Shown one piece after another: positions 1-64,000 of a stretch of DNA of 64,000 nucleotides (position 1 is its first letter; each line of letters starts with the position of its first letter). The position numbers and the translations under genes were made by a program. Source of the DNA: an uncultured Pelagibacteraceae bacterium (lineage in GTDB: Bacteria > Pseudomonadota > Alphaproteobacteria > Pelagibacterales > Pelagibacteraceae); NCBI GenBank assembly GCA_902623215.1, contig CACNSS010000002.1, positions 62,001 to 126,000 on the forward strand, in the 5' to 3' direction. Below the pieces are notes generated by a model, which had not been told where the DNA came from, ran no database searches, and worked only from the letters and a program-made list of their open reading frames with translations.

Positions 1-1
1 T

Positions 2-124
2 TTAAACTTTTTTCAATCTTTTAAAGCTTCCTTTGCCTTTTTTTGGTTTTATTACTCTTGGCTTAAATTTTTTAGTAAATAGTTCCTTAGCAAACTTATT
101 TTTTTTTTGAAATTTGGTAACCAT
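2..124 (-). CDS. arfA: ArfA-like ribosome-rescue peptide
   Basis: This 40-codon reading frame is not in the ORF track. It runs from an ATG at 124 to a TAA at 4..2. The peptide is very basic and its second half contains KPRVIKPKKGKGSFKR. This resembles the conserved core of ArfA (a short basic stretch then KGKGSY/F-R), the factor that recruits RF2 to ribosomes stalled on mRNAs lacking a stop codon. Alphaproteobacterial ArfA-like proteins are similarly short. Its start lies 29 bases inside the end of the upstream regulator, so the two are probably co-transcribed. Unlike E. coli arfA it has a proper stop codon here. The identification rests on one motif, so confidence is moderate. Confidence 0.6.
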   Translation of the reverse strand: MVTKFQKKNKFAKELFTKKFKPRVIKPKKGKGSFKRLKKV

Positions 125-668
125 TTTTCTTACTAATTATTAGATTATCATCAAAAAACTTCTCTTTAATCTTTTTTCTTAATCTATGAATATGAGTTTC
201 TACTGTATGGGTTTCTAATTTAGATTGATATCCCCAAACTTTTTCTTGTAACTCATGTACTCTGGTCGGTAATTTATTTTTAGATAAAAAGATAATTGTA
301 TCTATTTCTTTTTCTGTTAGTTTGAGTTTTTGATTTTCTAGAATCATCTCTCTAGAATTTATATTTATTATATATTCACCAACATTTATATTAGATTGTT
401 TGATGAAATTTTTTTTTAAAAACTCAACATTTATTTTTTCTAAAAGTTTTGTGAGTTTGATTGGAGAATTATCAACTAAAATCAGATTAGGCAGATTTGA
501 ATGTTTCTTATCAGATAAAACAAGAAAGTGATCATGGTCTTTAAATTGAGCATTTAAGATTTCTTTTTTTGTAAAACTAGTAATTTTAAAATTTAAATGT
601 TCTTCTATCTCTTTAAAAATATCATAAAGTATGGGTAATTCAAAAATAAACAAAGTTTGATTATTCAT
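96..668 (-). CDS. OmpR-type winged-helix regulator with degenerate receiver
   Basis: The 190-residue protein has a C-terminal OmpR/PhoB-type DNA-binding domain (about residues 95-188), recognisable from KLTEKEIDTIIFLSKN, the recognition-helix region VETHIHRLRKKIKE and the wing ending in KKNGYQI. The N-terminal ~95 residues look like a short alpha/beta receiver, but I do not see the acidic pocket and phospho-acceptor aspartate of a normal receiver. It may therefore act without phosphorylation. I chose the ATG at 668 (MNNQTLF), because the track's longer version runs into the divergent L,D-transpeptidase. Only 13 bases separate the two divergent starts, so it could regulate that neighbour; this is inference. 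Confidence 0.75.
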   Translation of the reverse strand: MNNQTLFIFELPILYDIFKEIEEHLNFKITSFTKKEILNAQFKDHDHFLVLSDKKHSNLPNLILVDNSPIKLTKLLEKINVEFLKKNFIKQSNINVGEYIININSREMILENQKLKLTEKEIDTIIFLSKNKLPTRVHELQEKVWGYQSKLETHTVETHIHRLRKKIKEKFFDDNLIISKKNGYQISKKK

Positions 669-681
669 ATATAAATACAAT

Positions 682-1176
682 ATGATAATTATTTTAAAAA
701 ACAAACATTCTCTTAAAATTGATGATTTTAACTTTAAATGTTGTATTGGAAAAAATGGTCTGAGTAATAAAAAAAGAGAGGGTGATAAAAAAACTCCAAT
801 AGGTATTTTCAACCTAGGAAATTTATATTATAGAAATGACAGATTAAAGAAACCTTTTACGAAATTAAATTGCATTAAGATCCATAAAAGAATGGGATGG
901 TCAAATAACACAAAAGATAAAAAAAATTATAACAAATTAATCGATATTAAAAATCAAAAAAAATACGAGAAACTTTTTAGAAGAGATTATAAATATGATT
1001 TAATAATTCCAATTAAGTATAATTGGAAAAAAAATATTTTAAATAAAGGAAGTTGTATCTTTTTACATTTGACAAAGACATATAAACCAACAGCTGGGTG
1101 TATCGCATTAAAAAAAAAGGATTTTTTAATTATGTTAAAACTCATTAATAAGAAAACAAAAATTAAAATCTGTTAA
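682..1176 (+). CDS. L,D-transpeptidase (YkuD) family protein
   Basis: This 164-residue protein is a YkuD-type L,D-transpeptidase-like enzyme, a family that makes 3-3 peptidoglycan cross-links or attaches proteins to peptidoglycan through a catalytic cysteine. The active-site block is visible near the C-terminus: IFLHLTKTYKPTAGCIAL, with the histidine and the T-x-GC nucleophile cysteine in the usual arrangement. An earlier GDKKTPIGIF segment matches the family's G.(G/K)KTP.G.f motif. There is no obvious signal peptide, which fits the short family members common in alphaproteobacteria. It is divergent from the winged-helix regulator and convergent with yggS, whose stop it overlaps by four bases. 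Confidence 0.85.
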   Translation: MIIILKNKHSLKIDDFNFKCCIGKNGLSNKKREGDKKTPIGIFNLGNLYYRNDRLKKPFTKLNCIKIHKRMGWSNNTKDKKNYNKLIDIKNQKKYEKLFRRDYKYDLIIPIKYNWKKNILNKGSCIFLHLTKTYKPTAGCIALKKKDFLIMLKLINKKTKIKIC

Positions 1177-1832
1177 GCTCTTTCACCAAAAATAGCTGAA
1201 CCAATTCTCAAATAAGTTGAGGAATTTTCAACTGCTTCAGTGTAATCTGAAGACATTCCCATACTTAATTCTTTCAAATTAAGACTTTTATTTAATTTAT
1301 TTAATTCTTGGAAAAAAGGAGTTGGATTTTGGTTAATTGGTGGAATACACATCAGACCAATAATATCTAATTTTAAATCTTTGCAATATAAATAAAAATC
1401 TTTGAGATTATTCTTTGATATTCCAGATTTTTGTTCTTCTTCTCCAAGATTTACTTGTATAAATATTTTTACCTTTTTATTTAATTTTACCTGCTCGTCA
1501 GCAATTTTTTTAGCAAGTTTCTTATTATCAACTGAATGAATATAATCAAAAATTTTTATGGCAAATTTAACTTTGTTTGTTTGAAGTTTACCTAACAAAT
1601 GAAGTTTCAATTCTGATTTTTCAGATTTAATATTGCTCCATTTATCTAGTGCCTCTTGAACTTTGTTTTCACCGTAATCTATATGTCCATGATTGATCAA
1701 CGGCATTATTTTCTCTAATGGGAAAGTTTTAGAAACAGCAATAATAGTTAACGCTTTCAAATCATCTGAGTCAACTATTTTGGATTTTACAAGTTTCTCA
1801 ATATATAATAATTTTTGTACAGATTCATGCAT
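1173..1832 (-). CDS. yggS: YggS family PLP homeostasis protein
   Basis: The 219-residue protein belongs to the YggS/PROSC (PLPBP) family of single-domain TIM-barrel proteins. They bind pyridoxal 5'-phosphate and help control vitamin B6 and amino-acid balance. The PLP lysine lies in the N-terminal AVSKTFP segment (about residue 35). Other family signatures are HGHIDYGENKVQEA, LHLLGKLQTNKVK, HSVDNKKLA, IQVNLGEEEQKSGI and, near the C-terminus, LSMGMSSDYTEAV followed by RIGSAIFGER. The length is normal. The start codon region overlaps the 5' end of the divergent ThiE-like gene. An alternative in-register ATG does not exist, so 1832 is preferred. Confidence 0.93.
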   Translation of the reverse strand: MHESVQKLLYIEKLVKSKIVDSDDLKALTIIAVSKTFPLEKIMPLINHGHIDYGENKVQEALDKWSNIKSEKSELKLHLLGKLQTNKVKFAIKIFDYIHSVDNKKLAKKIADEQVKLNKKVKIFIQVNLGEEEQKSGISKNNLKDFYLYCKDLKLDIIGLMCIPPINQNPTPFFQELNKLNKSLNLKELSMGMSSDYTEAVENSSTYLRIGSAIFGERA

Positions 1833-2369
1833 AAGCTTAATTATGAAAAATATTACTTTATTAGTGAATACGATACAAATTTAATTAAACATCAAGATAA
1901 AAAAACTAATATCATTTTTAGAAATTACAGTGGCCAATTAAACATTAAAAAATTAACTATTTTGAGAGATTTTTGTAAAAAAAAAGGATGTCGCTTTTTT
2001 TTATCTAATAATTTTAAATTAGCTATTAAACTCAAATTAGATGGAGTTTATTTACCATCTTTTAATAAGAATTATAATCATTTAGCCTATAGTCTAAAAA
2101 AAAAATTTACCATCTTAGGGTCTGCTCATACATTAAAAGAATTAAATATTAAAAGATTTCAGGCTGTTCAATTTTTTTTTTTATCATCATTATTTAAAAA
2201 AAATCGAAATTATTTGGGAATTTACAGATTTAAAATTTTTGAAAACTTTATAGAAAAAGGGCTTGTTGCGTTAGGTGGAATTAGCCATAGTAATATTAGA
2301 AAATTAAGTTTACTTAATATATCTGGTTTTGCTGGAATATCTTTCTTTAAAAAAAAAAGGGCCCCATAA
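1827..2369 (+). CDS. ThiE-like TIM-barrel protein (degenerate thiamine phosphate synthase)
   Basis: About 180 residues resembling the ThiE/TenI thiamine-phosphate-synthase fold. The middle has the strand pattern RFFLSNNFKLAIKLKLDGVYL, and the C-terminus has the phosphate-binding-like VALGGISHSNIRKL. The pyrophosphate-binding G-P-(I/V)-F-P-T segment of true ThiE is replaced by FFFLSSLFKKN, so catalytic activity is doubtful. The ORF track starts at a TTG at 1815; I prefer the ATG at 1827, which leaves a six-base 5' overlap with divergent yggS. The stop codon sits inside the loop of the porin terminator. Function is unknown; it may be a ligand-binding or TenI-like protein. Confidence 0.6.
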   Translation: MHKLNYEKYYFISEYDTNLIKHQDKKTNIIFRNYSGQLNIKKLTILRDFCKKKGCRFFLSNNFKLAIKLKLDGVYLPSFNKNYNHLAYSLKKKFTILGSAHTLKELNIKRFQAVQFFFLSSLFKKNRNYLGIYRFKIFENFIEKGLVALGGISHSNIRKLSLLNISGFAGISFFKKKRAP

Positions 2370-2378
2370 AGGGGCCCT
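2349..2378 (-). terminator. Rho-independent terminator of the porin gene
   Basis: The perfect 8-bp stem AGGGCCCC/GGGGCCCT (2358-2365 and 2371-2378) encloses a 5-base loop. On the minus strand it is followed by an uninterrupted T run (2357..2349). It lies 26 bases past the porin stop codon. It is one of only two GC-rich hairpins I saw in the window. Confidence 0.9.
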
Positions 2379-2403
2379 CTAATTATTCTATATTCTAAAT
2401 TAA

Positions 2404-3381
2404 TTAGAATGCAAATGTAAGAGCTAGCTCGTACGACTCTTTATCCATCGTTGCAGCTGAAGCATTACTATTCACGTTATCGTTTTCGTTCATGTGACCA
2501 GCAATAGTCATACCACCCATTGTGTATGATGCTGAGAAACCTTTATCGTTCTGCTCACCAGCAGCTGACGTATCATCGTCGTGGTCTCTTTCACCATATG
2601 CAATTGTAAAGTTTTCGTTTACTGCGTATGATACACCAAAACCTTCTGACTCATCATTCTTAGCTGCCGTACTTCCTTCAGCTTCACTCTCTTGGTATCC
2701 AAAAGTGAAACCACCGATAGCATATTTAATGAAAAAAGTTTCATTGTCTATTGATGTTGTAGCTGTATCATCTAACTCACCTTCAGCATAACCGATAGTC
2801 AAACCTTCAACCATCTCTGGCGTAATCATAATACCAAAGTCAGTATATGCGCTTACGTCTAAATCCGCTACAGTTGATGATGAATTATCAGCTGCTTGGT
2901 AAGCCGCTTTAAACATAACACCATTGAAAGAAGGTGAATCATATGTAAATATGTTGTCACCTGATCTACCATCTATTCTGACGTCTGCACCAGTAGTTGT
3001 ATCCCAAACTTCTTCGTAAGCGTTTGGAGTCATATCATCCCACTGACCCATAACTGAAGAACCACCATGACCGTGGAAAGTTATAGTACCTAGTGAGTCT
3101 GTTCCGAATGATACATTTCTATCATCCATACCAGCGTTTGACGCAGAGTTATCGTTATCAAGTTCCATTTTAGCTGAAACTGTGATACCACCTTCTGTCT
3201 CACCAGATGTTGTGAAAGTAACACTATCAAACTGATAAGGTCTAGTAGCGCCGTTCTCATCTCCTGTTGATGCTAAAGCTAATCCAGTAAGAGCTGAAAC
3301 ATTTACTTCTCCAGCACTTGCAGATGCCATCGCAAGTGAACCAGCTAATGCTGATACACCGATTTTTGTTAATTTGTTCAT
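2404..3381 (-). CDS. Outer-membrane porin
   Basis: The 325-residue protein begins with a clear signal peptide (MNKLTKIGVSALAGSLAMASASA, cleavage before GEVNVS). It continues as alternating beta strands rich in Gly, Asp, Ser and Thr, ending in a C-terminal aromatic strand ELALTFAF. This is the pattern of a 16-strand-type alphaproteobacterial porin, a trimeric channel for small solutes. The gene is visibly richer in G+C and in preferred codons than its neighbours. It also has a strong Shine-Dalgarno (AAGGAGT at 3395..3389) and a strong terminator. Together these suggest very high expression. It is monocistronic. Substrate preference cannot be read from the sequence. Confidence 0.88.
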   Translation of the reverse strand: MNKLTKIGVSALAGSLAMASASAGEVNVSALTGLALASTGDENGATRPYQFDSVTFTTSGETEGGITVSAKMELDNDNSASNAGMDDRNVSFGTDSLGTITFHGHGGSSVMGQWDDMTPNAYEEVWDTTTGADVRIDGRSGDNIFTYDSPSFNGVMFKAAYQAADNSSSTVADLDVSAYTDFGIMITPEMVEGLTIGYAEGELDDTATTSIDNETFFIKYAIGGFTFGYQESEAEGSTAAKNDESEGFGVSYAVNENFTIAYGERDHDDDTSAAGEQNDKGFSASYTMGGMTIAGHMNENDNVNSNASAATMDKESYELALTFAF

Positions 3382-3398
3382 ATTAATTACTCCTTTTA

Positions 3399-3416
3399 TT
3401 GTTTAATATTAAACAA
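3399..3416. promoter_or_regulatory. 18-bp perfect palindrome in the porin leader
   Basis: TTGTTTAATATTAAACAA is a perfect 18-bp inverted repeat just upstream of the porin Shine-Dalgarno. A minus-strand -10-like GATAAT lies at 3428..3423, so the palindrome would sit at or right after the transcription start. It could be an operator or a 5'-end mRNA hairpin. The palindrome is seen directly; the role is inferred. Confidence 0.55.
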
Positions 3417-3463
3417 AGTACTATTATCAAAATCACAATAAATTTGAGCAATTTTGCCAGTTT

Positions 3464-3493
3464 TTGACTAATAAAATTTTTAACTGTGATAAT
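3464..3493 (+). promoter_or_regulatory. Candidate sigma-70 promoter for the DUF3576-leuS operon
   Basis: TTGACT (3464-3469) and GATAAT (3488-3493) are separated by 18 bases. The elements match the sigma-70 -35 and -10 consensus at five of six positions each. The start codon of the DUF3576 gene follows about 85 bases downstream. Confidence 0.45.
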
Positions 3494-3578
3494 ATTGCAA
3501 CACTATTTTCTTAAGTTTTATTATATTTTTTGTATTAATCGAATATGCTAAAAAATCAAAATCTTACAAGGCAGAATT

Positions 3579-4154
3579 ATGATTAATTATAAATCTTTCA
3601 AAATTTTAAGTTTTCTTGCAATTCTTCTTTTTTTAAACGCATGCGGAAATACTTTTAGAGGTGCTGATGCAAGAAAAGTATCACCCGATCCAAGAGAAAG
3701 AGTAAAGAAAAATTTAGAGGAGGGAAAAGGTTTCAGACTTAACACTGCTATTAAAGATAGGGTGGGACGAGGAGGAAATTTTGAGTTTGCAAGTTCTAAT
3801 GAATTATGGAGAGCTTCTTTAGACATTATAGAATTTATGCCTTTAACATCCGCAAATTACAGTGGCGGAATAATTATAACAGATTGGTATACCAATAATA
3901 CTGACCCAAATGAAACTATTAAGATTACAATAAGATTTTTAAGTAATGAAATAAGATCTGATGCTATTGATATAAACGTTTTTTATAAAAAGTGTGAAGC
4001 AAATAATAAATGTGTCGTTAAAAAAAATAATAAAAATATTGAAGCAGAATTAAGACGAGAAATTTTAAAAAAAGCGACTATATACCAGAAACAAACCAAG
4101 AGCCAAAATAAATCATATTATCCAACACCTAAAATGGGTGGAGAAGCTAGGTAA
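3579..4154 (+). CDS. DUF3576 domain lipoprotein
   Basis: The 191-residue protein has a lipoprotein signal (ILSFLAILLFLNAC followed by GN), so the cysteine near residue 22 is probably lipidated. The mature part matches my recollection of the alphaproteobacterial DUF3576 family, whose gene usually lies directly upstream of leuS, as it does here (11-base gap). Recognisable segments are SNELWRASLDIIEFMPLTSA and SGGIIITDWYTN. A role in the envelope, perhaps together with the downstream LptE, is plausible, but I know of no established function. It is preceded by a good promoter candidate and heads the leuS-lptE-holA unit. Confidence 0.8.
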   Translation: MINYKSFKILSFLAILLFLNACGNTFRGADARKVSPDPRERVKKNLEEGKGFRLNTAIKDRVGRGGNFEFASSNELWRASLDIIEFMPLTSANYSGGIIITDWYTNNTDPNETIKITIRFLSNEIRSDAIDINVFYKKCEANNKCVVKKNNKNIEAELRREILKKATIYQKQTKSQNKSYYPTPKMGGEAR

Positions 4155-4165
4155 ATTTCATTTAA

Positions 4166-6703
4166 GTGAGCAGATATAATTTTAAAGAAATAGAAAAAAA
4201 ATGGCAAGAATATTGGCAAACCAAAAATATTTTTAAAACACACATACAAAAAGATAAAAAAAAATTTTATTGTTTAGAGATGTTTCCCTATCCATCAGGC
4301 AAAATACATATGGGACATGTTCGAAATTATACAATAGGAGATGTTTTAGCAAGATACAAAATTTTAAAAGGCTTTAATGTACTTCACCCAATGGGTTGGG
4401 ACTCTTTTGGTATGCCAGCAGAAAATGCTGCAAAAGAAAATAATCTTGATCCAAAGGAGTGGACAAATAAAAATATTAAAACTATGAAAAACCAACTTAA
4501 AAAGTTGGGCCTGTCATTAGATTGGGAAAGAGAAATATCAACATGCGACCAAGAGTATTACAAACATCAACAAAATTTCTTTTTAGAGTTATTTGATAAA
4601 GGTCTTGTTTACAGAAAAGAAAATTATGTAAACTGGGATCCAATCGATGAAACTGTTTTGGCCAATGAGCAAGTTATTGATGGTAAAGGATGGAGATCAG
4701 GTGCAACAGTTGAGAGAAAAAAACTTAGTCAATGGTTTTTTAATATATCCAAGTTTTCACAAGATTTATTAGATGGTTTAGATGAACTAGAGACATGGCC
4801 AAATAAGGTAAAAACAATGCAAAAAAATTGGATTGGAAAATCATTTGGATGTGAGATTGAATTTGAAATTGAAGGTGACCTACCAATTAAAAAAATTAAA
4901 TGCTTTACAACAAGACCTGATACATTATTTGGTTTTTCTTTTCTGGCGCTGTCAATAGATCATGAAGTTTCAAAGTTTTATGGGGATGATAAAAATTTTT
5001 TAAAATTTAAGGAGAAATGCTCTAAAACTGGAACGACAGAAGAGGCAATAGCAGTTGGAGAAAAAATTGGCTATAAAACAAATCTTTTTGCTAGAAACCC
5101 GCTTAATCCAGATCAAAAAGTCCCTGTTTATTTTGCTAATTTTGTTTTGATGGATTACGGTTTTGGGGCAGTTTTTGGGTGTCCAGCACATGATCAAAGA
5201 GATTTTGACTTTGCAAAAAAATATAAATTAGAGATAAATACTGTAGTCAGGCCTTATAAAGAAAATGACAACTTTACAGTATCAAAAGAGGCTTATCCAG
5301 AGCCAGGTATTATTATAAATTCAGAATATTTAAATGGTCTTGATGCACCAAAAGAGTCTGTAATTAAGACGATAAAAATTTTAGAAGAAAAAAAATTAGG
5401 AAAAAAAAAAATTAATTATAGATTAAAAGATTGGGGTATATCACGCCAAAGATATTGGGGGTGTCCCATCCCAATTATTTACGATGATAAAGGTAAAGCT
5501 CATCCAGTTCCTAAAGAAATGTTACCTGTCAAATTACCAGAGAATATTAATTTGAAGGTTAAAGGAAATCCACTTGATAGCCAGAAAGATTGGAAGGAAA
5601 CTACCATTGATAGAGTTAAATATACAAGAGAAACTGATACCTTAGATACATTTGTGTGTTCATCTTGGTATTACCTAAGATTTTGTTCTCCAAAAGAAGA
5701 AAATTATGGGTTCAGAAAAGAAGATATAGATTATTGGATGCCCGTTGATCAATATATTGGTGGAGTTGAACACGCAATTTTACACTTATTGTATTCAAGA
5801 TTTTTTATGAGAGCAATTAATTATGAAAATCAGAACTTTAAAATAACAGAGCCTTTTCAAAGTTTATTCACTCAAGGAATGGTTTGTCATGAAACATATA
5901 AAGATGAGAATAATAATTGGCTTAGCCCTGACGAAATAGAAAAAGTTAACAATAAATTTGTTAAAAAAAATGATCATAAGATAAATGTAAAAGTTGGGCC
6001 TTCAGAATCAATGTCAAAATCCAAAAAAAATGTGATTGATCCTGAGGATATTATAGAAAATTATGGTGCGGACTCTGTTAGATTGTTTATATTATCTGAC
6101 AGTCCACCAGAAAAAGATGTTCAATGGTCTGAGCAAGGAATGCTATCGTCATACAAATTTATTCAAAAATTGTGGGTTTTAAATTTACAAATTACTGATG
6201 AGATAAAAAAAAAACATATTAATGATTCAGATGATGAGTTCAAAAAAATAACAAATAGCTTCATTAATGATGTTACTGAAAATTTATCAAAATTCACTTA
6301 CAATAAAATTATTGCAAATTTTCATGAAATCCATTCGGCAATATCAAAATTGCTTCAAAAAAAATACACATCCAAGACAATAATCGAAAACTATAAAAAG
6401 ATATTAATTTGTATGATGCCAGTTATTCCACATTTTGCTAATGAATGTATAGAGTTGCTTGAGGATAGGTCTGCAATAACCTGGCCAAATATAAATAAAA
6501 AACTTCTTGTTGAGGAAAATATTAATTTCGTTATTCAAATTAATGGTAAAAAAAGAGGTCTAATCAAAGCTAAGAGAAATATCTCTGAAAATGAAATTTT
6601 GAGGCTTATTAAAGAAAACACCGAAATAAATAAGTATATTAAAAACCAGGAGCTTAAAAAAAAAATTTTTGTTCCAAATAAATTAATAAATATCATAGTA
6701 TAA
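4166..6703 (+). CDS. leuS: Leucyl-tRNA synthetase
   Basis: The 845-residue class I aminoacyl-tRNA synthetase charges tRNA-Leu with leucine. The HIGH signature appears as [15 protein letters not shown] (residues 41-55) and the KMSKS loop as SMSKSKKN (about residue 616). The CP1 editing domain is marked by [12 protein letters not shown] and, further on, by [13 protein letters not shown]. The WYYLRF segment and the C-terminal anticodon-binding helices are in place, and the length is normal for bacteria. Translation starts at GTG (GTG AGC AGA TAT). It is followed after five bases by lptE, in the common alphaproteobacterial order DUF3576-leuS-lptE-holA. Confidence 0.98.
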
Positions 6704-6708
6704 TTTTA

Positions 6709-7164
6709 ATGAAAAAATATATTTATATTATCTTAGTGCCACTTTTGCTCTTAAGTTGTGATTACAAGCCAATTTATTCAAAAAAAAGTAACTATAATTT
6801 CATGATTCAAAAAATTGATTTTAGTGGAGATTCAGAGATTAATAATTTAATTGATAAAAAATTAAAGAAATACCAAAATAAAAAAAGTGAAAAAAAATTT
6901 TCAATATTCGCCTTATCCTCATATAAGAAAATTGCACAATCAAAAAATCTATCAGGAAAAACAACAAATTATTTAGTAACTATTAATGTCTCTTTTGAAA
7001 TTAAAAAAGGTAACGAGGTAAAAAAATTTATAACTAAAGAAGAATTCTTAATTAAAAACTTTAGTAATAAATTTGAAGAAAATAATCTTGAAAAGATTAA
7101 AAAAGAAAACTTAATTGACTTAATAATTAGTAGACTTGAAGTTCAACTTTCTCAAATAGAATGA
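6709..7164 (+). CDS. lptE: LptE-like LPS-assembly lipoprotein
   Basis: The 151-residue protein has a short lipoprotein signal with lipobox LLLLSC followed by DYKPIYS. A YxP(I/L)Y motif right after the lipidated cysteine is typical of LptE, the lipoprotein plug of the LptD LPS translocon in the outer membrane. The rest is a small lysine-rich alpha/beta domain with little sequence conservation, as expected of this family. The position between leuS and holA is the conserved alphaproteobacterial and gammaproteobacterial context and carries much of the weight. It overlaps holA by four bases. Confidence 0.8.
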   Translation: MKKYIYIILVPLLLLSCDYKPIYSKKSNYNFMIQKIDFSGDSEINNLIDKKLKKYQNKKSEKKFSIFALSSYKKIAQSKNLSGKTTNYLVTINVSFEIKKGNEVKKFITKEEFLIKNFSNKFEENNLEKIKKENLIDLIISRLEVQLSQIE

Positions 7165-8144
7165 TTTTAAAATATTTTGAATTAAATAAAATAAATTTTA
7201 ATAAATCAAACTTTCTGTTATTTCATGGCAAAAATGAGGGTTACAAGCGTGAAGAAATAACAAAAATATCAGAAAAATTAAGAATAAAGATTACTCATTA
7301 TGATGAAAAACAAATATTAGAAAACACAGATAATTTTTTTGAAAAAAGTCTAAATAAGTCATTTTTCGATGAAAAGGAAATAATACTTATTAACAGATGT
7401 TCAGATAAAATAATTAAAATTGTTGAAAATTTATTTGAAAAGGGTGTAACTGACATAATATTTATATTTAATTCTGAAATCTTAGATAAAAAATCTAAAT
7501 TAAGAAATCTTTTTGAAAAATCAAAAGATCAATTGATATCAATTGCATTTTATCCTGACACCAATGAAATACTTGCTAAATTAGCTCACCAGATGTTTAA
7601 AGAAAAAAAAATTTCATTATCAAATGAATGCATTAATTTTATAGTTGACAAATGTTCAGGTGATAGAAAAAATTTATTTAATGAAATTGAAAAAATTCAG
7701 TTATATTTAAAAGATAAAAAAAATATAACAAATGATGAAATTTCTAAGCTAATTAAATTATCAGAAAATCATAGTATCAATGATTTGATAAATAACTGTT
7801 TAGCAAAAAAACAAAAAAAAATATTCAGTATTTTAAATGAAAATATTTTTTCTTATGAAGACTGTATTATAATTATCAGAACTCTTTTAAAAAAAGCAAA
7901 AATGCTCCTAAATCTTATGAATGAATTTAACTTAAATAATGATATTGACAAAACAATCAATAATGCAAAACCACCTATTTTTTGGAAAGATAAAAACATC
8001 ATAAAAGATCAAATAAAATTATGGTCAGTTAAAAAAATAAAAAACTTAATTATTGAAATTAATGAAATAGAACTTCAAATTAAGAAAAATTCATTCAACG
8101 CAATTAATTTTACAACAAATTTTTTACTAGAAAAATCTAACTAG
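7161..8144 (+). CDS. holA: DNA polymerase III subunit delta
   Basis: The 327-residue delta subunit of the clamp loader opens the beta sliding clamp during DNA replication. The N-terminal region has the HolA pattern (FLLFHGKNEGYKREEI, then a segment rich in acidic and basic residues ending in IILINRC). The middle carries FIVDKCSGDRKNLFNEIEKIQLY, equivalent to the family's D...L.nEieKL segment, and the C-terminal collar domain is helical. Conservation is low, as is usual for HolA. Its position after lptE supports the call. It converges on parB with a three-base gap and no visible terminator. Confidence 0.88.
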   Translation: MILKYFELNKINFNKSNFLLFHGKNEGYKREEITKISEKLRIKITHYDEKQILENTDNFFEKSLNKSFFDEKEIILINRCSDKIIKIVENLFEKGVTDIIFIFNSEILDKKSKLRNLFEKSKDQLISIAFYPDTNEILAKLAHQMFKEKKISLSNECINFIVDKCSGDRKNLFNEIEKIQLYLKDKKNITNDEISKLIKLSENHSINDLINNCLAKKQKKIFSILNENIFSYEDCIIIIRTLLKKAKMLLNLMNEFNLNNDIDKTINNAKPPIFWKDKNIIKDQIKLWSVKKIKNLIIEINEIELQIKKNSFNAINFTTNFLLEKSN

Positions 8145-8147
8145 TTT

Positions 8148-8990
8148 TTAATAATTATTTTTAATTGTATCAATTAACCTGTTTAATTGATCACTACCAT
8201 TAAAAGAAATGGTAATAGTTCCCTTATTTCTTTTGTTGTTTTTTATTGCAACATTAAGCCCAATTTTACTAGAAATAGTCTCTTCAAGACTTCGAATATT
8301 TGGATCTTTACTGATTTCTTTTTTTTTTGATTTTTTTAATAACTTTACAAAATTTTCTGATTGTCTGACAGATAACTTATTCTCAATTATTTTATTCGCA
8401 ATAAAACTGGCATTTTCTAAACCAACAAGAATTTTAGCGTGCCCTGGACTGATTTTGTTCTTTTCAAGTAAATTTAAAACATCTGATGGTAAGTTTAACA
8501 ACCTTAAAGAATTAGTTATATAACTTCTACTTTTTCCAATAAATTTTGAAACTTTATCTTGATCATATGAAAATTCATCTATCAGTCTTTTATATCCTTG
8601 TGCTTCTTCTAAAGGATTTAAATCATGTCTTTGTACATTTTCTACTATTGCAAACTCCAGAGATTTTAAGTCATCTGCCTCTGTTATAACGACAGGAATA
8701 TCATGTAAACCAGCTTTACGAGCAGCCAACCATCTTCTTTCTCCAGCAATTATTTCATATTTAGAAGCATCAGAATTTGCTTTTCTCACAATGATTGGCT
8801 GTATCACTCCTCGTTCTTTAATTGAATTAGTCAAATCTTGTAAGTTTTCTTCCTCAAAAATTTTTCTCGGTTGAAACTTATTTGGCTCAATATCACTTAA
8901 AGAGAGTTTATTAGTTTTTACTTCTGCTTTACTTTCACCAATCAAAGATGACAAACCTCTTCCTAATCCTTTTTTAATTTGAGAATTCAT
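8148..8990 (-). CDS. parB: Chromosome partition protein ParB
   Basis: The 280-residue CTPase binds parS sites and spreads along DNA to organise origin segregation. It starts MNSQIKKGLGRGLSSLIGES, the typical ParB N-terminus. The CTP-binding boxes are visible as EIIAGERRWLAARKAGL and ENVQRHDLNPLEEAQGYKRL. A helix-turn-helix follows (VSKFIGKSRSYITNSLRLLNLP), then a C-terminal dimerisation domain ending in the final ~60 residues. It is the last gene of the mnmG-rsmG-parA-parB unit and its start overlaps the parA stop by one base. A near-consensus parS lies in rsmG, 1.4 kb away. Confidence 0.96.
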   Translation of the reverse strand: MNSQIKKGLGRGLSSLIGESKAEVKTNKLSLSDIEPNKFQPRKIFEEENLQDLTNSIKERGVIQPIIVRKANSDASKYEIIAGERRWLAARKAGLHDIPVVITEADDLKSLEFAIVENVQRHDLNPLEEAQGYKRLIDEFSYDQDKVSKFIGKSRSYITNSLRLLNLPSDVLNLLEKNKISPGHAKILVGLENASFIANKIIENKLSVRQSENFVKLLKKSKKKEISKDPNIRSLEETISSKIGLNVAIKNNKRNKGTITISFNGSDQLNRLIDTIKNNY

Positions 8991-9784
8991 TATGCTGCAC
9001 TCCCAATTTTGTTTTCCTGTGTAATAAATTCATCCGTAAAGCTATAATAAGATCTACTACCTGGACAATTTCTATCGTAAATAAGCACTGGTACACCATG
9101 AGAAGGTGCTTCAGATAATCTTACATTTCTTGGTATAACAGTTTGATAAACTTTATCTTTAAAATAACTTCTTGCTTCTTGTTCTACTTGAGAAGATAAT
9201 TTATTTCTTCTATCATACATTGTTAAAAGTATTCCTTGAATTTCTAACGATGAATTAAGGTTAACTTTTATTCTTTCTATGGTCTTCATTAGTTGTGTTA
9301 ATCCTTCTAAAGCAAAAAATTCTGTTTGAAGAGGAACTAAAAGTGAGTTAGATGATACTAAAGCCATTACAGTCAGTAAACTTAGTGATGGAGGACAATC
9401 AATCAGCACATAATTATAAAATCCTCCAGAATTATTTAAATAAGCGGTTAATTTCGTCTTTAGAATAAAAGCTCTATCACTATCTCCAGCTGTTTCAACC
9501 TCCAAACCTGATAAATCCACATTTGATGTTATCAAATCGAGATTTTCAAATTCTGTTTTTTTAATCGCATTTGAAATGGACATTGTTCCATTTAAAATTC
9601 CATAAATGGTTTTATCCGATTGATCAGTGTTTGATAACCCTAATCCAGTAGTTGCATTTCCTTGTGGATCTAAGTCAATTACAAGAATTTTTTTATTTTT
9701 TTGAGCTAAGGCAGATGCAAGATTAATGACTGTCGTTGTTTTTCCCACTCCACCCTTTTGATTTATTATTGAAATTATTTTCAC
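8990..9784 (-). CDS. parA: Chromosome partition ATPase ParA
   Basis: The 264-residue Soj/ParA-type ATPase drives movement of ParB-parS complexes. The deviant Walker A motif is NQKGGVGKTTTVINLA (from about residue 8) with the signature lysine. Walker A' and B regions are VLIDCPPSLSLLTV, and a DPQGNATTGLG segment follows the second strand. The C-terminal VRLSEAPSHGVPVLIYD block is typical of chromosomal ParA. The start overlaps rsmG by four bases, indicating translational coupling within the operon. Confidence 0.97.
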   Translation of the reverse strand: MKIISIINQKGGVGKTTTVINLASALAQKNKKILVIDLDPQGNATTGLGLSNTDQSDKTIYGILNGTMSISNAIKKTEFENLDLITSNVDLSGLEVETAGDSDRAFILKTKLTAYLNNSGGFYNYVLIDCPPSLSLLTVMALVSSNSLLVPLQTEFFALEGLTQLMKTIERIKVNLNSSLEIQGILLTMYDRRNKLSSQVEQEARSYFKDKVYQTVIPRNVRLSEAPSHGVPVLIYDRNCPGSRSYYSFTDEFITQENKIGSAA

Positions 9785-10428
9785 AAATTTTTTTTTTTTA
9801 TATTTTTGATATTTATTATAAATGAGTCTTTACTAGTTATGCTTTTTTTTTCCTCATAATCCAGATCCCATATTTTTGAGTTTTCACTCAAAATCTTTCT
9901 CCCACTTTTTCCCATAAACAAAATTATGTTGCTAAATTTTTTAAAATTCTGACTGATTAAATCTAGAATTATTGGGACAGGTTTAAATGCTCTAGACATT
10001 ATAGTCCCGGTTTCAATATTTTTGATTGTAAAAATATCTTTTTGGATGACTTTTGTATTTAAATTTAATTTTCTTGAAACATCTTTTAAAAAAACACATT
10101 TATGATAGCTCTTTTCATAAAGATTTATTCTCAATGAATTTTTTATTTTTTTCATAGCTATTGCTACGACAAGCCCTGGCATTCCTCCTCCAGTTCCTAA
10201 ATCACAGGTTGTATTACTATTTAAATCAATAAAATCAATTATTTGTGCTGAATCTATTATATGCCTTTGTCTTAATTCGCTAATTTCTGATGTTTTTTTG
10301 CTTATTATATTAATTTGCTGATTTTTCTGTTTTATCATTGAAATTAAGCTTTCCAGCTCTAGACAAGTTTCACGTGAAACATTTAAGATTGGAATTTTTG
10401 AGTAAAAATTTGAAAATACATTATCCAT
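9781..10428 (-). CDS. rsmG: 16S rRNA (guanine-N7) methyltransferase RsmG
   Basis: The 215-residue SAM-dependent methyltransferase (GidB) modifies G527 of 16S rRNA. The SAM-binding loop is TTCDLGTGGGMPGLVVAIA, and the preceding RHIIDSAQIIDF is the family's RH..DSl motif. The N-terminal NVSRETC segment is encoded by the parS site, as in many alphaproteobacterial gidB genes. The gene sits between mnmG (one-base TAATG overlap) and parA (four-base overlap). The last ~30 residues are lysine-rich and poorly conserved. Confidence 0.95.
   Translation of the reverse strand: MDNVFSNFYSKIPILNVSRETCLELESLISMIKQKNQQINIISKKTSEISELRQRHIIDSAQIIDFIDLNSNTTCDLGTGGGMPGLVVAIAMKKIKNSLRINLYEKSYHKCVFLKDVSRKLNLNTKVIQKDIFTIKNIETGTIMSRAFKPVPIILDLISQNFKKFSNIILFMGKSGRKILSENSKIWDLDYEEKKSITSKDSFIINIKNIKKKNL
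10366..10381. promoter_or_regulatory. parS: parS centromere site inside rsmG
   Basis: AGTTTCACGTGAAACA contains the perfect 14-bp palindrome GTTTCACGTGAAAC. It matches the universal parS consensus TGTTTCACGTGAAACA at 15 of 16 positions. It encodes the VSRET residues of RsmG. It lies next to parAB and about 10.7 kb from the putative origin, which is where the ParB loading site is expected. Confidence 0.9.
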
Positions 10429-12299
10429 TAAGCTATATGCTTAATAGACTTTCTTTTGACATGTGACAACAAAATATATACGGCAGCTGGTGTTATTCCA
10501 TCAATTCTTAGAGCCTGCCCCATAGTTTTTGGTTTGATTTCCTTAAACTTAGCCTTTACTTCGTTAGAAAGGCCTGAAAATTGGTCATAATCAATATTAT
10601 CAGGGATCACTAGATTTTCATCTCTTTTAAATGCTAAAATATCGGCTTTTTGCTTCTTTAGATATCCTCTATAATGAGCATTAATTTCAATCTGTTCATC
10701 GATCTCATTACCATAATTCTCTATTTCAGGCCAAATATTTCTAATTTTAAGCATATCTACACCTTTTTGGGTTAAAATTTCATCAGCAGATCTAAAAATA
10801 CCATCCTTTGCAATTTTAATATTAAATTTAGCTGCTTTCGAAGGTGAAATTTGTAATGTAGACATTTGTAAAGATATTTTGCTTAGTTTTTTGAATTTAT
10901 CCTCAAAACAATCTTTTCTAATATTGGAAATTAATCCAATTTTAATTCCTTTATTGGTAAGTCTTAAATCAGCATTGTCAGACCTCAAACTTAGTCGATA
11001 TTCTGCACGGGACGTAAACATTCTATAGGGCTCAGCCACACCCTTTGTCACCAAATCATCTATCATTACCCCAATATACGCATCAGATCTATCAAGAATA
11101 AAAGGCTCCATATTTTTTAATGAAAGGGCTGCATTCACACCAGCGATAAGCCCTTGTGCAGCTGCCTCTTCATACCCAGTAGTTCCATTAATTTGGCCAG
11201 CGAGATATAAGTTTTTGATTTTTTTTGTCTCTAATGTCAAAAAAAGTTCTCTAGGATCTATATAATCGTATTCTATAGCATAACCTGGCCTAATAATTTT
11301 AACATCCTCTAAACCATTGATATTATTGAGTATTTCTTCTTGTACTACCTCAGGTAGAGAATTAGATATACCATTAGGATAAATTGTATAATCATTGAGA
11401 CCTTCCGGCTCCAAAAAAATTTGATGCCTAGTCTTATCTGCAAATTTTACAATTTTATCTTCTATTGATGGACAATATCGTGGACCGACACCTTGGATAC
11501 TTCCAGAATACATTGCACTTTTAGATAAATTCTTTTTGATAATCTTATGTACCTTTTCATTAGTGTAGGTCATGGAACAGGACACCTGTTTATTATAACT
11601 TTTTTTTGTTAAGAAAGAGAAAAAGTAAGGGTCACTATCAGCGAATTGTTTTTCTAAATTATCAAAGTTAATTGATCTTGAGTCTAGTCGAGGAGGTGTG
11701 CCTGTTTTAAGTCTTCCAATTTTAAAATTATATTTTTTTAACTCTTCACTTAAACCTGTACTCGGTTTTTCATTAAATCTTCCTGCCGGTGTTCTCTTAT
11801 CACCAATATGTATCAAACCATTTAAAAATGTACCGGTTGTTAGAATTAACTTATTACACTTAACATTATTTCCTTTTAATGTTATAAATCCATTTATTTC
11901 GTTATTTGAAAAAATAAAGTTTATAATGGGATCTGAAAAAATCGTTAAATTACAGTAGTTTACAAGTTTTTCTTGCATAAATTTACGATATAATGATCTA
12001 TCAGATTGAGTTCTGGGTCCTCTTACAGCTGGTCCTCTACTTCTATTTAATAATCTAAATTGTATTCCAGACTTGTCGGCAACCTCACCCATAATACCAT
12101 CAAGAGCATCAATTTCTCTTACTAGATGGCCTTTTCCTAAACCACCAATAGCTGGGTTACAAGACATCTCCCCTATAGTATCTTTATTATGTGTGAAAAG
12201 GGCAGTGTTAATTCCAAGCCGAGCTGAAGCAGCTGCAGCTTCACAACCAGCATGACCACCACCAATAACTACTACATCAAAGAATAGATCTTTTTTCAT
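10428..12299 (-). CDS. mnmG: tRNA uridine-5-carboxymethylaminomethyl modification enzyme MnmG
   Basis: The 623-residue FAD protein (GidA) works with MnmE to install the cmnm5 group on wobble U34 of certain tRNAs. The FAD-binding start is [21 protein letters not shown], followed by the MnmG signatures [21 protein letters not shown] and [14 protein letters not shown]. Further blocks are [26 protein letters not shown] and [19 protein letters not shown]. The C-terminal helical domain is complete. It heads the rsmG-parA-parB operon. MnmE is encoded 110 bases upstream on the same strand, and that gap holds nothing recognisable. Confidence 0.98.
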
Positions 12300-12409
12300 A
12301 ATTTAAATTTATATACGATAAAAATATTTACAAGATATGTATTATTTTAATTGAAATGGATAACAATCGAAGAAAATTCAAAAAAAGTAAAAAATTAGCA
12401 ATAATAGAC

Positions 12410-13741
12410 TTATTTTCCTATACAAAAATCATTAAAAATACTGCCCAAAATCTCCTCCACGTCAACTTTGCCAACAATCATACCTAAATGCCTGATTGCC
12501 AATCTAAGATCCTCAGCAGCCTTATCAAAATCCTTCTTATCATTTTTATTTAGAAATTCTTTTAAATGCTCAACACATTGTATCAAATGTTGTCTATGTC
12601 TCTCTCTTGTAATTAAAATATCTTCTTTAGAAATTAATTTATTTTTTAAACTGTTTTTTATTTTGGAAATTAATTTATCTATATTTAGATTATCTTTTAA
12701 TGAAATTAAAACATGTTCGAATTTTGAAAAATCTTGATCTAGCTTATTTTTTAATAGATCTAATTTATTCAAGACTAAAATGGCATTTCCTTTAAGTAAA
12801 TCACTTAAAAAAGGGCTTAAATTAACACTTTTAGCATCAACCACCACTAATTTTAAATCAGCATTTTCAGCTTTTTTGAAGGATAATTTTATCCCCTTTT
12901 TTTCAATTTCATCTTCTGAGTCTCTTATACCTGCGGTATCTGAAATAATGACAGGATAACCATCTATATTTAAATGTGCCTCAACAACATCTCTTGTAGT
13001 CCCGGCAATTTCAGAAACTATGGCGACTTCCCTATTTGATAAGTTGTTCAATAAGCTTGATTTACCAGCATTGGTTGGTCCTACAATAGCGATCTTAAAA
13101 CCTTCACGAATTATTTCTCCGACTTTTTGATCATCTAAAATTTTATCAATTTCATTGATCACATCCAAAGAATCTTTTTTAATTTTTTTTACATTATCTT
13201 CAGGAAGGTCTTCATCAGGAAAATCTATTTTAGCTTCAACAAATGACAAAAGTTTTAGTAGTTTTACTCTAATTTCATTAAATTTATTTGACGATTTTCC
13301 TTTCATTATTTTCATGGCTTGTGATCTTTGAATTTCAGTTTCAGCAGCAATAAGATCAGCTATGCTCTCAGCTTTTAGCAAATTTATCTTACCATTTTGA
13401 AAAGCAAGCTTTGTAAATTCACCAGGTTCAGCTAGCCTACAATTCTCAATTTTGGCTATCTCATTTTGCACAGCTAAAATTACAGCTTTTCCCCCATGTA
13501 TATGTATCTCAGCCATATCTTCACCTGTGTAGCTCTGTGGTCCAGGAAACCACAATATAATTCCTTCATCGATCAGCTCAGAAGTGTTGATATTGTTTAT
13601 TTTCCTCAATGTTGCTACTCTTGCACTTGGAACTGGTTTTTGAGTGATGGTTTTAATAATTTCAGAAGTGTCTTTACCAGAAATTCTTATAACAGCTATA
13701 CCAGATATGCCAGGACCTGAGGATAAAGCATAAATATTCAT
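12410..13741 (-). CDS. mnmE: tRNA modification GTPase MnmE
   Basis: The 443-residue GTPase partners MnmG in wobble-uridine modification. The N-terminal folate-binding domain (about 1-115) has the starting motif IYALSSGPGISGIAVIRISG and the GEFTKLAFQNGK segment. The G domain shows P-loop GPTNAGKSSLLN, switch II DTAGIRDSEDEIEKKG and NKLD. The C-terminal helical domain ends in the conserved FCIGK, whose cysteine is needed for the modification reaction. The length is normal. It follows the two GT41 genes by only 13 bases on the same strand, so they may be co-transcribed. Confidence 0.98.
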   Translation of the reverse strand: MNIYALSSGPGISGIAVIRISGKDTSEIIKTITQKPVPSARVATLRKINNINTSELIDEGIILWFPGPQSYTGEDMAEIHIHGGKAVILAVQNEIAKIENCRLAEPGEFTKLAFQNGKINLLKAESIADLIAAETEIQRSQAMKIMKGKSSNKFNEIRVKLLKLLSFVEAKIDFPDEDLPEDNVKKIKKDSLDVINEIDKILDDQKVGEIIREGFKIAIVGPTNAGKSSLLNNLSNREVAIVSEIAGTTRDVVEAHLNIDGYPVIISDTAGIRDSEDEIEKKGIKLSFKKAENADLKLVVVDAKSVNLSPFLSDLLKGNAILVLNKLDLLKNKLDQDFSKFEHVLISLKDNLNIDKLISKIKNSLKNKLISKEDILITRERHRQHLIQCVEHLKEFLNKNDKKDFDKAAEDLRLAIRHLGMIVGKVDVEEILGSIFNDFCIGK

Positions 13742-13754
13742 AATATGAAGTAGC

Positions 13755-15437
13755 TTATTTATTTATTTTTTCTAGAGAAGCGTAAAATTGACTGGAAAAT
13801 TTTTTCTTGTCAAATAAAGCTGATTTTAGAGCATTTTCAAAAATTTTCCTTCTTATATTAGCAAGTTTGTCTAAATCAGTACAATATGACACTGCCTTTT
13901 TTATATAATCATCCTCATTTTTGCTTATCAATTCATCCAAGTTCAAATTTGAATTAATTGATTCACCAGCGCGAGAAATAAAATTATATCCTTTAATAGT
14001 TAAAACTGGAACACACATCCATATTGCCTCGAAAGATGTTGTGACACCGTTATAGGGAAAAGTATCTAAAGCAATATCAATTTTTTTATATTCGTTTAAA
14101 TGTTCATTCAAATTTTTTTTAAATTTCTGAAATATTATTGAACCTAAAACACCTTTTTTTTCAAATTTTTCTAATACGTAAGAAGATGAAGCGGTAGCTG
14201 ATGGTGCTAAAATTAATTTAGAATTAGGGATTTGTTTTAATATTGAAGACCAGACATTTATAACACTGTCATTTATTTTTCTAAAATTATTAAAAGAACC
14301 AAATGTAATATATTTATTAACCTTAAATGGCGGCTCAATAAATTCTCTTTTTTCCGAAAAACCAGAATGACAATTCCATATATTTTCTAAATGAATAATC
14401 TTTTCTGAGTAAAGATTTACTTCATTCTTTAAAATTGAATACTTATCGGATATTAAATAATCCATTTGCTCTACTCCTGTGGTATTGTTATATCCACACC
14501 AAGCAACCTGTTTTTTTGCTATTCGATTTTTAATTAAAGAAAGTTTTTGATTAGATGTTATACCCATCAAATCTATAATTATATCAATTTTATCAGATCT
14601 TATTAAATTAATTGCCTCAACATCCTTTAGATTGAAAATATTTCTGCTTGTAGAGGCGTACTTTTTGAACTCCTTAACTGTTTCATCCTCTTTATCATTG
14701 ACGAAATATATAAAAATATTGAATTTTTCTTTGTCATAGTTAGTTAAAACAGTCCTCAAAAAAAAAGTTATACAATGGTTTGATCTTATGTCAGCTGACA
14801 AAAATCCTAAATTGATTTTTTTGTTTTTATTTTCACTTAAATCAAATAATTTTTCTGAGGGATATTTTGGTAATTTACTGTTTAATTTTTTTGAATTTTC
14901 GAGAAAATTTTTTTGATCCCAATCTTTTTTATAACAGTTAAAATATATATAAGTACATAAAGCATCTAAATTTTGATCGTTAAGTTCAATAACTTTTTTC
15001 AAATAATCAATTAAATTATTTAGGTCTAGATTTCGTTTAAATACTTTTATAATAGACTGAGCATGACCTTCATTTTTGTCAAAATATGCTTTATTTTCCT
15101 TAAAATAAGTAAATATTTCATCAAAAATTTTTTCACTAGAGTGAACACCAGACCTAAATTCAAGATCAAATATATCCATTGAAACATTAATAAAATTTTT
15201 TAATGCATGAAGTGCATCTTGAGTTTTTTTTTCTAACAAATACGCTTTTCGAAAATCATTCCTCGATGATTGAAGTATCTCCTTACTACGACTACTTAAA
15301 AATTTGCAGACACCTAGCAAATTCAATAATCCAGAATTTTTATCTTTGTCAGTAATTTTATTTTCAATAATATCTATAATTAAAGAATATTTTTTTTCAT
15401 AAAAAAGTTTTTTTAAGTCTGCTTTATTGCTCTCCAT
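13755..15437 (-). CDS. GT41 (SPINDLY/OGT-like) glycosyltransferase, copy 2
   Basis: The 560-residue protein resembles the catalytic half of O-GlcNAc transferase/SPINDLY (GT41), which moves a sugar from a nucleotide sugar to Ser/Thr of proteins. The N-terminal ~190 residues are helical and could be TPR-like. The catalytic part starts with LGFLSADIRSNHCITFFL, where the histidine matches the OGT GNH motif. It continues with VAWCGYNNTTGVEQMDYLI, FGSFNNFRKIND with the expected UDP-binding lysine, and DTFPYNGVTTSFEAIWM. It lacks a signal peptide, so it should act in the cytoplasm. The adjacent gene (10 bases away) is a same-length paralogue. The acceptor protein is unknown. Confidence 0.82.
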   Translation of the reverse strand: MESNKADLKKLFYEKKYSLIIDIIENKITDKDKNSGLLNLLGVCKFLSSRSKEILQSSRNDFRKAYLLEKKTQDALHALKNFINVSMDIFDLEFRSGVHSSEKIFDEIFTYFKENKAYFDKNEGHAQSIIKVFKRNLDLNNLIDYLKKVIELNDQNLDALCTYIYFNCYKKDWDQKNFLENSKKLNSKLPKYPSEKLFDLSENKNKKINLGFLSADIRSNHCITFFLRTVLTNYDKEKFNIFIYFVNDKEDETVKEFKKYASTSRNIFNLKDVEAINLIRSDKIDIIIDLMGITSNQKLSLIKNRIAKKQVAWCGYNNTTGVEQMDYLISDKYSILKNEVNLYSEKIIHLENIWNCHSGFSEKREFIEPPFKVNKYITFGSFNNFRKINDSVINVWSSILKQIPNSKLILAPSATASSSYVLEKFEKKGVLGSIIFQKFKKNLNEHLNEYKKIDIALDTFPYNGVTTSFEAIWMCVPVLTIKGYNFISRAGESINSNLNLDELISKNEDDYIKKAVSYCTDLDKLANIRRKIFENALKSALFDKKKFSSQFYASLEKINK

Positions 15438-15446
15438 AAATATGAT

Positions 15447-17129
15447 TTAATTATATACTTTTTTTAAGCTAGTAAAAAATCCCTCAGAAAATTTTTTTCC
15501 ATCGAAAAGAGGAGTTTTAATAGCGTTGTCAAAAATATTTTTTCTAATATCGCTCAAATAATTTTTGTTTTCAGCTAAGTATACAGATTTTTCAATATAA
15601 TCTTGTTTATTTTCAGCAATTAATTCCTCAAGTTTTAAGTTTTTGTTTATAGACTCCCCACACCTTGAAATCAGATTATTACCTTTCATTGTTATAACAG
15701 GTACATTCATCCAAATTGCCTCAAAAGAGGTAGTAACACCTGTATATGGAAAAGTATCTAGCGCTATATCAATCTCCTCATAAACATTCAAATGATCTTC
15801 AAATTTTTTTTTAAATGGTATAAATATTATTGAATCATGTACATTATGTTTTCTAAATTTTTCCTTATATATTTCACTTGATATCTGAAAAGATGTTTTT
15901 AATATTAATTTAGAACCTTTAACTTTTTTTAAAATCGACGACCAAACTTCAATAACATTATCATTAATTTTTCTAAAATTATTTAAAGATCCAAAGGTAA
16001 CAAATTTTTTTTTAATTGATGGTGTTGGAATTAATATTCTAGTTTTTTTATAGCCAGGATGGCAGTTCCATATATCAGGCATGTAAATTATTTTTTCAGA
16101 ATAATATTTTTCTTCCTCAGGTTTAATCAAATTTTTGTCTGCAATCAAAAAATCCATTTCATTCAAACCGGTTGTATTAGTATATCCACACCAACTAATT
16201 TGAATGGGAGCTAGACGATTTTTAAACAAGACCAACCGCTGGTCGGACGAAAGACCATTTAGATCAATAATTATGTCAATTTTATCTTTTCTAATCTGAT
16301 TAATAGCATCAATATCTTTTAGGTTTTTAATTCCCAAAGTTTTAAAAATTTTATCTTTAAATTCTCTAATTGTATCATCTTCAACATTATGATTGTTATA
16401 TAGGAAAATATTAAATTGTTTATCATCATAAGAATTTATTATTGTTTTTAAAAAATAAGCGACTGAATGTTTGCCTTTAATATCCGACGACAAAAATGCC
16501 AAATTTATTTTATCATTTTTAATATTAATAATCTTAGTTAATTTTCCTGGATCATAAACTATAAGTTTATCGTTAATTTTTTTTGTGTGGTTAAAATAGT
16601 CAATTTGACCCCATTTATTATTATAAAGATTATGAAAAATATACGCTGCAAAAGCGTCAGGATCTGAATTCAAACTAATAATTTTCTCATAAATTTTAAT
16701 AACCGCATCGACGTTAGAAATACGTTTAATTATCTTTACCAATGCCCAGAGTATGTCTGGATTATTTTCCCATACATCTCTATTTTTATTATAAATAGAA
16801 AAAACATTATCAAAAAAACTTTTTTCTAATTCATGTCCATTGTCTATAAATTCATTATCAAAAAAAATTACTGATGAATTTATTAAATTTTTAAGTGGAT
16901 CAGACATTTTTTTAATATCTGTTTCTTTTAAACATGAATTTTTAAAATCATTGATAGCAAGCTTTAATGAGGTGTTAGATTTATCTGATAACATTCTAGA
17001 TACACCACATAAATTTAATATTCCTGAAGTTTTTTGATCTTCTTTGAGTTTATTTTCAATTATAGAAACAATTAAAGAATATTTTTTCTCTTTTAATAAC
17101 TTTAAAAAATTAATTTTTTCTTCACTCAT
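15447..17129 (-). CDS. GT41 (SPINDLY/OGT-like) glycosyltransferase, copy 1
   Basis: This is a 560-residue paralogue of the next gene downstream, alignable from end to end. It opens with KINFLKLLKEKKYSLIVSIIENKL, where copy 2 has ADLKKLFYEKKYSLIIDIIENK. The catalytic blocks are LAFLSSDIKGKHSVAYFL, ISWCGYTNTTGLNEMDFLIA, FGSLNNFRKINDNVIEVWSS and DTFPYTGVTTSFEAIWM, so the presumed catalytic histidine and lysine are kept. It is the first gene of the GT41-GT41-mnmE run and is preceded by a ~100-base AT-rich gap after rho. Substrates are unknown. Retention of key residues in both copies argues against decay. Confidence 0.82.
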   Translation of the reverse strand: MSEEKINFLKLLKEKKYSLIVSIIENKLKEDQKTSGILNLCGVSRMLSDKSNTSLKLAINDFKNSCLKETDIKKMSDPLKNLINSSVIFFDNEFIDNGHELEKSFFDNVFSIYNKNRDVWENNPDILWALVKIIKRISNVDAVIKIYEKIISLNSDPDAFAAYIFHNLYNNKWGQIDYFNHTKKINDKLIVYDPGKLTKIINIKNDKINLAFLSSDIKGKHSVAYFLKTIINSYDDKQFNIFLYNNHNVEDDTIREFKDKIFKTLGIKNLKDIDAINQIRKDKIDIIIDLNGLSSDQRLVLFKNRLAPIQISWCGYTNTTGLNEMDFLIADKNLIKPEEEKYYSEKIIYMPDIWNCHPGYKKTRILIPTPSIKKKFVTFGSLNNFRKINDNVIEVWSSILKKVKGSKLILKTSFQISSEIYKEKFRKHNVHDSIIFIPFKKKFEDHLNVYEEIDIALDTFPYTGVTTSFEAIWMNVPVITMKGNNLISRCGESINKNLKLEELIAENKQDYIEKSVYLAENKNYLSDIRKNIFDNAIKTPLFDGKKFSEGFFTSLKKVYN

Positions 17130-17230
17130 AATGTCAAAATATTTTTTATAAATAATGACATTATTATTTTTTTTATAGAAAAATAGTTTTTTTTAACAAT
17201 TCTGTGCTTTTAAATATATTACAAGCAGAT

Positions 17231-18499
17231 TTATGATGGTTTATTCATCGAATTAAAAAACTCAGAATTATTTTTTGTGTCTTTTAATTTTGAACTTATA
17301 AATTCGATAGCATCCATAGTTCCCATTGGCGCAATAATTCTTCTCAAGACATTCATTTTCTGTAGATCATTCTTATCAAACAAAAGCTCTTCTCTTCTGG
17401 TACCAGATTTAGTTATATCAATCGCAGGGTAGATTCTTTTATCAGCAATTTTTCTATCTAATACTGTTTCACTGTTTCCTGTTCCCTTAAATTCCTCAAA
17501 AATTACTTCATCCATTCTGCTACCAGTATCTATTAAAGCAGTCGAAATAATTGTTAGTGAGCCTCCTTCTTCAATATTTCTAGCTGCTCCAAAAAATCTT
17601 TTTGGTCTTTGTAAAGCATTAGCATCCACTCCCCCAGTTAAGACCTTACCTGAACTTGGTATGACAGCATTATAAGCTCGTCCTAATCTTGTAATTGAGT
17701 CTAACAATATAACAACATCTTTTTTATGTTCTGTTAATCTTTTTGCTTTTTCAATAACCATTTCAGCTACCGCAACATGACGCTGTGCTGGTTCGTCAAA
17801 AGTAGAACTTATGACTTCCCCCTTAACTGTTCTTTGCATATCAGTTACTTCTTCAGGTCTTTCATCAATAAGCAAAACAATCAAATAACATTCTGGATAG
17901 TTTTTAGCGATTGAATTAGCTATGCTTTGTAAAATCATAGTTTTACCTGCTTTTGGTGGTGAAATAATTATCGATCTTTGACCTTTTCCAATTGGACTAA
18001 CTAAATCGATTAACCTCGGAGTTAAATCTTGTTTTTTATCAGGCTTTGTAACTTCTACCTCCATGACTAATTGCTTATCAGGATAAAGTGGGGTTAAGTT
18101 ATCAAATGCTATTTTGTGTCTAGATTTATCTGGTTCCTCAAAATTGATCTTGCTAACTTGAAGTAAAGCAAAATATCTTTCGCCTTCTTTTGGTGCTCTT
18201 ACCGGTCCCTCTACAGTATCACCAGTTCTTAAACCAAATTTTCTAATCTGACTTGGACTTACATAAATATCATCCGGTCCTGGTAGATAATTTGACTCCA
18301 TTGCTCTCAAAAAACCAAAACCGTCTTGTAACAATTGGAGAACACCAGCTCCGGTGATCTCCTCTTTCTCTGCAACTTTTTTCAAAATTGCAAATAATAT
18401 TTCTTGCTTTCTTAGTGTGCTGGCATTTTCTATACCCAATTCTTCTGCTTGAGTAATTAACTGTTCTGACGATTTGAGTTTTAGTTCTTGTATGTTCAT
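17231..18499 (-). CDS. rho: Transcription termination factor Rho
   Basis: The 422-residue hexameric RNA helicase ends transcription. The N-terminal helical and cold-shock-like RNA-binding domains are visible ([18 protein letters not shown], then [22 protein letters not shown]). The ATPase core has Walker [16 protein letters not shown], the segment [15 protein letters not shown], and Walker [17 protein letters not shown]. The Q-loop/R-loop region [20 protein letters not shown] is intact. It follows hemE-hemH-hemJ on the same strand. A neighbourhood poor in intrinsic terminators fits reliance on Rho. Confidence 0.98.
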
Positions 18500-18561
18500 G
18501 AATTAATTATTAAGGACTTAATAACGCATCAAATATATATGCTAATCAAAATTATTCAACC

Positions 18562-18996
18562 CTAGATAGGTTTAAAAATAACAATAAAAATGATCAAAAT
18601 AAGCAATAATGTGGGAATTTCGTTAATGTATCGATAATATTTAGCAGAATGTTTATTAATATCTACTTTGAATTGCCCCAAAATACTTCCAAGATAAAAA
18701 TGATACAAGGTTAATGAAGTCACAAAAATAAGTTTTAAAATCATCCACTTTTGACCTAGCTGCTGAAAACCTATTTCATGTATAAGTATTAATCCAAATA
18801 TCCAAGAAAGAGACATTGCTGGGGTCATGATGTAAAAAAAAAGTTTTTTTTCCATCACTTTGAATACTTCTGTCACTTGAGGATTGTTATTATTTTCCGA
18901 ATGATAAACAAAAATTCGTGGGAGATACAAAAGTCCTGCCATCCAAGAAATAACTGCTATTAAGTGTAAAGATTTGAAAAGCAAATAGGTATTCAT
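18562..18996 (-). CDS. hemJ: Protoporphyrinogen IX oxidase HemJ
   Basis: The 144-residue integral membrane protein has four predicted helices. HemJ oxidises protoporphyrinogen IX to protoporphyrin IX in bacteria lacking HemG/HemY. The N-terminal signature LFKSLHLIAVISWMAGLLYLPRIFVYH contains the conserved histidine region. Later segments (KLFFYIMTPAMSLSWIFGL, WMILKLIFVTSLTLYHFYLG and the C-terminal RYINEIPTLLLILIIFIVI) match the family layout. It sits three bases after hemH and just upstream of rho, so the window holds the last three steps of heme synthesis from uroporphyrinogen apart from coproporphyrinogen oxidase. Confidence 0.92.
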   Translation of the reverse strand: MNTYLLFKSLHLIAVISWMAGLLYLPRIFVYHSENNNNPQVTEVFKVMEKKLFFYIMTPAMSLSWIFGLILIHEIGFQQLGQKWMILKLIFVTSLTLYHFYLGSILGQFKVDINKHSAKYYRYINEIPTLLLILIIFIVIFKPI

Positions 18997-18999
18997 AAA

Positions 19000-19998
19000 T
19001 TAAAGACTTTTTTGAACTAATGATTTTAGTAAAGCAATATGATCATCATTATCATTTAAACATGGCACCATATCAAAATTTTCTCCACCAGACTCTAAGA
19101 AAGTTTCTTTACCTTGGATAAGAATTTCCTCCAAAGTTTCAACACAGTCTGAGGAAAAGCCAGGGCAAATTGCAAGAACATTTTTTTTACCCTCGTTAGG
19201 CAATTTTTCTAATATTTTATCTGTGTAAGGTTCAAGCCATTTCTGAGGACCAAATCTTGATTGAAAAGTTGTTTTAAGTTCTATGGAATTAAACTTTTCT
19301 GAAATTAGTCTGGTAGTTTTTTGACAATAACAATGATACGGATCTCCTTTATCAAAATATTTCTGTGGTATACCGTGGTAAGACGCCAAAATTAGATCTG
19401 GTTTCCAATTTATTTCTTTTATCTTTTTATTAAGTGAATTTACTAAAGCATCTATATATTGAGGATGAGACTCATAATGTGGAATTATTTTTATAGACGG
19501 TTGCCATCTCATTTTCATGAGTGTTCTATAAACTTCATCACAAACTGTTGCGGTAGTTGCCGCAGCATATTGAGGATACAGTGGTAGTATAACCAAATTT
19601 TCACAACCCTTATCATGTAAATCTTTTATCTTACTTTTAATACTAGGATTTCCGTACCGCATAGCGAAATCTACAATTACATTTTTTTCAGATATTAAAT
19701 TTGATAATTTATTAGCTTGTTGTCGAGTATAATAAAGTAATGGAGAAATGTTTTCTTTTTTCATCCAAATTTCTTTATATGCTTTAGCAGTTTTCGAGGG
19801 TCTCAAGTTTAATATAAAAACGTTTAATATAATTTGCCATAATATAGGATTAACCTCTATTACTCTTCTATCTGATAGAAATTCCTTTAAATATCTTCTA
19901 ATATCTAACCAACCGGTTGAATCTGGCGTTCCTAAATTGATTATCAACACTCCAGTTTTACCAAAGTTAATTTGTGGATGGTTTTTGCTGATTTTCAT
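19000..19998 (-). CDS. hemH: Ferrochelatase
   Basis: The 332-residue enzyme inserts Fe2+ into protoporphyrin IX, the last step of heme synthesis. Family blocks include GVLIINLGTPDS near the N-terminus, FAMRYGNPSI, LPLYPQYAAATTAT and the active-site ASYHGIPQKYFDKGDPYHCYC with its catalytic histidine. The late segment LAICPGFSSDCVETLEE carries the conserved glutamates of the metal path. Length is normal. It lies one base or less after hemE and three bases before hemJ, in a heme operon running away from oriC. Confidence 0.97.
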   Translation of the reverse strand: MKISKNHPQINFGKTGVLIINLGTPDSTGWLDIRRYLKEFLSDRRVIEVNPILWQIILNVFILNLRPSKTAKAYKEIWMKKENISPLLYYTRQQANKLSNLISEKNVIVDFAMRYGNPSIKSKIKDLHDKGCENLVILPLYPQYAAATTATVCDEVYRTLMKMRWQPSIKIIPHYESHPQYIDALVNSLNKKIKEINWKPDLILASYHGIPQKYFDKGDPYHCYCQKTTRLISEKFNSIELKTTFQSRFGPQKWLEPYTDKILEKLPNEGKKNVLAICPGFSSDCVETLEEILIQGKETFLESGGENFDMVPCLNDNDDHIALLKSLVQKSL

Positions 19999-21000
19999 TT
20001 AATAGTCTTTCACCATTTTGACAAGATAGTCCATCATTTTTGGATCGGTTTCAGGTAAAACTCCATGCCCCAAGTTAAATATATAAGGATGGTCTTTAAA
20101 AATTTCTAAATATTTTTTTGCTCCTTTTCTTAAATTATCTTTATCTGTTAATAAAATTTTTGGATCCATTCCTCCTTGAATAGGAATTTTTATATCTTTT
20201 AAAATTTCCTTAGGATCAGCTTCATAATCAATACAAATAGCATCAGGCTTAACGGTTTCACAATAATCTTTATATTTTTTTATACCTTTGGGAAAACATA
20301 TTGTTGGAACATTTAAAGATTTTGTATATTCGACTAACCTTATTGTTGGTTCATATATATAATTAGGCAAATCTTTTTCATCTAACAGGCCGGCCCAACT
20401 GTCAAAAATTTGAATAATTTGTGCACCACTTTCAATTTGATTTCTAATGTGTAATTTTAAGAATTTTTCAATAACTTTTAAAACTTTGTCTATAAAATTT
20501 TTGTCTTTAAAAAAATCACTCTTTAATCCTGACTTTGGAGATTTTTGATTTATCATATAAACTAAAAGTGTCCAAGGGGCACCAACAAAACCTATTGTAT
20601 TTTTGTTTCTTGTAAGATCATTGTTTTTAATCAAGTTAACCAATTTATATACTGGTTGTAATTTATCAATAAAATCGCTTTCATTTATATTTAAGATATT
20701 TTTTAAATTTAAATCTCCTAATATAGGTCCAATTCCTTTTTTAAATTCAACTTTTTGGTTTAAACCATATGGAAGCATTAAAATATCTGAAAAAATTATG
20801 GCAGCGTCTAAATCGAATCTTTTAAGAGGCTGTAGAGTTATTTCAGATGATAATTTTTCATTCAAACATAGTTCTATGAAGTTGGGGTTTTTGGCTCTAA
20901 TTTCTCTGAATTCAGGTAGATATCTACCAGCTTGCCTCATTATCCATATTGGTTTTATAGATGTATCATAATCTCTTAAAACTTTATCAATTTGAGTCAT
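19999..21000 (-). CDS. hemE: Uroporphyrinogen decarboxylase
   Basis: The 333-residue TIM-barrel enzyme decarboxylates uroporphyrinogen III to coproporphyrinogen III. The N-terminal signature is PIWIMRQAGRYLPEFREIR, followed by FSDILMLPYGL and FVGAPWTLLVYMI. The segment IIQIFDSWAGLL and the late FNLGHGVLPETDP complete the active site. Its start codon borders the gene-free block proposed as oriC. hemE next to oriC is a known arrangement in Caulobacter and other alphaproteobacteria. Confidence 0.97.
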   Translation of the reverse strand: MTQIDKVLRDYDTSIKPIWIMRQAGRYLPEFREIRAKNPNFIELCLNEKLSSEITLQPLKRFDLDAAIIFSDILMLPYGLNQKVEFKKGIGPILGDLNLKNILNINESDFIDKLQPVYKLVNLIKNNDLTRNKNTIGFVGAPWTLLVYMINQKSPKSGLKSDFFKDKNFIDKVLKVIEKFLKLHIRNQIESGAQIIQIFDSWAGLLDEKDLPNYIYEPTIRLVEYTKSLNVPTICFPKGIKKYKDYCETVKPDAICIDYEADPKEILKDIKIPIQGGMDPKILLTDKDNLRKGAKKYLEIFKDHPYIFNLGHGVLPETDPKMMDYLVKMVKDY

Positions 21001-21261
21001 ATATAAAATATATACTATAAGATTGTAGTATTATTAGGGAATGTGAATAATGGTAACTATTTTTTATCAACATTTTATCAACCATTTATTCTTAATTTTA
21101 TCATTAATTAATATGTAGTTTATGAATTACTTAATCATTTGTATATTTATTTTCCACTTGATAAAGAATGTGAATAAAACCCTTATTTTACAGGCTATTT
21201 ATTATAAAAATAAATTTGTTTAATTTTATTAAAATATTACAAAGATATTAACTAAATATAC
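21001..21261. other. oriC: Putative chromosomal replication origin (oriC)
   Basis: This 261-base gene-free, very AT-rich block separates the divergently oriented hemE and ppsR genes. Two exact matches to the DnaA-box consensus TTATNCACA occur as TGTGAATAA on the + strand (21042-21050 and 21169-21177). Near-matches TTATCAACA (21064-21072) and TTATCAACC (21075-21083) lie between them. A region of almost pure A/T follows (about 21190-21255) and could be the unwinding element. The flanking order hemE | ppsR-maf-aroE-coaE-dnaQ is the one I recall from the Caulobacter origin. parABS lies about 11 kb away. Confidence 0.75.
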
Positions 21262-22092
21262 ATGACTAATACTTATCAAATTTTTTTGATCTCAGATTCT
21301 ACAGGAGAGACTTTGGATAGAATTTTTTTATCCTTAAAAGCTCAATTTAAAAATATTGATTATAAAGTTAATTCATATTCCTTTACACGAACTGAAAATC
21401 AGATATCAAAAATTCTTAATTTAGCTGAAAAAGAGAAAAATTCTATAATTTTGTATACAATTGTAGATAACAATTTGGCCAAAACTTTAGCTAATGCGTG
21501 TGGTAAAAAAAGAATACCTTGTTTTGGAGTCTTGGGAAGCTTAATATTGAGTTTTTCCAAATTATTTAATCAAAGAGCATCCCATGAACCAAGTGGACAG
21601 CACATTCTAAATGATGAATATTATAATAGAATCGAAGCTATACAGTACACAATGAATCATGATGACGGAAATTTATTAGATGATGCACAAAAATCTGATA
21701 TAATTTTGTTGGGTGTTAGCAGAACAAGTAAAACACCTACATCAATATATTTGGCTAACAAAGGCTATAGAACAGCAAACATACCGCTCGTGAACAAAAA
21801 TTCTATACCAGAATTTTTAAAAAAAAATCCTGAAAACTTTTGCGTTGTTGGTTTAACAACAGAAGCAGAGAGACTGGTTGACATTAGAAAAAATCGAATA
21901 ACTTCTTTGAAAAATAATAAAAATAAAGATTATACAGATCTAGAAAAAATTAAAAAAGAAGTTGATAATGCAAAAGATACCTTCAGAAAATATAAGTGGC
22001 CTATGATAGATGTGACAAGAAAATCAGTCGAGGAAACTGCTGCTTCAGTAATAAAAATTCATAAAATTTTTTCAAACAAAAAAAATGCTTAA
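21262..22092 (+). CDS. ppsR: Pyruvate,phosphate/water dikinase regulatory protein (PSRP, DUF299)
   Basis: The 276-residue bifunctional kinase/pyrophosphorylase switches pyruvate phosphate dikinase or PEP synthase off and on by ADP-dependent phosphorylation. The start YQIFLISDSTGETLDRIFLSLKAQF is the family signature. The later P-loop-like GVSRTSKTPTSIYLANKG and the C-terminal WPMIDVTRKSVEETAASVIK are equally typical. It is the first gene on the right side of oriC, where Caulobacter has the same family. It overlaps maf by eight bases. Which dikinase it controls cannot be seen here. Confidence 0.95.
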   Translation: MTNTYQIFLISDSTGETLDRIFLSLKAQFKNIDYKVNSYSFTRTENQISKILNLAEKEKNSIILYTIVDNNLAKTLANACGKKRIPCFGVLGSLILSFSKLFNQRASHEPSGQHILNDEYYNRIEAIQYTMNHDDGNLLDDAQKSDIILLGVSRTSKTPTSIYLANKGYRTANIPLVNKNSIPEFLKKNPENFCVVGLTTEAERLVDIRKNRITSLKNNKNKDYTDLEKIKKEVDNAKDTFRKYKWPMIDVTRKSVEETAASVIKIHKIFSNKKNA

Positions 22093-22672
22093 AAAAATTA
22101 TTTTGGCTTCAAAAAGTAAGGTTAGAAAAGAAATTTTAGACAAAAACAATATAAAAAGCATTGTTGAACCATCTAACGTTGATGAAGATGTTGTTAAATC
22201 GAGTTTGTTAAATGAAAAAGCAACTCCAGAAACTATTTCAAAAAACTTGGCAGAGTTAAAAGCAAACAAAGTAAGCATGAAGTATCCAGATCAAATAGTT
22301 ATAGGGGCTGACAGTGTTATTGATCTAGAGGGGAAATTGATATCAAAACCCGAAAATAGAGATGAAGCTTTAACAATTTTAAAAATGCTAAATGGTAAAA
22401 TCCATTATCTAATAAGCTCTGTTTGTATATCTAAAAACGGGATGATGATTTGGAATTATACAGATAAAGCCCAACTGACAATGAAGAATTTCACTGAAAA
22501 CCAGTTACTTAACTATTTATCTAAAATAAGTGATGATGCGCTTTATTCATATAACGTTTATCAGATTGAAGGTGAGGGAAAAATGCTGTTTTCCAAAATA
22601 GAAGGTAATGAAAATACTATTATGGGCCTTCCAATAGACAAAATTAGAGATTATTTAAAAAGTTATGAATAA
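22085..22672 (+). CDS. maf: Maf-like nucleotide pyrophosphatase
   Basis: The 195-residue protein is a Maf-family NTP pyrophosphatase. Such enzymes hydrolyse non-canonical or methylated nucleotides, or dTTP/UTP, and slow division when overproduced. The N-terminal signature is IILASKSKVRKEIL, followed by VIGADSVIDLEGKLISKP, and the catalytic aspartate region is visible there. The C-terminal YNVYQIEGEGKMLFSKIEGNENTIMGLP matches the family. Which Maf subclass (YhdE or YceF) is not certain. It overlaps ppsR by 8 bases and aroE by 8 bases in a tight operon. Confidence 0.92.
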   Translation: MLKKIILASKSKVRKEILDKNNIKSIVEPSNVDEDVVKSSLLNEKATPETISKNLAELKANKVSMKYPDQIVIGADSVIDLEGKLISKPENRDEALTILKMLNGKIHYLISSVCISKNGMMIWNYTDKAQLTMKNFTENQLLNYLSKISDDALYSYNVYQIEGEGKMLFSKIEGNENTIMGLPIDKIRDYLKSYE

Positions 22673-23459
22673 ATATTTAGTCATTGGTAATCCGATAGAT
22701 CACTCTTTATCTCCTGCACTTCATAACCATTGGCTAAAAGAAAATAATATCAATGCCACATATGATAAAATTAAACTTGAGGATCATGAAATTAAAAATT
22801 TTATCCAAAATATTAAAGAACAAAAAGTAGCTGGTTGTAACGTAACTGTACCTTTTAAAAAAACAGTTATTCCTTTTTTGGATAAATTAAGCCCAGAGGC
22901 AGACCAAACTCAATCAGTAAATACAATTACATTTGATAATGGTGTTTTAGTTGGACATAATACAGACATAGCTGGTTTTGATGCTGCAATAAAAAAATTA
23001 AATTTTAGTTTAAAGAGAAAGAGAGTTTTAATTTTAGGTGCTGGCGGTGTAGTTTCTTCAATAATTCTTGCTTTAAAAAATATGCAGGTTCAAGAGATAA
23101 CAATAAGCAATAGGACAAGAGAGAAGGCAGAGAGTTTGAGAGTTTTATTTAATAATCTTAAAGTTTTAGAATGGGGAAAATTAATCGATTTTGATATGGT
23201 AATCAATGCTACAAGCCTTGGTTTAAATAACGAAAAAATTAATTTAGATTTTACAAGTTTAGGAAAAAATAAATTATTTTATGACGTAATTTATAATCCT
23301 CACGAAACCCACTTTTTGAAATTGGGTAAACAATCGGGAAACATGACAGAAAATGGAAAAACCATGTTTGTTTATCAGGCCCTAGAGGCATTTAAATTAT
23401 GGCACAAAATAGAACCAAAAATTAATCAAGAGACATTAAAGATTTTGGATAATGATTAA
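22665..23459 (+). CDS. aroE: Shikimate dehydrogenase
   Basis: The 264-residue NADP-dependent enzyme reduces 3-dehydroshikimate to shikimate in aromatic amino-acid synthesis. Substrate-binding residues are in GNPIDHSLSPALHNHWLKENN and GCNVTVPFKKTVIPFLD. The catalytic lysine lies in VPFKK. The NADP-binding loop is VLILGAGGVVSSIILAL, with NRTREKAE providing the phosphate-binding arginine. NATSLGL and ENGKTMFVYQALEAFKLW finish the family pattern. Overlaps at both ends show it is translated in the maf-aroE-coaE-dnaQ operon. Confidence 0.97.
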   Translation: MNKYLVIGNPIDHSLSPALHNHWLKENNINATYDKIKLEDHEIKNFIQNIKEQKVAGCNVTVPFKKTVIPFLDKLSPEADQTQSVNTITFDNGVLVGHNTDIAGFDAAIKKLNFSLKRKRVLILGAGGVVSSIILALKNMQVQEITISNRTREKAESLRVLFNNLKVLEWGKLIDFDMVINATSLGLNNEKINLDFTSLGKNKLFYDVIYNPHETHFLKLGKQSGNMTENGKTMFVYQALEAFKLWHKIEPKINQETLKILDND

Positions 23460-24021
23460 AATTGGAATTTTAGGTGACATAGGATCTGGAAAAAGTATTG
23501 TTGCAAAGTCATTCGGTTATCCAGTATTTAATGCGGATAATGAGGTGGTTAAAATATATAAAAAAAACAAAATTTGTTTTATAAAATTAAAAAAACTATT
23601 ACCAAAATATATTAAGACATTTCCAATAGACAAAACAGAATTAACGAGTGCAATTTTAAGTAATAAAAATAATATTAAAAAAATCACTAAAGTAGTTCAC
23701 CCAATTGTTAGAAAAAAATTAAATTTGTTCCTTTTAAAAAATAAAAAAAGAAAGCTAGTTATTTTAGATATTCCTTTATTATTAGAGAATAAAATAAAAA
23801 TTAAAGATACAATTTTAGTTTTTGTTGAAGCAAAGAAATCAGATATTTTGAAAAGGCTAAGCAAGAGAAAGAGTTTCAACAATAGAATATTAAAAAGATT
23901 GAAAGAAATTCAACTACCGCTTGATTATAAAAAAAGGAAGTCTAGATATGTAATAAAGAATTATCATACAAAAAAGTTTGTTAGAAAAAGTGTAAAAAAT
24001 CTTTTAAAAAAGATCTTATAA
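23452..24021 (+). CDS. coaE: Dephospho-CoA kinase
   Basis: The 189-residue P-loop kinase catalyses the last step of coenzyme A synthesis. Walker A is GDIGSGKSIVAKSFG at residues 7-21. The downstream blocks VFNADNEVVKIYKK, KVVHPIVRKKL and LVILDIPLLLENK match CoaE. The protein is very lysine-rich and its C-terminal lid is somewhat divergent, but RLSKRKSF supplies the expected arginine-rich segment. It overlaps aroE by eight bases and its stop shares a base with the dnaQ start. Confidence 0.93.
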   Translation: MIKIGILGDIGSGKSIVAKSFGYPVFNADNEVVKIYKKNKICFIKLKKLLPKYIKTFPIDKTELTSAILSNKNNIKKITKVVHPIVRKKLNLFLLKNKKRKLVILDIPLLLENKIKIKDTILVFVEAKKSDILKRLSKRKSFNNRILKRLKEIQLPLDYKKRKSRYVIKNYHTKKFVRKSVKNLLKKIL

Positions 24022-24683
24022 TGAAAGAAATTGTTTTAGACACCGAGACCACTGGTATTTCTGTAAAAGAGGGCCATAGAATTGTTGAGATTGGTTGTAT
24101 CGAACTTGATAATTTAGTTCCCACAAAAAATAAATTTCATTGTTATTTAAATCCAGATAGAAAAGTTTCTCAAAAAGCCTTTGAGGTCCATGGTTACAGT
24201 GATGATTTTTTATCAAAGCAAAAGAAATTTTTAGAAATCGCAGATGAATTTTTAGAATTTATTAAAAATAAAAAGATCATTATACATAATGCAGAATTCG
24301 ATTTATCTCATTTAAATAATGAATTAAAAATCATAGGTAAAAAAGAAATTAATAATGAGATAATAGACACATTAATTTTAGCACGAGATAAATTTCCAGG
24401 ATCGCCCTCAAATTTAGATGCATTATGCAAAAGATATAGAATTGATAATTCAAGAAGAGTGAAACATACAGCTTTAGTTGATTGCGATTTATTAGCTAAA
24501 GTTTATATTAATTTGATAGATCAGAAAGAACCTACATTAAATTTTAGTATCGAAGAAAAAGCTTCTAAACAATCTGTTAATGAAAAAATAAATTATTTTA
24601 AAAAAGTAATTTTACCAACGAAAGAGGAATTACAAAAACATAATGATTTTTTAAAATCACATCTTAAAAAAAATTTTTTTTAA
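24021..24683 (+). CDS. dnaQ: DNA polymerase III subunit epsilon
   Basis: The 220-residue 3'-5' proofreading exonuclease of the replicative polymerase carries the DEDDh active site. ExoI is VLDTETTGISVKEGHRIVEIG. ExoII is IIIHNAEFDLSHL. ExoIII is KHTALVDCDLLAKVY with the catalytic histidine. The C-terminal tail, which binds the polymerase alpha subunit, is short and lysine-rich. It ends the operon that starts beside oriC and converges on secB with a four-base overlap. Confidence 0.97.
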   Translation: MKEIVLDTETTGISVKEGHRIVEIGCIELDNLVPTKNKFHCYLNPDRKVSQKAFEVHGYSDDFLSKQKKFLEIADEFLEFIKNKKIIIHNAEFDLSHLNNELKIIGKKEINNEIIDTLILARDKFPGSPSNLDALCKRYRIDNSRRVKHTALVDCDLLAKVYINLIDQKEPTLNFSIEEKASKQSVNEKINYFKKVILPTKEELQKHNDFLKSHLKKNFF

Positions 24684-25102
24684 TTAATATTTTGTTTGTA
24701 TAAATCCTCAAAATCTATTTCTTTTTCAATTTTGATTGCAGGGTATCCAGAGTTATGAAGTAAATTTATTAATGTTTTCTCTACATCAGGGAAAATTTCT
24801 TTTTGAACATCTACAAGGACTATTTTTTCTAAAATCTTTTTATCTTTAAGATTTTCATCGATCTGCACAATAGATGAATAAATAAATTCAAAAATTGATT
24901 TTTTGGTGCCTTCGTTTTTATCATAAAATCTTATGGCAGTATTCACCTCTATTAATCTACTTTTGATTGCTTTTGAATTTATATCAATACCCAACTGATA
25001 TTGAGAAATATGATCCTTCACATACATGTATGTTTCAACATCAGGTGTCTCACTAGACATATCTTTGATAAATTTTGCTAAAATTTTATAATTTTTTGTC
25101 AT
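24680..25102 (-). CDS. secB: Protein-export chaperone SecB
   Basis: The 140-residue protein fits SecB, the tetrameric chaperone that keeps precursors unfolded and hands them to SecA. The N-terminal region KILAKFIKDMSSETPDVETYM corresponds to the alphaproteobacterial SecB start (..KDLSFEnP). The central beta-sheet strand IYSSIVQIDENL is recognisable. The sequence is clearly divergent: the usual C-terminal FAPIDF segment is absent and INLLHNSGYPAIKIEKEIDFEDLY is present instead. dnaQ followed by convergent secB and then fxsA is the alphaproteobacterial order, which strengthens the call. Confidence 0.85.
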   Translation of the reverse strand: MTKNYKILAKFIKDMSSETPDVETYMYVKDHISQYQLGIDINSKAIKSRLIEVNTAIRFYDKNEGTKKSIFEFIYSSIVQIDENLKDKKILEKIVLVDVQKEIFPDVEKTLINLLHNSGYPAIKIEKEIDFEDLYKQNIN

Positions 25103-25511
25103 CTTCTTTTTCTATATCTTCATACTCACCATCAATGAAATTTTCATCTTTTTTTGTTTTAACTTTAAACTTAGATGAAAAGTTTTTTAAAATTAGTTTT
25201 CTTGTTAGCGGAAATATTAGAAGAAAACCAATGACGTCTGTCATAAAGCCAGGAATGATTAATAATACAGCTGCAAAAGCTATTATCGCACCTGATATAA
25301 TTTCATAAGCAGGTAATTCATTTTTTACTAATTGAATAAAACCAGACTTCAAAGTGTTTAAACCCTCATATCTTGCATAAATTATTCCAATAATTGCTGT
25401 AATAAATATTAATGAGATAGTATTAAATGCTCCAATTTGAGACCCAATTTTTATAAATAAGTAAATTTCAATAATTGGTACTAGAATTATGGCTATTAGG
25501 ACTGAGTTCAT
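25086..25511 (-). CDS. fxsA: FxsA family membrane protein
   Basis: The 141-residue protein has FxsA-type transmembrane segments: LIAIILVPIIEIYLFIKIGSQIG, ISLIFITAIIGIIYARYEG and a long third segment IISGAIIAFAAVLLIIPGFMTDVIGFLLIF. The GxxxxxP-G-F-x-(T/S)-D motif within the last is the family signature. In E. coli FxsA suppresses F-exclusion of phage T7, but its normal role is unclear. The C-terminal ~30 residues are charged and cytoplasmic. It lies upstream of secB, overlapping it by 17 bases, and is divergent from the Tim44-like gene. Confidence 0.92.
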   Translation of the reverse strand: MNSVLIAIILVPIIEIYLFIKIGSQIGAFNTISLIFITAIIGIIYARYEGLNTLKSGFIQLVKNELPAYEIISGAIIAFAAVLLIIPGFMTDVIGFLLIFPLTRKLILKNFSSKFKVKTKKDENFIDGEYEDIEKEDDKKL

Positions 25512-25568
25512 TTGTCTTTAATTTAATTGCTAGTTGAAATTATTCAACTTAGTAATTACTATCAAAGA

Positions 25569-26165
25569 ATGAATTATAGTTTCGAATATATAGATATTAT
25601 CCTACTAGCCATGATAGCGGGCTTTATCTTCTTGAGATTAAGAGGAATTCTGGGAAAAAGGTCAGGTTTTGAAGGTAAAGTTAATCCACAATTTGAAAAT
25701 ATTCTAAAAAAAGCCCAGGCAGAAAATATAGTTAAGATTAAAGAAAACTTTGACGAAGAGGCTCAAAGAGAATTTTTACAAGGTGCAAAAATTGCTTATG
25801 AAACTATAATTACCGATTTTAGCGACCAAGATAATAAGATTACTAATAGTAAACCATTGTTGAGTGAAAAAATTTATTCTCAATTTAAAACTGCTTTAGT
25901 TGACAGAAGTAAAAGGGGGCATTTTGCTGAAATTACATTTATTGGTATCAATTCAGCGAAAATAAAAGAACATAATAAAATTGGCTCTATTCTTAGAGTA
26001 ACAGTAGATTTTGTTGCTGAAGTAATAACATGCATAAAAGATAAAGAGAAAAAAATAATTTCAGGTGATCCAGAGACAATTAAAAAAATTTACGATACTT
26101 GGGTATTCTCAAGAGATACAAAATCAAACAATCCCAACTGGCAACTTGTTGATACTCTAACCTAA
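25569..26165 (+). CDS. Tim44/TimA-like domain protein
   Basis: About 198 residues with an N-terminal membrane anchor (IDIILLAMIAGFIFLRLRGILG, then the conserved KRSGFEG), followed by a Tim44-like domain. That domain contains FLQGAKIAYETIITDF, SQFKTALVDRSKRGHFAEITFIG and a C-terminal DTWVFSRDTKSNNPNWQLVDT. This Tim44-like/TimA family is standard in alphaproteobacteria and is related to mitochondrial Tim44, a protein-import motor subunit. The bacterial role is thought to be membrane-linked but is not settled. The ORF track begins at a TTG; I prefer the ATG at 25569, which starts just before the anchor. Confidence 0.9.
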   Translation: MNYSFEYIDIILLAMIAGFIFLRLRGILGKRSGFEGKVNPQFENILKKAQAENIVKIKENFDEEAQREFLQGAKIAYETIITDFSDQDNKITNSKPLLSEKIYSQFKTALVDRSKRGHFAEITFIGINSAKIKEHNKIGSILRVTVDFVAEVITCIKDKEKKIISGDPETIKKIYDTWVFSRDTKSNNPNWQLVDTLT

Positions 26166-26573
26166 TTGAATAGTAATATTTCAGATAAAGATAAAAAAGA
26201 TTGGGAAAATTTTTTATCTAAAAATGATCCTTTACCAAATAAAGATTTAGTTAATAAAAAAAAATATACTCATGACAAAAAATATTATGACTTTCATGGC
26301 TTTTCTTTGGATGATGCGAACAAAACAATACACAAGCTAATTAAAGATTCTTACAAAAACGGGATAAGAAAATTGGTAATTGTGACAGGAAAAGGCATTC
26401 ATTCAGATAATGAAAAAAATCCTTACTCATCTAAAGATTTTGGTATCTTAAAATATTCTTTGCCCGAATACATAAAGAATCATTCAGAATTGATGGAATT
26501 GATTAATGAAATAAAAGATGCAGATATTGAAGATGGGGGAAGTGGTGCGTTTTATATTTTTTTGAAAAAATAA
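26166..26573 (+). CDS. Smr domain protein
   Basis: The 135-residue protein contains a Smr (MutS2 C-terminal-like) domain of about 90 residues. Its opening YYDFHGFSLDDANKTIHKLI carries the D-h-H-G motif, and the middle IRKLVIVTGKGIHSDNE carries the TGxG motif. Smr domains are nucleases or RNA/DNA-binding modules, some acting in ribosome rescue. Translation probably begins at the TTG that directly follows the stop codon of the Tim44-like gene. The protein ends in GGSGAFYIFLKK, the typical Smr C-terminus. It converges on hslU. Confidence 0.9.
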   Translation: MNSNISDKDKKDWENFLSKNDPLPNKDLVNKKKYTHDKKYYDFHGFSLDDANKTIHKLIKDSYKNGIRKLVIVTGKGIHSDNEKNPYSSKDFGILKYSLPEYIKNHSELMELINEIKDADIEDGGSGAFYIFLKK

Positions 26574-26599
26574 CTTAAAATAATGACTATTTTAGGTAA

Positions 26600-27973
26600 C
26601 TATAAAATAAATTTTGATAAATCAGTGTCCCTAACAAGATTATCCAGATTTTTGTTTATATAGTTTTTATCAATAGTAATTTTTTCTCCAGATCTGTCTG
26701 TTGCAGTAAAGCTTATTTCATCTAAAATTTTTTCAATAATCGTGTGTAATCTTCTTGCTCCGATATTTTCAACTGTAGCATTTACTTCAGAAGCAATGTT
26801 GGCTATTGCGTCTATACCATCTTCAGAAAACTCCAGTTCAACATTTTCAGTTTTTAAGAGAGCAACATATTGTTTAATCAAACTGTAGTCTGGTTCTTTT
26901 AAAATTCTTTTAAAATCTTCACTTGTTAAAGCTTCTAGCTCAACTCTTATAGGTAATCGTCCTTGCAATTCTGGTAACAAATCTGATGGTTTAGCAAGTT
27001 GAAATGCGCCTGACGCAATAAACAAAATATGATCTGTTTTAATAGGACCATATTTAGTATTTACTGTAGTTCCTTCGATCAGGGGCAACAAGTCTCTTTG
27101 CACACCTTCTCTTGAGACATCACCACCAACTCTATCTGTTCTTCCAGAAATCTTATCTATTTCATCTAAGAAAACTATACCGTTATTTTCTGTTGAAATT
27201 TTTGCAGCTTTAATAATTTTATCTTGCTCAATTAATTTATCAGATTCATCATTTATTAAAATTTCATGAGATTCTTTTACAGTCATTTTTTTCTTTTTTT
27301 CTTTAGCACCCATTGATTTTCCAAGCATTTCACCAATATTAATCATGCCAACATTTGCACCAGGCATTCCAGGGATCTCAAAAGAAGTGGAATTAGAACC
27401 TGTATCACTTACTGCAATTTCAATTTCATTGTCATCTAAATCACCATTTCTTAATCTTTGTCTAAAGCTTTCTCTAGTAGCAGCGCTTGCTTTTTTTCCA
27501 ACCAAAGCATCTAAAACTTTCTCTTCAGCGAGTTTTTGTGCCTTGGTTTTAACTTCTTTTCTTTTTTTTATTTTTTCCATTGAAATGGCTATTTCAACAA
27601 GGTCTCTAACAATTTGTTCAACATCTCTTCCAACATAACCAACCTCTGTAAATCTTGTTGCCTCAACTTTAACAAAAGGTGCCTCAGCTAGTTTTGATAA
27701 TCTTCTTGATATTTCAGTTTTTCCTACTCCAGTTGGACCAATCATTAAGATATTTTTTGGAAGAACTTCATTTTTCATTTCACCTTTAAGAGCTTGTCTT
27801 CTCCATCTATTTCTTAAGGCAACCGCAACTGCTTTTTTTGCTTTATTCTGTCCAACAACAAATCTATCTAATTCAGATACAATTTCCCTTGGTGAAAGCG
27901 AACTACCTAAAAACTCTTCTTTTGAGTCTTTTTTATCTGTTGGGTGTAGTTGTGTAACGTTTGACTTATCCAT
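26600..27973 (-). CDS. hslU: ATP-dependent protease ATPase subunit HslU
   Basis: The 457-residue AAA+ unfoldase feeds substrates to HslV. The opening [34 protein letters not shown] is characteristic. Walker A is [20 protein letters not shown], and [17 protein letters not shown] carries the GYVG pore loop. After the I domain come Walker [13 protein letters not shown] and sensor segments [15 protein letters not shown]. The C-terminal tail DLSKFIL is the segment that inserts into HslV. Its start overlaps the hslV stop by one base. Confidence 0.98.
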
Positions 27974-28488
27974 TATATTTTTTCAATTTTAACATTATTA
28001 TTTGTAAAAACACAAATTTCTGCTGCAACCTCTATCGCTTTTTTTGCAACTTGCTCAGCATTCATGTCAGTTCCAATTAAAACTTTTCCTGCTGCTAGGG
28101 CATAATTTCCACCGGAACCAATCCCAATAACATCTCCCTCAGGCTCCAGAACATCTCCTGTACCAGAGATTATGTAACTGTTTTCTTTATCACCAATTGC
28201 CATTAGTGCCTCAAGTCTTCTCAGATATTTATCTGTTCGCCAATCTTTTGCTAACTCGACTGCTGCTCTTGATAAATTTCCTGCATGTTTTTCTAATTTT
28301 GCTTCCAGTCTTTCAAACAATGTTAAAGCATCTGCTGTAGATCCTGCAAATCCTGCTACAACACCTCTTTTATCAATTTTTCTAACCTTTGAAGCGGTGC
28401 TTTTCACAACTGTATTTCCCATACTTACCTGCCCATCACCTGCAACTACTACTTCTTTATTTTTTCTAACTAATACTATTGTTGTCAT
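27973..28488 (-). CDS. hslV: ATP-dependent protease proteolytic subunit HslV
   Basis: The 171-residue proteasome-like peptidase starts [10 protein letters not shown], so removal of the methionine exposes the catalytic N-terminal threonine. Further signatures are [48 protein letters not shown] and [17 protein letters not shown]. Length is normal. It is the first gene of hslVU and is divergent from hisB across a 91-base gap that must hold both promoters. Confidence 0.98.
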
Positions 28489-28579
28489 AGCTTATAAATG
28501 GATACTAATTTTGATACTTCAAGCCCGAGTTTAGTATTATTGCCATAATTGAATAATATATGTATACCTCTTTTTAATT

Positions 28580-29170
28580 ATGAAGCGTAAAGGTAAAATT
28601 AGTCGAAAAACGAAAGAGACAAGCATCAGTGTTGATTTGAATATTGATGGAAAAGGTAAATATAAAATTGATACAGGCATAGGTTTCTTAAATCACATGC
28701 TAGAACAGTTATCTAAACATTCCTCTATTGACATGACTATCAAAGCCAAAGGCGATACTCATATAGATCTTCATCACACTACAGAGGACACTGGTATTGC
28801 GATAGGTGAGGCTTTAAAGAAAGCCTTAAAAAAATCTGTTGGCATTAGAAGATATGCCCATGCGATGATACCTATGGATGAAACTTTGTCCCGTGTAGCT
28901 CTTGATATTTCTAATAGACCCTATTTGATTTGGAACGTTAATCTTAAAGTAGAAAAACTTGGAGAAATGGATACTGAACTTTTTAAAGAATGGTTTCAAG
29001 CATTTTCACAAGCTGCTGGAATTACTTTACATGTTGAGAATATTTATGGTGATAACAGTCACCACATAATAGAGTCTTGCTTTAAAGGTTTAGCAAGATC
29101 TTTACGAGTTGCATTAGAGATAGATCCAAGGAATAAAAAAACAATTCCTTCTACAAAAGGTTCTTTATAA
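28580..29170 (+). CDS. hisB: Imidazoleglycerol-phosphate dehydratase
   Basis: The 196-residue manganese enzyme performs the sixth step of histidine synthesis. Metal-binding motifs are visible as [37 protein letters not shown] and [20 protein letters not shown]. It is the stand-alone dehydratase; the histidinol-phosphatase domain found in the enterobacterial fusion is absent. It heads the hisB-hisH-hisA-hisF-hisE cluster, with a five-base gap to hisH. Confidence 0.98.
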
Positions 29171-29175
29171 GCTTA

Positions 29176-29802
29176 ATGAAAGTTACAATTGTTGATTATA
29201 ATTCGGGCAATATTAGCTCGGTGATAAACTCATTTGAAGAAGTTGCTAAAAATAAAGTAAATATCGAGGTAACTTCAGATTTAGGTAAGATTAAATCAAG
29301 TGATAAATTAGTTTTACCAGGCCAGGGCTCATTTAAAGGTTGCGTAGATGCCTTAAATAAAACTGATGGTTTAACGGAAGCTCTAAACGAATTTGCAATA
29401 AACAATAAAAAACCACTTCTTGGAATTTGTGTAGGCTTACAAATGTTTGCTGATGTTGGGTATGAAGAAACCGAAACGAAAGGATTAGGATGGATTTCGG
29501 GTAAAGTTTCTAAAATAGATAACCAAAATGGTAAATTTAAACTTCCTCATATTGGGTGGAACCAGATAAATATTGTAAAGGATAGTAAACTTTTTAGAGA
29601 TATTGAAAATAACTCACATATGTATTTTGTACACAGTTACGAATTTGTACCTAATGATAAAAATGTAATTTCAGCAACAACAGATTATTCATCAAATATT
29701 GTTTGTTCTGTTGAAAAAGAAAATATCTTTGGAACACAATTTCACCCAGAGAAGAGTGATAAAATAGGATTAAAAATAATTGATAATTTTATAAATTTGT
29801 AA
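29176..29802 (+). CDS. hisH: Imidazole glycerol phosphate synthase glutaminase subunit
   Basis: The 208-residue class I glutamine amidotransferase supplies ammonia to HisF. The start VTIVDYNSGNISSVINSFEE and the oxyanion strand LVLPGQGSFKGCVDAL are typical. The catalytic cysteine lies in LLGICVGLQMFADVG. The histidine and glutamate lie in NIFGTQFHPEKSD. The stop is followed directly by the hisA start with no gap. Confidence 0.97.
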   Translation: MKVTIVDYNSGNISSVINSFEEVAKNKVNIEVTSDLGKIKSSDKLVLPGQGSFKGCVDALNKTDGLTEALNEFAINNKKPLLGICVGLQMFADVGYEETETKGLGWISGKVSKIDNQNGKFKLPHIGWNQINIVKDSKLFRDIENNSHMYFVHSYEFVPNDKNVISATTDYSSNIVCSVEKENIFGTQFHPEKSDKIGLKIIDNFINL

Positions 29803-30519
29803 ATGAAAATATTTCCTGCAATAGACATTAAAGATAAAAAGTGTGTAAGATTAGTAAAAGGAGATTTTGACAATAAAACCGAGTACGAACCGTCTCCAGT
29901 TGAGCAAGCTGGAAAATATAAAGATCACGGATTTAAAAATTTACACATAGTTGATTTAGATGGTGCTTTAACTGGTGAGACAGTAAATTTAGACATCATC
30001 AAAGGTATAGTTGGCAAATTTAATTTAAAAGTTGAGGTAGGTGGTGGAATTAGAAGTATCGATAGTATTAAAAAATACATTGATGGGGGTGTTGATAAAG
30101 TAATTTTAGGAAGTGCTGCAATAAAAGATAAAAACTTTCTAAAAGATGCTTGTCAAAAATTTCCTGATAAAATTGCTTTAGGTTTAGATGCAAAAGATGG
30201 ATATTTATCGGTTTCAGGTTGGAAAGAAAATTCAAATCAATTAACTTTAGATTATTTAAAAGAAGTTAACGAATATGGTGTTAAAAGATTGATTTATACG
30301 GATATAAATCGAGATGGCATGAAACAAAGCCCAAATTTTGATGAAACATCAAGAGTTGCAGAGATATCAAATTGTCCAGTAGTTATATCAGGTGGAGTTT
30401 CATCAATAGATGATATTAAAAAAGCCAAAACTTTGAATAATATTGAAGGTGTAATAGTCGGAAAAGCTATTTATGATGGAGATATTAAGTTAGATGAATT
30501 AGTAAAAGAAGATGCTTAA
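29803..30519 (+). CDS. hisA: ProFAR isomerase HisA
   Basis: The 238-residue (beta/alpha)8 barrel isomerises ProFAR to PRFAR in histidine synthesis. The catalytic aspartate lies in [20 protein letters not shown]. The phosphate-binding ends of the half barrels are [17 protein letters not shown] and [16 protein letters not shown]. The second catalytic aspartate is in [16 protein letters not shown]. It overlaps hisF by eight bases. Confidence 0.97.
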
Positions 30520-31267
30520 AAATAGAATTATCCCTTGTTTAGATGTTAAAAATGGTCGTGTAGTTAAAGGTATTAACTTCGTTGAATTGAAAGATGCTGG
30601 GGATCCAGTTGAGCAAGCAAAAATTTACTCTGATGGCGGAGCAGATGAAATATGTTTTTTAGATATTACTGCCTCAAACGAAAATAGAGATACAATTTAT
30701 GATGTAGTTGAGCGAACATCAAAAAATTGTTTTGTCCCTTTAACTGTTGGTGGAGGAGTAAGAAGTATAGATGATATTAATAAATTATTAAATTGTGGTG
30801 CCGATAAAGTATCTATTAATACTGCAGCTGTTGAAAATCCAAAAGTTGTCTTAGATAGCTCAAAAAAGTTTGGTTCACAATGTATTGTTGTTGCGATTGA
30901 TGCAAAGAAGAATGGTGATAAGTGGGAAATATTTACCCATGGAGGTAGAAACAATAGTGGTCTAGACGCTTTGGAGTATGCTAAAAAAATGGAGGACAGT
31001 GGTGCAGGAGAATTACTTGTAACATCAATGGATAGAGATGGAACACAAATAGGTTATGACGTCGATTTGATGAATAAAATTGCATCAAAAGTAAACATAC
31101 CTTTAATTGCCTCAGGAGGTGTTGGTAATCTAGATCATTTGGTTGATGGAATTAAGTTAGGAAATGCAAGTGCAGTTTTAGCAGCCTCAATATTTCACTA
31201 TGGAAAACATTCAGTACGAGAGGCTAAGGAATATTTGGACTCAAAAGGAATTCCTGTTAGAGTTTAG
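30512..31267 (+). CDS. hisF: Imidazole glycerol phosphate synthase cyclase subunit
   Basis: The 251-residue barrel converts PRFAR plus ammonia into imidazole glycerol phosphate and AICAR. Signatures are [18 protein letters not shown] with the catalytic aspartate, [34 protein letters not shown] with the second aspartate, and [17 protein letters not shown]. It forms the synthase with HisH. The AICAR by-product re-enters purine synthesis through PurH, which is encoded about 7 kb downstream. Confidence 0.98.
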
Positions 31268-31268
31268 T

Positions 31269-31541
31269 ATGCTAAGCACTCTAGAAAACCTATTTAAACT
31301 AGCGCGTGAAAGAAAAGAAAAACCTGTTGATGGCTCTTATACCAATAGATTATTATCAAACAAATCATTAAGTAAGTCAAAAGTTTTAGAGGAAATAAAT
31401 GAGTTGATTGAGGCTGTAGATAAAGACACCAACAAAATTCATGAAGCTGCTGATGTATTTTATCATTTGATAATTTATCTTGAGGCGCATAATATTAAGA
31501 TTGAGGATATAGAAAAAGAGCTAGAAAAAAGAAGGAAATAA
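31269..31541 (+). CDS. hisE: Phosphoribosyl-ATP pyrophosphatase
   Basis: The 90-residue all-alpha NTP pyrophosphatase of the MazG-like fold hydrolyses PR-ATP to PR-AMP in the second step of histidine synthesis. The pattern LENLFKLARERKEKPVDGSYTNRLL and EEINELIEAVDK...EAADVFYHLIIYLE carries the metal-binding acidic residues. The ORF track starts within hisF; the ATG at 31269, one base after the hisF stop, gives the standard MLSTLENLF start. It is a stand-alone HisE, not fused to HisI. Confidence 0.95.
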   Translation: MLSTLENLFKLARERKEKPVDGSYTNRLLSNKSLSKSKVLEEINELIEAVDKDTNKIHEAADVFYHLIIYLEAHNIKIEDIEKELEKRRK

Positions 31542-31542
31542 A

Positions 31543-31884
31543 ATGAGTAAGATTAAAATTGTTTTAGTCTTTTTATTGTGTTTCGGTCTTTATAAAGGCT
31601 ATGTTGCTTTTTCTGAATTTGAAATTGGAGTTTCCGATCGAGTTGCAGAGCTAGAATTGAATGAAGATATAGAAAAACAAGGAGAAGTCATAGCACTTTT
31701 GATGTATTTAGGCGATCCGTTAGAATTAAAAGAACATTTATTAGTTGAAAAAGAGTCCAAATGTTTAGAGATGAAACAGATAGCTGAGGAAACATCTTTT
31801 GCATATTATGAATGTGCTGTTGTTGACGCTAATTTAAAAGGTGGAAAAATTATCAGTATAAATGCAGAGTTAGAGATTTTATAA
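31543..31884 (+). CDS. Small membrane-anchored protein of unknown function
   Basis: I do not recognise this 113-residue protein. It begins with one hydrophobic segment (IKIVLVFLLCFGLYKGYVAF) that could be a signal anchor. An acidic region rich in Glu and Leu follows, predicted to be mostly helical. It holds two cysteines about 20 residues apart (SKCLEM and YYECAV) that could pair in the periplasm. It starts one base after hisE and shares a base with the following HIT gene, so it is co-transcribed with the his genes. No catalytic motif is visible. Confidence 0.65.
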   Translation: MSKIKIVLVFLLCFGLYKGYVAFSEFEIGVSDRVAELELNEDIEKQGEVIALLMYLGDPLELKEHLLVEKESKCLEMKQIAEETSFAYYECAVVDANLKGGKIISINAELEIL

Positions 31885-32249
31885 TGACTTATGATAATAA
31901 TAATATTTTCGCAAAAATTTTAAGAAATGAAATTCCTTGTAAAAAAATTTATGAAGATGAATTTGTCCTATCTTTTTATGATATAAATCCCCAAAAGAAG
32001 ATACATGCACTTGTCATACCAAAAGGAAAATATAAAGATTTAGATGATTTTGCAAATAATGCCTCTAATGATGAAATTGTAGGTCTTATAAAAGGTATCA
32101 ATATAGTTGCCAAAAAACTAAATATTTCTGTTGATACTGGAAAAGGTTACAGGGCACTTGCAAATATAAGTCAGCATGGTGGACAAGAGGTGCCGCATTT
32201 ACATTTTCACCTATTTGGAGGTGAAAGCATAGGTAAAATGGTTCAATGA
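31884..32249 (+). CDS. hinT: HIT family nucleotide-binding protein
   Basis: The 121-residue histidine-triad hydrolase is of the HinT type, which hydrolyses AMP-lysine or similar phosphoramidates. The triad is clear at the C-terminus: HGGQEVPHLHFHLFGG, of the H-x-H-x-H type. The N-terminal IFAKILRNEIPCKKIYEDEFVLSFYDINPQKKIHALVIPK is standard. It commonly follows hisE in alphaproteobacteria. Four bases overlap the GNAT gene that follows. Confidence 0.95.
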   Translation: MTYDNNNIFAKILRNEIPCKKIYEDEFVLSFYDINPQKKIHALVIPKGKYKDLDDFANNASNDEIVGLIKGINIVAKKLNISVDTGKGYRALANISQHGGQEVPHLHFHLFGGESIGKMVQ

Positions 32250-32749
32250 GTTTAAAAGTTAAAAGAAATTATCTTGAAATTTATTCAATAGATGACTTGA
32301 TTGATGTAAAGATTATACCAAAAGAATTTAACATAGAACTAACTGATCCACCAAACTTTCAACTAAATAAGTTTTTTTACAAAAATATAGGTAAAAATCA
32401 TCGATGGACTGATAGATTATCGTGGAATGATAATCAGTGGATCAATTACACAACAAATAAGTATCTTAGAACCTATATTTTAAAAAACAAAAATGACCTT
32501 GCTGGTTATTTTGAGTTAATTTATCATTCGAGCGAGAATGAGGTTGAGATTGCTTATCTTGGTTTATTGGAGGAATATCATAATAAAAAACTAGGCTCGT
32601 ATTTATTATCTATTGCTATAAAAGAATCTTTTTTACAAAAACCCAAAAGAGTATGGGTTCACACCTGTTCTTTAGATCATAAAAATGCCCTTAATAATTA
32701 CCTTTCTAGGGGCATGAAGGTTTTTATGACTGAAACAGTGCAGATTTAG
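32246..32749 (+). CDS. GNAT family N-acetyltransferase
   Basis: The 167-residue protein carries a GNAT fold in its second half. The strand IAYLGLLEEYHNKKLGSYLLSIAIKESF matches motif A with the acetyl-CoA-binding loop, here Y-H-N-K-K-L-G-S, slightly changed from the usual Q/R-x-x-G-x-G/A. The segment RVWVHTCSLDHKNALNNYLSRGMKVF is the typical motif B (..h..N..a...Y...GF). The preceding LAGYFELIYHSSENEVEI is the central strand. The acyl acceptor cannot be predicted. It ends the his-HIT run and converges on lolA. Confidence 0.88.
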   Translation: MSLKVKRNYLEIYSIDDLIDVKIIPKEFNIELTDPPNFQLNKFFYKNIGKNHRWTDRLSWNDNQWINYTTNKYLRTYILKNKNDLAGYFELIYHSSENEVEIAYLGLLEEYHNKKLGSYLLSIAIKESFLQKPKRVWVHTCSLDHKNALNNYLSRGMKVFMTETVQI

Positions 32750-32763
32750 TTATTAAAAGCTTT

Positions 32764-33315
32764 TTAGTCCGATTGAGGCAAAACGAATGTTTTTTTCTTG
32801 ATTTTTTGATTGAACGACATTGATGATAAAAAAACAATATTTAGATTTTGGTATAAATCTACTGTTTGCCAACCCATCAAATTCAAAGTTTTTTTGTCAA
32901 AAAATATATTTATTTCACTTTCATTTTTAAAAAATTTAAAGGCTACAAAATTTTTGTTAACATGGTAATTTTTTGATTTACTAATTATGTCTATTAGATA
33001 TTTTTTATCTAATATTAATTCCAGTGGAGTTTCTTTTAACGGATAAATATAATAACTAGATATAGTTTTAATTACTAATGATTTTCCATTAGATACTAAA
33101 ATTTTTTTATTATTTAAATTATATTTGCAAAAAATTTTTTTTGGATACTGTAAAACGCATTTACCTTTTTCGATTTTATCATTAATATTTTGTTCAAAAT
33201 TAAATGATATATTTTCGATTAAATTAAGTTTATTAAGTATATCAGTCTTAATAGAAGCAGAACTTTGGTTAATAGAAAAGAAAAACAATAATAATATTAG
33301 AAAGTATTTTGTCAT
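32764..33315 (-). CDS. lolA: LolA-like outer-membrane lipoprotein carrier
   Basis: The 183-residue periplasmic protein has a signal peptide (KYFLILLLFFFSINQSSA, cleavage before SIK). LolA carries lipoproteins from the LolCDE transporter to the outer membrane. The mature protein has the LolA pattern: LIENISFNFEQNI at the start, GKCVLQYPKKIFCKY, and later LDKKYLIDIIS. It is divergent, as in other alphaproteobacteria. Its place right behind ftsK, overlapping by four bases, matches the common ftsK-lolA order and supports the call. Confidence 0.85.
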   Translation of the reverse strand: MTKYFLILLLFFFSINQSSASIKTDILNKLNLIENISFNFEQNINDKIEKGKCVLQYPKKIFCKYNLNNKKILVSNGKSLVIKTISSYYIYPLKETPLELILDKKYLIDIISKSKNYHVNKNFVAFKFFKNESEINIFFDKKTLNLMGWQTVDLYQNLNIVFLSSMSFNQKIKKKTFVLPQSD

Positions 33316-35438
33316 TTTAGGACATCACGTTTCCCAACGTGGTTTGCTTTACTTACAATTCCTTCCGCTTCCATCATATCTATTATTCTTGCAGCTCGAT
33401 TATAGCCTATTTGTAATTTTCTTTGTAATAAAGAAGTCGAGGCTTTTCCCTCTGATTTTATTATTTCAACTGCATTGTTATATAACTCATCTTTATCTCC
33501 TTGATTGTTGGAGTTTTCAATCATTTCTTTCTCATCCGCAAAATTTAAAATTTCATCGATATAATCAGGTTCAGCCTGTGATCTTAAAAAATTATTAATT
33601 TTCTCGATTTCATTTTCAGACACATAAGGTGCATGAATTCTAACTATTTTGTTAGCAGAAGACATGTAAAGCATATCTCCTTTACCTAAGAGTTGCTCAG
33701 CACCTTGCTCACCCAAAATAGTTCTGCTATCTATTTTCGATGTTACCTGAAATGAAATACGCGTAGGAAAATTAGCTTTAATAGTACCGGTAATCACATC
33801 TACACTTGGTCTTTGAGTTGCCATTATAATGTGTATACCTGCAGCCCTAGCCATTTGGGATAACTTTTGAATATAATTTTCTATCTCTTTTCCAGCAACT
33901 AGCATTAAGTCAGACATCTCGTCAACTACAACAACAATGTAGGGCATTGGCAGTTTATGTTTTAAGTTATATCCATCGATATTTCTTACACCTTCTTTAG
34001 TCATTAGCCTATACCTACTTTCCATTTCTTTAACAACCCAACCTAAAACTGAAGCTGCTTTTTTTGCTTCGGTAATTACAGGACACAGTAAATGTGGAAC
34101 ACCCTCATATGTAGATAACTCCAGCATTTTCGGATCAATCAAAATAAATTTACATTTGTCAGGGTGATGTCTGTAAAGCAATGAGAGAATAATCGTGTTT
34201 ATGCAAACTGATTTTCCTGATCCGGTCGTGCCAGCAATCAATAAATGAGGCATTGATGTCAAATCTCTAACAATTGGTTCACCCGATATGCTTTTCCCTA
34301 ATGCAATTGGTAATTTTATTTCTTTTTTTTTAAAATCTTGATTATTGATAATTTCACTCAAATATACATTTTCTCTTTGCATATTTGGTAATTCTATACC
34401 TATTGTATTGCTACCTGGGATTGTAGATATCCTTGCAGACTCTGAGCTCGTATTTCTCGCAATATCATCTGAAAGATTTATAATTTTTGAAACTTTGATT
34501 CCAGCAGCTGGTTCAAATTGGTTTAGTGTTACTACCGGTCCATGACTAATTTTTTTAATCTTACCATTTACACCAAAATCTAAAAGTATTTTTTCTAAAA
34601 ATTTGGGATCAATTTGATCATCTTTGTCTGACTTAGACCTTTCATTTTTTGTAAAAGTTTCAAGTAATTCCAGTGATGGTAATTTAAATTTAGTTTTACT
34701 ATTAATCAGATTATTCTCTGCTTTTATAAATGGTAAATCTTCTTGAATTAAATTTTTGATCTCATCTTGTGGTATATACTCCTTTATAATCTCATTTCGA
34801 TTAGTATAATTCTTCTTTTTTTTATTAAGTCCAGCAGTAATTATTTTTTTAATTAAATTAAATAATTTTATGATATTTAAATTTATACTTAACAAAAAAA
34901 AGGCAGAAATAACTATGATAAAAATATAGTATGAAATTTTTTCGTTTGAATTAATCAATGTGCTTAAAAAAGTTTCATTTAGATACTGTCCAATAAATCC
35001 TCCATTACCATTTATATAAAGACCAAAAGCATCCTTATAAAAATAACTAAAAAAAATTGAACCGATAATTGAATAAATTACTATAAAAAATAAGTTTTCA
35101 AGGAATATTAAAATTTCTTTTTTTCTGAAAATATTTATTCCAGAAAGAGTAAATGTAACTGGTATTAAAAAAGCAATCAAACCAATAGATTGGAAGAAAA
35201 GATCTGAAGTATAACTTCCACGAAAACCTAGATAATTTTCAATTTTTAAATCTTTTGGAAATATAAAATTTGGATCATCAGGAGAGTAAGATATTAAAGC
35301 TAAAAAAAGGAGAACACCAAAAACAGTAACGATAATGCCTGCGATTTCAATTACTCTTTTTGTTATAAAAATTAGTACTGAATTGCCAAGTTTTTTTATT
35401 TCCATAGCAGATGAATCAAATATATGTCTTTGTATCAT
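33312..35438 (-). CDS. ftsK: DNA translocase FtsK
   Basis: The 708-residue septal DNA pump aligns chromosome termini during division. About four N-terminal transmembrane helices (residues ~30-190) are followed by a short lysine-rich linker, then the RecA-like motor. Walker A is LIAGTTGSGKSVCINTIILS and Walker B is MPYIVVVVDEMSDLMLVAGKE. The C-terminal gamma winged helix (residues ~640-705), which reads KOPS/FRS sequences, is present: ASTSLLQRKLQIGYNRAARIIDMMEAEGIVS. The linker is much shorter than in E. coli FtsK. The start could be the ATG at 35438 or at 35405; neither has a clear Shine-Dalgarno. Confidence 0.97.
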   Translation of the reverse strand: MIQRHIFDSSAMEIKKLGNSVLIFITKRVIEIAGIIVTVFGVLLFLALISYSPDDPNFIFPKDLKIENYLGFRGSYTSDLFFQSIGLIAFLIPVTFTLSGINIFRKKEILIFLENLFFIVIYSIIGSIFFSYFYKDAFGLYINGNGGFIGQYLNETFLSTLINSNEKISYYIFIIVISAFFLLSINLNIIKLFNLIKKIITAGLNKKKKNYTNRNEIIKEYIPQDEIKNLIQEDLPFIKAENNLINSKTKFKLPSLELLETFTKNERSKSDKDDQIDPKFLEKILLDFGVNGKIKKISHGPVVTLNQFEPAAGIKVSKIINLSDDIARNTSSESARISTIPGSNTIGIELPNMQRENVYLSEIINNQDFKKKEIKLPIALGKSISGEPIVRDLTSMPHLLIAGTTGSGKSVCINTIILSLLYRHHPDKCKFILIDPKMLELSTYEGVPHLLCPVITEAKKAASVLGWVVKEMESRYRLMTKEGVRNIDGYNLKHKLPMPYIVVVVDEMSDLMLVAGKEIENYIQKLSQMARAAGIHIIMATQRPSVDVITGTIKANFPTRISFQVTSKIDSRTILGEQGAEQLLGKGDMLYMSSANKIVRIHAPYVSENEIEKINNFLRSQAEPDYIDEILNFADEKEMIENSNNQGDKDELYNNAVEIIKSEGKASTSLLQRKLQIGYNRAARIIDMMEAEGIVSKANHVGKRDVLK

Positions 35439-35468
35439 CTAATTTTTATTGTTAAAATTAAAATAATT

Positions 35469-36539
35469 ATGAAAGTTTGTATTTTAGGAAACGGGCTAAT
35501 AAGCTTAACATTAGCAAAAACTTTAGTTAACCAAGGAATATATGTAGATATTCTTTCATCAAAAAATAACTTTAAGTATAAAAAAAACCAGACATTAGGC
35601 ATTTCAAAATCAAATGTTGATTTTTTTAACAAAAATATAATTAATATTAAAAATTTATTATGGGATATTAATAAGATAGAAATTTATAGCGAAAATCTCA
35701 ATAATGAAAAAATTCTGGATTTTAAAAATTATAATGAAAAACTTTTTTCAATAATTAAAAACCATGAGTTGTATGATTTGTTATCACTAAGCTTAAAAAA
35801 AAATCGTAAATGTAATTTCAAAAAAATCCTTAATTCAAAAAATTTACTTAGGAGGGACTATAAATTAATAATTAACACAGATTTATTTAGTCCTTTAACT
35901 AAAAAATTTTTTCACAGAAGAATAAAAAAAAATTACAAAAGCTCGGCATATACTTCAATTATCCGTCATAAAAAGTTAGAGAATAACATTGCTTCTCAAA
36001 TTTTTACAGCGACAGGCCCTTTAGCTTTTCTTCCAATATCAAATACAGAAACATCGATAGTTTATTCTTATAATGGCAGAGACGAATTCAACTTTAAAAA
36101 AATAGTTAATAGATTTAACAAATCTTATGAAATTTTGTCTTATAAAAAAGTCTCTAGTTTTGAGCTTCAACTAGTAAACCTAAGATCTTACCACTATAAA
36201 AATATTTTAGCATTTGGTGATTTGCTTCATAAGATACACCCATTAGCTGGACAAGGTTTTAATATGTCTTTAAGAGATATAAATGAGATTTTGAGAATTA
36301 TAAATTTAAAAAAAAAAAATGGTTTAGATTTAGATAGTTCAATTTTTAAAGAATTTGAGGATAGGATGAAACACAAAAATTTTATTTTTTCAAACTGTGT
36401 AGATTTTATTTACGAATACTTTAATTTTGAAAATAATATTAAAAATAACATTTTAAGCAAAGCTGTAAAATATTTAGGTAAAAATTATACAATTAATAAA
36501 TATTTCACCAAGATTGCTGATAGTGGTTTGATAATTTAG
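35469..36539 (+). CDS. UbiH/UbiF-type FAD-dependent hydroxylase
   Basis: About 356 residues of the flavoprotein hydroxylase family that hydroxylates the ubiquinone ring. The N-terminal Rossmann motif is VCILGNGLISLTLAKTLVNQG. The FAD-binding GD motif near the C-terminus is AFGDLLHKIHPLAGQGFNMSLRDINEI, a strong match to the family's GDAAH.(I/V)HPlAGQG.N.g..D. The middle is divergent and lysine-rich. The ORF track starts earlier, inside ftsK; the ATG at 35469 directly precedes the Rossmann strand. Which ring position it hydroxylates (UbiH, UbiI, UbiF or UbiL) cannot be decided. Confidence 0.88.
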   Translation: MKVCILGNGLISLTLAKTLVNQGIYVDILSSKNNFKYKKNQTLGISKSNVDFFNKNIINIKNLLWDINKIEIYSENLNNEKILDFKNYNEKLFSIIKNHELYDLLSLSLKKNRKCNFKKILNSKNLLRRDYKLIINTDLFSPLTKKFFHRRIKKNYKSSAYTSIIRHKKLENNIASQIFTATGPLAFLPISNTETSIVYSYNGRDEFNFKKIVNRFNKSYEILSYKKVSSFELQLVNLRSYHYKNILAFGDLLHKIHPLAGQGFNMSLRDINEILRIINLKKKNGLDLDSSIFKEFEDRMKHKNFIFSNCVDFIYEYFNFENNIKNNILSKAVKYLGKNYTINKYFTKIADSGLII

Positions 36540-36541
36540 AA

Positions 36542-37189
36542 CTATTGTATAGTTGTATTGTTATATTGATCAAATGTGTAAGTAGTTAAAATATCTGCGA
36601 TTTTAGATTTTCTACTATTTAAGTTTTTTGTTTCCAAGAGAACTTGCTTTTCCTCTAAAGTAAAAGGTGAGGCCATGGCTAAAGCGTTTATAGTTTCATC
36701 CAAGCTTTGGTTCTCTAATGCTTTCCAGTTAATAATAAACCCTTTTTTTTCAAAAAGATTCTTTAAATCTTTAAATATGAGCTCTAAATCAGAAAATTTT
36801 AGATCTTCTTTTTGATCCTCTAGGTCATCGTAAAATTTACTAAAATTTATTTCAAATTCGCGGTATTTTTTGTTTGTAACAATTTCATTTATCAGATTGA
36901 ACCTTATTAAACCTTTAAGTTCGATTAAATATCTTTCATCATCAGTTTTTTGAAAATTCACGATTTTACCCATGCATCCAACACTATACAATTCTGGCAG
37001 ATCTTGATTTTCTTTATCAAGCAGTTTTGGTTGAATCATGCCTATAAGCTTATCTGACTTCATACTATCATTGATCATGTCGATGTATCTTGGCTCAAAA
37101 ATATTAAGTGGAACTGTTGTTTTAGGAAAAACAATGAAATTACTTAGAGGAAAAACAGCAATTTTTTTTGGTAAATCTTTTTTTTTCAT
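36542..37189 (-). CDS. LON substrate-binding-domain protein
   Basis: The 215-residue protein consists of a stand-alone Lon N-terminal (PUA-like) domain without ATPase or protease. The family start is seen in KKIAVFPLSNFIVFPKTTVPLNIFEPRYIDMI, followed by IGMIQPKL, YSVGCMGKIVNFQKTDDERYLIELKGLIRFNL. The C-terminal helical part includes NALAMASPFTLEEKQVLLE. Such proteins are widespread in alphaproteobacteria. A role in substrate recognition or regulation is assumed but not shown. It converges on the UbiH-like gene with a two-base gap and is divergent from tRNA-Gly. Confidence 0.92.
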   Translation of the reverse strand: MKKKDLPKKIAVFPLSNFIVFPKTTVPLNIFEPRYIDMINDSMKSDKLIGMIQPKLLDKENQDLPELYSVGCMGKIVNFQKTDDERYLIELKGLIRFNLINEIVTNKKYREFEINFSKFYDDLEDQKEDLKFSDLELIFKDLKNLFEKKGFIINWKALENQSLDETINALAMASPFTLEEKQVLLETKNLNSRKSKIADILTTYTFDQYNNTTIQ

Positions 37190-37216
37190 ATTTTACTATA
37201 ACACAGTTAATATTGC

Positions 37217-37245
37217 TTGAATAAAAAATTACAGCTTAATATACT
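37217..37245 (+). promoter_or_regulatory. Promoter of tRNA-Gly
   Basis: TTGAAT (37217-37222) and TATACT (37240-37245) are spaced by exactly 17 bases. The -10 element ends ten bases before the mature tRNA 5' end. This is a good sigma-70 match directly in front of a stable RNA gene. Confidence 0.6.
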
Positions 37246-37254
37246 GTCTCATGT

Positions 37255-37329
37255 GCGGGCATAGCTCAGTGGTAGAGCGTCTCGTTGCCAACGAGAAGGT
37301 CGAGGGTTCGACCCCCTTTGCCCGCTCCA
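37255..37329 (+). tRNA. tRNA-Gly (anticodon GCC)
   Basis: The cloverleaf can be folded by eye. Acceptor GCGGGCA pairs with TGCCCGC, the D stem is GCTC/GAGC, and the anticodon arm is TCTCG-TTGCCAA-CGAGA with anticodon GCC. The T arm is GAGGG-TTCGACC-CCCTT. The CCA end is genome-encoded (37327-37329). It reads GGC/GGU glycine codons. It is the only RNA gene I found in the window. Confidence 0.97.
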
Positions 37330-37580
37330 AAAATTTATAGCATATTAAAATTTGAATTAATGTTTAGATGAATATTAATCATTCTTATGCAATGGTTAAT
37401 TAGTATGAGCTACATCAGCCTTTTAAACTTGTCAATTAAATTGAAATATAAAGATATTGCATTTTATAAAGACTGAAAACCCCTTTAATTATTGTGGAGG
37501 ACAAGGTGTTGAGTTTGTATCTAAAAATTTTCTTGGGAAAAAGTTACTAATGATTTATATAATTTGATATAAATTTAAAT
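37330..37580. other. Gene-poor spacer, possibly with a short peptide or gene remnant
   Basis: This is a 251-base gap between tRNA-Gly and the pterin dehydratase. No RNA fold, terminator or strong promoter is evident. A short + strand frame ending at about 37566 reads NPFNYCGGQGVEFVSKNFLGKK and looks more protein-like than random AT-rich DNA. It lacks a convincing start, so it may be a decayed gene end. Confidence 0.3.
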
Positions 37581-37919
37581 ATGTCTGATTTAGCAAATAA
37601 AAAATGTATTCCTTGTGAAGGAAATATCCCTCCCTTTAACGTTGAGGAAATCCATCAATATTTAAAACAAATTGATGGCTGGAAAGTTGTTGAGGATAAA
37701 ATTGATGGGTTTCACTTAATAAAAAATTTCAAATTTGATAACTTTTTACAAAGTCAAAAATTTATAAATAAAGTTGGTGAAATTGCAGAGCTAGAGGGAC
37801 ATCATCCCGATTTATGGTTTGGCTGGGGTTATGCTAGTATAAAGATTTTTACACATGCAATCAAAGGTTTGGCAGAAAGTGATTTTATACTTGCTGCAAA
37901 AATAGACAAATTGAGATGA
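37581..37919 (+). CDS. phhB: 4a-hydroxytetrahydrobiopterin dehydratase
   Basis: The 112-residue pterin-4a-carbinolamine dehydratase (PCD/DCoH family) recycles the pterin cofactor after aromatic hydroxylation, or serves a related pterin or moco function. The family signature is VGEIAELEGHHPDLWFGWGY, with the two catalytic histidines, followed by IKIFTHAIKGLAESDFILAAKID. The N-terminal ~20 residues (KKCIPCEGNIPPFNVEEI) match the longer CIPC variant of this family. No phenylalanine hydroxylase lies nearby. It ends one base before convergent purH. Confidence 0.93.
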   Translation: MSDLANKKCIPCEGNIPPFNVEEIHQYLKQIDGWKVVEDKIDGFHLIKNFKFDNFLQSQKFINKVGEIAELEGHHPDLWFGWGYASIKIFTHAIKGLAESDFILAAKIDKLR

Positions 37920-39461
37920 TTAGTGATTAAAATGTCTTGTTTTAGAGAATACCAAAATAGTATTTGTTTGGTTAGCATATCTAATTACATCTTTATCATT
38001 CTTTGATCCGGAAGGTTGAATAACTGCAGTGACGCCAGATTGTACTAGCTTTTCTATGCCGTCAACAAATGGAAAAAAAGCATCAGAGGCTGCAAATAAT
38101 TCATCTTTTTTCTCAAAATTTTGAAATTTTTTCATTTTATTTATTGCTATTTGACAACTATCTAACCTACTTGGTTGTCCAGCACCTATCCCAATCGTTC
38201 TGTAATTATTAGTTATCACTATTGCATTTGACTTAATATTTCTGCAGACATTAAATGCAAAAATAAGTTTATTTAAAGTCTCTTTATTTGGTTTTTTTTT
38301 AGAGACAACCTTGAAATTTTTTTTGGAAAAATTTATATTATCTGTATTTTGAAGTAATATTGAGTTAAATTTATTTTTAAAACTAAATTCAACATTTTCT
38401 TTTAAATTCGAGGAATCAATTATTCTTAAATTTTTTTTTTTTTTTAAAAGATTTAAAGATTTACTATCAAAACCGTTTGCAATTATTACCTCGAAAAAAA
38501 TTTTTCTCATTTCTTTTGCTAAATCTATACTCATTTTGAAATTACATGAAGCGATACCTCCGTAAGCACTTATCGGATCGCTTTCCAGGGCCTCTTTAAA
38601 AGATTTGATTTTATTTTGATGAATTGAAACACCACATGGATTAGCATGTTTTATTATCACAACTCCTCTATTATGCGGCAATGATTTTGTTAGGCTTAAT
38701 GCTGAGTAAATATCATTATAATTATTATAACTTAATTCCTTACCGTTAATTTGGATAATATCTGGATTATCATTTTTAGTATATATTGCAGCTTCCTGAT
38801 GTGGATTTTCCCCATACCTAGTTTTTTTGATCAATTTACCTGAAAAAATATTTTTCATTGGAAAAACGTTCTTGTTTTTTTTGTTAAAATATTCAAAAAT
38901 TTTTGATTCATAATAAGCAGTTTCCATAAATGCTTCTTCAGCTAAGTTTTCCCTAAAATTTAAACTTGTTGAACCATTATTAGTCTTAATTTCATTAATT
39001 AGGTTTTTGTATTGATCTGGATTACAAATAACTACAACATCTTTGAAATTTTTTGCAGCTGCTCTCACCATTGAGGGTCCTCCAATATCGATATTTTCAA
39101 TTATTTTATTTTGGTTGGAGGTGTTCGATAACACTTTTTCGAATGGATAAAAGTTTACAATTACAAGATCTATATTTTCATAACCATTTTTCTTGATTTC
39201 AATTTGATGCCTCTGATTTTGTCTTTTAAAAAGAATTCCTCCATAAATTTTTGGGTGTAGCGTTTTTACTCTTCCGTCTAAGATTTCATTTGTGCCTGTA
39301 AAACTTGATAGCTCAGTACACTTAAATCCAAGCTTTTGTATTTCTCTGTATGTCCCACCTGAACTTATAATTTCAATCTTGTATTTTTTAAGAGTATCAA
39401 TTAGAGATCTTAAGTTATTTTTATTTGAGACTGAAATCAATGCTTTTTGAATTTTCTTCAT
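37920..39461 (-). CDS. purH: Bifunctional AICAR transformylase/IMP cyclohydrolase
   Basis: The 513-residue enzyme performs the last two steps of IMP synthesis. The N-terminal cyclohydrolase (about 1-195) has KALISVSNKNNLRSLIDTL, ISSGGTYREIQ and DGRVKTLHPKIYGGIL. The C-terminal AICAR transformylase has RYGENPHQEAAIYT, the catalytic VVIIKHANPCGVSI, and near the end AASDAFFPFVDGIEKLVQSGVTAVIQPSGS. Length is normal. It follows the heparinase-like gene with a six-base gap, in the rpe-heparinase-purH order seen in many alphaproteobacteria. Confidence 0.98.
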   Translation of the reverse strand: MKKIQKALISVSNKNNLRSLIDTLKKYKIEIISSGGTYREIQKLGFKCTELSSFTGTNEILDGRVKTLHPKIYGGILFKRQNQRHQIEIKKNGYENIDLVIVNFYPFEKVLSNTSNQNKIIENIDIGGPSMVRAAAKNFKDVVVICNPDQYKNLINEIKTNNGSTSLNFRENLAEEAFMETAYYESKIFEYFNKKNKNVFPMKNIFSGKLIKKTRYGENPHQEAAIYTKNDNPDIIQINGKELSYNNYNDIYSALSLTKSLPHNRGVVIIKHANPCGVSIHQNKIKSFKEALESDPISAYGGIASCNFKMSIDLAKEMRKIFFEVIIANGFDSKSLNLLKKKKNLRIIDSSNLKENVEFSFKNKFNSILLQNTDNINFSKKNFKVVSKKKPNKETLNKLIFAFNVCRNIKSNAIVITNNYRTIGIGAGQPSRLDSCQIAINKMKKFQNFEKKDELFAASDAFFPFVDGIEKLVQSGVTAVIQPSGSKNDKDVIRYANQTNTILVFSKTRHFNH

Positions 39462-39467
39462 TAATAT

Positions 39468-41048
39468 CTAAATTTTAGACAATTCCCATTTTATATTATT
39501 ATTTTCACCAGCTATTCCCGAGATGAATATATTTTGATTTTCTACAAATGTATTTTTATTACCGAAATATAAACCATTTTCAATATCGATAGTATAGTTA
39601 TTGCAAATAAATTTCCACCCTTCTGAGTCTAATTCAATTAATATAGTTTTTTCATCTTGTGTTTTTGTTATTTTCGTAGATGGATCTAGATGAAATCGTA
39701 CATCAAATTTAAGATTTGGGATGATTTTTTTGAAGTTAAGCTTTTCAACTCCTACTAATTTATTTTTTTCTGGCAAAAAGTTTATCTCTCGCTCATAAAT
39801 TAAATTATATTTCTTAAGGTATCCATCATGAGACGCTATTATTTTCCACTCATTTTTTTCGTAATTAATTTTTTTTATATTTGTTTTTAATTTATCTTTG
39901 ATTTCAAGATTTGAGGCTGAATTTTTTATGAATTTACAGGATGAGTTGTCATCAACAATCAATACATTATGTGCTGCAGAAGATTTTGAAATTTGATTAT
40001 ATTTTGAGTTATTTTCCTCAAAATAACCTGAATTTGTAAAAATTTTTTTTCCTTTGGAGGCAAATTCAAATGAGAGCGCTCCCGCCTGATATTTTTCTGA
40101 AAATTTTTTATTTGGTGATGAACCAATATCCATAATCAAATTTATTTTTTTATTCTTAAAACTTACATAATTTGAAAATTCAAAATTATCATTATTGAAG
40201 GAATATCCGAGCCTTTTTAAATAGATATCAAATTCCTCATTATTGGAAATGTTATTTCCATTAAATAAAGGATCAAATTTCAAATTACTCCAAAAAAATG
40301 CATAAGACTGTCCCAAATTAAAAATATATTCATCTACAAATTCAGGTATTTCTGATTGAGACTCTTTAAACCATTCTCTAATCAATATTAGATATTTAAG
40401 AAAAAAAATTGATAATTTAATATTCCTAGATTTTAAAATACCAATATTATCAAAAGTCAATTTGATGATTTTTTTTAGATGCTCCAAGCCTTTTAATTTT
40501 ATGTTTCTGTCATTTTTATATGAAAGTCCCACCAAAATAATTGCTGCAACACCTATAATTTTATTATTTAGGCTTATTTCTTTATCTATTTGATTAATGA
40601 GATGTAAAGTTTGTTTATGTATAATAAAGTTAAAATCTTTCTGATACTCTTCTTCTCCATTGTCGTAAGTTAAATTTGTATTTGATAATAAAGAAATAAT
40701 TCGTTTTGATGTTAATTTAAACTCCCAAGTTTTTGAATTATATTTATAATTTTTTTCTATCCAACTTTTTATTATCATTTGTACTGACTTTGATGATGAT
40801 TTTAAATCAAGACTGAAAAGCCAATTAAAATTATTAAGTTTTTGCACTTGTTTTTCATTTAACTTTTTATTAGTCCAAAAATCATCATGAGAAAAATCAT
40901 GAATATTCAATTTTTTTGTTTTAATTTTAACAATAGAGGATTGTAAATGAGCACTTGGTTTGTATTCTAGCTCACTTATTGATTTATCAGTTAAAATTTT
41001 GTCATAAATGAAAGAATTAAGATAAATTTGTTTTAAAATTTCAAACAT
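39468..41048 (-). CDS. Heparinase II/III family protein
   Basis: The 526-residue protein fits the alphaproteobacterial heparinase II/III-like family found next to purH and rpe. The N-terminal half is an alpha/alpha barrel (FNWLFSLDLKSSSKSVQMIIKSWIEKN, then AAIILVGLSYKND). The C-terminal beta-sandwich lyase-like domain starts about residue 305 with INLIMDIGSSPNKKFSEKYQAGALSFEFASKGKKIFTNSG and KSSAAHNVLIVDDNSS. The latter holds the typical S..HNtl.vdg.. histidine. There is no signal peptide, so the enzyme would be cytoplasmic. Its substrate is unknown. Confidence 0.85.
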   Translation of the reverse strand: MFEILKQIYLNSFIYDKILTDKSISELEYKPSAHLQSSIVKIKTKKLNIHDFSHDDFWTNKKLNEKQVQKLNNFNWLFSLDLKSSSKSVQMIIKSWIEKNYKYNSKTWEFKLTSKRIISLLSNTNLTYDNGEEEYQKDFNFIIHKQTLHLINQIDKEISLNNKIIGVAAIILVGLSYKNDRNIKLKGLEHLKKIIKLTFDNIGILKSRNIKLSIFFLKYLILIREWFKESQSEIPEFVDEYIFNLGQSYAFFWSNLKFDPLFNGNNISNNEEFDIYLKRLGYSFNNDNFEFSNYVSFKNKKINLIMDIGSSPNKKFSEKYQAGALSFEFASKGKKIFTNSGYFEENNSKYNQISKSSAAHNVLIVDDNSSCKFIKNSASNLEIKDKLKTNIKKINYEKNEWKIIASHDGYLKKYNLIYEREINFLPEKNKLVGVEKLNFKKIIPNLKFDVRFHLDPSTKITKTQDEKTILIELDSEGWKFICNNYTIDIENGLYFGNKNTFVENQNIFISGIAGENNNIKWELSKI

Positions 41049-41078
41049 ATCTAAATCAAATTAAGTATAGTTTAACAA

Positions 41079-41738
41079 TTAAACAGATCTTAACAAATCT
41101 ATGTTTTTTTTAATATCACCATTATTGTTTTTAAAAATAGTGGTTCCAGAAACCAGGATATTTACACCTGATTTAATTGCTAATTTAGAATTTTCAAAAT
41201 CTATTCCACCATCAATTTCAATATCAAAATTAAGTCTTCTATCTTTTTTAATTCTGTCTAATTTTTCAACTTTTTCTAAAACTTGAGGCATAAACTTTTG
41301 CCCACCAAAACCTGGATTAACACTCATTATAAGTATCAGATTTAATTTATCTAAAAATTTATTTATAACTTCTATTTTTGTTTCAGGATTAAGTGAAATT
41401 CCAACTTTTTTTTTTAGCTGTTTTATTTTATTTATTGATTTCTCAAGATTATCAGTAGCTTCTGGATGTATAGTGATAATATCCGCACCTGCTTTAGCGT
41501 AACTCTCAATATACTTATGAACAGGAGAAATCATTAGATGAACATCAAAAGGTATTGATGAGTTTTTTTTTAGTGCCTCAATTACAGGGGGACCGATAGT
41601 TAGATTTGGCACAAAGTGACCATCCATAACATCTACGTGTATCATGTCAGCACCAGCATTTTCTAATCTTTTTATTTCGTTACCTAATTGACTAAAGTCA
41701 GCAGACAATATCGAGGGAGAAATTTGTATTTTTTTCAT
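41079..41738 (-). CDS. rpe: Ribulose-phosphate 3-epimerase
   Basis: The 219-residue TIM-barrel enzyme interconverts ribulose 5-phosphate and xylulose 5-phosphate in the pentose phosphate pathway. The pattern QISPSILSADFSQLGNEIKRLENAGADMIHVDVMDGHFVPNLTIGP is diagnostic. The metal/active-site residues continue in FDVHLMI, LILIMSVNPGFGGQKF and IEIDGGIDFENSKLAIKSG. The gene heads the rpe-heparinase-purH unit. Confidence 0.98.
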   Translation of the reverse strand: MKKIQISPSILSADFSQLGNEIKRLENAGADMIHVDVMDGHFVPNLTIGPPVIEALKKNSSIPFDVHLMISPVHKYIESYAKAGADIITIHPEATDNLEKSINKIKQLKKKVGISLNPETKIEVINKFLDKLNLILIMSVNPGFGGQKFMPQVLEKVEKLDRIKKDRRLNFDIEIDGGIDFENSKLAIKSGVNILVSGTTIFKNNNGDIKKNIDLLRSV

Positions 41739-41778
41739 ATGCTATAAGATTAACTAGTACCAAATTTTAAAATTTTAT

Positions 41779-42123
41779 TTAATTAAAAAATTGATAAATT
41801 TGTCTTGAAATCTCACTTTCTAATGGAAAAGAGAGCATACCCATTACTGAATATCCTAGAACCCAAGGCATAAAGTAAAATCTTATCATAAAAAAAAACC
41901 AAGCAACATAAAGAGGCACAATTGGTTGGATAATAAAAGACGGTGTTATAGGTTTAAATAAATAAATGAGTGGATTAGTGAACTTAACAAAAACTCTCAT
42001 AAAAAAAAATTGAGAATCTTCCTTTTGAAAAATATTCATTGCAACCCTTCCAATCAAAGTCCACATGATTACGCCTAGAATATAGTCAATTATATATACT
42101 AAAGGATGAAAGTTAGCTGACAT
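41779..42123 (-). CDS. Small integral membrane protein, YggT-like
   Basis: The 114-residue protein has two or three hydrophobic segments (YIIDYILGVIMWTLIGRVAMNIF, then IVPLYVAWFFFMIRFYFMPWVLGYSVMG). The motif FVKFTNPLIYLFKPITPSFIIQPIVPLYVAWF resembles the YggT pattern (t.P.L...R...P...g.d.sPi). However it is divergent and the basic residues of YggT are changed. It is not a copy of the clear YggT gene at 51361. It lies between rpe and the acetate-symporter terminator. Function is unknown. Confidence 0.6.
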   Translation of the reverse strand: MSANFHPLVYIIDYILGVIMWTLIGRVAMNIFQKEDSQFFFMRVFVKFTNPLIYLFKPITPSFIIQPIVPLYVAWFFFMIRFYFMPWVLGYSVMGMLSFPLESEISRQIYQFFN

Positions 42124-42157
42124 TGGGAAATTTATATTGGAAAAAGATCGAAATTTA

Positions 42158-42181
42158 AAGGGGCGAAATTAATCGCCCCTT
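42158..42181 (-). terminator. Terminator hairpin after the symporter gene
   Basis: AAGGGGCGA and TCGCCCCTT (42158-42166 and 42173-42181) form a perfect 9-bp stem around a 6-base loop, 12 bases beyond the symporter stop. The following U-tract on the minus strand is short (TTTAAATTT). It may work as an intrinsic terminator or as a 3'-end stabiliser. Confidence 0.7.
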
Positions 42182-42192
42182 AAAAAGGTTAT

Positions 42193-44007
42193 TTAGTGTT
42201 GTTTGCCAAGGATCGATTTACCAGCTGGTACACGAACCTCATCAACCATTTTCTGCGTTGCAGCGTTTGGCGCTTGAGTCATCAAACTTACTACAACCAT
42301 AGCCACTAAGCTGACAGCCGAACCAAAGATACCAAATGTTAACTGAGTAATTCCTAAGAATCCACTTCCGCCTGTTCTTACCCAAACTAGGTAAGCAGCA
42401 CCAGAAATTAATCCTAAAGCCATACCAGCTATAGCACCTTCTTTGTTAGCTCTCTTCCACCATACACCAAGTACTAGTGGGAAGAATAGTCCCGACATCG
42501 CAAAGTCAAAAGCCCAGATTACCGAACCTAAAATACCTTGGATCTCAAGAGCTGCGATTGTTGCTCCTGCAAAACCAATTACTACAAGTAATACCCTTGC
42601 AACAACTAGTCTCTTCGCAGTCTCAGCTTTTGGATCGATGATCTTATAGTAAACATCGTGTGAGATTGCGTTTGCAATTGCTAAAATCAAACCATCAGCT
42701 GTTGACATGGCAGCAGCCATACCTCCAGCAGCAACCAGACCTGAGATCACATATGGTAATCCAGCTATTTCTGGAGTTGCTAACACAACGGCTTTACCAC
42801 CCATGAAAAACTCATTTAACTCAAGAGTTCCATTTCCGTTAAAGTCGCTTACAAACATTAAGTTTGCTTGGTTCCAGTTTTGATACCAATCTATCGCTTG
42901 AACTTCTGAAATTGATTTACCGATAATACCTGTTGGTAGTGACGGATCAATCAATGACAACTTAGATAGTGTCGCTAACATTGGAGCAGAAGAATAAAGT
43001 AAGAAGATAAAGAATAATGACCAACCTACTGATTTTCTAGCTGCTTTTACACTTGGAGTAGTAAAATATCTCATCATAACGTGAGGCAATGAAGCTGTTC
43101 CCATCATCATCGCTAACGCTAATGAAATAAATGCCCAAGGTGTTGCGTTCACCGCTGAGTGAGCTTTAGTTATTCCAGCCAAACCTTTTGGTACTTCTTT
43201 TAGATTTTCAGCAGTGTTCTTTACAAAACCAAACTGAGCCTCTAATTCAGCTATTCTAGAAACTTCATCAGCTAACATGAAGTGAGGGAAGAAACCCGCA
43301 CCCATTTTATTACTGATCCAGAATACTGGTAATAAATAAGCTATGATAAGTACGATATATTGAGCTACCTGTGTCCAAGTTACTCCTCTCATACCACCAA
43401 GCATTGAACAAAGTAAAATACTTATAAGTCCAACGTATACAGCGTATTGGAATGGAATATCAAGTGCAACAGATGCAATTGTACCTGTGGCGTTAATTTG
43501 TGCAGTCACATAAGTAAATGAAGCAACAGTTAAAACGACCACTGCCATAAATCTACTTAAATTACCACCGTATCTTGTACCAATAAAATCTGGGACTGTG
43601 TAACAGCCAAATTTTCTTAGGTAAGGTGCTAATAGTGATGCGACTAATACATATCCACCAGTCCAACCTACAAGCAGTGCCATATAACCGTAACCTTTAA
43701 AATAAATACCACCTGCCATTGCAACGAATGATGCACCAGACATCCAGTCTGCTGCTGTCGCCATTCCGTTGAATACAGTTGGTACTTGCCTTCCAGCTAC
43801 GTAATACGCATCAGCTTGAGCTGTACGTGATAGATAACCAATTATAGCATAGATGGCTACTGTAAAAGCAACGAAACAAATTCCAATTGTTTTTGCAGTG
43901 ACACCCATTTGCTCGGCAATCGACATAATGATTATGAAAGCCAGGAAACCTCCTGTATAGATTCCATAAACTTTAGGTAGATTGTCTATAAAATTACCTT
44001 TTATCAT
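42193..44007 (-). CDS. actP: Sodium:solute symporter, acetate permease type (VC_2705 subfamily)
   Basis: The 604-residue SSS-family transporter has about 13 transmembrane helices. Family motifs are AYYVAGRQVPTVFNGMATAADWMSGASF (the ActP-like start), GTRYGGNLSRFMAVVVLTVASFTYVTAQ and AAGGMAAAMSTADGLILAIANAISHD. An extra-membrane loop contains DFNGNGTLELNE, a textbook EF-hand loop. The gene is richer in G+C and preferred codons than its neighbours. It is translationally coupled to the upstream DUF4212 gene through TAATG, with its own Shine-Dalgarno AAAGGAGA. acs lies 1 kb away on the same strand, so acetate is the likely substrate, though other small monocarboxylates are possible. Confidence 0.9.
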   Translation of the reverse strand: MIKGNFIDNLPKVYGIYTGGFLAFIIIMSIAEQMGVTAKTIGICFVAFTVAIYAIIGYLSRTAQADAYYVAGRQVPTVFNGMATAADWMSGASFVAMAGGIYFKGYGYMALLVGWTGGYVLVASLLAPYLRKFGCYTVPDFIGTRYGGNLSRFMAVVVLTVASFTYVTAQINATGTIASVALDIPFQYAVYVGLISILLCSMLGGMRGVTWTQVAQYIVLIIAYLLPVFWISNKMGAGFFPHFMLADEVSRIAELEAQFGFVKNTAENLKEVPKGLAGITKAHSAVNATPWAFISLALAMMMGTASLPHVMMRYFTTPSVKAARKSVGWSLFFIFLLYSSAPMLATLSKLSLIDPSLPTGIIGKSISEVQAIDWYQNWNQANLMFVSDFNGNGTLELNEFFMGGKAVVLATPEIAGLPYVISGLVAAGGMAAAMSTADGLILAIANAISHDVYYKIIDPKAETAKRLVVARVLLVVIGFAGATIAALEIQGILGSVIWAFDFAMSGLFFPLVLGVWWKRANKEGAIAGMALGLISGAAYLVWVRTGGSGFLGITQLTFGIFGSAVSLVAMVVVSLMTQAPNAATQKMVDEVRVPAGKSILGKQH

Positions 44008-44267
44008 TAGTCATCTCCTTTTTCACTGAAGCCGAACTCTTCATCAATTTTTTCTTGTCTATTTGCAAACCAAAAAATTAGTATTACGAATATTCCAAGA
44101 GATCCCTGACATGTGAACCAATAAGTCAATGGATAACCAAATGGTCCCGTGACTTCGTTCATTTCTGCTCCGAAAAGGAAGATGCCAATTGAGAATACAA
44201 ACCAAATTGCTAACGTCATCATTAGCAAACCCTTGGATTTTTCCCAGTGTTGTTCTTGTTTTGACAT
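44007..44267 (-). CDS. DUF4212 small subunit of the symporter
   Basis: The 86-residue protein has two transmembrane segments (LLMMTLAIWFVFSIGIFLFGAEMNE and GYPLTYWFTCQGSLGIFVILIFWFANRQ). This pattern, directly upstream of an SSS-family permease, matches the DUF4212 family of putative solute-symporter small subunits. A purine-rich Shine-Dalgarno (AGAGAGAGG) precedes the start. The last bases TAATG overlap the permease start, so equal synthesis of both subunits is likely. Confidence 0.92.
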   Translation of the reverse strand: MSKQEQHWEKSKGLLMMTLAIWFVFSIGIFLFGAEMNEVTGPFGYPLTYWFTCQGSLGIFVILIFWFANRQEKIDEEFGFSEKGDD

Positions 44268-44392
44268 TTATACCTCTCTCTTTTTAGTTATAACTGGTCA
44301 AAACCATAACCATTATCAAACAGATTTAAAGTGTTAAAATTGTTCAAAATCCCTCTATTTTTGGGATATATATAATAAAAATATCTAATTTT

Positions 44393-45016
44393 ATGGGTAA
44401 ATATAAGCTTACTTGGAGAGATCTCACATTAAGAGATTTTAAAATTTACTTGTTTGCTCTTTTTAAAGCTTTCATTCCAAAAAAAAAGATTAAGAGTCTA
44501 GATGATCTAGAAGAATTTATTCAATCTAAGTCAGCTTGGGTAACCCAAGTTACACTTTATGGATATTTGAAAACTAGAATGGGAACACGCTATGTTCTTC
44601 ATTTTGAAAATGATGAATTCATGTCATCAGTTAACTTGGCAAAATGGAACATTTACTCAGTTGCTCTGCAAGATCTTACTTTTTATATTTTTTCATACCT
44701 TAAAAATAATTTTAACTATAAAGATGTTGAAAAATCTAAAGAGATTTTTATAAAAATCTTAGATGATGAAATTTCTAACAAGATGCCACTTAATATTATA
44801 GACAGTGCCAAAAATAATTTTAGTGAAAGATTACATAATATAAATTGGGATAATTATTATAATGAACTTCCATTTAACCCAAGCGCCTTATCTTTGTATA
44901 AATGGGCACCTATCGCGGAAGAATTAAAAACTTTGGATAGAAAAATTGTTTTAAATTCAGTTATCTTAAAATGGGATACCGTTAAAAAAGAATTTCAAGA
45001 AAGAATTAATTTTTAA
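44393..45016 (+). CDS. Protein of unknown function between symporter and acs
   Basis: I do not recognise this 207-residue protein. It has no signal peptide or convincing membrane helix. It is rich in Trp, Tyr and Lys ([81 protein letters not shown]). Predicted structure is mainly helical. It is transcribed divergently from the DUF4212-symporter pair and converges on acs with a four-base overlap. Its position between two acetate-use genes suggests a link to that pathway, but this is only context. Confidence 0.7.
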
Positions 45017-47100
45017 TTATTTTTTCTGTTCTCAACCAAACTATTAACAACATTTGGATCTGCTAAAGTGGTGGTATCACCTAATTGCCCGTGTTCATTG
45101 GCCGCGATTTTTCTTAAAATTCTTCTCATAATTTTACCCGATCTAGTTTTCGGTAAACCTGGAGTAAATTGTATAAGATCAGGTGTTGCTAATGGACCAA
45201 TTTGTTTTCTTACCCATAGTTTTAACTCCCTTTCAAGATCACCCGTTTCAGTCTCTCCAGCATTAAGTGTAACATAACAATAAAGTCCATTACCCTTTAT
45301 GTCATGAGGATAACCAACAACGGCTGCCTCAGCAACTTTTGGATGTGCAACAAAAGCACTTTCAATTTCCGCCGTTCCAAGATTGTGACCTGATACAATA
45401 ATGACATCATCCACTCTCCCAGTTATCCAATAATAACCATCTTTATCTCTACGACATCCATCTCCAGTAAAGTATTTGCCTTCGAATTGAGAAAAGTAAG
45501 TGTCAATAAATCTTTGATGATCCCCATAAACTGTTCTCATTTGTCCTGGCCAAGATTGAGAAATGCAAAGTCTACCTTCTCCTGCTCCTTTTATTTCTTT
45601 TCCATCTTTGTCCACTAAGCATGGTTTTATTCCGTAAAAAGGTTTAGTGGCAGAACCAGGTTTAAGTGGAATAGCTCCTGTTTGAGGGGCGATAAGTATT
45701 CCTCCCGTTTCTGTTTGCCACCAAGTGTCAACAATTGGACATTTTGAGTTTCCAACAGTTTTGTAGTACCACAACCACGCTTCTGGGTTAATTGGTTCCC
45801 CAACAGTACCCAATAATTTTAGGGATTTTCTTGATGTTTTATTTACTGGATCACTACCTTCTCTCATCAATGCTCTAATAGCGGTCGGTGCTGTGTAAAA
45901 TGTATTTACTTTGTACTTATCTACTATTTGCCACCATCGAGAGCTGTCAGGGTAATTAGGTATACCTTCAAACATTATAGTTGTTGCACCATTAGAAAGT
46001 GGTCCATATATAATATAACTATGTCCAGTAACCCATCCAATATCTGCCGTGCACCAATAAATATCTTTGGGTTTGTAGTTAAATATATATTGGTGAGTCA
46101 TTGATGCATAGACCATGTATCCGCCAGTTGTATGCAAAACACCTTTGGGTTTTCCAGTTGAACCTGAAGTATAAAGTATAAACAGTGGATCTTCCGCATT
46201 CATCTCCTCAGGTTCGCAGTGGGCCGGAACATCCTTGATTAAATCGTGATACCAAACGTCTCTGTCATCATCCCAAAATACGTAATTTCCAGTTCTTTTA
46301 ACAACAATACACTTTTTAATATTTGGACAGTTTGTTAATGCCTCATCAGTGGTAGCCTTTAGAGGTATTTTTTTTCCTCCTCTGACACCTTCGTCCGCAG
46401 TAATTATATACTCTGACTCACAATCGTTAACTCTTCCCGAAATAGATTCAGCTGAAAACCCTCCAAATATAATAGAATGAATTGCACCAATCCTTGCACA
46501 AGCTAGCATTAAAATTGCTAACTCTGGTATCATAGTCAAATAAATTGTAACTCGATCTCCTTTTTTAATTCCAAGTTTTTTTAATCCATTTGCAGCTTTT
46601 GATACTTTTTGATGTAATTGTTTGTAAGAAATTTTTTGACTGTCTTTAGGATCATCACCAACCCAAATGATAGCAGTCTTATCTTTTTTATCCTTTAAAT
46701 GTCTATCAATACAGTTTGCTGATGCATTTAAAGTTCCGTCCTCAAACCATTTAATTCTAACATCATCTTTACTATATTTAACATCTTTAATCTTCTTGTA
46801 GGGTTTTATCCAAGTAATTCTTTTTCCTTCTTTTTTCCAGAAGGCGTTATTATTTTTAATTGAGTCATTATACTTCTTTAGGTATTGAGCTTTATTTGCG
46901 AGACTAGCTTTAATCCATTCAGGTTTAGTTTTTATTATTAATTCAGAAACTGATGAGCTTTCTTTTTTATTTTGTTTTTTCTTAATAGATAAAGTATTTC
47001 TTTTAACTACTTTCTTATTTTTAAGACCTTTTTTTTTGACTTTTCTTTTAGTTCTTTTTTTAATTTTTTTTCTAATTTTAGATTTTTTTTTTTTAGGCAT
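45013..47100 (-). CDS. acs: Acetyl-CoA synthetase with a lysine-rich N-terminal extension
   Basis: The 695-residue enzyme activates acetate to acetyl-CoA through acetyl-AMP. The core starts near residue 60 ([16 protein letters not shown]). Signatures are [21 protein letters not shown] for AMP binding, [15 protein letters not shown] and [27 protein letters not shown]. The acetylation-site loop near the C-terminus is [18 protein letters not shown]. The first 47 residues are unusual, with 27 Lys or Arg ([20 protein letters not shown]...). No ATG, GTG or TTG lies between this stretch and the core, so the extension appears real. It is last in a tsaD-EVE-acs run. Confidence 0.96.
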
Positions 47101-47116
47101 AAGTTAAATTTTATAG

Positions 47117-47530
47117 TTAAATTTTACTCATCTTATTCAAGATTTTCCAGCTTTTAGAGTCTATTGGCATAACCGAAAGTCTACTTTGTCTTATTAATGA
47201 TAAATGGCCTAATTCCTTGTTTTTTTTAATAGTTTCTAATGAAACTGGTGTTTTAAGTTTTTTTATGAATTTAACTGTTACGGCTACAAAACGACCAGTT
47301 TTGTCAGTTTTATCCAAATAAGCTTCTTTAATAACCTCAACAATGCCAACAATTTCTTTTCCAATATTTGAATGGTAGAAAAAACATTGATCTCCAGTTC
47401 TCATATTTTTTAAATTTTTTGAGGCTTGATAATTTCTAACACCATCCCAAGGGGCTCCTTTTTTTCCAGCTTTTTTTTGTTGATCAATCGACCAAACATC
47501 TGGTTCAGATTTAAGCAACCAATAACTCAT
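47117..47530 (-). CDS. EVE domain protein
   Basis: The 137-residue protein consists of an EVE (PUA-like) domain, related to human THYN1, which reads modified bases in nucleic acid. The diagnostic start is MSYWLLKSEPDVWSIDQQKKAGKKGAPWDGVRNYQASKNLKNM, followed by DQCFFYHSNIGKEIVGIVEVIKEAY. The C-terminal LSLIRQSRLSVMPIDSKSWKIL is also typical. It is stand-alone, not fused to an endonuclease. Alphaproteobacteria often keep it near tsaD, as here, where the two overlap by one base. Confidence 0.95.
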   Translation of the reverse strand: MSYWLLKSEPDVWSIDQQKKAGKKGAPWDGVRNYQASKNLKNMRTGDQCFFYHSNIGKEIVGIVEVIKEAYLDKTDKTGRFVAVTVKFIKKLKTPVSLETIKKNKELGHLSLIRQSRLSVMPIDSKSWKILNKMSKI

Positions 47531-48603
47531 TATAATTGGACACCAGCTCCTTTAAGAAATGCTGCATCTTCATCTAATGGCCATCTAGGTTTTGCGGGAT
47601 GGTCTAAATCACTAAATAATTTTAGTTTAAATTTTTCTAAACCAACCATGGCAATCATTGCCGCGTTATCACCACAGAATTCTATTGGGGGAAAAATACT
47701 TTTGTAATTTTTTTCTTCACATAATTTCGTTAACATCGCTCTTATTTTTTTATTCGCAGCTACACCACCAGCAACCACAAATTTTTTTTCTTTTGGGCTA
47801 TTTGTTTTTTCAAACTCATTAAAAGCAACAATTGTTTTCTTATACAAAATTTCTTCAATCGTTTTTTGAAAAGAAGCTGCAAGATCAAATTTCTCTTGAT
47901 CATTTTTAATTGTTTTGGATATTTTAAGCACAGCAGTTTTTAATCCTGCAAAAGATAAATTGCATCCACCTTTATTTATAATTGGTTTGGGCAATTTGAA
48001 TTTTTCTGGATTCCCTTTCTCAGCCAAAACTTCGATTTGACGTCCTCCTGGAAAATCTATTTCTAAAAGTTTCGCAGTTTTATCAAATGCTTCTCCTAAA
48101 GCATCATCGATTGTCGTACCCAATCGTTTATATTTACCAATAGATTGCACACTTAAATATTGAGAATGTCCTCCCGAAATCAGTAAGAGCAGATATGGGT
48201 AGTCTAGTTTAGAATTTAATTTTGGGCTCAAGGCGTGTCCCTCAAGATGATTGACAGCAATAAATGGTTTGTTTGTTGTAAGTGCAAAAGTTTTTCCAAA
48301 GCTTAACCCGACTGATAGACATACGATCAGACCAGGCCCTGCTGTAGAAGCTATAGCGTCAATTTCATCGATTTTTTTTCCACTTTTATCAATAGCTTTT
48401 TTTACAATCCAATCTATTTTTTCGATGTGTGATCTTGCTGCTAATTCAGGAACTACTCCTCCAAATTCTTTATGAACATCTTCTTGACTGGAAACAATGT
48501 TAGATAAAACAACTGGTATCCCTTGATCATTTTCAGTAACTAAAGATGCTGCTGTCTCATCGCAACTTGATTCTATTCCAAGAATTAGGGGTTTTTTGCT
48601 CAT
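47530..48603 (-). CDS. tsaD: tRNA threonylcarbamoyladenosine transferase TsaD
   Basis: The 357-residue ASKHA-fold enzyme transfers threonylcarbamoyl to A37 of ANN-reading tRNAs. The start LILGIESSCDETAASLV is characteristic. Metal-binding histidines lie in HLEGHALSPKL. Further blocks are LLLISGGHSQYLSV, DDALGEAFDKTAKLL, LSFAGLKTAVLK and VAGGVAANKKIRAML. It is first in the tsaD-EVE-acs run and is divergent from hemC with a 55-base gap. Confidence 0.98.
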   Translation of the reverse strand: MSKKPLILGIESSCDETAASLVTENDQGIPVVLSNIVSSQEDVHKEFGGVVPELAARSHIEKIDWIVKKAIDKSGKKIDEIDAIASTAGPGLIVCLSVGLSFGKTFALTTNKPFIAVNHLEGHALSPKLNSKLDYPYLLLLISGGHSQYLSVQSIGKYKRLGTTIDDALGEAFDKTAKLLEIDFPGGRQIEVLAEKGNPEKFKLPKPIINKGGCNLSFAGLKTAVLKISKTIKNDQEKFDLAASFQKTIEEILYKKTIVAFNEFEKTNSPKEKKFVVAGGVAANKKIRAMLTKLCEEKNYKSIFPPIEFCGDNAAMIAMVGLEKFKLKLFSDLDHPAKPRWPLDEDAAFLKGAGVQL

Positions 48604-48658
48604 TCAAATAAGTTTTAATAATTGTACAATCTCAATACAAGTAAGAAATATATTTTTT

Positions 48659-49576
48659 ATGAAAAAAAAAATAACAATTGGTTCAAGAGGAAGCAAGCTA
48701 GCTATACTTTATGCACAAAAAGTGAAAGATCAGATTATTAAAAGTGCTAGTTTTAAGGAGGATGAGATTTTTATAAAGTCAATATCAACAAAAGGTGATC
48801 AGGTAAAAGACATAAGATTATCTGAAGTTGGTGGCAAAGGTTTGTTTTCTAGTGAAATTGAAAAACAACTTCTAAAAAAAGAAATTGATATTGCTGTCCA
48901 TGCTCTTAAAGACATGCCAGTAAACGAAACTAAAGGGCTTATAACTGACTCATTTCTTGAAAGAAATGATCCACGGGAAACTCTTATAACATTTAATAAA
49001 AAAAAAATTAAAGACTTAGATGTTAATTCTATAATTGGAACTTCTTCTTATCGTAGAGAGTTTCAAATAAAAAAAAAAAGACCTGATCTTAATTGTAAAC
49101 TCATAAGAGGAAACGTAGATACAAGAATCAAAAAGTTAAAAGATGGACTTTATGACGGAATACTTTTATCTAGTGCCGGAATGAAATTTTTAAAACTTGA
49201 TGAGCATATTACAGAAACTTTTGAAACTGAAGAAATTATACCTAGCGCTGGACAAGGAATTATTGCTATTCAGTGTAGAGAAAAAGATCATGGAGTTATC
49301 TCAATCTTAAAAAAAATTAATCATGATCAAACTTACTTAAGAGCACATACTGAAAGAAATGTTTTAAAAGTTTTAGAGGGTGATTGTGAAACTGCAGTTG
49401 GTGTTCACTCTAAAATAGAAGGTGACCAGCTAACTGTAGAGGCTGAGCTTTTTTCTTTAGACGGATCGGAGAGATACTATGAAAAAAAAATTGTTGAAAA
49501 ATCAAAGTTTAGAGAGATTGGTGAAGAGATCGGTGAAACTCTAAAAAAAAAATCTAATAATTCTTATAAGAGATGA
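48659..49576 (+). CDS. hemC: Porphobilinogen deaminase
   Basis: The 305-residue enzyme polymerises four porphobilinogens into hydroxymethylbilane. Blocks are ITIGSRGSKLAILYAQKV, DIAVHALKDMPV, IIGTSSYRREFQIKKKRPDL and the cofactor-binding LEGDCETAVGVHSK with the dipyrromethane cysteine. The ORF track extends upstream; I chose the ATG at 48659 because MKKKITIGSRGSKLA is the standard start. hemD follows after one base, and the tsaD-hemC-hemD arrangement is common in alphaproteobacteria. Confidence 0.97.
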   Translation: MKKKITIGSRGSKLAILYAQKVKDQIIKSASFKEDEIFIKSISTKGDQVKDIRLSEVGGKGLFSSEIEKQLLKKEIDIAVHALKDMPVNETKGLITDSFLERNDPRETLITFNKKKIKDLDVNSIIGTSSYRREFQIKKKRPDLNCKLIRGNVDTRIKKLKDGLYDGILLSSAGMKFLKLDEHITETFETEEIIPSAGQGIIAIQCREKDHGVISILKKINHDQTYLRAHTERNVLKVLEGDCETAVGVHSKIEGDQLTVEAELFSLDGSERYYEKKIVEKSKFREIGEEIGETLKKKSNNSYKR

Positions 49577-49577
49577 T

Positions 49578-50276
49578 ATGCATATTTTGTTGACTAGACC
49601 TTTGGAAGATTGCTCAGCACTAGCTTTGAAGTTTCAGTCGTTAGGTTATAAAATATCTCATCTTCCTTTACTTAAGATTGAAAAAATTAATTATGATAAA
49701 ATTAATTTTTCTGAATTTGGAGGAATAATTTTTACTAGTGCAAACGCTGTTAAGTATCTAGATTTAAAGAATATAGATAAAAAAGTTAAGTGCTTTTGTG
49801 TTGGAAATGTAACAGAAAAAAAAGCTCGTGATTTAGGTTTTCAAAATACAGTTGCTGCAGAGGGAAATGTTTCAAATTTAAAAGAATTAATTTTAAGAAC
49901 ATGCGATACTGAAAATAAAAAACTTATTTATGTCAGTGGTGAAACTGTATCTGTTGACTTAGATCACCAGTTAGCTTCAGAGGGTTTTGCTGTAAAAAGA
50001 ATTATTAATTATAGAGCAAAATATAATCAAAAATTTGATGACGAGTTTATAATTAAATTGAGAGAAAATATACCTGACATAGTTTATGTTTATTCACAAA
50101 ATAGTGCTTCAAGTTTTCTTAATTTTATAAAGATATATCAAATGGAGACTTTATGGATGAATACAAATTTGATGTGTATTGGTGAGAAAACCTCATCTAT
50201 ATTGAATGAAATTAAATGGAAAAAAATATTTCTTTTTAATCCTGGAGAAGAGGAGTTTTTGTTATATAAAATTTAA
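49578..50276 (+). CDS. hemD: Uroporphyrinogen-III synthase
   Basis: The 232-residue two-domain enzyme cyclises hydroxymethylbilane to uroporphyrinogen III. The family is poorly conserved. Visible elements are HILLTRPLEDCSALALKFQSLGY, GGIIFTSANAVKYL, CVGNVTEKKARDLGF and VYSQNSASSFLNF near the C-terminus. Position right behind hemC makes the assignment safe. Together with hemE, hemH and hemJ near oriC, most of the heme pathway is in this window, in two separate clusters. Confidence 0.93.
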   Translation: MHILLTRPLEDCSALALKFQSLGYKISHLPLLKIEKINYDKINFSEFGGIIFTSANAVKYLDLKNIDKKVKCFCVGNVTEKKARDLGFQNTVAAEGNVSNLKELILRTCDTENKKLIYVSGETVSVDLDHQLASEGFAVKRIINYRAKYNQKFDDEFIIKLRENIPDIVYVYSQNSASSFLNFIKIYQMETLWMNTNLMCIGEKTSSILNEIKWKKIFLFNPGEEEFLLYKI

Positions 50277-50278
50277 TT

Positions 50279-51364
50279 ATGGATTTAATAAATAATTTTT
50301 CAGAAATTTTTTTATCAGTTTGGGATAAAGGGATTTTAGGTGTTGATATTTTTCAAATATTAATTGGGTTAGGAATTTTTTTAATCTTTTTAATTTTTAG
50401 GGGCATTTTGAGTAAACTAATAATAAAAAAATTAGAAATAATTTCAAAAAGAACTACTAATAAATTAGATGACACTTTTGTAAACGCGCTTGAAGGACCA
50501 GCAAGATTTTTACCAATAGTCTTAGGATTTTTTATTGCAAGTTACTATATGACTTTTTCTGCTGAAAGCAGAGATATTGTTGATACAATAAACAGGACTT
50601 TAATAACGATCTTAATTTTTTGGGTAATGCATCAAATTATTGAGCCCATTTCGTATGTTCTAAGCGGTCTTGATAAACTTTTGACCAGGGAGTTAATTGG
50701 ATGGATTATTAAATCATTAAAAATTTTAATTTTTATTTTAGGTTTAGCTGCTGTTTTAGAATTATGGGGTATTAAAATCGGTCCCATTATCGCGGGTTTA
50801 GGTTTATTTGGTGTGGCTGTGGCTTTAGGTGCTCAAGATTTATTTAAAAATTTAATATCAGGCATTTTAGTTCTTGTTGAAAAAAGATTTAAAATAGGAG
50901 ATTGGATTTTAGTTGATGGAATAATAGAGGGCATAGTTGAAAAAATTGGTTTTAGATCTACGACTATTAGAAAATTTGATAAATCTTTAGCAATAATTCC
51001 TAATTTTCAGTTTGCAGAAAATGCGGTTATTAATGTAAGTGAAACTTCAAACTGGTTGATAAGTTGGATTATTACTCTTCAATACGACACAACAGTTGAC
51101 CAGTTAAAAACCATAAGAGATCAAATAGAAAACCATATCAATAAAAGTGATGACTTTAAGCAAAGTATTGGTGTTGCAGTTAGAGTTGATAAATTTTCAG
51201 ATAGTTCGATAGATATGTATGTTCGTTGTTTTACAAAAACTAGCAGCTGGAATGATTGGTTGTCCGTAAAAGAGCGTTTAGCAATAGAAATAAAACAAAT
51301 CGTTGAAAGCAACAAAGCTTCTTTCGCATTTCCAAGTCAGTCGATTTATGTTGAAAAGAAATGA
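50279..51364 (+). CDS. MscS family mechanosensitive channel
   Basis: The 361-residue protein has several N-terminal helices (FQILIGLGIFLIFLIFRGIL, FLPIVLGFFIASYYM, ILIFILGLAAVLELWGI). The pore-lining TM3 and the conserved beta domain follow: GPIIAGLGLFGVAVALGAQDLFKNLISGILVLVEKRFKIGDWI, IVEKIGFRSTTIRKFD, then IPNFQFAENAVIN. This is the MscS core, which releases solutes on hypo-osmotic shock. The C-terminal alpha/beta domain is present. It overlaps the yggT gene by four bases. Confidence 0.95.
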   Translation: MDLINNFSEIFLSVWDKGILGVDIFQILIGLGIFLIFLIFRGILSKLIIKKLEIISKRTTNKLDDTFVNALEGPARFLPIVLGFFIASYYMTFSAESRDIVDTINRTLITILIFWVMHQIIEPISYVLSGLDKLLTRELIGWIIKSLKILIFILGLAAVLELWGIKIGPIIAGLGLFGVAVALGAQDLFKNLISGILVLVEKRFKIGDWILVDGIIEGIVEKIGFRSTTIRKFDKSLAIIPNFQFAENAVINVSETSNWLISWIITLQYDTTVDQLKTIRDQIENHINKSDDFKQSIGVAVRVDKFSDSSIDMYVRCFTKTSSWNDWLSVKERLAIEIKQIVESNKASFAFPSQSIYVEKK

Positions 51365-51651
51365 TAGCTATTTTTTATTTAGTCTTACAGATCTTAAAAC
51401 TCTATTCATATGTTGTAATTGCAAATGTAATAATAAGTTGGCTAGTTGCTTTTAATATTCTAAATACCCAAAATAGATTTGTTTATTTAGTTTTAGACTT
51501 TACTTATCGATTAACTGATCCAATTTTAAATAAGATAAGACGTTTTTTGCCAAATTTAGGTGCTTTGGATATTTCACCTATAATTTTACTTCTATTGATT
51601 TGGTTTATAGAAATGTGTATGAAGCTTTACGTTGCACCAATGATATTTTGA
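51361..51651 (+). CDS. yggT: YggT family membrane protein
   Basis: The 96-residue protein has two YggT repeats' worth of hydrophobic sequence. The family motif is visible: VVIANVIISWLVAF, then FTYRLTDPILNKIRRFLPNLGALDISPIILLLLIWFI. YggT proteins are implicated in osmotic-shock tolerance and cell division in some bacteria, but their biochemical role is unknown. The tight coupling to an MscS channel here (four-base overlap) fits an osmotic or envelope role. Confidence 0.93.
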   Translation: MIAIFYLVLQILKLYSYVVIANVIISWLVAFNILNTQNRFVYLVLDFTYRLTDPILNKIRRFLPNLGALDISPIILLLLIWFIEMCMKLYVAPMIF

Positions 51652-51658
51652 ATAAATT

Positions 51659-52504
51659 ATGATTTTAATTGATGGAAAAAAAGAAGCTGCATTATTAAGA
51701 GAAAAGCTCAAAAAAGAAGTCTCTGAACTTAAATCAAAATATAATAAAGTTCCTGGTCTGTCTGTAATCTTAATTGGAGATTTAACTCCAAGTCAAATTT
51801 ATGTAAGAAATAAAGAAAAATCAGCAAATGAGGTTGGACTAAAGTCCGAAGTAATAAAATATCCCGATAGCGTGGAAGAAAAAGTAATTTTAGAAAAAAT
51901 AAATGAATTAAATAATGATAAAAGTGTTTCTGGTATATTAGTACAATTACCTTTGCCAAAACATATAGATAAAAAGAAAGTTATTGAAGCGATTGATCAC
52001 ACAAAAGATGTTGATGGATTTCACCCTATAAATGTCGGCAATCTTTCTTCTGGTTATGAAAGTTCAGTACCTTGTACTCCTCTAGGATGCTACTTATTAA
52101 TTAAAAAATTTGAACCGAATTTAAGTGGTAAAAAAGCTGTTGTAATAGGTAGATCGAATTTAAATGGCAAACCAATGACACAACTTCTTTTGAAAGAAAA
52201 CTGCACTGTAACAATAACTCATTCAAAAACTAAAGATTTAAAAGCTGAATGCTTAGAGGCAGATATTGTTGTTGCTGCCGTCGGTATTCCTGAGTTGGTA
52301 AAAGGAGATTGGGTTAAAAAAGATGCAATTGTGATTGATGTAGGTATTAATAAAACTGAAAAGGGAATTGTTGGTGATGTTGCATTTGATGAAGTTTCAA
52401 AAAATGCAAAAGCCCTTACGCCAGTTCCGGGTGGTGTTGGTCCAATGACAATTGCGTGTTTGCTTAAAAATACGATTGACTGTTTCAAAAGATCGCAAAT
52501 TTAA
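51659..52504 (+). CDS. folD: Methylenetetrahydrofolate dehydrogenase/cyclohydrolase
   Basis: The 281-residue bifunctional enzyme interconverts methylene-, methenyl- and formyl-tetrahydrofolate. Signatures are GLSVILIGDLTPSQIYVRNKEKSANEVGL with the catalytic YxxxK, GILVQLPLPKHIDKKKV, DVDGFHPINVGNL and PCTPLGCYLL. The NADP-binding loop is VVIGRSNLNGKPMTQLLL, and the C-terminal LTPVPGGVGPMTIACLL is diagnostic. It supplies formyl-THF for PurH. Confidence 0.98.
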   Translation: MILIDGKKEAALLREKLKKEVSELKSKYNKVPGLSVILIGDLTPSQIYVRNKEKSANEVGLKSEVIKYPDSVEEKVILEKINELNNDKSVSGILVQLPLPKHIDKKKVIEAIDHTKDVDGFHPINVGNLSSGYESSVPCTPLGCYLLIKKFEPNLSGKKAVVIGRSNLNGKPMTQLLLKENCTVTITHSKTKDLKAECLEADIVVAAVGIPELVKGDWVKKDAIVIDVGINKTEKGIVGDVAFDEVSKNAKALTPVPGGVGPMTIACLLKNTIDCFKRSQI

Positions 52505-52541
52505 TATTTAAATCATTAAAAAATTTTTGGTAAACTAAGTT

Positions 52542-52745
52542 ATGAGAAAGCCCAAATACCCATATAGAATTTTGATTATTATGGCTATACTTACCATACC
52601 TCCGATTGGAGCAACTCAACTTGGTTGGTATCTATACGACCAACAAACTGGATTTGATTATGGTATGATTGTTGGAACTTTTTCAGTAATATTAGCAGCA
52701 TGGCTTATGTACGAAAAAAATTGGAGAGAGGAAGATGAGGACTAA
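52542..52745 (+). CDS. Small two-helix membrane protein
   Basis: The 67-residue protein has two hydrophobic segments (YRILIIMAILTIPPIGATQLGWYLY and YGMIVGTFSVILAAWLMYE) and an acidic tail (REEDED). I do not recognise a family. Its frame is clean and it lies four bases before the SHOCT gene, so the two probably form an operon. No function can be assigned. Confidence 0.6.
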   Translation: MRKPKYPYRILIIMAILTIPPIGATQLGWYLYDQQTGFDYGMIVGTFSVILAAWLMYEKNWREEDED

Positions 52746-52748
52746 TTA

Positions 52749-53012
52749 ATGGAAAAAATTATCTTTCTTGGTTTGGTAATACCAATTTTTGGATTTGTTT
52801 TATATCTTGGCGCAACTGCAATAATGGATGGATTTAGTGCCAAAAGTGCAAATAAAATAAATGAAAATTCTGATAATGAAAAAATTGATCCTCCTGTGGT
52901 TGATGAAGATAGTTTAAGTTATGAGCTTGAAAAATTAAATAAACTTTTAAAAGATGGAGTTTTAACCCAGGAAGAATTTGAGAAAGCAAAAAGAAAAATT
53001 TTAGACAACTAA
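52749..53012 (+). CDS. SHOCT domain membrane protein
   Basis: The 87-residue protein has one N-terminal membrane helix (IIFLGLVIPIFGFVLYLGATAIM), an acidic linker and a C-terminal SHOCT domain (LEKLNKLLKDGVLTQEEFEKAKRKIL). SHOCT is a short helical hairpin thought to mediate oligomerisation or protein contacts. The domain match is clear; the role is not known. It converges on the MBL-fold gene with a four-base overlap. Confidence 0.85.
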   Translation: MEKIIFLGLVIPIFGFVLYLGATAIMDGFSAKSANKINENSDNEKIDPPVVDEDSLSYELEKLNKLLKDGVLTQEEFEKAKRKILDN

Positions 53013-54007
53013 TTGTAACTAAGTAATTTTTTAAGTGAGTCAAACTCACCAATTTTATAAATCAAAACATCCTCTTTTTTAAAACCATACTTATTAGCGC
53101 TGGCTTTAAATCTTCTTGGAGGCTCCATTATAGGTTCTAAAGATAGAACGAAAGTTCCCCAATGCATGCCAATTACTTTCTTACTTTTAAGATTTTGAGC
53201 AATTTCTAAAGCCTCCTCTGGGTTTGTGTGATAGATAGACTTATCTTTATAAGGCATAATCGGATAAAAATTGTAAGCACCAATATTTATAAATGTTAAA
53301 TCAATTGGACCATATTTTTGACCAATAGATTTATATATGTCTCCAATTCCTGTATCACAGGCAAATAAAATTTTTTTTCCGTCATATTCAATTAAAAAAT
53401 TTCCCCATAAAGTTTTATTGGTATCAGTTAGACTACGTTTTGACCAATGAACTGCGGGTAAAAATGTAACTTTCAATTTCTCATTTACTTTTATTTCATC
53501 ATACCAATCCATTTCATTAACATCTTTATATCTTCTGAAGTATTTCCCAAGTTTAAGAGGTAGTAAGACCTTTGCATCTTTATATGGAAACTTTCTAATG
53601 GTGTATGCATCTTGGTGGTCGTAGTGGTTATGAGTTAATAAAAATAAATCTATTTTTGGTATTTCATTTAGAGTAAGCGCTGGTTCTGTATATCTTTTTG
53701 GGCCAAATATAAGTGGCCCAGCGTTTTTAGAGAACACAGGGTCTGTGATTATTGTAGTTTGGCCAAGTTTTATTAAAAACGTTGCATGCCCAATCCAAGC
53801 CACATAATCATCTTCTTGATATTTCTTCAGATCTGATAAAACTTTTTTTTTTTTAATTACATGCTCTTTAGGAACTGTCATATCTAGTTTCTTTTTTTCT
53901 TTATTAAAAATTTTGAAGGACCATCTAATATTAGGGTCAGCTTTTGGTGAACCCTCAGGATTTCTGAAACTACCGTCTACTAAATGGTGATAAGGTTTTC
54001 TTTGCAC
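53009..54007 (-). CDS. MBL-fold metallohydrolase (NAPE-PLD/UlaG-like)
   Basis: The 332-residue protein resembles the N-acylphosphatidylethanolamine phospholipase D-like branch of the metallo-beta-lactamase fold. The N-terminal YHHLVDGSFRNPEGSPK and the later VAWIGHATFLIKLGQTTIITDPVFSKNAGPL are typical. The metal site is LFLLTHNHYDHQDAYTI, of the H-x-H-x-D-H type, completed by PAVHWSKRS, FACDTGIGD and IGMHWGTFVLS. Some relatives act on phospholipids, but the substrate here is not known. No signal peptide is seen. Confidence 0.9.
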   Translation of the reverse strand: MQRKPYHHLVDGSFRNPEGSPKADPNIRWSFKIFNKEKKKLDMTVPKEHVIKKKKVLSDLKKYQEDDYVAWIGHATFLIKLGQTTIITDPVFSKNAGPLIFGPKRYTEPALTLNEIPKIDLFLLTHNHYDHQDAYTIRKFPYKDAKVLLPLKLGKYFRRYKDVNEMDWYDEIKVNEKLKVTFLPAVHWSKRSLTDTNKTLWGNFLIEYDGKKILFACDTGIGDIYKSIGQKYGPIDLTFINIGAYNFYPIMPYKDKSIYHTNPEEALEIAQNLKSKKVIGMHWGTFVLSLEPIMEPPRRFKASANKYGFKKEDVLIYKIGEFDSLKKLLSYN

Positions 54008-54012
54008 TTTGA

Positions 54013-54633
54013 CTAATTTTTTTTATTTAGAGCTTTTATTATTATCTCTTCTAAGGTTGTACTAATTATTATTGTCCCCTTTTCGTTTGGATGTATGCCA
54101 TCACTTTGATTAAATTCAGGCTTCATAGCTACCCCCTCTAGTAAAAAAGGAATAAGCTCAATTTTTAATTCTTTGGCTAAATTAGGAAAAATTTTGTCAA
54201 ACTTTTTTTTATAAGTAAAACCATGTGAGGTTGGAGCAATCATTCCAGCTAAAATAATTTCAATATTTTTATCTTGAGCAATTTTTATGATTTTTTCTAA
54301 ATTGCTTTTTGTTTCTTTTGGCTCGATACCTCTTAACATGTCATTGGCACCCAAACATAAAATTATTAGATCTATATCTGGCTCAGTTAAAGTCCAATCA
54401 GCTCTATTTAAACCACCTGAAGATGTGCTACCAGAAACACTGGCATCAACAATCTCAATATTATAACCCTTTGCTTCTAAATTCTCCTCTAAAACGACTG
54501 GTAAACTATCGGCATCAGATAAACCATAACCTGCCATCAAACTATCACCAAATAACACAACCTTTTCGAGTGCATATGCATTAATGGTTAGTAGACATAT
54601 AATAATTATTTTAATAATAAAACTTCTGTTCAT
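54013..54633 (-). CDS. tesA: SGNH-family arylesterase/thioesterase (TesA-like)
   Basis: The 206-residue periplasmic esterase has a signal peptide (MNRSFIIKIIIICLLTINAYA). The catalytic serine is in VVLFGDSLMAGYGLSDADS, the oxyanion block in LGANDMLRGIEP, and the Asp/His pair in SDGIHPNEKGTI. This matches E. coli TesA (lysophospholipase L1/acyl-CoA thioesterase I). The ORF track's long N-terminus is spurious; the true ATG is at 54633. That ATG shares two bases with the ATG of the divergent ABC gene, the same divergent tesA/ybbA layout as in E. coli. Confidence 0.92.
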   Translation of the reverse strand: MNRSFIIKIIIICLLTINAYALEKVVLFGDSLMAGYGLSDADSLPVVLEENLEAKGYNIEIVDASVSGSTSSGGLNRADWTLTEPDIDLIILCLGANDMLRGIEPKETKSNLEKIIKIAQDKNIEIILAGMIAPTSHGFTYKKKFDKIFPNLAKELKIELIPFLLEGVAMKPEFNQSDGIHPNEKGTIIISTTLEEIIIKALNKKN

Positions 54634-55297
54634 GAGCTCTCTTCTTAAATTAAAAAAAATAAATCTTAAATACCAAACTGGTAAAGATAATATTAGCGTT
54701 TTGAAAGACATAAATTTGACCACAAAAAAAAAAGAGACTATTTCAATAGTAGGTGAAAGCGGTTCAGGAAAAACAAGTTTAATCATGTTAATTGGTGGTT
54801 TAGAGCGTCCAACTTCAGGCAAGATATACTTTCTAGACAAAGAAATTACAAAATTGAGTGAAGACGAAGTATCAAAAATCAGAAAAAAAAATATTGGTAT
54901 AATTTTTCAGTCTTTTTATCTAATCCCCAATTATACAGCCCTAGAAAATGTAACCTTAATTCTTGAATTGAATAAATTCAAAAATCCTGAGAAAGAAGCA
55001 AAATCTCTTTTAGATAGATTTGGACTAAAACATCGACTAAACAATCTACCCAGCCAGTTATCTGGAGGAGAACAACAACGTGTCGCTATCGCTAGAGCTA
55101 TTGCTATGAAGCCAGAGCTAATTCTAGCTGATGAACCTACAGGAAATTTAGATACAGAAAATTCCGAAATGATTTCTAAAATTTTATTTAGGTATGTCAA
55201 AGAGGAAAGTTCCTCGTTAATTATGGTAACACACGACCCAAAACTTGCCAACCGTGCAAGCAGAAAAATTAAAATTAAAGATGGAAAAATTAAATAA
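54632..55297 (+). CDS. ybbA: LolD/YbbA-type ABC transporter ATP-binding protein
   Basis: The 221-residue ATPase belongs to the MacB/LolD/YbbA group. Walker A is SIVGESGSGKTSLIMLIGGL, the Q-loop region IGIIFQSFYLIPNYTALENV, the signature QLSGGEQQRVAIARAIA and Walker B LILADEPTGNLDTE. The ATG at 54632 gives the standard start; the track's version is too long. It overlaps the permease gene by 17 bases. The grouping with tesA and a large permease matches YbbA-YbbP rather than LolCDE. The substrate is unknown. Confidence 0.94.
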   Translation: MSSLLKLKKINLKYQTGKDNISVLKDINLTTKKKETISIVGESGSGKTSLIMLIGGLERPTSGKIYFLDKEITKLSEDEVSKIRKKNIGIIFQSFYLIPNYTALENVTLILELNKFKNPEKEAKSLLDRFGLKHRLNNLPSQLSGGEQQRVAIARAIAMKPELILADEPTGNLDTENSEMISKILFRYVKEESSSLIMVTHDPKLANRASRKIKIKDGKIK

Positions 55298-57818
55298 ATT
55301 TTATCAATACAAGTTTATCTTAATATATGCTCTGAGAGATTTAAAAAGGAACTATAAAAAAATCTTAAGTATAATCATCACCCTGTTCATAAGTCTTTTT
55401 ATATTAAGTGCAATATTTACTATTGAGGATAGTTTGAAAAAAGAACTCAAAGAAAATGCCAAAGAGCTTTTAGGTGGAGACTTAGAAATTGATTATAATA
55501 GAAATCAGGGAAATATAGACTTATTAAATAAAGTTGAAGAGTTTACAATTATGTCAGAGATGGTTGAATTTAGTACAATGCTCTCAACAACAAATCGAAA
55601 GAAAAATAAATCTTTATTCACTAGAATAAAAACTGTTGATCAAAAATATCCTTTATATGGTGAGTTAACTTATGAACCTGCTGGTGCTTATGAAAGAATG
55701 CAAAATGAACCTTATACAATTTTAATTAATGAGAGTTTATCAAAAACCTTAAATATCAAGACAAATGAAATTGTAAAAATTCAAGATCAAGAATTTCTTG
55801 TTATTGGTAAGGTAAGATCTGTTCCAGATGTAAGTGGATTCGTGACTTTTGGAGATTGGGTTTTAACAGGTAAACAAACTTTGGATATCTTAAAACTTAA
55901 TGGAATAGGAAATTTTTTAAATTACGAATACAAAGTAAAATTTAATAATAATGATGACCCAGAAATAATCATAAAAAAAATTGAAAGTATTTTTAAAGAC
56001 GATCAAAAGGTAAAAATTAGATATCCAGAAAATGCAGCAAGTGGATTAAAAAGAGTAATTGGTAACTTTTCACAATTTTTATCCCTTGTCTCAATAAGTG
56101 CGATGCTAATTGCTGGTATTGGAATTGCTAATACTCTTCTGTCATTTATAAATCAAAATAATTTGTCTATAGCAGTAAGAAAGGCTTTAGGTTTCTATTC
56201 TGGTAATATTAAAAAACTTTATTATCTTCAATTAGTAATATTATTATTTATAATTACTATTTTGGCGTACCTCAGTAGTTTACTAATTGTGCCATTAGCA
56301 GACAAATATTTGTCAAGTAGCTTTGGACTTAAGATAAATTTATTTTTTTCTTTTTTTAATTTTTTTAAAATATTTTTAATAGGTTTGTTAGTTTTGATAA
56401 TTTTTTCGATTCCTACAATTAGTTCTATTGATCAAGTCAAAGCATCAAGTCTATTTAGAAATGTTTTCCAAAATTTACAATTTTATTATTCAAAGAAATT
56501 AATTTTTATGAGTATTTTCATGTTATCAATTTTGATTTTAATATTTACCTATAGATCAGAAAATCTTACTTATAGTCTTGGGTATTTTGGGGCATTTTTT
56601 ATTTGTTTGATTATATTTTTTCTACTCTCAAAATTAATCATATTTTTATTAAAAAAGTTTAGATTTAATTCGAGCACTACTTTAAAAGTATCTATTAAAA
56701 ATATTACACAATCAAAAAGTATCACACCTATAACAATTATGTCTTTAGGCCTAGGTGTCACATTACTTTTGACTTTGGCATTAGTTGGAACTAATTTTAA
56801 AAGAGAAATAGCAAAGTCAATTCCCGACATCGCTCCTGATTATTTTTTTGTGGGTATTCAAAATGGAGAGCGTGGAAAGTTTGAACAAATAATTTTATCA
56901 ATGGATTCTGATGCTAATGTTGAAATTGTGCCAATGGTTTCTTCAGGAATAGTAAGGATTAATGGTATAAATCCAAATACATATATTACACCTGAAAATG
57001 ATAGCTATTGGGTTATAGGTAGTGAACGGAGATCATCTTGGACAAAAGAAGTTCCTGACGATAATCTAATTATTGATGGTAAATGGTGGGATTTGTCTAA
57101 ACCAAACCAACTTCAGATATCATTAGACGCTAAGGTTGCAAAAGATTTTAATATTAAATTAGGGGATATATTTACGCTAAATATCTATGGTAGAGAAGTT
57201 GATGGTGAAATAGTCAACTTTAGACAAGTTGATTATAGAGATCTTAATATAAATTTTGCAATGCTATTTAATCCTGACTTTGCAAAAAATATTCCTCACG
57301 AATATTTAGCGACCACAAAGTTCTATAATTTAAATAAATTTGATGAAACAAAAATGCTCGAAATTTTCCCTAGTTTATCAATGATTAAAATTGCAGATTA
57401 TTTAAATAAAGTCACAAATGTTTTAAATAAAGTTTTCATAGCAGTTATTGTAATTTCAACAGTCACCATTGTTATTGGCTTAATAGTAATATCAAGTGCA
57501 ATTATGGTTCAAGGAAAAGTAAGAGAATATCAAAATTTAGTTTTTAAAATTTTAGGGTTTTCAAGAAAAGAGATTATCTTTTCTTCATTAATTGAATTTA
57601 TGATCATTTTTATATCAGTAATAATGATTGCAATTTTTTTTGCTGTAATTGGCTCCAAATTTATAATTGAAAATGTTTTTGAGTTATCTTGGAAGTTTAA
57701 TCTTGAAGTCTTAATTTACCTTGGACTATCTATTGGTTTTGTAACTTTAGTAATGATATTATTAACTAACATCAAATATTTAAATCCAAAGGTTTATCCA
57801 CTTATAAGAAATCAATAG
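55281..57818 (+). CDS. ybbP: FtsX/MacB-fold ABC permease (YbbP-like)
   Basis: The 845-residue permease has two FtsX-type halves. It begins with ALRDLKRNYKKILSIIITLFISLFILSAIFTIEDSLKKELKENAKELLGGDLEI, the YbbP-type start with a G-GD-(L/I) segment after TM1. A periplasmic domain is followed by helices at about residues 265-290, 320-350 and 360-385. A second set follows, and the C-terminal VREYQNLVFKILGFSRKEIIFSSLIEFM is the typical coupling segment. With YbbA it forms a probable extruder of lipid-like or toxic compounds, by analogy; nothing in the sequence identifies the substrate. Confidence 0.9.
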   Translation: MEKLNKFYQYKFILIYALRDLKRNYKKILSIIITLFISLFILSAIFTIEDSLKKELKENAKELLGGDLEIDYNRNQGNIDLLNKVEEFTIMSEMVEFSTMLSTTNRKKNKSLFTRIKTVDQKYPLYGELTYEPAGAYERMQNEPYTILINESLSKTLNIKTNEIVKIQDQEFLVIGKVRSVPDVSGFVTFGDWVLTGKQTLDILKLNGIGNFLNYEYKVKFNNNDDPEIIIKKIESIFKDDQKVKIRYPENAASGLKRVIGNFSQFLSLVSISAMLIAGIGIANTLLSFINQNNLSIAVRKALGFYSGNIKKLYYLQLVILLFIITILAYLSSLLIVPLADKYLSSSFGLKINLFFSFFNFFKIFLIGLLVLIIFSIPTISSIDQVKASSLFRNVFQNLQFYYSKKLIFMSIFMLSILILIFTYRSENLTYSLGYFGAFFICLIIFFLLSKLIIFLLKKFRFNSSTTLKVSIKNITQSKSITPITIMSLGLGVTLLLTLALVGTNFKREIAKSIPDIAPDYFFVGIQNGERGKFEQIILSMDSDANVEIVPMVSSGIVRINGINPNTYITPENDSYWVIGSERRSSWTKEVPDDNLIIDGKWWDLSKPNQLQISLDAKVAKDFNIKLGDIFTLNIYGREVDGEIVNFRQVDYRDLNINFAMLFNPDFAKNIPHEYLATTKFYNLNKFDETKMLEIFPSLSMIKIADYLNKVTNVLNKVFIAVIVISTVTIVIGLIVISSAIMVQGKVREYQNLVFKILGFSRKEIIFSSLIEFMIIFISVIMIAIFFAVIGSKFIIENVFELSWKFNLEVLIYLGLSIGFVTLVMILLTNIKYLNPKVYPLIRNQ

Positions 57819-57842
57819 TCATTTAAAACTATTGAATTTTTT
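57813..57842 (+). terminator. Weak intrinsic terminator between convergent genes
   Basis: CAATAGT and ACTATTG (57813-57819 and 57828-57834) form a 7-bp stem with an 8-base loop, followed by AATTTTTT on the + strand. It spans the stop codons of both the permease and the convergent sugar dehydrogenase. The AT-rich stem makes it weaker than the porin hairpin. Confidence 0.5.
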
Positions 57843-58896
57843 GCATTAGCCACAAACTATCTCCTGCTAAAAAATAAATTTTACCATTTTCTGGATGTAC
57901 TTGTATATCTCTTAATCTTCCAATTTTTTTTTGAAAAATAATATCTTCTTTTACATTTGATAAATCTTTAAATATCAGTTTTCTTAGAGATTGATCTTTC
58001 AATGATGTTATAAGTGCATGACCATTCCATTCACTAAATTCCTTACCTTTGTAAATTGTGATGGCACTTGTGGCAATTGAGGGTATCCAATAATGAATTG
58101 CTTTTGTGAAGCCTGGCTTCCATTTAGGTCCAATTGGAATACCAGAGTAATTTGTCCCTCCCCATCCTAAAATTTTCCAACCATAATTTTCACCTTCTTT
58201 AGCCTCACCAAACCAATCTCCACCCTTTGCTCCGTGATTACTCATATAAATTTTTCCGTCAAATGGAGATAAAGTTAAACCTTGTGGATTTCTAATACCG
58301 ATTTGATATATTTCTGGAAGCCAGTTGGATTTCCCTTTAAATCTAGGATTGTCTCGTGGAATACTGCCATCTAGATTTATTCTGATAATACTTCCTGGAT
58401 GTTTTGTTGGATCTTGCGCAATCATACCCTCACCTCTTTCACCAGCAGATGCAAAAAGATAGTCATCTTTAATCGCTAATCTTGATCCAAAATGATAACC
58501 AGAATTAATAGGAGGATTTGCTTGGAAAATATTTTCAAATTTTAATTCTTTTTCGGCAAATTTTGTTTTTGCAATTGAGGTGCTGGTTTTACCATTACCT
58601 CTATTTTCTGTGTAAGATACATAAATAAAATTATCTTTAAAAAGAATATCTAGTATTCCACCTTGACCATGTTCTAAAAAGTTAAGATTGTGCTTTATTT
58701 CAGAAATTTGTTTTGAAATAATGTTTACAACTTTTATTTTTCCACTTTTTTCAGTTATAATTAGCTCTTCATTATTAATAAATGATGAGCCCCAAGGACC
58801 GTTTAAATCCACAATTTTTTCTAAATTAAAATTTTTTGCAACTGAGAGGTTTGTTAAGAGTAAGAATAAAGATACTGAGAAAATAAACTTTTTCAC
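57829..58896 (-). CDS. PQQ-dependent sugar (glucose/sorbosone-type) dehydrogenase
   Basis: About 355 residues of the six-bladed beta-propeller family of soluble aldose sugar dehydrogenases (YliI/GDH-B-like). Recognisable segments are GYHFGSRLAIKDDYLFASAGERG with the catalytic-type histidine and SIIRINLDGSIPRDNP. Others are QIGIRNPQGLTLSPFDGKIYMSNHGAKGGD and ENYGWKILGWG. I prefer a GTG start at 58896, giving the signal peptide VKKFIFSVSLFLLLTNLSVA one base after the SDR stop. The longer ATG versions add acidic residues in front of the signal. It would oxidise sugars in the periplasm, feeding electrons to respiration, if PQQ is available. Confidence 0.85.
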   Translation of the reverse strand: MKKFIFSVSLFLLLTNLSVAKNFNLEKIVDLNGPWGSSFINNEELIITEKSGKIKVVNIISKQISEIKHNLNFLEHGQGGILDILFKDNFIYVSYTENRGNGKTSTSIAKTKFAEKELKFENIFQANPPINSGYHFGSRLAIKDDYLFASAGERGEGMIAQDPTKHPGSIIRINLDGSIPRDNPRFKGKSNWLPEIYQIGIRNPQGLTLSPFDGKIYMSNHGAKGGDWFGEAKEGENYGWKILGWGGTNYSGIPIGPKWKPGFTKAIHYWIPSIATSAITIYKGKEFSEWNGHALITSLKDQSLRKLIFKDLSNVKEDIIFQKKIGRLRDIQVHPENGKIYFLAGDSLWLMQKIQ

Positions 58897-58897
58897 T

Positions 58898-59608
58898 TTA
58901 CGAGAGCTTTGATCTTCCACCATCAACTGCTATAATTTGACCTGTCACCCATGAGCTATCATCTGTAATAAGAAATTTGGCTAAAGAGGCTGAGTCTTTT
59001 CCCTCACCCAATCTCTTTAATGGATGAGCTTTTGCAATTCCATCTGCTAAGGCCTTATTTTTTAACATTGGTTCAGCGATTTTAGAATTGGTTAAACTTG
59101 GTGCAATACAGTTTACTCTTATGTTTGGTGCAAATTCTGCAGCCAAAGAAACTGTTAAACCCTCAACGGCAGCTTTTGTAGATGCAATTATTGCATGATT
59201 TGTAAAACCTCTTTGAGCAGCAACTGTAGAAAATAAAACGACCGAACCTTTATTTTTTTTCAAAATATCCTGATATCCCTTTATAACCTCGACTGCAGAG
59301 TATAAATTTAATTTCATACACTTATTAAAATCTTGCTCATTCACGACTCTTAAAGGTTTCAGATCAATTGAACCCACACAATAAGCAATACCTTTTACAT
59401 CAGAAATATCACTTTTAACCTTATCCACAAATCCATCTTGCAAAACATCAGCTATTGTAAATGTACAACCTAATTTTTCAGAAATATTTTTAGTTTCATT
59501 TTCATTTCTACCAACTAAATGAACCGAATTCCCTGAATTTACTAATTGTTCAGCCAAACTAGAACCGATGGATCCTGTCGCACCAAAAATAAGATATTTT
59601 TCTGACAT
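58898..59608 (-). CDS. SDR-family protein lacking the catalytic tyrosine
   Basis: The 236-residue Rossmann-fold protein belongs to the short-chain dehydrogenase family. The NAD(P)-binding motif YLIFGATGSIGSSLAEQLV and the C-terminal SWVTGQIIAVDGGRSKLS are normal. The active-site serine is present (VVLFSTVAAQRG). In the Y-x-x-x-K motif the tyrosine is replaced: NHAIIASTKAAVEGL has Ile where Tyr should be. Classical dehydrogenase chemistry is therefore doubtful. It is transcribed divergently from the photolyase-related gene across 27 bases. Confidence 0.88.
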   Translation of the reverse strand: MSEKYLIFGATGSIGSSLAEQLVNSGNSVHLVGRNENETKNISEKLGCTFTIADVLQDGFVDKVKSDISDVKGIAYCVGSIDLKPLRVVNEQDFNKCMKLNLYSAVEVIKGYQDILKKNKGSVVLFSTVAAQRGFTNHAIIASTKAAVEGLTVSLAAEFAPNIRVNCIAPSLTNSKIAEPMLKNKALADGIAKAHPLKRLGEGKDSASLAKFLITDDSSWVTGQIIAVDGGRSKLS

Positions 59609-59635
59609 AAAAATTTTTATTAGTTATATTTAAAT

Positions 59636-61126
59636 ATGAAGTTATTTTTTATACTTGGCAATCAATTATTTCCACCAAAATACTTGGACCGCTTCAAAAA
59701 AGACCACCTATTTTTTATGGCAGAAGATTACCAATTATGCACTTATGAAAAACATCATAAAAATAAAATCCTTCTTTTCTTATCATCAATGCGTTCACAT
59801 GCGGAGTCTCTTAAAAAGGATAAGTTCAAATTAGAATATTTGAGAATTGAAGATAAAGAATTTAAAGATGACTATTTAAAAAAATTAAAGAAATTAATTG
59901 ATTCAAAAAAAATAAAAGAAATTTCGAGTTTTGAAATTGAGGATAAATTTTTTGAGAAAAAAATTGTTCAATTCACAAAAAAAGAAAAAATTAAATGGAA
60001 TATTGTGCAAACTCCTATGTTTTTAAATTCGAGAGATGAATTTAAACAATATTTATCAAAATCAAAAAAACCTTTTATGGCAACTTTTTATAAAGAAGTT
60101 AGAAAAAAATCCGGCATATTAATGGGTTCAGATGGGAATCCCATAGGAGGTAAATGGAGTTTTGATGAAGATAATAGAAATAAGTTACCAAAAAATATCT
60201 CTATTCCAAAATTCACAAAAATTAATGAGACTAACCATACTAAAAAATTAAAACCTATTATTGAAAAACTATTCAAAGATCATCCAGGAACAACCAAAAA
60301 CTTTTGGCTTGCTACAGAATTTAATGATGTGGTCAAATTATTAAATTTTTTTATTAAAGAGAAATCTAATTTATTTGGTGATTATGAGGACGCTGTTGAT
60401 CAAAAAGATAATATTTTATTTCACAGTGCTTTAAGTCCTTACATTAACCTAGGATTAATAACGCCTGAATTTATTATAAAAAAAGTTTTAGATTTCCATA
60501 AGAGTAAAAAAATCAAATTAAATTCTTTAGAAGGTTATGTGCGTCAGGTCATAGGATGGAGAGAATTTATGAGAGGAATTTATCAAAGTTATTCAAACGA
60601 AATGGAAACTAGAAATTTTTTCAAACAAAATCGTAAAATGAAAAAATCATGGTATGAAGGTACGACTGGTTTACCGCCACTAGATTATGCAATCAAAAAT
60701 GCTTTAAATCATGGATGGTCTCATCACATTGAAAGATTGATGATTTTATCTAACATCATGAATCTTTGTGAAATAAAACCTACCATTGTTTATAAATGGT
60801 TTATGGAAATGTTTGTAGACTCCTCAGATTGGGTAATGGTGCCTAATGTTTATGGTATGGGATTATTTAGTGACGGAGGAATATTTGCTACAAAACCATA
60901 TATATGTGGCTCGAGTTACTTTATGAAAATGATGGATTTTAAAAAAGGCGATTGGTGCAACATAATGGATGGGTTGTATTGGAGATTCATTGATAGAAAT
61001 AGAAAATTTTTTTTGAAAAATCCAAGATTATCTATGATGGTTAGAATTTTTGATAAAATGAAAAGTGATAGAAAAAAATTAATTCTTCCTGCTGCAGAAA
61101 AATTTATCAAACAAAATACACTTTAG
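59636..61126 (+). CDS. Photolyase-related protein (PhrB/DPRP family)
   Basis: The 496-residue protein is a deoxyribodipyrimidine-photolyase-related protein of the prokaryotic PhrB type, which repairs (6-4) photoproducts with light. The start LFFILGNQLFPPKYLDRF and HHKNKILLFLSSMRSHAESLK matches the antenna domain. The FAD domain contains FHSALSPYINLGLITPEF, VRQVIGWREFMRGIYQ, LPPLDYAIKNALNHGWSHHIERLMILSNIMNLC and WVMVPNVYGMGLFSDGG. Family members usually bind a 4Fe-4S cluster through four cysteines. I see only C378, C424 and C441 in that region and not the CxxC pair. The gene is coupled to a DUF2256 gene. Confidence 0.93.
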   Translation: MKLFFILGNQLFPPKYLDRFKKDHLFFMAEDYQLCTYEKHHKNKILLFLSSMRSHAESLKKDKFKLEYLRIEDKEFKDDYLKKLKKLIDSKKIKEISSFEIEDKFFEKKIVQFTKKEKIKWNIVQTPMFLNSRDEFKQYLSKSKKPFMATFYKEVRKKSGILMGSDGNPIGGKWSFDEDNRNKLPKNISIPKFTKINETNHTKKLKPIIEKLFKDHPGTTKNFWLATEFNDVVKLLNFFIKEKSNLFGDYEDAVDQKDNILFHSALSPYINLGLITPEFIIKKVLDFHKSKKIKLNSLEGYVRQVIGWREFMRGIYQSYSNEMETRNFFKQNRKMKKSWYEGTTGLPPLDYAIKNALNHGWSHHIERLMILSNIMNLCEIKPTIVYKWFMEMFVDSSDWVMVPNVYGMGLFSDGGIFATKPYICGSSYFMKMMDFKKGDWCNIMDGLYWRFIDRNRKFFLKNPRLSMMVRIFDKMKSDRKKLILPAAEKFIKQNTL

Positions 61127-61257
61127 TGAAAAAAGAAAATCTTCCATCTAAAATCTGCATTGTTTGTAAAAAACCTTTTATTTGGCGAAGAAAATGGAAG
61201 CTAAACTGGGAAAGAGTTAAGTATTGTTCAAAAAGATGTTCTGGTAAAAAAATATGA
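61126..61257 (+). CDS. DUF2256 zinc-ribbon-like peptide
   Basis: This 43-codon gene is missing from the ORF track. It begins at a GTG that overlaps the photolyase TAG stop by one base and ends in TGA, overlapping the next ATG by four bases (ATGA). The peptide ICIVCKKPFIWRRKWKLNW, followed by RVKYCSKRCSGKK, is a clear DUF2256 match. It has a CxxC...CxxxC pattern that probably binds zinc. The family often accompanies photolyase-related genes. The function is unknown, but perfect conservation of the motif and the coupling leave little doubt that it is expressed. Confidence 0.92.
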   Translation: MKKENLPSKICIVCKKPFIWRRKWKLNWERVKYCSKRCSGKKI

Positions 61258-61781
61258 ACTTGGAAAAATACAAATGGAAAAGTAGAATTTTACTTGTTTC
61301 TACACCAAATTATAAGGATAAAATTTATCTAGATGTCAAAAAAATATATCAAGCTAAAATAAAAGATTTTCATAAAAGATATGTAAAATTAATTTGCAAA
61401 ATTAATATAAAGGAAAAATCATCGATAAATCTAATTGGTTTTGATGGCAAATCTAAAAAGAAGATGAATAACGTTAATCATAAAACAATTTTTAAAGTTA
61501 TAGACAAAATGCCTTTAAGTAAAAAATTTAAACCTATAAATTTATCGCTATATTCAGATTATAATCCTAAAACTACTACTCATGGGTTAGGATTTAAAAA
61601 CAAGGAAAAGGCTCTTTACACAATTAGAACTATTAAAAATCGTTCAATTAAGTATCAGGTAAATGTTATCGCAACCATGCTGGGTAGAGCAAAGAACCAT
61701 CCTAACAAAACTAGGGATATGGATGATGCTATAAAAATATTTGGTGATTGGATGAAAAAGTATAAAAGTAAAAAAAAATGA
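61254..61781 (+). CDS. DUF4174-like protein with a C-terminal helical domain
   Basis: The 175-residue protein has an N-terminal ~90-residue part resembling DUF4174 (EKYKWKSRILLVSTPNYKD, SINLIGFDGKSKK, VIDKMPLSKKFK). The last ~65 residues (TTHGLGFKNKEKALYTIRTIKN, VIATMLGRAKNHPNKTRDMDDAIKIFGDWM) form a separate helical module I cannot name with certainty. DUF4174 proteins are usually exported, but here I see no signal peptide. It is coupled by four-base overlaps to DUF2256 and to the CRTAC1-like gene, so it belongs to the photolyase operon. The function is unknown. Confidence 0.65.
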   Translation: MNLEKYKWKSRILLVSTPNYKDKIYLDVKKIYQAKIKDFHKRYVKLICKINIKEKSSINLIGFDGKSKKKMNNVNHKTIFKVIDKMPLSKKFKPINLSLYSDYNPKTTTHGLGFKNKEKALYTIRTIKNRSIKYQVNVIATMLGRAKNHPNKTRDMDDAIKIFGDWMKKYKSKKK

Positions 61782-63220
61782 AAATTAAAATTATTAATTA
61801 TTTAAATAAAATGGTAGTTTTGTTTTTTCTATTAATTCCAAATAATCTGAATGCTGATTTTTTTGAGGATATAACAAGTCAAATTGATGAGAATCCTAAA
61901 AGACTTAGTTATGGAGTTTCCGTCACTGATGTAAATCAAGATGGAAATTTTGATTTTATAGTTACTGGATTTGGTTATCTGAATTTAGCTTTATCATACG
62001 AGAATGGAAAACTGATTAATATTGTAGATCAAAAAAAATTTTCGGATGAATTTAGAAGAACAATTGGTGTCGCTGCATGTGATGTGGATAAAGATGGATA
62101 TGAGGAAATATATTTTCTCAACACTGATACGTATAGTGGAACAAAAAAATATTCAGATAGACTGATAGATTTAGAGAAGGGTAATTTTATTGATTTATTT
62201 GAAATTGAGAAAAATCAAAAAGATCTTAATTTAACTGCTGGAAGGTCAGTTGTTTGTGTTGATAGAAAAGGAGATGGCAATTATGGTGTATATGTTGCTA
62301 ACTACGGAGGACCCACAAGATACTACGAATATAATGATGACATAATAGTCGATAAATCTGTTCAATTGAACCTGGCGAAAGTTACAGGTGGACGTGCTGT
62401 CGTGGCTGGACACATCATTTCTGACAAAATTGATATATTTGCAGCCAATGAGAGAGGAGCAAATTTTTTATACAAAAATGAAGAGGGTAAATTTTTAGAT
62501 GTCGCATATGAATATAGAGTTCAAGATGTCCTTCAAAATGGAAGAGGTACAGCTTTGTCAGATATTTATTACCGAGGAAGACTTGATATTTTAAATGGAA
62601 ATTGGGGAGGATTTCACAGAGCATATGTGCTTAAAAATGATATTTTTGAGGATATAGCAATGCCACCTTTTGATGAGCCGTCAAGAATAAGAACTGTTAT
62701 TTCAGCTGATTTAGATAATGATGGTTACGACGAAATATTCTTGAATAATATTGGTGAACCCAACAAACTTTTTAGAATTTTAGAGAATGGTTTGGTAAAA
62801 CAAATACCTCTCGGCATTGGTTTAGAACCAGATGGATATGGAACTGGAGCAGCAGTTGCTGATATAGATAACGACGGCATATTAGAATTATTAGTTTCCC
62901 ACGGAGAAAGCAGAGATCAGCCATTGTCTTTGTATAAAGCAAAGGTGAATCCTCAACACAAATATTTAAGGATTAAACCGCTAAATAAATATGGGGCACC
63001 CGCAAGAGGAGCAACAGTAACATTGATTTCAAATTTAAGAAAACATTCAAAAACAATTGACTCTGGTTCAGGGTATCTATGCCAAATGGAACCAGTAGCT
63101 CATTATGGTATTAGAAAAAATGAAAAGAATATAAAAATAGAGGTTAGATGGACAAATGGAAAAACTAAAATAATCTCGGTAAAAAATCTAAACCAAACAA
63201 TTACTTTAAAACAAAAATAA
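61778..63220 (+). CDS. CRTAC1-like FG-GAP/ASPIC repeat protein
   Basis: The 480-residue secreted protein has a signal peptide (NKMVVLFFLLIPNNLNA before DFFEDIT). It contains several FG-GAP/VCBS calcium-binding blades: DVNQDGNFDFIVTG, DVDKDGYEEIYFLN, DLDNDGYDEIFLNN and DIDNDGILELLVSH. The C-terminal ~90 residues (GAPARGATVTLI, SGSGYLCQMEPVAHYGI, IEVRWTNGKTKII) are the ASPIC/UnbV domain. This is the CRTAC1 layout of an integrin-like beta-propeller at the cell surface or in the periplasm. Ligand and role are unknown. Its coupling to the upstream DUF4174-like gene links it to the photolyase unit. Confidence 0.9.
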   Translation: MKIKIINYLNKMVVLFFLLIPNNLNADFFEDITSQIDENPKRLSYGVSVTDVNQDGNFDFIVTGFGYLNLALSYENGKLINIVDQKKFSDEFRRTIGVAACDVDKDGYEEIYFLNTDTYSGTKKYSDRLIDLEKGNFIDLFEIEKNQKDLNLTAGRSVVCVDRKGDGNYGVYVANYGGPTRYYEYNDDIIVDKSVQLNLAKVTGGRAVVAGHIISDKIDIFAANERGANFLYKNEEGKFLDVAYEYRVQDVLQNGRGTALSDIYYRGRLDILNGNWGGFHRAYVLKNDIFEDIAMPPFDEPSRIRTVISADLDNDGYDEIFLNNIGEPNKLFRILENGLVKQIPLGIGLEPDGYGTGAAVADIDNDGILELLVSHGESRDQPLSLYKAKVNPQHKYLRIKPLNKYGAPARGATVTLISNLRKHSKTIDSGSGYLCQMEPVAHYGIRKNEKNIKIEVRWTNGKTKIISVKNLNQTITLKQK

Positions 63221-63694
63221 CTAGTTTAAGGGCTGAAGAACTCTATTTATAAAATGGATTATACCATTAGAAGTTTCAACATCAGCAGTTACAACTTCAG
63301 CTTCATTTATATAAACTATACCATTAACTTTTTTTATAGTTATTTCCTCACCATTAATTGCTTTGAGTTTAATTTCACCTGCAACTTCTGAAGAAGGAAT
63401 TTTTTTTGAAAAAACATGTCGTCCTAAAATATTTACAAGTTTATCTTTGTTTTCCTCTCTCAGCAGACCATAATAAGTTTGTGCACTGATTGCTGCAAAT
63501 GCGTCGTCTAAAGGTGCAAAAACAGTAAATGGTCCTTCACCTTTTAAATTCTCACTTAATCCTGATTTCATTAAGGTTTCATTTAATTTTGTAAATTTAC
63601 CGGTTTCATTTAATTTATCAATTACATTTCCAAATGTTATCGATGGGATAATCATCATGGTAAGTGCTAAAAATATTATGTGTAATTTTTTCAT
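63221..63694 (-). CDS. Fasciclin (FAS1) domain secreted protein
   Basis: The 157-residue protein has a signal peptide (KKLHIIFLALTMMIIPSITFG) and one FAS1 domain. Signatures are FTKLNETLMKSGLSENLKGEGPFTVFAPLDDAFAAI (the H1-type box), LVNILGRHVFSKKIPSSEV and the final IHFINRVLQP. FAS1 domains mediate adhesion or bind small molecules. It is convergent with the CRTAC1-like gene, with adjacent stops. The extra track ORF in front of it is not real. Confidence 0.92.
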   Translation of the reverse strand: MKKLHIIFLALTMMIIPSITFGNVIDKLNETGKFTKLNETLMKSGLSENLKGEGPFTVFAPLDDAFAAISAQTYYGLLREENKDKLVNILGRHVFSKKIPSSEVAGEIKLKAINGEEITIKKVNGIVYINEAEVVTADVETSNGIIHFINRVLQPLN

Positions 63695-63777
63695 TGGACT
63701 TTAATAACTTTAAATTTATAATTTGAAAGTAAATTAAGTGCGACAAATAATAAAAATTTTTTAAATTAATTAAATTT

Positions 63778-64000
63778 ATGAATTTTTCAAAAGCTATCTT
63801 TAGATTTGTAATTATTTCTATCTTTACTTTATCTTTTTCCAATATTTCCAATTCAGTGGAAAAAAATTATTATAAAGATTTAATAACAGATTGGTCTAGA
63901 ATCTTTCCTGACAGCAACAGAAATGCTGCTGGCCCAAAATTCTTCAAATATATAATTGATAAAGACATAAATTATGAAGATTTCATTGAATATAACAAAC
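63778..64000 (+). CDS. Secreted protein of unknown function (truncated by window end)
   Basis: This partial gene is not in the ORF track. An ATG at 63778 opens a frame that stays open to the end of the window (74 codons). It begins with a signal peptide (AIFRFVIISIFTLSFSNISNS) followed by VEKNYYKDLITDWSRIFPDSNRNAAGPKFFKYIIDKDINYEDF. I do not recognise the family. It is divergent from the fasciclin gene with an 83-base gap. Confidence 0.65.
   Translation, partial: MNFSKAIFRFVIISIFTLSFSNISNSVEKNYYKDLITDWSRIFPDSNRNAAGPKFFKYIIDKDINYEDFIEYNK

Follow-up and report, generated by a model that had tools for sequence, protein, structure and literature searches.

Two SPINDLY-like GT41 glycosyltransferase genes at a recurrent cargo site between rho and mnmE in Pelagibacter

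The two adjacent genes between rho and mnmE, here called GT1 and GT2, encode intact GT41-family glycosyltransferases whose closest match in sequence and predicted fold is SPINDLY (SPY), and they occupy a recurrent swap site for modifying (sugar- or sulfate-transferring) enzymes. We give a probability of about 0.6 to the reading that they are active, soluble cytoplasmic enzymes that transfer a sugar to Ser/Thr in the manner of SPY and O-GlcNAc transferase (OGT), carried as exchangeable cargo of the rho-mnmE site and serving to vary a surface protein. The window, that is the whole stretch of DNA analysed, comprised 64,000 nucleotides from an uncultured Pelagibacteraceae bacterium.

The locus and the rho-mnmE cargo site

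The genes follow one another on the minus strand in the order rho-GT2-GT1-mnmE (Table 1), with spacers of 101 bp (rho/GT2), 9 bp (GT2/GT1) and 13 bp (GT1/mnmE), and we infer that they are co-transcribed. In the leader between rho and GT2, promoter-like matches were no better than those in shuffled sequences, and a search for a terminator-like site found none; the leader was 100%, 95% and 81% identical to that of the relatives L114, L113 and L115, respectively. The earlier note had described two paralogues of exactly 560 residues, much diverged and inserted in a conserved housekeeping block. This description was borne out: both reading frames have the exact length, the two proteins are 49% identical, and the housekeeping flanks (hemE, hemH, hemJ and rho; mnmE, mnmG, rsmG, parA and parB) are syntenic in relatives.

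Table 1. Features of the rho-mnmE region (positions in the window)
Feature	Coordinates	Strand	Remarks
mnmE, downstream border of cargo site	12410-13741	minus	conserved
GT1, class A GT41 glycosyltransferase	13755-15437	minus	560 aa, ATG start, ORF intact
GT2, class A GT41 glycosyltransferase	15447-17129	minus	560 aa, ATG start, ORF intact
A+T-rich leader between rho and GT2	17130-17230	minus	
rho, upstream border of cargo site	17231-18499	minus	conserved

To place the insertion in context, we surveyed 109 Pelagibacter genomes (incomplete SAGs and MAGs) in which the rho-mnmE interval was intact. The interval was empty (45-124 bp) in 29/109 and carried cargo in 80/109, so that the idea of a one-off insertion gave way to that of a recurrent cargo site. 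Sulfotransferases were found there in 51 genomes, GT41 genes of the same class as GT1 and GT2 (class A) in 21, TPR-sulfotransferases in 15 and OGT-like TPR-GT41 genes in 3; other cargo, here and at further sites, included GT2-family, GT4, FkbM methyltransferase and carbamoyltransferase genes. Orientation was fixed by the type of cargo: class A genes ran in the same direction as rho and mnmE in 27/27 cases, and small sulfotransferases were antisense in 58/58. No mobility gene was recognised in the cargo.

GT1 and GT2 were not sisters in the tree, and a local tandem duplication in this lineage was therefore not supported. Identity to L113, L114 and L115 formed a mosaic with abrupt shifts in or near rho and mnmE; in the 5ʹ part of mnmE, for example, identity to L113 fell near positions 13400-13600. 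The slow evolution of rho in every strain makes the upstream exchange junction uncertain. On the flank tree, at least 12 changes in the presence of class A were counted. Since the two copies are not sisters and identity shifts at rho and mnmE, the cargo was most likely exchanged by homologous recombination. As in replacement flexible genomic islands, there is one site with varied cargo, recombination in the flanks and no mobility genes, the upstream junction being the less certain part. A phage origin was considered and dropped, GT2 being without a match in 50,697 phage records and in IMG/VR, where an alignment query retrieved a single distant GT41 on a viral contig of 169 kb; a defence system was likewise set aside, as PADLOC gave no match.

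Family, active site and predicted fold

Both proteins matched Glyco_transf_41 (PF13844) with E-values of 4e-46 for GT1 and 6e-46 for GT2 (157.8 and 157.3 bits, against a curated cut-off of 25), which confirmed their family; GT41 is common in bacteria and was present in 98/299 phylum-level genomes at E <= 1e-20. The best sequence match in the PDB was SPINDLY, at 7.3e-53 for GT1 and 2.8e-57 for GT2. AF2 models of the two proteins (pLDDT 84.0 and 85.3, respectively) also had SPY as their best Foldseek match, with E-values of 3.2e-27 for GT1 and 1.5e-29 for GT2 and a probability of 1.00, the GT-B fold agreeing with solved GT41 structures along the whole chain. The architecture, given here for GT2 and shared by GT1, consists of a helical-repeat domain (residues 1-190) and a GT-B catalytic domain (about 205-560) with the landmarks D216, H221, K387, H446 and a TFPY-TGVTT loop near 459-467. 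Pfam returned no TPR match for the N-terminal domain; in the AF2/Foldseek comparison the predicted helical repeats nevertheless aligned with those of SPY.

The earlier note had pointed to a retained catalytic histidine and UDP-binding lysine, and had named the loss of catalytic residues as an observation that would count against it. No such loss was seen in either copy. H221 in both proteins is the equivalent of OGT H558 and SPY H495, K387 is the equivalent of OGT K842 and SPY K665, and both residues were invariant in the 24/24 class A relatives compared. The equivalents of SPY D491, H495, N661, K665, H728, Y744 and T748 are kept in GT1 and GT2; at the position of SPY S496, where an Ala mutant has much reduced activity, GT1 has Cys, the rest of the SPY active-site set being conserved. 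The position of OGT C917 is occupied by Tyr (SPY Y744) in both copies and in 21/24 class A proteins, and this Tyr has been proposed to clash with and exclude GlcNAc.

In the GT41 tree, class A formed a separate clade on the side of SPY and TtOGT, and human OGT grouped with the Pelagibacter TPR-GT41 proteins of class B (SH-aLRT 96; this was a quick tree with SH-aLRT support only). The earlier label of O-GlcNAc-transferase-like thus has to be replaced: sequence, predicted fold and tree, together with the Tyr, place GT1 and GT2 with SPINDLY and TtOGT, and for the same reasons UDP-GlcNAc is not the favoured donor.

Several known systems resemble the pair in part. Arabidopsis SPY (PDB 7y4i and 8dti), a GT41 protein O-fucosyltransferase with a GT-B fold that lacks an intervening domain, is the nearest, but identity over the fold alignment is only about 24%; compared with it, class A forms a clade of its own, with a shorter repeat domain not seen as TPR by Pfam. 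TtOGT is likewise a compact bacterial GT41 of similar length, on the same side of the tree and with the Tyr at the Y744 position; it differs in having been proposed, together with an O-GlcNAcase, as part of an O-GlcNAc system, identity over the fold alignment is about 19-20%, and no in vitro activity has been shown for it. Human OGT and class B (about 650 aa) share with class A the GT41 core and the conserved His and Lys but lie on the other branch; human OGT is set apart from class A by Cys917 and an intervening domain, whereas class B has clear TPR repeats, is antisense at rho-mnmE and is found mostly at a tsaD-EVE site.

Proposed function and alternatives

Cytoplasmic protein glycosylation is our best functional guess, and GT1 and GT2 are most likely protein O-glycosyltransferases of the cytoplasm in which helical repeats form the acceptor domain. 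These N-terminal repeats would hold the acceptor protein, and the GT-B domain at the C-terminus would move one sugar off a nucleotide donor onto Ser/Thr, using substrate-assisted chemistry as in SPINDLY and OGT. The donor would preferably carry a small hexose, with GDP-L-fucose placed first and a UDP-hexose second, ahead of UDP-GlcNAc. GT1 and GT2 would probably differ in acceptor or acceptor region, which is plausible at 38% identity in the N-terminal domain vs 56% in the catalytic domain. The cargo (GT41, sulfotransferases and TPR-sulfotransferases) would be gained, lost and swapped by recombination in the conserved flanks, and the likely advantage would be a varied modified protein, probably surface-exposed, in encounters with phage or grazers.

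GDP-fucose is a possible donor, and the genome itself encodes gmd, next to which lies an fcl-like gene (likely fcl). The gmd/fcl genes were found in 16/21 genomes with class A and in 39/88 without it (p 0.014); this enrichment did not recur when the few independent pairs given by the flank tree were compared. The absence of gmd and/or fcl from five class A genomes would suit true O-GlcNAc transferases using UDP-GlcNAc, a sugar nucleotide available in all peptidoglycan-bearing bacteria, and family membership with the conserved OGT Lys and His fits such enzymes too. This alternative is nevertheless unlikely, as tree and fold set GT1 and GT2 apart from OGT and class B, the Tyr at C917 is proposed to clash with GlcNAc, and no O-GlcNAc activity on bacterial proteins has been shown for TtOGT and XcOGT, which have the same Tyr. 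Transfer of a nonulosonic acid of the pseudaminic or legionaminic type to a non-flagellin acceptor is suggested by Caulobacter FlmG, a soluble cytoplasmic O-glycosyltransferase of the Alphaproteobacteria with an acceptor-binding N-terminal TPR domain and a C-terminal GT domain, and by neuB-like genes in 95/120 Pelagibacter genomes, our own included. However, flagellin (Flagellin_N) was found in 0/120 genomes with positive controls, which extends the earlier remark that no flagellar genes were in view, and neuB was not enriched with class A (14/21 vs 72/88, with 7 class A genomes lacking it), so the FlmG acceptor is missing and its pseudaminic acid donor is not tied to class A; we regard this reading as improbable. 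Since the gmd/fcl link was not robust and neuB was not enriched, we abandoned inference of the donor from co-occurring pathways. An acceptor of another kind, a surface glycan or other non-protein molecule, would turn the site shared with sulfotransferases into one of glycan modification. Sulfotransferases, the GT2 family, GT4, FkbM methyltransferases and the carbamoyltransferase are typical of glycan decoration, and SAR11 hypervariable regions encode surface glycans; yet characterised GT41 enzymes use polypeptides, and the repeat-domain build recurs in TPR-sulfotransferases, enzymes with a catalytic part similar to that of protein-tyrosine sulfotransferase. We hold this only as a tentative, minority explanation.

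The earlier note had also named sporadic frameshifted copies in relatives as a sign against function. Decayed copies do occur, the first copy of G253 having 14 internal stops and the second copy of G120 being truncated, and these show accessory turnover; they do not mean that the copies in the window are dead. Together with the patchy presence, such decay could suggest selfish or decaying accessory genes of no current function. This is very improbable in view of the purifying selection on both GT1 and GT2 estimated from orthologues at 94-95% amino acid identity (dN/dS about 0.10 and 0.11), which excludes chance, of the His and Lys kept in 24/24, and of fixed orientation in 27/27 with no mobility gene recognised in the cargo. 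Least credible are HMW1C-like N-glycosyltransferases acting on Asn: GT2 had a weak NCBIfam NGTferase match and HMW1C-like structures appeared at 1e-11, but the match scored 64 bits against a cut-off of 1000, far weaker than that to SPY, and GT1 had none.

Probable exchange in Pelagibacter and candidate acceptors

SAR11 bacteria are among the most abundant groups of cells at sea and have streamlined genomes. In such a group, genes that selection maintains and that strains swap at fixed sites are therefore likely to matter for survival. Should the predicted activity hold, Pelagibacter strains would vary in protein O-glycosylation, which may take the form of SPINDLY-type O-fucosylation; to our knowledge, the latter is known only from eukaryotes. 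A literature search on GT41, TPR-sulfotransferases and protein O-glycosylation in SAR11 found no paper, which is weak evidence of novelty, as the search covered few subscription papers and no preprints. As the trait would hinge on one or two genes in a defined position, strains could be compared directly by whether they carry the cargo, for example in phage sensitivity.

The replacement flexible genomic islands and HVR2 of Pelagibacter (PMC4033161, PMC4053759) are alike in that decoration genes are swapped by recombination in conserved flanks. They are, however, large multi-gene clusters by rRNA genes, whereas here 1-3 genes lie in each small intergenic site, at several housekeeping junctions and with the orientation fixed by cargo type. 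More speculatively, SPY-like GT41 enzymes in Pelagibacter might belong to a dispersed set of small swap sites with interchangeable repeat-domain transferases, OGT-like GT41 and TPR-sulfotransferases among them, by which exported proteins such as pilins, modified in the cytoplasm, could be redecorated through single genes, protein O-fucosylation included; we consider this doubtful as a whole. The swap sites in question are rho-mnmE, tsaD-EVE, folD-SDR and LON-tRNAGly-phhB. As the acceptor, pilin was not adopted, the pilins of L225, L226 and L234 having no GT41 alongside among the ORFs looked at, and it is kept as a lead. In one case (L197), a pilin gene is co-localised with a GT41 gene.

GT1 and GT2 and their place in family GT41

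The window (contig 2, 62001-126000) comes from a genome (G000, 78% complete) that was placed in Pelagibacter (SAR11) from named relatives and gene content. The earlier note had described two GT41 glycosyltransferase genes, each of 560 residues, between rho and mnmE, and this was borne out by intact ORFs whose Pfam matches to PF13844 lay far above the cut-off. The gaps of 101 bp (rho-GT2), 9 bp (GT2-GT1) and 13 bp (GT1-mnmE) are compatible with one predicted GT2-GT1-mnmE transcript. The paralogues were indeed considerably diverged, with 49% identity overall, 38% in the N-terminal and 56% in the catalytic domains. Immediately upstream of the GT2 start lies an inverted repeat, AATGTCA / TGACATT, a possible operator; among relatives' loci it was intact in L114, altered in one arm in L113 and L115, and unrecognisable in L116 and L117.

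GT1 and GT2 are GT41 members, as the earlier note had held, but its O-GlcNAc transferase (OGT)-like label called for correction, since SPINDLY (SPY) was nearest in both sequence and fold and OGT fell on another tree branch. SPY was the top PDB match for GT1 (7e-53) and GT2 (3e-57), with TtOGT, human OGT and XcOGT ranking lower. The structure prediction that had been proposed, run with AF2 on the window proteins and close loci, gave pLDDT of 85 and 84 and pTM of 0.83 and 0.80 (GT2, then GT1), with an all-helical N-terminal domain (~residues 8-188) and, after it, a GT-B domain of two lobes that no intervening domain interrupts. Foldseek placed SPY first (TMq up to 0.79 for GT2 and 0.74 for GT1), then TtOGT. 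In the catalytic-domain tree, built by a quick method with support by SH-aLRT only, human OGT and class B (Pelagibacter TPR-GT41) split with support 96 from SPY, TtOGT and class A, the separate clade of GT1 and GT2. We assign GT1 and GT2 to neither OGT nor SPY. The GT41 family is widespread (98/299 phylum-level genomes); full-length class A matches were confined to Pelagibacter when 147 genomes from across the order were searched, and class A is Pelagibacter-specific and new as far as the literature searched shows.

Features of the window and of relatives' loci
Feature	Position	Strand or direction	Remark
mnmE	12410-13741	as GT1/GT2
GT1	13755-15437	minus	560 aa, intact
GT2	15447-17129	minus	560 aa, intact
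Inverted repeat	17130-17160
rho	17231-18499	as GT1/GT2
LON-domain gene-phhB interval	37190-37580		no cargo
tRNA-Gly	37255-37329		in this interval
tsaD-EVE-domain gene junction	47530		class B in L126, L127, L128, L133, L134
Near/after folD	52504-53009		class C in L126, L129, L131, L132
Class C proteins	L126:7118-8788; L129:9240-10904; L131:9484-11151; L132:7612-9291		~555 aa
Type IV pilin-like gene	L197:9418-9933		Pfam N_methyl
Decayed class A copy (L202)	G253:C3:58802-60304		14 internal stops
Truncated second class A copy	G120:C2:187413-189069

The rho-mnmE interval and probable exchange of its cargo

The proposed comparison of the locus covered a sample of 120 genomes of the genus, all with a completeness of 80% or more except the window's own, which was counted among them though less complete. 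In 109, rho and mnmE were co-directional on a single contig; the interval was empty (45-124 bp) in 29 and held cargo in 80, mostly of ~0.9, 1.7, 2.6 or 3.5 kb (maximum 4.6 kb). Cargo families, assigned via clustering and Pfam scans of one to a few members of each cluster, were small sulfotransferases (PF00685, 51 genomes), class A (21), TPR-sulfotransferases (PF13469, 15) and class B (3), with single cases of a 2OG oxygenase, a family GT2 glycosyltransferase, a carbamoyltransferase and others. Class A genes ran in the direction of rho and mnmE in 27/27 cases and small sulfotransferases against it in 58/58. The catalytic part of one TPR-sulfotransferase resembles protein-tyrosine sulfotransferase 1 (1.4e-7), thus repeat-domain, possibly protein-modifying, transferases recur here. 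As far as the literature searched shows, this swap site, in which cargo orientation is fixed and glycosyltransferases mix with sulfotransferases, is the principal novelty.

Six genomes, including the window's, carried two class A genes, one of these twelve being truncated (G120). Decayed copies in relatives, which by the earlier note would count against its interpretation if sporadic and frameshifted, were seen in L202 and G120, but the window's copies are intact, with dN/dS of ~0.1 for both against their L113 orthologues (94-95% identical; SAG AG-913-E11). Since the decayed copies stand next to intact ones, they indicate turnover at the site.

GT1 and GT2 were not sisters: GT2 clustered with L113_1, L115, G060, G088, L116 and L117, and GT1 with L113_2 and G063, its tie to G116 and L024 being looser. 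Class A presence switched at least 12 times on a flank tree of short flanks and few supported branches. The separate placement of GT1 and GT2 would also follow from ancient duplication and later differential loss; the argument for exchange therefore rests on mosaic identity. Against L114, the window was 81-85% identical in hemE-hemJ and 95-100% in rho, leader and GT2. Against L115, which lacks GT1, hemE-rho was 97-99% identical, the leader 81%, GT2 86% and mnmE 91%. Against L113, rho-GT2-GT1 was 94-96% identical and mnmE 86%, the fall in identity lying around 13400-13600. Synonymous divergence points the same way, with dS against L115 of 0.05 for hemE and 0.68 for GT2, and against L113 of 0.56 for hemE, 0.69 for mnmE, 0.26 for GT2 and 0.20 for GT1. 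Because rho evolves slowly in all strains, confidence in the junction is lower upstream than downstream. The parsimonious reading of these sequences is that the cargo was exchanged through homologous recombination in the flanks, a process like that reported for islands of larger size in Pelagibacter (PMC4033161, PMC4053759).

Active site, donor and acceptor

Active-site residues were mapped in AtSPY numbering (PMC9715652). D491, H495, N661, K665, H728, Y744 and T748 were kept in GT1 and GT2; at the S496 position GT2 had Ser and GT1 Cys. The presumed catalytic His and UDP-binding Lys of the earlier note correspond to H495 and K665, at which SPY mutants are dead (PMC9715652), and both were invariant across 24 class A members (T748 and N661 23/24, S496 and H728 22/24, Y744 21/24). 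SPY Y744 occupies the position of OGT C917 and was proposed to exclude GlcNAc (PMC9715652). XcOGT and TtOGT also have Tyr there, and O-GlcNAc activity on bacterial proteins has not been demonstrated for either; on both grounds UDP-GlcNAc appears disfavoured as donor. The genome encodes gmd (509 bits, above the cut-off) and, adjoining it, a GDP-L-fucose-synthase-like gene (392 bits, under the strict cut-off of 500). Where class A occupied the site, this pair was present in 16/21 genomes vs 39/88 others (p 0.014), an enrichment that vanished in the few independent pairs on the flank tree; five class A genomes lacked one or both genes.

The N-terminal divergence of GT1 and GT2 is as expected if their acceptors differed, and a domain that evolves faster in general would predict the same. 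No flagellin was found in the 120 Pelagibacter genomes, and neuB was not enriched in class A genomes. In L197, another insert brings a class A gene together with one for a type IV pilin-like protein, beside a sulfotransferase and a TPR-glycosyltransferase. The pilin-like protein is a possible acceptor, as a lead only; other pilins had no such neighbours.

Other variable sites

Class A was also present in L196 at the tsaD site and in L197 in the LON-phhB interval; the window had no GT41 at the tsaD-EVE, folD or LON-phhB junctions. The LON-phhB gap varied from ~150 to 5357 bp in L197, L205, L206, L211, L215, L221, L224 and L228-L232, and its cargo in relatives comprised sulfotransferases, TPR proteins, GT4 and FkbM methyltransferases besides the class A gene. 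Pelagibacter thus seems to carry small sites with single transferases more generally, as judged from partly sampled sites. The divergent, GT41-like class C lay beside an SDR gene in several genomes and carried Phe for Asp491, Gln for Asn661 and Asn for Thr748; since several active-site residues are lost, it may be inactive or have another chemistry.
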